From a virus, in the IMG/VR virus record IMGVR_UViG_3300010883_000571, positions 1-21,920 of that record: a stretch of DNA of 21,920 nt; one strand, given 5' to 3'. The stretch's first letter is position 1; the number at the start of each line of letters is the position of its first letter. The notes beneath the pieces are model-generated. The model did not search any database. It had not been told where the DNA came from and worked only from the letters and a program-made list of their open reading frames with translations. The position numbers and the translations under genes are program-made. Shown here piece by piece: positions 1-21,920 of the stretch.

Positions 1-3000
1 CAGCCTTAATATCTAAACCAATAATAAACGCATCAAAAGCAGATGACGCAGTGGTGCATATAAATCCAAGCGTATCCACGCCACTAGCCGTTACGGTTGC
101 CGCAGTTCCTCCGGGCCATATTACGGTATCAGTATAAGTAATAGAATGAGTCCCGCCCCATGCAAATCTAATTACGATTTTCTGACCAACTACAGCATTT
201 TGTATATCTAAACCTGTGATAGCGCCCGTCGTAGCTACAGTAAAATAGTTACCCAAATTGGCATTAATTACAACAGGACCAGACTGACTAGTAAGGGCTG
301 TGTTAGTCATGTCCGGCTGCTGAACAAGATTCTTGGCGGTTACAATACTTTCACCACTATTGGTTGTAACAAACTTCATGTAAGAGTTACTGCCCTGAAG
401 GATGTTAAGAGCGTCTGCTAGATTGTCTGTTAACTCAAGCTTGTTGTTTCCTGTAGTACCATTAAAGTCAATCGTAGAGGCGTCTATAGTAATTTCATCA
501 ACAGTTAATGTAGTGAGAGTTCCCAGTGAAGTGATTTGAGTCTGGGCGGCGTCTACGCTTAAACTATGGGCTATACCTTCTCCACTAGTAGCACCTGTTG
601 AAGTAATACCAGTGCCGCCAGTAACGGTGCCTACATAGTTACCAGCTGTATTGGTCCCAAGAGTAATGGTGCTAACACTTCCAACGGGGAGTGTTCCTGT
701 GACATCTGTGCTTAAATCAATTTGTGCCAATGTAAGCGTATGTCCTTTTGTTCCACCTGCACTGATATAATCATATGAACCAGCTATAGTTGCCGTAGGT
801 GAATTATCTGTTCCCGTGGCGTCAACGCCCAAACTGGTTCTTGCGGTCGCCCCGCTTTCTGCTACCCATCCACCAGCACTACCTACTATAAAATTACTGT
901 CTGAACTACTTAAGGCAGCTAGTGCAGTAAGGTCTGCATCATAAGCTTGGGTATTGGTTCCAATTAAAAGACTAAGGGATGTCGGGGTAACATTTGAATT
1001 TAACAATGTGGATATGCTAGTTAAACCAGTACCGCCGCTCGTTACGTTTAAAGTGCCTGTTGATGAGCTAAAAGCAGCCAAAGCAACGGGGTCGGTAGTT
1101 CCGTCGCCTACAATTATCTCTCCGTCTGCTAACTCAGCCATCGCAACAACTGCACCTGTTCCATTACCTAATAACACACCGCCATCGGTAAGAGTGGTAG
1201 CTCCAGTTCCACCGCGAGCCACTGATAAAGTTCCAGTTGTTCCACCCACTATTGGTAGTCCAGTCGCGTCATCTAAAGCGAATGCTGGGGTAGTATCGCT
1301 TGCACCCAAAGTGACTTCAACCCCTCCATAGCTCACAGAGTCTGAGGCTAATTTTGCAATAGGTATCTCATCGTCATCAATTGCAAAATTAACATAGTCT
1401 AGATAATAACTACCCTCTTGACCGTCTAACAGGTCAGCATTTAAATTTGCGACTAAGGTGGTTGACGTTACTGTTAATGGAGAGGTTCCTGTGACAACAT
1501 CTGAAACAAGGGTGTTGGCTGTTAACGAGAAGGTGCCAATATCTATATTTGACGCGGCACCTTGAACGATTGCTAGGTTTTGGGCTGCCGATGTGGTTAG
1601 TGTGCCGCTAGAAATGTCGAGGGTGTTAGCGGTGACTATATTACCAAATCCAGTAGCAATAGAGCCAGCGGCTAAAGCCCCAACGGTCGTTATAGATCCC
1701 TGCCCAACATAAGTAGGGGATATGGTTATAGCGTCTGCACTAACATCAATCTTGTCACTAGTCCCTACCGCATTAATAGTGTTCCCACTCTTTGTGAGAC
1801 CGCTACCAGCGGTGATTTGACCCGCTCCTGAGAATTGGGTGAATACTAAGGCGGTAGTACCTACTGTAATGGGGTCATTAGTAGTCAACACAAAACCAGC
1901 ATCGCCATTGGCAGTACCTTCTTCTATGAATGTAAACACTCCTGCCGTAACTTCGGAATCTGCGTCAAAGTCGGTAGCTCTCGTCGGAGCACCCGAAGCA
2001 TTAACTGTATAAATACCATTTTCAGCACCATCAACTTGGTCTTTAATTAAAATTCTTTCATTTGTAACTAATGTTACGCCATCAATAACATCTCCATTTT
2101 TAAAGCTAGAAAGAAGGGTTCCTGCCGCAGTAGTTGCTGCTACGCAAGAATCCTTTATATCCAAGCCGCTCTTGATCGCGTCTACATAAGACTTGGTCGC
2201 TGCATCTTGTGCAGCGGTAGGGTCTGTCAGGCTTGTAATCTTATTACTGTTTAAGGACACGTCTCCAGTAGGAGCAGTAATACTATTCAAGACAGGAAGA
2301 TAAGAAGCCCCTATTGCAGTAGCGTTCCATGTGCCGCCAGTTACGGTTCCGAGCGTGTTAACATTTGTTGTTCCTGCCCATGTAGAAAGGGCTGTGTTTT
2401 CTACGCTATCAAGTGAAAGATCAATTTTTACTTCGCTGTAGCTTCTACCTTCTAGCCCAGTAGCGGTGAGCTTAGCGTAATCATTACCCGCGGCATCTGC
2501 ATCATCTATTTTCACCGCATTCGTGTCAGCAATACCAAACGTTAGGGCTGCTTGTTTAGCGTTCCATGTAGCTGCCGAAGCTATGTTACCATCAGGTAAA
2601 CTTCCCGAAACATCTGTCGTTAAGTCAATTTGTGCCAATGTAAGCGTATGCCCCTTTGTTCCGCCTGCACTGATATAGTCATATGAACCAGCTATAGTTG
2701 TTGTAGGTGAATTATCTGTTCCCGTGGCGTCAACGCCCAAACTGGTTCTTGCGGTCGCCCCGCTTTCTGCTACCCATCCACCAGCACTACCTACTATAAA
2801 ATTACTGTCCGTACTAGCCAGCCCAGCAATCGCAGCAAGATCAGCGTCATAAGCCTGCACATCTGTACCTATCTCAAGATTAACAGTAGCTTTGAATGCC
2901 GCTTCATCTGCGTCATCCAGTATACTTCTACCAAAGGTAGTGATTGAGGTTTCCGCAAAAGTATCAGCAGCAGTAGTGTAAATCATCATGTCGGCAGCAG

Positions 3001-6000
3001 TAGTAATAGTACCAATATTACCAATAGTGGTTACTTGAGCGGCAGTCCAAGTGGCAAGAGTGTCTAGCTGAGCATCCCAAGCCTGAACATTGGCTCCAAC
3101 TACAAGGCTAAGGGATGTGGGAGTGACATTTGAATTTAACAATGTGGATATGCTAGTTAAGCCAGTACCACCATCACCCTCGTCAAGAGTTCCAGTTATG
3201 GAAGAAGCACCAAGATCCACCGCTAGCTCAGTAGACTCTATAACTATACCGCCATTAGACTTGAGATCCGTACTAAATGCTGTGCCAGTTAGATCTAGAC
3301 CGTCTCCCGCTGTATATGTTGTACCAGCGTCGGTCCAAGGTACATTAACAACAGCCTGATCGTTACTATTGAACTGAACCCCATAAGTTCTACCCGCCGT
3401 AGCACTTACCGCGTTTGCTGCAATGCTTTGCTCTGTGTCGTCCTCTAGCTTCATCAAGCCCAATGCTGAACTAGTTGCGGCATCATAAGTTGTGTTGGCG
3501 GCGGCTATGGTAATAGTATCGGTAGCAGCGTTCGTAGTAATAGTAACGTTTAAACCATTAACAAGCGTAAGAGTGTCGGTTGCAGACTCAGCAACAACGT
3601 TATCTTGACCAGAAACAGAGATCGTCTCAAAACTATTCGACGCGACTCCACCACTCACTGTTTGCCAGCTACAGGTTCCATCGCCATCTGCCCTTAAGTA
3701 CTTAGTTGCAGCTTCGTTACCATTGGTAGTGGATTTTACTTCAGTGCCCTCTATATCAATGTAGGTTCCATCAATTGCGGTTCCCTGCCACACGCCAGTG
3801 GTAATGGTGCTAAGCGTGGTAATATTTGTTGTACCAGCCCATGTTGATAAAGCTGTATTCTCTACGCTACCGAGAGATAAATCGGTTTTAACTTCTGTAT
3901 AGGTTTGGCCTTCAATACCAGTGGCTGTAAATTTAGCATAGTCATTATCCGCAACGCTAGCGTCGTCCACTTTCAGGGCGTTTGTATTTGCGATACCAAA
4001 CGTAAGAGCGTCTTGCTTAGCGTCCCATGTGGAAGCAGAGGATATATATGAATCTCCAATAGCTATTCCATTCCATGTGCCAGCGGTAATGATGCCTAAC
4101 GTATTAATGTTTGTTGTACCAACCCATGTAGAAAGAGCCGTATTTTCTACACTATCGAGTGTAAGATCAATTTTTACCTCATTGTAACTTTTACCCTCTA
4201 ATCCAGTAGCAGTGATCTTAGCATAATCATTATCCGCAGCATCTGCGTCATCTATTTTCACTGCGTTAGTGTCAGCAATACCAAACGTTAAAGCTGCCTG
4301 TTTAGCGTTCCACGTTGAGGCTGAAGCTATATCACCATCAGCTAACGTCCCCGTTATATAGCTAGCACCTAAATCCACGGCTAACTCGGTGCCCTCTATG
4401 ACAATACCGCCATTAGATTTAAGGTCTGTAGAGAATGTGGTTCCGACTAGATCAAGGCCGTCTCCGGCTGTATATGTTGTGTTGGCCGCAGAACCGTTCC
4501 AGCTCAACGTGCCACCGTCGTTGTATAGCGTATTCGTGGTTACGGTAGGAGTATTGTTTGCAAGAACAATGCCAGAGGCTCCAACGTCAACACCGCTAGT
4601 TCTTACCCATGAATCAAACTGGTTAAAAACCCCATCTTTAACTCCTGTAAAACTCTTGGAACTATCTAGTATTATAGCTTTAGAAGCATCTGCCGTTCCA
4701 GCTACACCAACATTGACTTGGCCAGAAGCGTAGGTAGCAATATTCGTATTGCTAGTAATATTCGTCAGGTTGGTAGCAATGTCTGCTTCGTTCGCAATAG
4801 CCTGACCGGAAGCGTAGTTAGCAATCCCCGACGTAGCTACGATATCGCCCTCATTGGCTATAGCTTGACCAGAGGCGTAAATCACTCTGCTAGTATTAGT
4901 CGCTATATTCGTGACATTGGTAGCAATGTTTGTGACATTAGTAGCAATAGCCGCTTCATTTTCTATCGCTTGGCCGGAAGCATAGGCTGCCACACCAGAT
5001 ACATATAGATCGTCGTGAGCATGACCAGAAGCGTAGTGAGCTATACCAGAAACGGCTACTATGTCACTTTCATTGGCTATTGCTTGCCCTGAAGCATAAG
5101 TAACCCTAGATGTATTCGTTGCTATGTTCGTGACATTAGTTGCTATATCGGCTTCATTTGCGATAGCTTGGCCGGAAGCGTACGTTACTCTTGCTGTATT
5201 TGTCGAAATGTTAGTAACGTTAGTGGAAATATTAGATACGTTTGTGGATATGTTGGTCGTGTTTGTCGCTATGTTAGCCTTGTTGGTAATAGCTTGACCC
5301 GAGGCGTAATTAGCGATACCAGAGGCGTAGTCAAAGTCTGACTGGCTAATACCACCACCGCCAGCCGAAGCCTCCCAATTAGGAACATTCCCGTTCATTG
5401 TCAAAACGTAGTTGTTCGTACCCTTAGCGAGTCTTGTAAAGCTTGTTCCGTCATGGTAGAGAATGTCGCCTTCGACATCTGAGCCAAAAGCAATATTCGC
5501 TGTATTTCCAGAAGCGTACGTAGCAATACCAGAAACGTAAGTATCGTCGTAACTACTACCACCACCCCCTACGGTAGAGCCATTAAAATAAAGTGTTCCG
5601 CCAATATTATACAGGGCATTTCCTGTTGTGGCGGGCTGCTGGGATGAAACAATGATCCCCTGTCGAAAATTCCCGCTACCAAACACATCTAGAGCATACT
5701 CAGGATCTTGAGACGTGGAACCAACCGATAGTTTAGCACCGTGACCGCCTATCCTAGCGTATCCACTAGCATTAACCTCTATAACGGGTAATCCAGAAAT
5801 ATCAGCAACACTGAATAGAGTTCCGCTAGAAAGATTATCCGATATTGTTAATAATGCCCCCTCAGAGCCTTGAAACGTTAAAGATGTTCCAGACGGATGG
5901 GCCCCGCTATAGTTGGATATAGTATTTAGTTCTACCGGAGTGTCATTAACACCAGAACCACGAAAGAGTATTTGAGGCTCTCCACTTCCGGGCGTTATAA

Positions 6001-6016
6001 GTATGTCTTGTGTCAT
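1..6016 (-). CDS. Giant repeat-rich phage fibre/adhesin (C-terminus off the left edge)
   Basis: An open frame of 2005 complete codons runs from ATG at 6016 to the window edge without a stop. A GGAG site lies 6 nt before the ATG. The protein is poor in charged residues and Cys and rich in Gly, Thr, Ala and Ser. From the N-terminus I see a short fibre head (GSGEPQILFRGSG); tandem YASGQAIANEADIATN-type repeats (DNA 4718-5330); repeated modules with STWNAKQAALTFGIADTNA; two GGTGLTSISTLLNSNVTPTSLSL motifs common in phage tail fibres; and a module with TDPTAAQDAATKSYVDA and NERILIKDQVDGAENGIYTV, also widespread in phage fibres. The last visible stretch (GQKIVIRFAWGGTHSITYTD) resembles the extreme C-terminus of such fibres, so probably few residues are missing. 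It likely forms a long trimeric fibre for host attachment. It is the last gene seen in the post-capsid unit, 14 nt after the LamG gene. The fibre role is inferred from composition and motifs. Confidence 0.85.
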   Translation of the reverse strand, partial: MTQDILITPGSGEPQILFRGSGVNDTPVELNTISNYSGAHPSGTSLTFQGSEGALLTISDNLSSGTLFSVADISGLPVIEVNASGYARIGGHGAKLSVGSTSQDPEYALDVFGSGNFRQGIIVSSQQPATTGNALYNIGGTLYFNGSTVGGGGSSYDDTYVSGIATYASGNTANIAFGSDVEGDILYHDGTSFTRLAKGTNNYVLTMNGNVPNWEASAGGGGISQSDFDYASGIANYASGQAITNKANIATNTTNISTNVSNISTNVTNISTNTARVTYASGQAIANEADIATNVTNIATNTSRVTYASGQAIANESDIVAVSGIAHYASGHAHDDLYVSGVAAYASGQAIENEAAIATNVTNIATNVTNIATNTSRVIYASGQAIANEGDIVATSGIANYASGQAIANEADIATNLTNITSNTNIATYASGQVNVGVAGTADASKAIILDSSKSFTGVKDGVFNQFDSWVRTSGVDVGASGIVLANNTPTVTTNTLYNDGGTLSWNGSAANTTYTAGDGLDLVGTTFSTDLKSNGGIVIEGTELAVDLGASYITGTLADGDIASASTWNAKQAALTFGIADTNAVKIDDADAADNDYAKITATGLEGKSYNEVKIDLTLDSVENTALSTWVGTTNINTLGIITAGTWNGIAIGDSYISSASTWDAKQDALTFGIANTNALKVDDASVADNDYAKFTATGIEGQTYTEVKTDLSLGSVENTALSTWAGTTNITTLSTITTGVWQGTAIDGTYIDIEGTEVKSTTNGNEAATKYLRADGDGTCSWQTVSGGVASNSFETISVSGQDNVVAESATDTLTLVNGLNVTITTNAATDTITIAAANTTYDAATSSALGLMKLEDDTEQSIAANAVSATAGRTYGVQFNSNDQAVVNVPWTDAGTTYTAGDGLDLTGTAFSTDLKSNGGIVIESTELAVDLGASSITGTLDEGDGGTGLTSISTLLNSNVTPTSLSLVVGANVQAWDAQLDTLATWTAAQVTTIGNIGTITTAADMMIYTTAADTFAETSITTFGRSILDDADEAAFKATVNLEIGTDVQAYDADLAAIAGLASTDSNFIVGSAGGWVAESGATARTSLGVDATGTDNSPTTTIAGSYDYISAGGTKGHTLTLAQIDLTTDVSGSLPDGNIASAATWNAKQAALTFGIADTNAVKIDDADAAGNDYAKLTATGLEGRSYSEVKIDLSLDSVENTALSTWAGTTNVNTLGTVTGGTWNATAIGASYLPVLNSITAPTGDVSLNSNKITSLTDPTAAQDAATKSYVDAIKSGLDIKDSCVAATTAAGTLLSSFKNGDVIDGVTLVTNERILIKDQVDGAENGIYTVNASGAPTRATDFDADSEVTAGVFTFIEEGTANGDAGFVLTTNDPITVGTTALVFTQFSGAGQITAGSGLTKSGNTINAVGTSDKIDVSADAITISPTYVGQGSITTVGALAAGSIATGFGNIVTANTLDISSGTLTTSAAQNLAIVQGAASNIDIGTFSLTANTLVSDVVTGTSPLTVTSTTLVANLNADLLDGQEGSYYLDYVNFAIDDDEIPIAKLASDSVSYGGVEVTLGASDTTPAFALDDATGLPIVGGTTGTLSVARGGTGATTLTDGGVLLGNGTGAVVAMAELADGEIIVGDGTTDPVALAAFSSSTGTLNVTSGGTGLTSISTLLNSNVTPTSLSLLIGTNTQAYDADLTALAALSSSDSNFIVGSAGGWVAESGATARTSLGVDATGTDNSPTATIAGSYDYISAGGTKGHTLTLAQIDLSTDVTGTLPVGSVSTITLGTNTAGNYVGTVTGGTGITSTGATSGEGIAHSLSVDAAQTQITSLGTLTTLTVDEITIDASTIDFNGTTGNNKLELTDNLADALNILQGSNSYMKFVTTNSGESIVTAKNLVQQPDMTNTALTSQSGPVVINANLGNYFTVATTGAITGLDIQNAVVGQKIVIRFAWGGTHSITYTDTVIWPGGTAATVTASGVDTLGFICTTASSAFDAFIIGLDIKA
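717..2809. repeat. In-frame direct repeat of about 185 bp (717-901 and 2625-2809)
   Basis: Positions 717-901 and 2625-2809 are almost identical, with only a handful of substitutions. The offset is 1908 bp, a multiple of three, so the duplication keeps the fibre frame. Both copies encode the same module (AQIDLTTDV side, YDYISAGGTKGHTLTL, TARTSLGVDATGTDNSPT, DSNFIVGSAGGWVAESGA). The coordinates given span both copies. Such close DNA identity inside an otherwise diverged repeat protein suggests recent duplication or gene conversion. Confidence 0.85.
961..3171. repeat. Second in-frame direct repeat (961-1035 and 3097-3171)
   Basis: About 75 bp encoding the GGTGLTSISTLLNSNVTPTS motif occur at 961-1035 and again at 3097-3171. 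The central stretch of over 30 bp is identical. The offset is 2136 bp, again a multiple of three. It differs from the 1908-bp offset of the neighbouring 185-bp repeat, so the two pairs arose by separate events or by later insertion between them. Confidence 0.8.
2328..4347. repeat. Three copies of a ~270-bp fibre module (2328-2600, 3787-4044, 4072-4347)
   Basis: The translated module has the order NTALSTW(A/V)GTTN, then G(T/V)W(N/Q), and is flanked by TWNAKQAALTFGIADTNAVKIDDADAA and a YAK(I/L/F)TATG(L/I)EG segment. It is present three times in the giant fibre gene. The copies at 2328 and 4072 are closest to each other. The middle copy (3787-4044) is more diverged in DNA and protein, so the order is not a simple recent tandem duplication. 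Confidence 0.75.
4718..5330. repeat. Tandem YASGQAIANEADIATN repeats within the fibre gene
   Basis: On the minus strand the translation is a series of units with YASGQAI, then (A/E/T)N(E/K)A(D/A/N)I, then runs of ATNVTNIATNTSR or STNVSNI. The TN(V/T)(T/S)NI spacing places aliphatic residues every seven positions, as expected for a trimeric coiled coil. Units vary in the number of TN-heptads. The DNA repeats are imperfect, with synonymous changes, so the array is old enough to have diverged. Confidence 0.75.
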
Positions 6017-6030
6017 TTATTTCTCCAGTT

Positions 6031-6765
6031 TTATAGTCCAAATCTTGTTTTGATTGCTGAATAATTTGCGTACATCTCTTTGGATGATAATACTCTATCA
6101 TATACATGACAACACGCTATGTCCCCAGAAAAAGGAGCCACTGCACCAGATCTAGCACCGATGTAAAGGCCGTGATTGCCTAAATTGTTTGTATTGTCGT
6201 CGTCCCAGTTGACGCTGTGGGGCTGGCTGGGTGTTTGTTTTATACTATTTACATACATCTGACATCTTTGAGATTTGGTCTCATTTCCGTCATATACAAT
6301 AGATAAATATGTCCAAGCATTTCCGCTCAATATATCGTTATTAAAAGTTCTAATATTTCTACCAACATCCCCCTTTCGTCCGACCATGATGGACGAAGAA
6401 TATCCAAATAGCGAGTCGTAATAACTCACAAAGAAACCATCATCAAATGAATTGTAATTTGTAGAGAACTCCAGCAACATCTGGGTAGAGGCGGAAGATC
6501 CAGCTTTTAGCATCATGCATGCTGTCATTTGTTTAACGTTAGAAAGATCCACCTTATTGGTTGATATATAATCATCTCCACCATCTAAGGCAAAATACCC
6601 GTAATTGTCTGGAGAAAAACTAACAGAATTAACAAGAGCGGCATCAACCCCAGAAGACAGGCCGGTGATCACAGACCCAGTTCCCGGATAACTGAGGCGA
6701 GAGGCTGCGTCTAGAGCAAATATGAGACCATTAGTGGTGATAGTGGGGTTATAATGGATCGACAT
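6031..6765 (-). CDS. LamG/concanavalin-like lectin-fold virion protein
   Basis: A 244-residue protein. The start was placed at ATG 6765 rather than at an upstream ATG (6801), because GGAGG lies 9 nt before 6765 and the upstream option lies deep in the preceding gene. The N-terminus (NPTITTNGLIFALDAASRLSYPGTG) and the block YFALDGGDDYIST are typical of LamG/laminin_G_3 jelly-roll domains in phage structural proteins. The later blocks WTYLSIVYDG, MYVNSIKQ, LYIGARSG and FSGDIACCHVYDRVLSSKEMYANY complete the fold up to the C-terminus. It contains essentially one lectin-like domain, with no signal peptide or membrane segment. It likely sits on a fibre or capsid and binds host glycans. Its start overlaps the 90-aa gene upstream by 17 nt, and the giant fibre follows. 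Carbohydrate binding is inferred from family. Confidence 0.85.
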   Translation of the reverse strand: MSIHYNPTITTNGLIFALDAASRLSYPGTGSVITGLSSGVDAALVNSVSFSPDNYGYFALDGGDDYISTNKVDLSNVKQMTACMMLKAGSSASTQMLLEFSTNYNSFDDGFFVSYYDSLFGYSSSIMVGRKGDVGRNIRTFNNDILSGNAWTYLSIVYDGNETKSQRCQMYVNSIKQTPSQPHSVNWDDDNTNNLGNHGLYIGARSGAVAPFSGDIACCHVYDRVLSSKEMYANYSAIKTRFGL

Positions 6766-7021
6766 TATGTAATACCTCCGACCAAGCAGCAGTTGAGACA
6801 ATCGCTAAAAACTCATCATAAGAATAGGGCTCGCTTTTACTACCGCACTCAGACAAACATTCGGGCTCTTCTCCGTCGTACTTAATAAACGTTTGAGTGC
6901 CATCCACACTAATTCTCATAGTATATACGGAGGTTTCAAGAACCTGATTAAAAACTAACTTGTCCACATCGGAAACAGATAGTATAATATAATGCCTCTG
7001 GTCAAAATCACTATGACTCAT
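6749..7021 (-). CDS. Unknown 90-aa phage protein
   Basis: No family recognised. The protein starts MSHSDFDQRHYIILSVSDVDK and is mildly acidic, with two Cys in ECLSECGSK (about residues 54-62). It has no membrane segment or signal peptide. Alternating hydrophobic residues (YIILSVSDVDKLVF, VYTMRISVDG) suggest a small beta-rich domain. It overlaps the 282-aa fibre-like gene by 11 nt and the LamG gene by 17 nt, so it is probably translationally coupled to both. Its place between two virion surface genes suggests a structural, assembly or chaperone role. That is context only. Confidence 0.7.
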   Translation of the reverse strand: MSHSDFDQRHYIILSVSDVDKLVFNQVLETSVYTMRISVDGTQTFIKYDGEEPECLSECGSKSEPYSYDEFLAIVSTAAWSEVLHNVDPL

Positions 7022-7859
7022 TCCACTCGACCTCCAGTTTATCTACGTCTTTTCTTTCTGCAAAGATAGTATAGTGAGCCATTATCTCTCTATCGCTCTG
7101 TATGACTATCTGATTATCATTATGTGACTCAATATATAGGTTGGGCTGAGGATGATCCTGTGGCGTTAGGCTAACGGTTATACTTTGTTTATCTATTAAG
7201 TCAGGCCAATAATCAGGGAGATCGATAATATTTCCGCTGGTTATGCCACGGACATATATTCCATTTTCCGGACCTTCTAAAGACCCATACTGTAATTTCA
7301 TTCCGGGCTTACTAGGGTGATCAATCAAGAAAGATTTGGTTGTTGCTGTGAAAGCTCCCTCGACATCGAGATTAACAAAATGACCACTACCACCATATAC
7401 GTTGAACTGATGGCCAACTAAAGTCAATCCGCTGCCGGGAGTATAAGCTAGACCAATATTGGTATCACCCCAGTACAACGTGCCACTCGCAGGTCTTAAG
7501 ATATCATTAACGCCACCAAAAGAAACTCCGGAGGAAGCTATCGTATTCGAGTCGGTATTGAGATATACAGCGTTGTTGGCGGGCTGCGTAATAGAGACTA
7601 CACCACTACCCCCAAGACTTATATGACTTCCATTATTGGAACTGCTGAATATTGAGCTTCTAACAAGATTGTTAGAGCCATAGGTACCAAGGCCAACTTC
7701 AAATTTATCATTTTCTTCTATTACATAAAATGTAGTATCACCACTAGCTAGTACAGCGTCAAAGCTCTGGAAACCGTTAACAGTTTCGGTAAGGCTAACA
7801 CCACCAGTTCCAGTGGTTGGGGTTGTCTGTTTAACCCTATCCGCTATTTTAAAGGCCAT
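7011..7859 (-). CDS. Virion fibre-like structural protein, 282 aa
   Basis: The N-terminal ~90 residues (MAFKIADRVKQTT, FDAVLASGDTTFYVIEENDKFEVGLGTY, LVRSS) look like the virion-attachment head seen at the start of many phage fibre proteins. A Gly/Ser-rich centre follows (SGVSFGGVNDILRPASGTLYWGD). The C-terminal ~100 residues carry FLIDHPSKPGMKLQYGSLEGPENGIYVRG and IDLPDYWPDLI, a domain recurring in viral and bacterial surface proteins. An AGGA site lies 8 nt before the ATG. The gene belongs to the post-capsid unit and overlaps the next gene by 11 nt. It is short for a fibre, so it could be a fibre adaptor or a capsid-attached fibre. The surface role is inferred from these family resemblances. 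Confidence 0.75.
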   Translation of the reverse strand: MAFKIADRVKQTTPTTGTGGVSLTETVNGFQSFDAVLASGDTTFYVIEENDKFEVGLGTYGSNNLVRSSIFSSSNNGSHISLGGSGVVSITQPANNAVYLNTDSNTIASSGVSFGGVNDILRPASGTLYWGDTNIGLAYTPGSGLTLVGHQFNVYGGSGHFVNLDVEGAFTATTKSFLIDHPSKPGMKLQYGSLEGPENGIYVRGITSGNIIDLPDYWPDLIDKQSITVSLTPQDHPQPNLYIESHNDNQIVIQSDREIMAHYTIFAERKDVDKLEVEWNES

Positions 7860-7897
7860 TAAAAGATTCCTGTCTTTTTACTAGTTGAGATAGTTAA

Positions 7898-7954
7898 TTA
7901 CCGGCGGAGTTGGCGTGAGTACAGCCCCCATGGCTGTGATAACCCTTTTGGCAT
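7898..7954 (-). CDS. Possible 18-aa micro-ORF with a strong ribosome-binding site
   Basis: AAGGAG (7961-7966) lies 6 nt before ATG at 7954, a textbook initiation site in the 97-nt gap between the 74-aa and 282-aa genes. The frame is short (MPKGLSQPWGLYSRQLRR) and ends at TAA 7898. A second frame starting one base later reads AKRVITAMGAVL, then TPTPPVINYLN, and ends at TAG 7881-7883. It has no start at the SD site, only an internal ATG at 7931. One missing G after the ATG would join the good SD to this more protein-like 24-residue frame. Which frame is used cannot be decided here. Confidence 0.35.
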   Translation of the reverse strand: MPKGLSQPWGLYSRQLRR

Positions 7955-7956
7955 AT

Positions 7957-8181
7957 TTATCTCCTTAAATTATATTCTATGGTTTTGTTGATTTTGACTG
8001 AGTGATCCTGCGTGGTATTAAGATCAATATTAAAGTCCGCTAGACTATTAATCCTAATAGGGGTCTTCATCGTGTCTACATTTAAGGGGAAAATCACAAA
8101 CCTCCCCGGAGTAACTATTACGGACGTTCCTCCCTCCTCGGCAAATGAGGTTTCTGCGAATGAACTGGCACCAAAAGACAT
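7957..8181 (-). CDS. Small phage protein, 74 aa, unknown
   Basis: Start chosen at ATG 8181. CGGAG ends directly before an in-frame ATG at 8187 (no spacing) but 6 nt before 8181, which is ideal. The protein begins MSFGASSFAETSFAEEGG, a low-complexity N-terminus, followed by a beta-strand-like body (VIVTPGRFVIFPLNV) and a basic end (YNLRR). There is no signal peptide or membrane helix. It is the first gene of the post-capsid unit, immediately after the terminator and candidate promoter, and is followed by fibre genes. A minor virion component or assembly factor is possible. I recognise no named family. Confidence 0.7.
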   Translation of the reverse strand: MSFGASSFAETSFAEEGGTSVIVTPGRFVIFPLNVDTMKTPIRINSLADFNIDLNTTQDHSVKINKTIEYNLRR

Positions 8182-8240
8182 ATTCATCTCCGTAAATAGA
8201 AATCACTGTCTAGGATTGATATAAAATCAAAACTACTCAA

Positions 8241-8252
8241 AATATATACACA
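8241..8252 (-). promoter_or_regulatory. Candidate late promoter element for the post-capsid unit
   Basis: On the minus strand this reads TGTGTATATATT, about 60 nt before the 74-aa gene and directly after the capsid-gene terminator. The same 12-mer is found at 20844-20855 ahead of the first leftward gene, and a shorter version (TGTGTATA) at 13637-13644 ahead of the portal gene. No good TTGACA-type -35 accompanies it, as expected for a T4-like late promoter read by a region-2-only sigma. Promoter activity is inferred from position and recurrence. Confidence 0.5.
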
Positions 8253-8255
8253 TTA

Positions 8256-8288
8256 TAAGAAAAAAGCCGCCCCTTTCGGAGCGGCTTT
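8256..8288 (-). terminator. Intrinsic terminator after the major capsid gene
   Basis: The minus-strand RNA forms GCCGCUCC-GAAA-GGGGCGGC, an 8-bp stem (8285-8278 with 8273-8266) closed by a GNRA-type tetraloop and extended by flanking A-U pairs, then UUUUUU-C-UU. One pair is G-U in the leftward RNA but C-A in the rightward RNA, and the U-tract is on the leftward side. The element is therefore tuned for leftward transcription. It lies about 22 nt past the capsid stop. Confidence 0.93.
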
Positions 8289-8309
8289 CGAGTCATAAAG
8301 ATTTCTTTC

Positions 8310-9314
8310 TTAGAAAGAACCTGCTATGATTCTTCGGTTATCAAGAACGCCAAAGCCGATTTCAGCCCAACCGTAGTAACCCTGTCGTTGGTGACGATGA
8401 AGAGCTTCGTCTTCAAAGATCTCAACTTCTTTCTTGACGGGCATGATAAAGCTATCATTTGCACCCTGATCAAGACCGATAACAAGTTCTACATCAGCAG
8501 CTTGAATAGAGCCACCGAGGTCGGAAGTGAAGTAGGTTTGATACTCTTGATTGTCGCCAAATTCAAAGAGATCGTGTAGATTGACCCCAAAGATTCTGGT
8601 AAGAGGACCACCTTCATCAGAAGCCGTGTAGACTTCTCTACGGGAGACTTCGTCCAATTGATCAACACCCCAGTTCCGGATGTCTTCAATCGCTTCTGGC
8701 GAGCAGTACATGTCTGTCAATCGACCCGGAGCAGTAACACTGTTACCACCACCATTTCGACGCATAACAGTTTTCATGAGGCTGACTAGTCGTTTAGTAA
8801 ACTGACCAACAGCAGCATCACCATCATAAACCAAAATATTTCGGTCTACAGCAGCGGCCAAAAGTGTATGCCAACCGTCATCGTTGATTTTCTTCACGAA
8901 TGAAGATTCAAGAACCTGCATGGCTCTTGCAACAACGTTCCAGTTAGCTTCGCGGGCATACTTGAGCAAGAAGTCAATCGAGCTCGTGATGCCGTAAGTA
9001 TTGATCATGACGTAATCACCTTCGACATGACGCTCTGGAATGCGTCCGTTGCCGGGGTTAGTGAATGCTACATGATCGGTTTCAGTCCCGGGTGCCAAAA
9101 GATCCAATGGAAATTCTGGAGTCGCTCCCGGCTCTAGAGGCATAGCCTCGAAAATATTACCGACGATATCACCAAACAAAACACCTTTACGTAAAGGAAG
9201 TTCAAGGGCCTTAGCGATTTCCCTTTGTGCTTGGATAGCAATTGATTTATCCGAATCACCGGATCGCTTGAGCAATTCGATAAATTCCGGAGTAGGTCTA
9301 TCTTTCATTGACAT
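8310..9314 (-). CDS. Major capsid protein (HK97-fold candidate)
   Basis: A 334-residue protein. It has a helical, charged N-terminus (MSMKDRPTPEFIELLKRSGDSDKSIAIQAQREIAKALEL), then regions reading like a capsid core: VAFTNPGNGRIPERHVEGDYVMINTYGITSSIDFLLKYAREANWNVVARAMQVLE, a possible spine/P-domain helix, and TDMYCSPEAIEDIRNW. The C-terminus has GYYGWAEIGFGVLDNRRI, as in capsid proteins closing the A-domain. AAGGAG lies 8 nt before ATG 9314; ATG 9308 is an alternative two codons in. It follows the protease-scaffold and decoration genes and precedes a strong terminator, the position and expression pattern expected for the most abundant virion protein. The processing site, if any, cannot be located. 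The call rests on gene order plus sequence character. Confidence 0.85.
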   Translation of the reverse strand: MSMKDRPTPEFIELLKRSGDSDKSIAIQAQREIAKALELPLRKGVLFGDIVGNIFEAMPLEPGATPEFPLDLLAPGTETDHVAFTNPGNGRIPERHVEGDYVMINTYGITSSIDFLLKYAREANWNVVARAMQVLESSFVKKINDDGWHTLLAAAVDRNILVYDGDAAVGQFTKRLVSLMKTVMRRNGGGNSVTAPGRLTDMYCSPEAIEDIRNWGVDQLDEVSRREVYTASDEGGPLTRIFGVNLHDLFEFGDNQEYQTYFTSDLGGSIQAADVELVIGLDQGANDSFIMPVKKEVEIFEDEALHRHQRQGYYGWAEIGFGVLDNRRIIAGSF

Positions 9315-9340
9315 TATTCATTCTCCTTTTAAAGGTGTTA

Positions 9341-9838
9341 TTACTTATTAGTATTTGGAAGGTCGATATAAACTTTAGCATAACCATTTTGGTCTACATC
9401 TGACAAGAATCGTCCCACAATACGGCCATGACCATTTGTGTTTGAATCGCTGTCGTCAGAGACGATGTTGGTGGTAGCTAATTTACCACTATGTCCCAAG
9501 TAAGCAGTGTCGCCGCCATTTGGGGAAGTTCCTTCCAAGTCATTGGTAACAACCCAACCCTTTTGGAGAAGAGTAACTTTACCACCTTTTTGAACTTCGT
9601 CTTTATGTTGGTTGAGGTGTTGACGGGTAAGGTCAATATCAACCATATCGTTAACGAGCAAGCCCAAGGGGACTTTGCCCGAAGCGTTTGCCGCATAGGT
9701 AACAACAGCGTTACCATTATCCATAGACGCACCAGAACCAGCGGTGCTTAATGTTACAACGCCACCTCTCGTAGCCGCTTCGTTCATAAAGAACGAAATA
9801 TCGGTTTGAAGCGTACTTCTATCTGATTTGAGAGCCAT
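9341..9838 (-). CDS. Capsid decoration/head-stabilising protein candidate
   Basis: 165 residues with AAGGAG 8 nt before the ATG. After a short helical start (MALKSDRSTLQTDISFFMNEA) the protein is Gly/Ser/Thr- and Val-rich with predicted short strands (GGVVTLSTAGSG, AVVTYAANASGKVPLGLLVNDMVDIDL, GKVTLLQKGWVVTNDL) and ends in GRIVGRFLSDVDQNGYAKVYIDLPNTNK. This beta-rich style, with a final strand before an unstructured end, is common for proteins encoded directly before major capsid genes. The gene sits 26 nt upstream of the capsid start and downstream of the scaffold. It could instead be a head-tail or minor capsid protein. The role is from synteny and composition. Confidence 0.65.
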   Translation of the reverse strand: MALKSDRSTLQTDISFFMNEAATRGGVVTLSTAGSGASMDNGNAVVTYAANASGKVPLGLLVNDMVDIDLTRQHLNQHKDEVQKGGKVTLLQKGWVVTNDLEGTSPNGGDTAYLGHSGKLATTNIVSDDSDSNTNGHGRIVGRFLSDVDQNGYAKVYIDLPNTNK

Positions 9839-9864
9839 TATGAAATCTCCTTTTAAAGATTAAA

Positions 9865-10572
9865 TTACTTTTCGTTTTTGTTAGATTGTAAAACAGAACC
9901 AAGCCATTCACTTGCGACTGCACGAAGACTTTCAGCGGGATCGTTTTCCCCCATAGCCTCAGCTACGGCCACTTCTGTCGGTTCCTCTGCTGCTTCTAGA
10001 ACTTCTTCACTCGCTTCAGCAGAATCTACTTCTTCTTCGAGCTCAGCCTTCTTTTTCATAACAGCCTTGTCTTCCTTCTTGTCTTCCTTCTTATCTTTAT
10101 CTTCGTCTTTATCTTCGTCTTTCTTCATCCAAGGAGGCATTCCAGCCTTCTTTTTCATAGTTGCAACGATCTTGTCGAAAGTTTCATCATCAAGATGATT
10201 GAAATCTTCAGCAGTAGCAGCGGCTTCTTCGGCCTCAAAACCAGCTTCTTCAAGCTGTCCCTGACGCTTCATCGTAGCCTCTTTCTTTTTCATTCCTGCG
10301 AGTGCTTCTTCTGTTGCAGCAATAACTTCGTCTTTTGCGGCAATAGATTCTTCATACGTAGTAATGGTTTCAGCTAAGGACTGAGCGGCAACTTCTTGTT
10401 CGGCAATCTTTTCAGCGTGCCCCGCAATAGTTGCTTCTAATGCTTGAATTTTAGTTTCAAACTCACCTTGCTGTTCAGCAATAACTTTTTCTTTTAATAC
10501 TTCGTTAGCCGTATTTGCTTCGGCTAATTCAGCACGCAGATCAGCGACCTGCTTTTCGTAACTATCTGACAT
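9865..10572 (-). CDS. Scaffold protein from an internal in-frame start
   Basis: ATG at 10572 (Met273 of the longer protein) is preceded by AAAGGAG with 6 nt spacing. This is a stronger site than most gene starts here, and it lies exactly where the protease domain ends and the coiled coil begins. It would produce a 235-residue protein starting MSDSYEKQVADLRAELAEAN. The arrangement parallels the lambda C/Nu3 pair and other protease-scaffold genes, where the free scaffold is made in excess of the fused protease. The site is seen directly; its use is inferred. Confidence 0.72.
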   Translation of the reverse strand: MSDSYEKQVADLRAELAEANTANEVLKEKVIAEQQGEFETKIQALEATIAGHAEKIAEQEVAAQSLAETITTYEESIAAKDEVIAATEEALAGMKKKEATMKRQGQLEEAGFEAEEAAATAEDFNHLDDETFDKIVATMKKKAGMPPWMKKDEDKDEDKDKKEDKKEDKAVMKKKAELEEEVDSAEASEEVLEAAEEPTEVAVAEAMGENDPAESLRAVASEWLGSVLQSNKNEK

Positions 10573-11388
10573 ATCTTTCTCCTTTAATGAAGATATTGTT
10601 AATATTTGTGCCTGTGATTCATCAAAAAAATCATTTCCTTCCAAAATTACACTTCGTGGGTTAGCAGGTTTTGAAACCAAGCCTTTACCAGAGAACGATA
10701 AGTTTCTGAGTAATCTACCAACCTTGTAATCTTCGTATTTTCCGTCTCCTCCATAGGATCTTAAGTGTTTTGTTAAAAAGGCAGAAGCCTCGTTTCGTTT
10801 GATTACTTTTGTCTCGCCGTTTTCTCCGGATAACGCGTAGTCAAATTTTGGGAAAAGACACTCCATCGAAACAAACCATTTTCCATCTTCTATTTCGGAC
10901 ACAATCTTATGCATCCGTTCTCTTTGCTCTGGATCAGACCACTCCGTATAAACTACAGCCGATGTCAGTATATTAAACTGACTGGGTGCTTCGGAATCTT
11001 CCGAGACAATATGGCCGTCAAAATCGACGACCTCATTTGCGGTTATGTGGCCAATAATATCCTTTTCATCATGCATGAAGTTGAAAGGCTTATCCTCTGG
11101 AGTGTTTCTAGCTTGCCACAGTTCCGCCGGGTCAAAAACGTCATCGTTTTTGTTCCAGCCTGTGCTGACTAGAATTGATTTAATATAATATAAATCTATT
11201 TGATTCTTATTTTCTGCTGTTGCTAGATCATCGCGTTCTTTTATAGACGCAATCATCTTCTGAAGTTCTTCTATATCTTCAGGAGAGGGTGTATTATTCT
11301 TTTCTGCCAAGGCACAGCAAGCAATAGTATTATTACTTTTAATTAGGTCGCCAATACCGTCTCTTATTTCTTGATCATATATTATCAT
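9865..11388 (-). CDS. Prohead protease-scaffold fusion protein
   Basis: 507 residues in two parts. The N-terminal ~250 residues look like a prohead maturation serine protease: FNFMHDEKDIIGHI has the candidate catalytic His106, WFVSMECLF the candidate nucleophile Ser174, and GRLLRNLSFSGKGLVSKPANPR (about 224-245) matches the conserved segment late in such domains. Residues 273-507 are a scaffold-like region: a long coiled coil, then a highly charged low-complexity stretch (KKDEDKDEDKDKKEDKKED) and an acidic tail. AGAGGAG precedes the ATG by 9 nt. The protein would fill the procapsid, release the scaffold by cleavage and trim the capsid. An internal start yields the scaffold alone (separate entry). 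The gene lies between portal and capsid genes, as in other tailed phages. The protease subfamily (T4 gp21-like or S78-like) is not resolved. Confidence 0.82.
   Translation of the reverse strand: MIIYDQEIRDGIGDLIKSNNTIACCALAEKNNTPSPEDIEELQKMIASIKERDDLATAENKNQIDLYYIKSILVSTGWNKNDDVFDPAELWQARNTPEDKPFNFMHDEKDIIGHITANEVVDFDGHIVSEDSEAPSQFNILTSAVVYTEWSDPEQRERMHKIVSEIEDGKWFVSMECLFPKFDYALSGENGETKVIKRNEASAFLTKHLRSYGGDGKYEDYKVGRLLRNLSFSGKGLVSKPANPRSVILEGNDFFDESQAQILTISSLKEKDMSDSYEKQVADLRAELAEANTANEVLKEKVIAEQQGEFETKIQALEATIAGHAEKIAEQEVAAQSLAETITTYEESIAAKDEVIAATEEALAGMKKKEATMKRQGQLEEAGFEAEEAAATAEDFNHLDDETFDKIVATMKKKAGMPPWMKKDEDKDEDKDKKEDKKEDKAVMKKKAELEEEVDSAEASEEVLEAAEEPTEVAVAEAMGENDPAESLRAVASEWLGSVLQSNKNEK
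10579..10585 (-). promoter_or_regulatory. Internal ribosome-binding site for the scaffold
   Basis: The minus strand reads AAAGGAG here, inside codons for Leu-Lys-Glu of the long protein, 6 nt before ATG 10572. It decides the internal scaffold start. Confidence 0.72.
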
Positions 11389-11445
11389 AGCTAAGTACTC
11401 CTCTGTAGGGATTATTACACAAAAAAGGTAAACTAGCGGTCCAAC

Positions 11446-13569
11446 TTACCTAAAACAAGACAGCTGGGCATATACAGATGCCTGTATGTGTCGCAGCTCT
11501 GCGGTAGTAGGCTTTCTGCCGTTAACAGATGAGAAGCTTTCTATGCTGGATTTTGCTAAAGAATTAAACGCTTCGCTAGGCTTAGTATTTTGTTCCACTA
11601 GCTCTTTTATTAGCTCTGGGGTAATTTCAATAAATGGCTTCATGCCAGTTAATATACATAGCTTTAAATACTCCAGTTGACTTACTTCCGCCTTACTTAA
11701 AGCCCTAGCATCCTTCTTCTTGAAATGCGAACAGGCGATAGGTGTCATTATGGTAGATATTTTTTGCTGTGCGTTTATTGCCCATAACGTAGCACTCGTA
11801 GCTTCACCACTTCTCGGAAGAACACGCTTTTGTTTTCTAGGACCTACATCTTTAGAAAGAGGAGGTCTGCCCGGCTCTTCTGATCTTTTTTCTTCTTTAT
11901 CCATTTCCTCTTTTACTGCCGGAGGAGCCGCGTCTTCTACAGAAGGTTCTTCTCTTTCCCGATAAGGAATGTCAAGTCTTTCAAAATACTCTTCGGTATT
12001 TACAACATCTTTGGTAATACCTATCTTAGCGACATCCTCTTTGTGCTGAGGATTATGATATGGACCAGCCTTTTTAGGAGTCAAGGAATCATTCTCTCTT
12101 TCTCTTTCTTCTCTCCTGACTCTAACTTTTTCTATTCCGGGCATTTCTCTAAATCTTTCAAGTAGCGTCTCTTGTGAGATAATGTCTCTATCGGCTAGAC
12201 TAATAAGTAGCTGCTTTTGTGCCGCCTCGTCGGATAGAATTATAGAATCGAAGTGTATTTCTGCCGGTAGTCTAAAGCCCATAGCCTGTCGTACGTATTC
12301 GATTTCCTGTCTCCAGAACTGAGACAAAACCTCACGACCATACTCTAGTCTCTCGATCAGGGTCTTTAGTGAAACATAATTATTGCTATATCCACCAGAG
12401 GCTCCAGAGGCTCCCGTCAAAGTGGGAGGTATTCCAAGACCAGCGTATATACTAGTCAGCACGGGTTGGTATTTTTCTGATCCTAAAAACTTATATACCT
12501 GAGATTGACTCTCTGTGAATTGGAGTTCAGGACCCCAGACTAAGTCCATAGTGCCTCCGCCAACATTACTTGCTAAAATGTCTCTGACCTTATTTAGCCC
12601 CGCCTTGGTTGGAACTATCTTTTGATCAAAGTCACCAAGAGTCCAAAGTCTCACGCTAGAAATGGCTCCATCTAAAGCCGCTAAATCCGCTAGCTTCATT
12701 TTTTCAAGCATACCAATATCATCTAGGATAGCATAGATCATTGGGTTCGCCCACAGTAGCCAATCATCTTTTTTGTAATGATAGAAGAAGGTAGACTCTG
12801 GATCTAAAGGTATGGTTCTATCTCCAGATTCAATCCTTTTTTGCAGGTCTGACGGGAGAGTTTTAAAAGCACCTCTATTACTCTGTGAGCTTTTTAATAA
12901 AGACTGGTAAGTGTACTTGGAAAGATTAAGAACGTAACTAGGCTTTCCAACGGCAAACATTCCGGGATCTTTAATGTCAACAGCAAGGGGATTCAGGAAG
13001 TCATAAACCCAAGGAACTTCCCTTCGTTTGGCGTGAATGCTTTCAATCTGAACATCGGCACCAGCGGCACGACGTAGATCAGCTTCTTTCTTCTTGTTTA
13101 GCTTGGCGGTTCTCCGTTTAACGATAACGTTTCCGGTTCTATATAGATAATTTAAAAATCTCTCTGAGCGATCTTTCCCACCTACCTGACTAAACCACTT
13201 TCTATAAAATTTCTCAATAGTTTTATTGGGGTGTACTAACACGAGCCCCTGACTAGAAAAGTCACTCATTAAATCAATAACATTCCTAATGATACCGACC
13301 TTATCGTAAGCACCCATGCACATTCCTATAATGCGTTTTTGCTGTGTCGGCACGGCCTCTCCGGGACGGAAGGCGTCATAATCAGATCTTGAAAAGCTAG
13401 GTCTTACTGAGCGATTCGACTCAATGTCTATATACGTTTGTCTACCATAGTTGTTATTATGTGCCTGAGAACGATAAACAGCACCGTCATATCCATCTAA
13501 ATCATTAAGTCCATAAACCGTATTTTTCTCTGCGTCACTCGCCCAAGTCTTAAATAGTGGTTCTGACAT
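11446..13569 (-). CDS. Portal protein
   Basis: 707 residues with GGAG 8 nt before ATG 13569. The first ~500 residues read as a portal: AYDKVGIIRNVIDLMSDFSSQGL (wing/clip entry region), FLNYLYRTGNVIVKRRTAK, then TFFYHYKKDDWLLWANPMIYAILDDIGMLEKMKLADLAALDGAISSVRLW. The latter is the helical stretch seen in many dodecameric portals. GLGIPPTLTGASGASGGYSNNYVSLKTLIERL matches the conserved late portal segment. The remaining ~200 residues are an unusual extension: a charged Pro/Glu-rich linker (EREEPSVEDAAPPAVKEEMDKEEKRSEEPGRPP) followed by a small helical domain that ends in a Cys. The gene follows the large terminase and precedes the protease-scaffold gene, the canonical order. The extension's role is unknown; it might project into the capsid lumen. 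Confidence 0.88.
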   Translation of the reverse strand: MSEPLFKTWASDAEKNTVYGLNDLDGYDGAVYRSQAHNNNYGRQTYIDIESNRSVRPSFSRSDYDAFRPGEAVPTQQKRIIGMCMGAYDKVGIIRNVIDLMSDFSSQGLVLVHPNKTIEKFYRKWFSQVGGKDRSERFLNYLYRTGNVIVKRRTAKLNKKKEADLRRAAGADVQIESIHAKRREVPWVYDFLNPLAVDIKDPGMFAVGKPSYVLNLSKYTYQSLLKSSQSNRGAFKTLPSDLQKRIESGDRTIPLDPESTFFYHYKKDDWLLWANPMIYAILDDIGMLEKMKLADLAALDGAISSVRLWTLGDFDQKIVPTKAGLNKVRDILASNVGGGTMDLVWGPELQFTESQSQVYKFLGSEKYQPVLTSIYAGLGIPPTLTGASGASGGYSNNYVSLKTLIERLEYGREVLSQFWRQEIEYVRQAMGFRLPAEIHFDSIILSDEAAQKQLLISLADRDIISQETLLERFREMPGIEKVRVRREERERENDSLTPKKAGPYHNPQHKEDVAKIGITKDVVNTEEYFERLDIPYREREEPSVEDAAPPAVKEEMDKEEKRSEEPGRPPLSKDVGPRKQKRVLPRSGEATSATLWAINAQQKISTIMTPIACSHFKKKDARALSKAEVSQLEYLKLCILTGMKPFIEITPELIKELVEQNTKPSEAFNSLAKSSIESFSSVNGRKPTTAELRHIQASVYAQLSCFR

Positions 13570-13636
13570 TATTTTAACTCCAATGATGGTTCTGTTTTTA
13601 CAATACTATTGACAATCATATTATCGATCACATTAC

Positions 13637-13644
13637 TATACACA
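13637..13644 (-). promoter_or_regulatory. Candidate late promoter element upstream of the portal gene
   Basis: The minus strand reads TGTGTATA, followed by GTAATG, about 70 nt before the portal ATG and touching the terminase stop region. This is the core of the longer TGTGTATATATT found at two other unit starts. It sits in the only sizeable gap (77 nt) among the packaging and capsid genes. It is a weaker match than the other two copies, so confidence is low. Confidence 0.3.
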
Positions 13645-13646
13645 AC

Positions 13647-15629
13647 CTAGTAAATATTGTCCATATTTTCTGTAAACCAAGCGGGCCCCTGAAAAAGTTT
13701 GTCATTTTTAAATCTAGAGCCGGTCTCTCCGGCAAATCCTCCAAATGCACCATACTCTGGCATTTCCTTTACAGTCGTGATATGTCTTGCCGACATGTTG
13801 GCCATGATTAAGGAAGAATAGCGATCTTTTCTAATCCTGTTCTTTTTACCTATACCAGTTCTAACCTCGGGTGTATCCCATCTCTCTCTGCCCGTTCCGG
13901 TCTGCGTCATTACAATCATTGCTAGTTCATCTTTTAACTCCTCTATCTCCATAACACAGTCCTCTAGAGTATCGTACTGTGTACCAGAAGACTTATCCGC
14001 CTCTAATGCTATACCTAAGCTGGCTGAATCAAAATACGGAAACAAAACAACCTTATCTTCAAAATCTTTTCTTAACCCGTGATTCGCTTCCGCTAGCCAA
14101 TCAGCCCTAGCAAATTGACACATTCTTAAGACATGTAGCCCAGATTGATCGTCTGTATCTTTAGGTTTGTCTTCTATAACAGGCCAGATAGGTAGTTCAC
14201 CTTCTGGTATTTTATCTTTATCGTGCAAAGCTTCCATAACCGCTATACCACCACCCTGTGCGTCTAACGCTACTTCAGAACATGGATATGCCTTCATTAA
14301 GCTTCTGATCTTCTTAGCACAATACGAGTAAAAATCATCTTCGTCAACTATCCTAGACTTTAGCTTATCCTTGTGTTGCTGTCTATTGGTAGTCCAGCAG
14401 TGAACTATTTTTCTATGGTCTGGGTTTACTTCCATTACCACTATACTAAAGTTATCGACTTCAGAAGCAGGATCAACCCCAAACACATATTGCTTATTAG
14501 GATCACCCCTTAGATCCGCCTCAAACCAAACATCACCAGAGGGAAACTTTACTGGACTAGTGGGAGACGCGGTGCATGACTCAAGCAGACTCCTTTTAAA
14601 GAACCCCTGACTATCTGTGGTGAACACAGCACCGTATTCCATATTGTATATACCCGCGTGAATTGTGGCTTTTGCTCTAGCTATTTGACCGCTATCCATA
14701 AATCCATCTGGCAGTTTATCTACAGGCATTCTTATTACAGAATACTCAGTCCAATCAAAGTCATCTGGAACAGGACCTCCAAAAACCTCCTGCAATTTGG
14801 TAACGTTACCGCCGCTCGAAGCAATAGCACGATACCTCTTCCAATATTCCGAGAAGTGATTAAAGTCGTAATAAGCAGTACCCGAAAGAATAATTTGATT
14901 TGATCTATCTATCATCCCGTCCGACTCTGGACGACTAACAGGAATCCCTAATTCTTCAGCACGTTTTTCTGTAGCCTTTTGTTTGACCTTATCGATGGGG
15001 GAAGAAGCGACAGCTGCAAAACCAGCGACAACGTTTTCAAAAATATCACGAGGTATCGACGCAAATTCATCAGCTATAATATCATTGGCACGTTGTCCTC
15101 TAATTTTCGAGCCATCGCCTAGAGGGAGGCACGTTATGCGACTTTGGCCAATATGCATGACACATCTATCAACATCTCTCCTAGGGCCACTTCCAGTGGA
15201 GCATAGATCTCTAAGTACAGGTGCGTTCTTCCAGATTGTATCCATATACTCAAAAAGAACCTTCGACTGCCTAAAGGCAGCACCCACTATAATGATTTGT
15301 CGTCGAGGCATAAACAACGAACGAAGAAGAGGGTATACAGAAAGTAAAAATGACTTACCCATACCACGGCTGCCAATTAACATTGGAAACTTTCTGTTCC
15401 ATATCTCGTGCATGAGCAACGCCTGAAAAGGAGAAAGCTCAACATTCAATATATATTTACAAGCGAACGAAAAGTACTCCGGACGCATCAAAAGCCATGA
15501 TAGCCTCTTTAGCAAAGCGTCGTTATCAGAGTCGTCCTGCATTACAAAATCCATAGGATTAAATAACGAAGATTCATCAACATCAATACCTAACCAAGCG
15601 TCTTCTAGTTGTTTACTATAGTCCTTCAT
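13647..15629 (-). CDS. terL: Terminase large subunit (packaging ATPase-nuclease)
   Basis: 660 residues, the usual size for a two-domain TerL. The N-terminal ATPase has Walker A GSRGMGKS (86-93), Walker B with the catalytic Glu in IIADEF (Asp187-Glu188), and the coupling motif SGT at 249-251. The C-terminal RNase-H-like nuclease shows its first acidic residue in FGVDPASE (Asp386) and a second in VALDAQGGG (Asp456). It cuts concatemeric DNA and drives it through the portal into the prohead. Its ATG overlaps the stop of the ClpP-like gene in an ATGA, so the two are translationally coupled. A good SD is absent, consistent with coupling. The portal gene follows after 77 nt. Fold and motifs are clear; subfamily, and hence packaging mode (cos, pac or other), is not assigned. 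Confidence 0.95.
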   Translation of the reverse strand: MKDYSKQLEDAWLGIDVDESSLFNPMDFVMQDDSDNDALLKRLSWLLMRPEYFSFACKYILNVELSPFQALLMHEIWNRKFPMLIGSRGMGKSFLLSVYPLLRSLFMPRRQIIIVGAAFRQSKVLFEYMDTIWKNAPVLRDLCSTGSGPRRDVDRCVMHIGQSRITCLPLGDGSKIRGQRANDIIADEFASIPRDIFENVVAGFAAVASSPIDKVKQKATEKRAEELGIPVSRPESDGMIDRSNQIILSGTAYYDFNHFSEYWKRYRAIASSGGNVTKLQEVFGGPVPDDFDWTEYSVIRMPVDKLPDGFMDSGQIARAKATIHAGIYNMEYGAVFTTDSQGFFKRSLLESCTASPTSPVKFPSGDVWFEADLRGDPNKQYVFGVDPASEVDNFSIVVMEVNPDHRKIVHCWTTNRQQHKDKLKSRIVDEDDFYSYCAKKIRSLMKAYPCSEVALDAQGGGIAVMEALHDKDKIPEGELPIWPVIEDKPKDTDDQSGLHVLRMCQFARADWLAEANHGLRKDFEDKVVLFPYFDSASLGIALEADKSSGTQYDTLEDCVMEIEELKDELAMIVMTQTGTGRERWDTPEVRTGIGKKNRIRKDRYSSLIMANMSARHITTVKEMPEYGAFGGFAGETGSRFKNDKLFQGPAWFTENMDNIY

Positions 15630-16252
15630 ATTTTTAATGACTTTGAATAAACGTGATCAACAAACCCATATTCCACAGCCTCTGCGGCACTTAGGTACCA
15701 ATCACCGTCTTTCATTTTCCTTTTTATTAATGCCTTAACCTTAGATAGAGAATAACCCCCGTCTTTAAAGTGTCTCCCTGTCTTGTAACATCTTTCAGCA
15801 TAGATGTCTACCATTTCATGCATATTCCTTTTATCTACCTTGGCAAAATTTTGAGAACTTAAGAAGTCCCCAGATAGATCAGTAGAACCAAAATGACACA
15901 TGAAAATACAATTTGGCATAAGTATCCGTTTATCAGCAGCCTGAATAATAATGCTACTCATTGACTCTACTTGATTATACGCCACGATTGTTGTCTTACA
16001 TCCCGACTGCTTGATAGTATCGTAGATGCCCATGCCAGCATACCAACAACCTCCCTCGCTCTGCATATATATGGTTATTGGATCATTATTCTGCGTTTCG
16101 AGTATCCTCATATTTTTAAGGAACACATTAGACATCCTGTAATCAACACCGGGATTCTCTATTTCTTCTTTGTTTTGTAGAAATATCTCTCTATTCTTTT
16201 CATCCAGTCCGAAAGAGTGGATATCACCAATCCGGTCGATTTCCTTTGTCAT
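15626..16252 (-). CDS. clpP: ClpP-like serine protease (S14 family)
   Basis: 208 residues from ATG 16252, chosen because GGGAGG lies 6 nt before it. An ATG at 16276 lacks a comparable site. The catalytic triad is complete: Ser97 in VESMSSIIIQAAD (equivalent to the ASMGA nucleophile motif), His120 in FMCHFGS, and Asp184 in GDWYLSAAEAVEYGFVD, which is strikingly like bacterial ClpP. The substrate-strand region ITIYMQSEGGCWYAGMGIYDTI is also present. ClpP-fold proteases assemble into rings. In phages they act as prohead proteases or may reprogram host proteolysis. It starts inside the nuclease gene (29-nt overlap) and overlaps terL by 4 nt. A separate prohead protease lies downstream, so its role is not simply capsid maturation. 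Family is secure; role is open. Confidence 0.92.
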   Translation of the reverse strand: MTKEIDRIGDIHSFGLDEKNREIFLQNKEEIENPGVDYRMSNVFLKNMRILETQNNDPITIYMQSEGGCWYAGMGIYDTIKQSGCKTTIVAYNQVESMSSIIIQAADKRILMPNCIFMCHFGSTDLSGDFLSSQNFAKVDKRNMHEMVDIYAERCYKTGRHFKDGGYSLSKVKALIKRKMKDGDWYLSAAEAVEYGFVDHVYSKSLKI

Positions 16253-16793
16253 CTGAGCCCTCCCTAAAAAGATCATTGAGCCGTTTGAAAATACTATTAC
16301 ATATTAAAAATGCACTATTCTTATCTCCACAAAACATAACATTTATATCATGTCTTATGCTAATCTCCATTAGTGACTTTATTAAATATTTTCCACTTAT
16401 CCTTGTCTGTTCTACTATCTTGAATCTTTTAAAGTTTGGTAACTTGGCTTTTCCGGATTCGTATAACTTATACAACTCTCGATCTTCTTCATTAAGTAAA
16501 CTAAGAGGGTAGTCTATAACGTCTAAAGCCGAAAATTCTAACAGAAGATAGCGAAAGTGGAAACTCTTCATTCTTTCCATTTCGTTATAAAATGCTTTTT
16601 TCTTTTTCCCTAGATTCATCGCTATTTCTGACACAGAAGCCTTTCTCTCCACACAGACAACTTCCTCAAACCCTTTAAGGGTGTAGTCGCCGGTATGGAG
16701 AGTATCAACTTCCATCCCCTCGCACTTGTCGTAAGGGGAAAAGAACCATCCGTCTTGCTCTCTCGTGTCTTTTATGACTGTATATTTAGCCAC
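16224..16793 (-). CDS. ERCC4/XPF-type DNA nuclease
   Basis: 189 residues starting with GTG at 16793. The next Met (27) would remove Asp9 of IKDTREQ, so the GTG is preferred although the SD is weak (GGGG, 13 nt away). The N-terminal third has the ERCC4 nuclease pattern: DTRE (9-12), HTGDYTL with Gly35-Asp36-Tyr37, and VCVERKASVSE with Glu49-Arg50-Lys51. The classic motif is GD...ERKxxxD; here the final Asp position is Ser55, with Glu56 beside it. A helical middle (KKKKAFYNEMERMKSF) and further helices follow, with no obvious HhH tandem as in eukaryotic XPF. The likely activity is structure-specific nicking of branched or flap DNA, for example resolving replication or packaging intermediates. 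The gene follows the 95-aa gene closely and overlaps the ClpP gene. Confidence 0.85.
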   Translation of the reverse strand: MAKYTVIKDTREQDGWFFSPYDKCEGMEVDTLHTGDYTLKGFEEVVCVERKASVSEIAMNLGKKKKAFYNEMERMKSFHFRYLLLEFSALDVIDYPLSLLNEEDRELYKLYESGKAKLPNFKRFKIVEQTRISGKYLIKSLMEISIRHDINVMFCGDKNSAFLICNSIFKRLNDLFREGSDDKGNRPDW

Positions 16794-16799
16794 TATAGA

Positions 16800-17087
16800 T
16801 TAAATTCCCCATCGTTTTGGTTTATCTTCCTCTTCTTTATCCACGTCAATCTCTACCACTGGATCTGGTGTAGGGGCTGGGGCTGGCGGTTCACCAGAGA
16901 CAAGAACAATGTGACTTTTATCCGCTGCCCACTTAGCAGAAACGCCTAGAGGAGCAAGCTCTATGTTCGCAGCATTTATACCTCTCCAGTACTGGCCACG
17001 ATCAGCCCATTCAACCTTACAGGTACTGTCTTCACCGGCCGCTAGTTCTCTGCCCGCTTTAATTATAGCTTCTTTAAGTAAACTCAT
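16800..17087 (-). CDS. Unknown 95-aa protein with Pro-rich, acidic tail
   Basis: GGAG lies 5 nt before ATG 17087, and the start overlaps the HNH stop in ATGA. The first ~65 residues form a compact domain (LLKEAIIKAGRELAAGEDSTCKVEW, NIELAPLGVSAKWAADKSHIVLVSG). A PPAPAPTPDP linker then leads into an acidic stretch (EIDVDKEEEDK) and a short basic-aromatic end (PKRWGI). This layout, folded domain plus flexible linker plus terminal peptide, is common for adaptor proteins that bind a partner through the tail. No family recognised. It is coupled to the HNH gene and followed 6 nt later by the ERCC4-type nuclease, so a role with these nucleases is possible but unproven. Confidence 0.65.
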   Translation of the reverse strand: MSLLKEAIIKAGRELAAGEDSTCKVEWADRGQYWRGINAANIELAPLGVSAKWAADKSHIVLVSGEPPAPAPTPDPVVEIDVDKEEEDKPKRWGI

Positions 17088-17356
17088 TTTTTTCTCCGTA
17101 TCTTTTCATTAAAATATAACACATAGTGTGACTCTTTGCCGGTAACGTCCTTGTGACATTCACGGCATAACGTTATTCCATTATCCGTATCGTACCTTAG
17201 TGTACTAGCAGAACTCCACTTTATTATGTGGTGTACATTTAGCCAAGCACGCTTTCCCTTCTTATTACACATTTGGCACGTATACTTATCTCTTTTTAGT
17301 ACGGATCTCCTGAACTTCTTGTATGTTGGGTCGCTGTAGTCTCGCCTTCTGGACAT
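17084..17356 (-). CDS. HNH endonuclease
   Basis: 90 residues with a full HNH zinc-finger nuclease core: CQMC (Cys27, Cys30), VHHIIKW (His42-His43), DTDNGITLC (Asn59), and CRECHK (Cys64, Cys67, His68). The basic N-terminus (SRRRDYSDPTYKKFRRSVLKRDKY) is usual for these proteins. ATG 17356 lies inside the end of the GDP-mannose dehydratase gene, giving a 71-nt overlap. No later Met would keep the first Cys pair, so the overlap is real unless a rarer start is used. Free-standing HNH proteins near terminases often assist DNA cleavage during packaging; others are homing enzymes. With no sign of an intron or inserted copy, the packaging-related role is the better guess. Confidence 0.88.
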   Translation of the reverse strand: MSRRRDYSDPTYKKFRRSVLKRDKYTCQMCNKKGKRAWLNVHHIIKWSSASTLRYDTDNGITLCRECHKDVTGKESHYVLYFNEKIRRKK

Positions 17357-18473
17357 CGTTATCTGTCATCCTTGTTGCTAAATCTATAAATGAAATTTTT
17401 CTTTTCCAACCGAGAACCGTCTCTGCCTTTTTAGGAACACCTAGCAGGTAATCCACTTCAGCCGCTCTATAAAAATCCGGATCAATAGTAACATGATATT
17501 CCCAGTCCTCAATACCTACGTGATTAAATACCACGTCTAAAAACTGTCCAACACTATACGTTTCTCCGGTAGCCACTACGAAATCGCCCGAACTATCTTC
17601 CTGAAGCATTAGCCACATAGCTTCAACATAGTCCTTAGCGTGCCCCCAGTCTCGTCTAGCCTCTAAATTTCCCAGTCTAAGCTTAGGAAATCGTGACGTG
17701 ATATCACCACCATCATTCATTAGGAGTATATCATCTTCATCACTGCTTAAATCTATGAAACCGGCAGTAGTTTTTCGCCAATTAACGAATTCGCCCACCC
17801 ACTTAGTGATTTTACGTGTAACAAAAGCCTCGCCACGCCTCTCGCTCTCGTGATTAAAAAGAATGCCACAGCTTCCATGGATTCCATACCCCTCTCTGTA
17901 GTTACGCACCAAGTGATGTGCTGCTAATTTAGCGATTCCATAAGGGCTTTGCGGAATGAAGGGAGTGTCCTCGTCTTGATATTTTAGATAGGTATACAAA
18001 CCCTTACCGTCTGGGCTATCTACGACAACACTACCGTCTGTATTCATCATAAGGGTTGGGTTGGTGTCTAGCGTATAGTTTTTACCAAACATCTCACTGC
18101 TACTAGCTTGATAGAATCTAATGCTACTTTTTCTAGAGCTATACCTGATGGCCTCAAGTATGTTCAAAACGCCACCCGCTGTAATATCCCACGTTAGACT
18201 AGGCTGCTTAAAACTAGTCCCTACATGAGACTGTGCAGCCAAATTATAAATCTCGTCAGGACAGGCATCTTCTATAACCTTACTTACACTAAATCCATCC
18301 GTAATGTCTCCCTCTACAATTTTAATTTTTGGCAGGATATGTTCAATGCGAGATAACGTGTTTACGCTTACTCTGCGTGTCACCCCCGTAACCTCATATC
18401 CTTTGTCCAACAAAAGTTCTGCTAAGTAACTTCCGTCTTGACCTGTTATTCCGAATATTAGTGCTTTTTTCAT
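17286..18473 (-). CDS. gmd: GDP-mannose 4,6-dehydratase
   Basis: 395 residues of the extended SDR family; converts GDP-mannose to GDP-4-keto-6-deoxymannose, precursor of fucose, rhamnose and related sugars. NADP-binding GITGQDGSYLAE (8-19), IYNLAAQSHVG (75-85), catalytic SSSEMFG (Ser124-126, Glu127) and SPYGIAK (Tyr178, Lys182) are present, as are the GMD-specific ILFNHESERRGEAFVTRKIT and RRDWGHAKDYVEAMW. Compared with bacterial Gmd there are two insertions: about 30 residues between Glu127 and Tyr178 (KNYTLDTNPTLMMN region), and about 27 residues between 231 and 265. The start overlaps the methyltransferase-like gene in ATGA, and AAGGAG lies 11 nt upstream. The product may decorate virion or host glycans or change host surface sugars. 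Pathway partners (fcl, rmd, glycosyltransferases) are not in the window. Confidence 0.96.
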   Translation of the reverse strand: MKKALIFGITGQDGSYLAELLLDKGYEVTGVTRRVSVNTLSRIEHILPKIKIVEGDITDGFSVSKVIEDACPDEIYNLAAQSHVGTSFKQPSLTWDITAGGVLNILEAIRYSSRKSSIRFYQASSSEMFGKNYTLDTNPTLMMNTDGSVVVDSPDGKGLYTYLKYQDEDTPFIPQSPYGIAKLAAHHLVRNYREGYGIHGSCGILFNHESERRGEAFVTRKITKWVGEFVNWRKTTAGFIDLSSDEDDILLMNDGGDITSRFPKLRLGNLEARRDWGHAKDYVEAMWLMLQEDSSGDFVVATGETYSVGQFLDVVFNHVGIEDWEYHVTIDPDFYRAAEVDYLLGVPKKAETVLGWKRKISFIDLATRMTDNDVQKARLQRPNIQEVQEIRTKKR

Positions 18474-19237
18474 CTATCTAACTGCTCCTTGGTTATTCCT
18501 TTGTTGTCTAGTGTGCATAGGTGAGCCTTGAGTCTCGCCATTCTTCCTTCCGCGAGTCTTTCTCCCCATAGTGTATCCTTGGCTACGTGAGCAATGAACA
18601 AATTTTCATGAATATATTCTCTTTGAACTAAGTAATTACACTGCTCTATTGCAGCCCTCGTTCCCGTTCGTACCTTTCCTTCTGACCAGTCATCACATAC
18701 AAAGATAAACTCGTCGGCTAAAACCGGATAGTAGTAGTATAAAGATAGGAAGTGATCACCAAGATTGTGCCCCCCATCGTAAAAATACATATTAATGGGC
18801 TTCCTTACTTTATTCAGAGGCATACCAAAACAGTCACCGTCATAGAAATCAAACTCTACAGTTTCGCCTTCGTCTTCTGGCTGCATTAGAGTTAACATGA
18901 CATCAAGGTCTAAATTAACCAACCCCGACTTAGGGACCATGACCTGATCTCTAGAGTACTGGGAGAAATCGTCGCAAGCAAATGCATACTCAACGTTATT
19001 TTTATAAAGGGCCGAGTACAAACATGCACCCTTCCATGTTCCGATCTGCATATATCGACATCCATCAAAACTAGCCAGTAGATTCAATAGGTTTCTGGCA
19101 CCCTCTTGTATCATCCCGTCCATAGATTTGGCTTTTTCGTTCAGCTTTGAGTGTCCGAGCTTATATTTTTCTATAGATTCCTCGATATGATCCTCAAAGA
19201 ATGTTCCGGTCGACCAGCTCATAATTTTTTCCTTCAC
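18470..19237 (-). CDS. Class I SAM-dependent methyltransferase-like protein
   Basis: 255 residues from GTG 19237, which has GGAG 6 nt upstream. An in-frame ATG at 19222 with AAGGA is an equally likely start (250 aa). Rossmann features match the methyltransf_24 type: YMQIGTWKGACLYSAL (62-77, SAM-binding motif I), ACDDFSQY (end of strand 2, acidic residues 89-90), YFYDGGH (151-157) and FIFVCDDWSEGKVRTGT (178-193). These DGGH and DDW motifs recur in methyltransferases of sugar and antibiotic pathways. The first base of the gene lies 1 nt past the previous stop, and its end overlaps gmd, so it is co-translated with the sugar enzyme. A sugar or surface-glycan substrate is suggested by that pairing, but no substrate can be read from the sequence. 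Confidence 0.78.
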   Translation of the reverse strand: MKEKIMSWSTGTFFEDHIEESIEKYKLGHSKLNEKAKSMDGMIQEGARNLLNLLASFDGCRYMQIGTWKGACLYSALYKNNVEYAFACDDFSQYSRDQVMVPKSGLVNLDLDVMLTLMQPEDEGETVEFDFYDGDCFGMPLNKVRKPINMYFYDGGHNLGDHFLSLYYYYPVLADEFIFVCDDWSEGKVRTGTRAAIEQCNYLVQREYIHENLFIAHVAKDTLWGERLAEGRMARLKAHLCTLDNKGITKEQLDR

Positions 19238-19238
19238 T

Positions 19239-20033
19239 TTATTCTCCTAGTAATGTCTCTGGTGTTAAAAGCGGCTGATCTACGGTTCCGTCTAAGTATT
19301 CATGATATTCCGACAGACGTTCTTTCTCTTTTTCCATAGCTAGTCGCATCTTTTCCATGTCTACGCCTATTTTGGTGCGGAATGATTTATCTGTAGCTAT
19401 CTGTTTCACCAATGAAGCGAAAGTTTGCTTACTATCTTCAATCGCCTTGATACGTTGCTCTCTGGTGCCCTTTAGATCCTTCAGCATCGTCGCCTTACGA
19501 GCTTGGAGATCTTTGTAGTCTTTGGATAGGGTTTCCTGTGAGGCTCTTAAAATGGCCACCTGACGCTCCAGTTGTATAACATAGTCCATGTCTCTCTGAT
19601 CCTTGTCCACTGCCTTTTCTTCTAGCACCAGTTGTTCAAAGGTGGAAACCTGTAACTGCCCCTTCCTTTGACTCCTCAAGATACGATTCATTAATATTTC
19701 GAGTTTGATGGTGTCAATTATTTGCATTTCTTCCGTATGGAACACATCGTCTTTAAATTGACTCCACATCTTCTTAAAGTGAAACTCAAACATTTCCAAC
19801 TCTTCAGAAGAAAACTGATGAATTAGCTCCTTATAGTATGGTTTGGACTTAAGTTCATTAGCTACCGCCGCTTCTTTTTTTTGCTTCGCAGAGAAACCAA
19901 TTTTTTCACCTATCCACTCACGGATACTCTTGGGATCCCTATCCAGTTGCGATGCTATATCGTCTGGAGATAGAACCTCGGCTTTGGCCTCGATAAAAGA
20001 CATCTCTTCAGTTGAAAATCTACCCTTCTTCAT
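19239..20033 (-). CDS. HTH/coiled-coil protein, candidate small terminase subunit
   Basis: 264 residues from the second of two adjacent ATGs (20033), which has GGAG at 6 nt; the first ATG (20036) is only 3 nt from it. The N-terminus (FSTEEMSFIEAKAEVLSPDDIASQLDRDPKSIREWI) reads as a helix-turn-helix of the type that counts DNA sites in TerS proteins. The rest is almost wholly helical with a long coiled coil (DYVIQLERQVAILRASQETLSKDYKDLQARKATMLKDLKG). This is suitable for ring or oligomer formation. It overlaps the sigma gene by 14 nt. TerS normally sits next to TerL; here six genes separate them, which weakens the assignment. A DNA-binding regulator is the main alternative. Confidence 0.6.
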   Translation of the reverse strand: MKKGRFSTEEMSFIEAKAEVLSPDDIASQLDRDPKSIREWIGEKIGFSAKQKKEAAVANELKSKPYYKELIHQFSSEELEMFEFHFKKMWSQFKDDVFHTEEMQIIDTIKLEILMNRILRSQRKGQLQVSTFEQLVLEEKAVDKDQRDMDYVIQLERQVAILRASQETLSKDYKDLQARKATMLKDLKGTREQRIKAIEDSKQTFASLVKQIATDKSFRTKIGVDMEKMRLAMEKEKERLSEYHEYLDGTVDQPLLTPETLLGE

Positions 20034-20541
20034 CATATTCTCCGTTTATTATTCTCTCTATGGCATCAATAACAATAGCCTTGCGGCCTTTTGGCAAAGA
20101 AGCGTTTGATTGGAGCTTCAGATAGTCACGTCGTAAATGAGATGGAAGCTTACGATCAATAAGATAAAGTGTCTCGTTTGCTTGGGCGTGACTTACTGTC
20201 TGGTCTGTTGTACATATATTGTAGAGGGCATCAATATCCATAGGTTCTAGGAGTCTTTTCTTCTGGTCCTGTATCTTTTGGGCGGCAGTGCCATAGTCTA
20301 ACCTGAAATAATTATCACGTTTAAATGTCTTAAGCCTGTTACTGATATGAGTGTACATGAAATTCTCTAGGGGGCGAGTTGTATCGTACTTCTCTAACCC
20401 TGCAATCCCAATCAAGAAAGCCTCTTGCTGTATATCTTCTACACCATATGAGGCAAAGACAAATTTAGGGGCCAGTCTCTTGGCGATTTTCATTATAGTC
20501 TCTACGGCTGCATCCTCATCAACTCCTTCGGGGACTTTCAT
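20020..20541 (-). CDS. Phage sigma factor, region-2 only (T4 gp55-like candidate)
   Basis: 173 residues, near the 185 of T4 gp55. Residues ~16-80 form a sigma-70 region 2: AKRLAPKFVFASYGVEDIQQEAFLIGIAGLEKYD (2.1-2.2, core-binding) and PLENFMYTHISNRLKTFKRDNYFRLD (2.3-2.4, -10 recognition and melting). There is no region 4, hence no -35 reader, as in late sigma factors that rely on the sliding clamp. The acidic C-terminus (INGEYDEEG) might be a clamp-binding tail, but no clear motif can be claimed. The ATG overlaps the preceding stop (TAATG), and AAAGGA lies 11 nt upstream. It likely directs host RNA polymerase to the leftward late genes; being second in that operon it would amplify its own expression. 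Family is fairly clear; late-gene control is inferred. Confidence 0.8.
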   Translation of the reverse strand: MKVPEGVDEDAAVETIMKIAKRLAPKFVFASYGVEDIQQEAFLIGIAGLEKYDTTRPLENFMYTHISNRLKTFKRDNYFRLDYGTAAQKIQDQKKRLLEPMDIDALYNICTTDQTVSHAQANETLYLIDRKLPSHLRRDYLKLQSNASLPKGRKAIVIDAIERIINGEYDEEG

Positions 20542-20807
20542 TAGAACATCTTTCCTTTACGGTTTTCTTCTTCTATAATATCCATCAGATCAATGATGTG
20601 CTCTTCTTGTTCTCGGAAGTTTTCTTTAGCTGTTATCTTGTCTTGTTCTTTAAGCTTCTCCTCGTCGGCCAATAGCTCAGCGAGAGAGTATAGTGGGTCT
20701 GGAATCTGTAACTCCAGTTCCTTTTCTATCTCTTTAGCTAACTGTTCACCAGATTGGGCGTTCAATAAAGCCTTTACGTCTTTCATATTTCTTTTTCTTC
20801 TTGACAT
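20541..20807 (-). CDS. Unknown small acidic helical protein, 88 aa
   Basis: First gene of the leftward cluster, with AGGAGG 7 nt before the ATG, among the best ribosome sites in the window. A basic start (MSRRKRNMKDVKALLNAQ) leads to a charged, mostly helical body (KEIEKELELQIPDPLYSLAELLADEEKLKEQDKI) and a Glu-rich end (EEHIIDLMDIIEEENRKGKMF). Heptad-like spacing suggests a short coiled coil; the protein has no Cys and no membrane segment. It is coupled to the sigma gene by a TAATG overlap, so a partner role in transcription (co-activator or anti-sigma) is conceivable. No family is recognised and no function should be assumed. Confidence 0.65.
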   Translation of the reverse strand: MSRRKRNMKDVKALLNAQSGEQLAKEIEKELELQIPDPLYSLAELLADEEKLKEQDKITAKENFREQEEHIIDLMDIIEEENRKGKMF

Positions 20808-20843
20808 TCTCTATCCTCCTAAGGTATTATAACTATGGGACGC

Positions 20844-20855
20844 AATATATACACA
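20844..20855 (-). promoter_or_regulatory. Candidate late promoter of the leftward operon
   Basis: The minus strand reads TGTGTATATATT, 37 nt before the first leftward ATG. It is identical over 12 bases to the element behind the capsid terminator (8241-8252). A host-type TATAAT lies at 20831-20826 without a convincing -35 at 16-18 bp, so a second, host-sigma start is possible but weak. Confidence 0.5.
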
Positions 20856-21029
20856 CTTTAGTGACAAAAGAAGCAATACGGGGCTAGTCGGTTGGGTTTA
20901 GGTAAGACATATAGAAATATTTTGTTTGGATTGTGTCTACACCACCCCGGGTTTTCCGGCACACGCACACGACTTTTGAAAAAAACAGACAAATACCCCG
21001 TTTCTTTTGGGATTTATTCAAGTTTACCC

Positions 21030-21058
21030 TTGACAAAAGACGATATATATAATATAAT
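21030..21058 (+). promoter_or_regulatory. Early promoter P1, perfect sigma-70 consensus
   Basis: TTGACA at 21030-21035, 17-bp spacer, TATAAT at 21053-21058. The spacer contains GACGATA (21039-21045). Just after the -10 the sequence AACTT-AAG-AAGTT (about 21062-21074) is an inverted repeat at the expected start of transcription, perhaps an operator or a leader hairpin. No clear gene lies between this promoter and P2. Confidence 0.9.
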
Positions 21059-21130
21059 AAGAACTTAAGAAGTTAAATAACGAATAGCGACAAATAATGA
21101 AAAAAACCTTAAATAATAACCCGATTACCC

Positions 21131-21159
21131 TTGACAGCACAACCAATTTAATGTATAAT
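21131..21159 (+). promoter_or_regulatory. Early promoter P2, perfect sigma-70 consensus
   Basis: TTGACA at 21131-21136, exactly 17 bp, TATAAT at 21154-21159. It lacks the GACGATA spacer box of the other three. It drives the 70-aa gene that starts at 21220. Confidence 0.9.
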
Positions 21160-21219
21160 ACTAGTATGACAAACAACAACACAAACAATAATACCACGTT
21201 CTTGAAAGGAACACAGACT

Positions 21220-21432
21220 ATGACTACTAAAGCACACGACGTTCGGGTTATCAAGCACATCGGCACTAGCTACGATGTTTACGCCAACTTCCCTACAGTG
21301 CAAGATGCACTAGATTACATGCGACGTATGGCATTCGCTAATGATTGTTGGTATATCATTGACGCAAACGACAATCGTTTACGATTGAATGCTCAAAATA
21401 AACTTGAAGTATTCCATAGTTTAATCGGTTAA
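21220..21432 (+). CDS. Small early protein, 70 aa, unknown
   Basis: Start set at ATG 21220, with AAAGGAA about 8 nt upstream in the leader phrase TTCTTGAAAGGAACACA that recurs before the gene at 21806. The frame is open back to 21097, but that extension would run through promoter P2, is Asn/Thr low-complexity and has no ribosome site. The 70-residue protein (MTTKAHDVRVIKHIGTSYDVYANFPTVQDALDYMRRMAFANDCWYIIDANDNRLRL...) looks like a small alpha/beta domain: strand, then a helix in VQDALDYMRRMAFAND, then strands. No family recognised. Strong promoter, size and place suggest an early host-takeover protein, an inference from context. Confidence 0.75.
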   Translation: MTTKAHDVRVIKHIGTSYDVYANFPTVQDALDYMRRMAFANDCWYIIDANDNRLRLNAQNKLEVFHSLIG

Positions 21433-21447
21433 TGTTAAGGTTAGCCC

Positions 21448-21476
21448 TTGCACACGACGATAATACAGTATACAAT
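21448..21476 (+). promoter_or_regulatory. Early promoter P3
   Basis: TTGCAC at 21448-21453, 17-bp spacer, TACAAT at 21471-21476. The spacer has GACGATA at 21456-21462, 8 nt before the -10. The leader AATAAAGACATAAGAAAC resembles those after P1 and P4. It is less perfect than the others, so possibly a weaker promoter. Confidence 0.82.
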
Positions 21477-21518
21477 AAAGACATAAGAAACAACAACACT
21501 AACTAAGGAACACGAAAC

Positions 21519-21695
21519 ATGGCTTTTTTCATCTTCGCTCAAGACTTCGCCCGCAACACAGCTTACTCGGCTGGATATCAATTAGGTCGCCAATGTGGAT
21601 TGGGTTATGCTGACATGACGCCTTGCCCATACGACAACGAAACACTTGCCCAAGAATGGCAATGGGGTGTAAACTCTGGACGTTGCGATTCATAA
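21519..21695 (+). CDS. Small early protein, 58 aa, unknown
   Basis: A short frame from ATG 21519 to TAA 21693-21695, with AAGGAA 8 nt upstream and promoter P3 about 45 nt upstream. The protein (MAFFIFAQDFARNTAYSAGY, then QLGRQCGLGYADMTPCPYDN, ending WGVNSGRCDS) contains three Cys, three Trp/Tyr-rich turns and small residues in SAGYQLGR. It may be a compact one-helix domain possibly stabilised by metal or disulfides. No homologue comes to mind. It is an additional member of the promoter-small gene ladder. Codon use and the defined SD make chance unlikely. Confidence 0.7.
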   Translation: MAFFIFAQDFARNTAYSAGYQLGRQCGLGYADMTPCPYDNETLAQEWQWGVNSGRCDS

Positions 21696-21723
21696 ATACT
21701 TTGAGAATAATTAACGTTTGCTA

Positions 21724-21752
21724 TTGACGATAGACGATACTAAGTATATAAT
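21724..21752 (+). promoter_or_regulatory. Early promoter P4
   Basis: TTGACG at 21724-21729, 17-bp spacer, TATAAT at 21747-21752. GACGATA occurs twice (21726-21732 overlapping the -35, and 21733-21739). The leader AATAAGAACATAAGAAGTTAA is nearly the same as after P1. Confidence 0.9.
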
Positions 21753-21805
21753 AAGAACATAAGAAGTTAAGACATTACAACCCGTTTCTTGAAAGGAAAC
21801 ACACT

Positions 21806-21920
21806 ATGCATAAAGCACTAAGCTTTAAGATTTACGCCGATACTAAACTAGTCAAGACAACGCGAAACGCTCGTGTTGCTGACGCCCATCGGACGGCGTT
21901 ACGCCGTGATGGTTTCACCG
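21806..21920 (+). CDS. Small early protein, partial (C-terminus off the right edge)
   Basis: ATG 21806 follows the shared leader TTCTTGAAAGGAAACACACT, with AAAGGAA at about 8 nt. The frame stays open to the window end (38 complete codons). The visible part reads MHKALSFKIYADTKLVKTTR, then NARVADAHRTALRRDGFT. The opening strand (LSFKIYADTKLVKT) plus helix (NARVADAHRTALRRDG) pattern resembles the architecture of the 70-aa protein at 21220 (strand, then helix starting near residue 28), so they may be distant paralogues. No function is assigned. Confidence 0.7.
   Translation, partial: MHKALSFKIYADTKLVKTTRNARVADAHRTALRRDGFT

Follow-up and report, generated by a model that had tools for sequence, protein, structure and literature searches.

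A ladder of repeated early promoters with an internal box in a widespread lineage of uncultured phages

Introduction

The right-hand end of the viral DNA analysed here raises the question of why promoters that are nearly alike, down to a short box within the spacer, should stand one after another before tiny genes that are not alike. The window, which is the whole of an IMG/VR record and a fragment of 21,920 bases, had been described in a sequence-only reading as carrying a cassette system for the swapping of host-takeover genes. That description was followed up in the window itself, in relatives of the phage and in cellular genomes, and the role of the box was considered against several explanations.

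Results

Four sigma-70 promoters were located on the plus strand, at the positions first given for them and all with a 17-bp spacer. Matches to the consensus were 12 of 12 for P1 (21030-21058) and P2 (21131-21159), both TTGACA-17-TATAAT, and 11 of 12 for P4 (21724-21752; TTGACG-17-TATAAT), whereas P3 (21448-21476; TTGCAC-17-TACAAT) was the weakest. In a promoter scan, 17 promoter-like sites were noted, compared with 9.4 +/- 3.0 in shuffles. The box GACGATA, which the sequence-only reading placed 7-8 nt before the -10 of three promoters, was present 7 nt upstream of the -10 of P1 (21039-21045), 8 nt upstream of that of P3 (21456-21462) and, as the tandem pair GACGATAGACGATA (21726-21739), in P4, where the second copy (21733-21739) is in the standard register of 7 nt and the first (21726) overlaps the -35. 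The further claim that the three boxed promoters share a leader held for P1 and P4 and in part only for P3. Thus, the P1 leader (21059-21096, beginning AAGAACTTAAGAAGTTAA) and the P4 leader (21753-21805, AAGAACATAAGAAGTTAAGACATTACAACCCGTTTCTTGAAAGGAAACACACT) have in common AATAAGAAC(A/T)TAAGAAGTTAA and belong to a 71-nt direct repeat (77%). Rfam gave no RNA family, so the leader is not a known RNA element. Also as described, the ribosome-binding element TTCTTGAAAGGAA was found before two genes, at 21199-21211 (gene 2) and at 21786-21798, the surrounding 27-nt direct repeat (78%) extending over 21772-21798 in the second case.

The genes themselves are small. Gene 2 can be read as a long frame of 111 aa (21097-21432), which contains P2 within its first 21 codons, or as a short frame of 70 aa (21220-21432) without a confident family. 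Gene 4 (21806-21920) is cut by the contig end and encodes 55 aa in relatives (L111:5287-5454, L112:3512-3679, L114:5392-5559). Gene 3 (21519-21695; 58 aa), the ortholog of which in L115 is likewise preceded by an equivalent of P3, gave a weak match to ribosome modulation factor (RMF) in Pfam (E=0.0017, under the curated cut-off) and in NCBIfam (E=0.0075). The RMF-like pattern GY..G...G....CPY.....W..G was a weak but repeated match that was also noted in relatives (L110, L111, L112:5001-5177); no solved structure matched this protein, and an AlphaFold model of it (mean pLDDT 50) was too poor for use. Apart from this match, no confident family was found among the small proteins tested.

The left 20.8 kb of the window is a minus-strand block that includes genes for terminase, portal, a ClpP-type head protease, the major head protein and a sigma-70 region 2 protein as well as tail-type genes, and the plus-strand ladder begins at 21,030 and runs off the window end. 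The window is a fragment of a large tailed phage, probably lytic, with terminase relatives of up to 238 kb, and its final 0.9 kb is the beginning of an early-gene arc. A terminase search yielded 455 candidate stretches that were reduced to 80 loci, and the lineage consists of large, uncultured, mostly marine phages and is widespread. The nearest terminases among named phages, those of Microcystis phage MaeS and Bacillus phage Stills, were 25-27% identical, and no close named relative of the lineage was found by this comparison. No usable match to a named phage came from megablast of the window or from distant blastn of its end, and head-protein and portal searches gave no useful relative.

The host could not be assigned from metagenome-assembled genomes (MAGs), in which contigs of the lineage occur under labels as diverse as SAR202, Micavibrio, Planctomycetaceae, Flavobacteriales and Gammaproteobacteria. 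In GTDB, lineage phage contigs were binned in a SAR202 MAG and a Flavobacteriales MAG (G017 contig 9 and G021 contig 69, respectively), and bin labels are therefore unsafe for host calls. One relative, G001, encodes two DUF1501 proteins and an M19 dipeptidase (L095:5749-8222 (-), L096:4422-5636 (-)). Proteins with DUF1501 are common in Planctomycetes, and those of G001 are a possible host lead. Conserved throughout the lineage beside the early region are the sigma-70 region 2 protein (20020-20541 (-)), which may drive late genes, and its 265-aa neighbour (19239-20036 (-)).

The behaviour of the box was evident from 967 distinct promoters that were picked by their -35 and -10 alone. A forward box was present in the spacer of 436 and a reverse box in none. 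The box GACGATA was confirmed as conserved, but its general form is G[A/C/T]CGATA and its distance from the -10 is not fixed across the lineage. Thus, in loci that partly overlap (only identical ones having been removed) and many of which were chosen by motif, the gap between box and -10 was 7 in about 300 promoters, 3 in 44, 5 in 37, 6 in 20 and 4 in 14, gaps of 8 and 9 also occurring; terminase-selected loci gave the same peak. Total spacer length remained constant at 16-17, the distance from the -35 to the box compensating for the varying gap. The sequence CGATA occurred at gap 7 in 316 cases, as opposed to a mean of 0.6 for its other anagrams, and gap 3 was the main register in phage G002.

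In 33 promoters the box directly followed the -10, a shift of 20 bp, or about two helical turns, from its position at gap 7. Promoters of a second type were recognized by TAAAG in the spacer, often TGG before the -10, and GNCGATATAAG directly after it; they were noted in L103, L100, L101, L154, L156, L178, L181 and L230. Among eight aligned phages the box was kept at the P1 locus in all eight, within the spacer in seven and after the -10 in L118, where the promoter is of the second type and yet the box remains. About half of the strong promoters of the lineage carry no box, and equally consensus unboxed promoters stand beside boxed ones. An extended -10 (TGn) was present in 20% of boxed and 35% of unboxed promoters (p=0.002 for sequences that are not independent), which hints weakly that the box may stand in for a polymerase contact. 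A third promoter class has a spacer like TACTAGCCTATAGTA (L114:5564, L115:5505, L118:5886, L120:89, L088:153(-)), an inverted repeat that could itself serve as a separate operator. No description of the box was found in the literature searched, which comprised papers outside subscription.

The sequence-only reading had staked itself on further copies of the box beyond the window and on its conservation in relatives; both were found, and on this point it stands. A scan for GACGATA-N6..9-TATAATAAGAAC gave 12 loci, in all of which the gap was exactly 7, and in phages of 18-148 kb whole-record scans revealed many copies of G[A/C]CGATA with a strong bias towards one strand. The full motif TTGACA-N2..3-GMCGATA-N7-TATAAT was present in at least 119 stretches of IMG/VR, as opposed to 33 for the same motif with the box reversed. 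The motif marks one broad phage lineage, since 17 of 20 large contigs that were found by the motif alone carried the lineage terminase (51-72% identity) while a backward-read control motif gave 0-1 matches per genome. When five large relatives were scanned end to end, boxed promoters, of which there were 9-18 per relative, were strand-pure (15/15, 9/9, 18/18, 13/13 and 18/18) and lay nearly all in one arc. The reading frames behind boxed promoters had a median length of 70 aa, and 81% were of 110 aa or less; the few large ones included a 647-aa gene with a GHKL-type ATPase match. From their strong sigma-70 promoters and position we infer that the genes of the ladder are early genes.

The box was also considered as a general host promoter feature. 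In GTDB, multi-copy matches to the motif were all on contigs with many lineage phage proteins, and other matches were single, scattered and mostly without lineage proteins. Because the multi-copy matches are phage contigs, the box was rejected, by this indirect argument, as a general host promoter feature.

Repeated promoter-leader units before different tiny genes, and genes that vary among relatives while leaders stay constant, had both been anticipated, and both were observed. In the window, L112 and L114 the P4 leader stands before gene 4; a near-identical leader precedes an 89-aa gene in L118, and a slightly diverged one a 63-aa gene in L112. In L112, L114, L116, L118 and L119, gene 2 is followed by the next promoter without gene 3 and its promoter in between, and in L112 the gene 3 homolog occupies another place in the ladder, about 1.5 kb farther along. 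Upstream flanks (the tail of gene 2 or that of gene 3) combine freely with downstream units, with joints in the promoter; a mosaic joint between window P4 and L112 falls between the -35 and the box, and other joints fall upstream of the -35 and at the ribosome-binding element. Of modules at least 90% identical over 42 nt, 41 pairs precede non-homologous and 59 homologous reading frames, an exact 20-mer of -10 plus leader is common to 73 pairs of reading-frame families, and, of 76 families, half were found with promoters of more than one class; these counts are descriptive, related sequences not being independent. Since near-identical promoter-leaders precede unrelated genes and since the flanks are mosaic with joints in the promoter, gene swapping behind constant promoter-leaders is supported by these comparisons. 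The swapping of cassettes, as originally proposed, was thus upheld; the host-takeover role ascribed to the genes was not, the small proteins being without confident family except for the weak RMF match.

P2 had been counted as the head of a fourth cassette. It is a real promoter, strong and unboxed, but is embedded in the reading frame at 21097-21432, which is kept open in relatives, and is not a cassette head. P2 is conserved in L107, L112, L114, L115, L117, L118 and L119, and the 111-aa frame is open in about ten relatives with a distance from ATG to -35 that is always 34 nt; frames of this type recur with other genes in L111 and L120. An ATG stands exactly 6 nt after the -10 of P2, in frame with gene 2, from which a leaderless reading of 88 aa (21166-21432) is predicted. 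In the larger promoter set the predicted transcription start is the seventh base after the -10, where A (76%) is followed by T (59%). An ATG was positioned exactly at the predicted +1 in 117 of 889 promoters (about 10%), in contrast with about ten at most other offsets. This ATG was in frame with, and open to, a downstream gene start preceded by a ribosome-binding site in 40 of 47 promoters, and for 27 of 34 gene families the same held in the majority of members (p=5e-8), whereas an ATA at the predicted +1 was in frame and open in only 40 of 174. Extensions of the N-terminus from the +1 ATG, for example MTNNNTKENKM, were seen to recur before unrelated genes. The excess of ATG at +1 and the outcome of the in-frame test make leaderless translation from a +1 AUG a supported prediction.

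Discussion

The ladder is well supported and widespread, and from sequence we infer a role for the box. A conserved short site overlaps the core promoters of a set of genes, as the operator of a phage regulator would, and the explanation that we consider reasonably probable is an early regulon in which the box is the site of a putative, probably phage-encoded regulator and in which the cassettes recombine. In each unit a strong sigma-70 promoter of the host type is followed by a short leader, rich in A and beginning with ATAAG or ATGAC, then by a ribosome-binding element and finally by a tiny gene. Being repeated, the promoter-leader-ribosome-binding stretches would supply the homology for recombination between units, a step suggested by sequence mosaicism, so that genes could be gained, lost and moved while the control sequence stays. 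One regulator would bind the box and control the boxed early genes as a set, most likely by repression that shuts the set off after takeover, since promoters that already agree this well with the sigma-70 consensus require no activator. Two observations sit less well with such a regulator: a fixed box orientation is not expected of a simple blocking operator, and the dominance of gap 7 also fits an RNA polymerase contact. Among DNA-binding genes that a first comparison of five genomes showed to be conserved (those for the sigma-like protein, its 265-aa neighbour and a DUF559 protein), none was linked to the box.

The main rival explanation, which we regard as possible though doubtful, is that the box is an extra RNA polymerase recognition element that strengthens early promoters for the host polymerase, with no separate regulator. 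Its commonest register is fixed at 7 nt before the -10, its orientation is always the same, TGn is rarer in boxed promoters, and early promoters of T4 also have extra consensus positions (PMC2988021). On the other hand, the occurrence of the box at gaps of 3-9 and even after the -10 would not be allowed by a rigid contact, equally consensus promoters without a box adjoin boxed ones, and no cellular lineage in GTDB shows the box. A bound regulator is favoured over a fixed polymerase contact because the box slides, survives a change of promoter type and is multi-copy only in phages.

A more elaborate form of the regulator proposal, in which the regulon of one new box-binding phage regulator is combined with two modes of translation start, appears highly unlikely. 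On this view, if the RMF-like product of gene 3 hinders ribosome-bound starts, leaderless messages could still be translated as host translation stopped. A remoter prospect is that box and leaders are relics of the recent duplication of one ancestral promoter, their similarity reflecting descent and not function. Certain modules hardly differ within a genome or from one genome to another, and a ladder could plausibly arise by duplication, but the box has stayed constant while surrounding bases, register and upstream flank vary in phages with 51-83% terminase identity, and it outlasts a change of promoter type. Least probable of all is that the box serves a phage recombinase as the signal for joining cassettes since, although the joint between P4 and L112 lies within the promoter near the box, other joints lie elsewhere and the box always stands between or beside a correct -35 and -10, which a recombination site would not need.

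Among known systems, the closest to the ladder is the early-promoter (PeSL) shuffling of T4-type phages, in which repeated early promoters were proposed as the place of gene shuffling (Arbiol 2010 and Comeau 2014, as described in PMC4503421 and PMC4177764). In both cases, strong host-type early promoters are repeated before small, variable genes. The PeSL as described there includes a terminator stem-loop, however, and the ladder promoters lack it: a terminator-like site was present within 95 nt upstream of 1 of 303 boxed and 3 of 280 unboxed promoters (0 and 1 in shuffles). The ladder phages are moreover not of T4 type by terminase (25-27%), and their promoters carry an internal box. Although the layout works alike, the lack of terminators and the distance of the phages from T4 led to the rejection of membership of the PeSL class.

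The early promoters of T4 resemble those of the ladder in their near-consensus sigma-70 sequence, additional conserved positions and early genes, and differ from them (PMC2988021) in that the additional element of the ladder is a separate box of 7 nt, whose register varies and which about half of the promoters lack. The MotA box of T4 middle promoters is likewise a phage site that is short, asymmetric and set at a defined spacing from a sigma-70 -10, but it takes the place of the -35, at 12 +/- 1 nt upstream of the -10 (PMC2988021). In the ladder the box is 3-9 nt upstream of the -10 and a good -35 is retained. Since nearly all box-bearing sites of the arrays have a -35 in addition, a MotA-like role was rejected. 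Start-associated sequences of cluster K mycobacteriophages are also short, asymmetric, one-orientation repeats before many small non-structural genes and are nearly absent from the host, but are placed at the ribosome-binding site and not, like the box, in the core promoter (PMC3203893).

The finding of dozens of tiny early genes under near-identical boxed promoters suggests a shared early-gene switch. The compact motif of -35, box and -10 marks the early genes of a widespread uncultured phage lineage without a close named relative, and these genes can therefore be listed without homology. Early genes are a rich source of host-inhibiting and anti-defence proteins. No standard promoter element behaves like a one-way box that slides within strong promoters, and such a box makes the shut-off of early genes, if that is what the box serves, testable. 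The leaderless in-frame AUG, for its part, provides a clear and checkable prediction of how messages of these phages would be translated.
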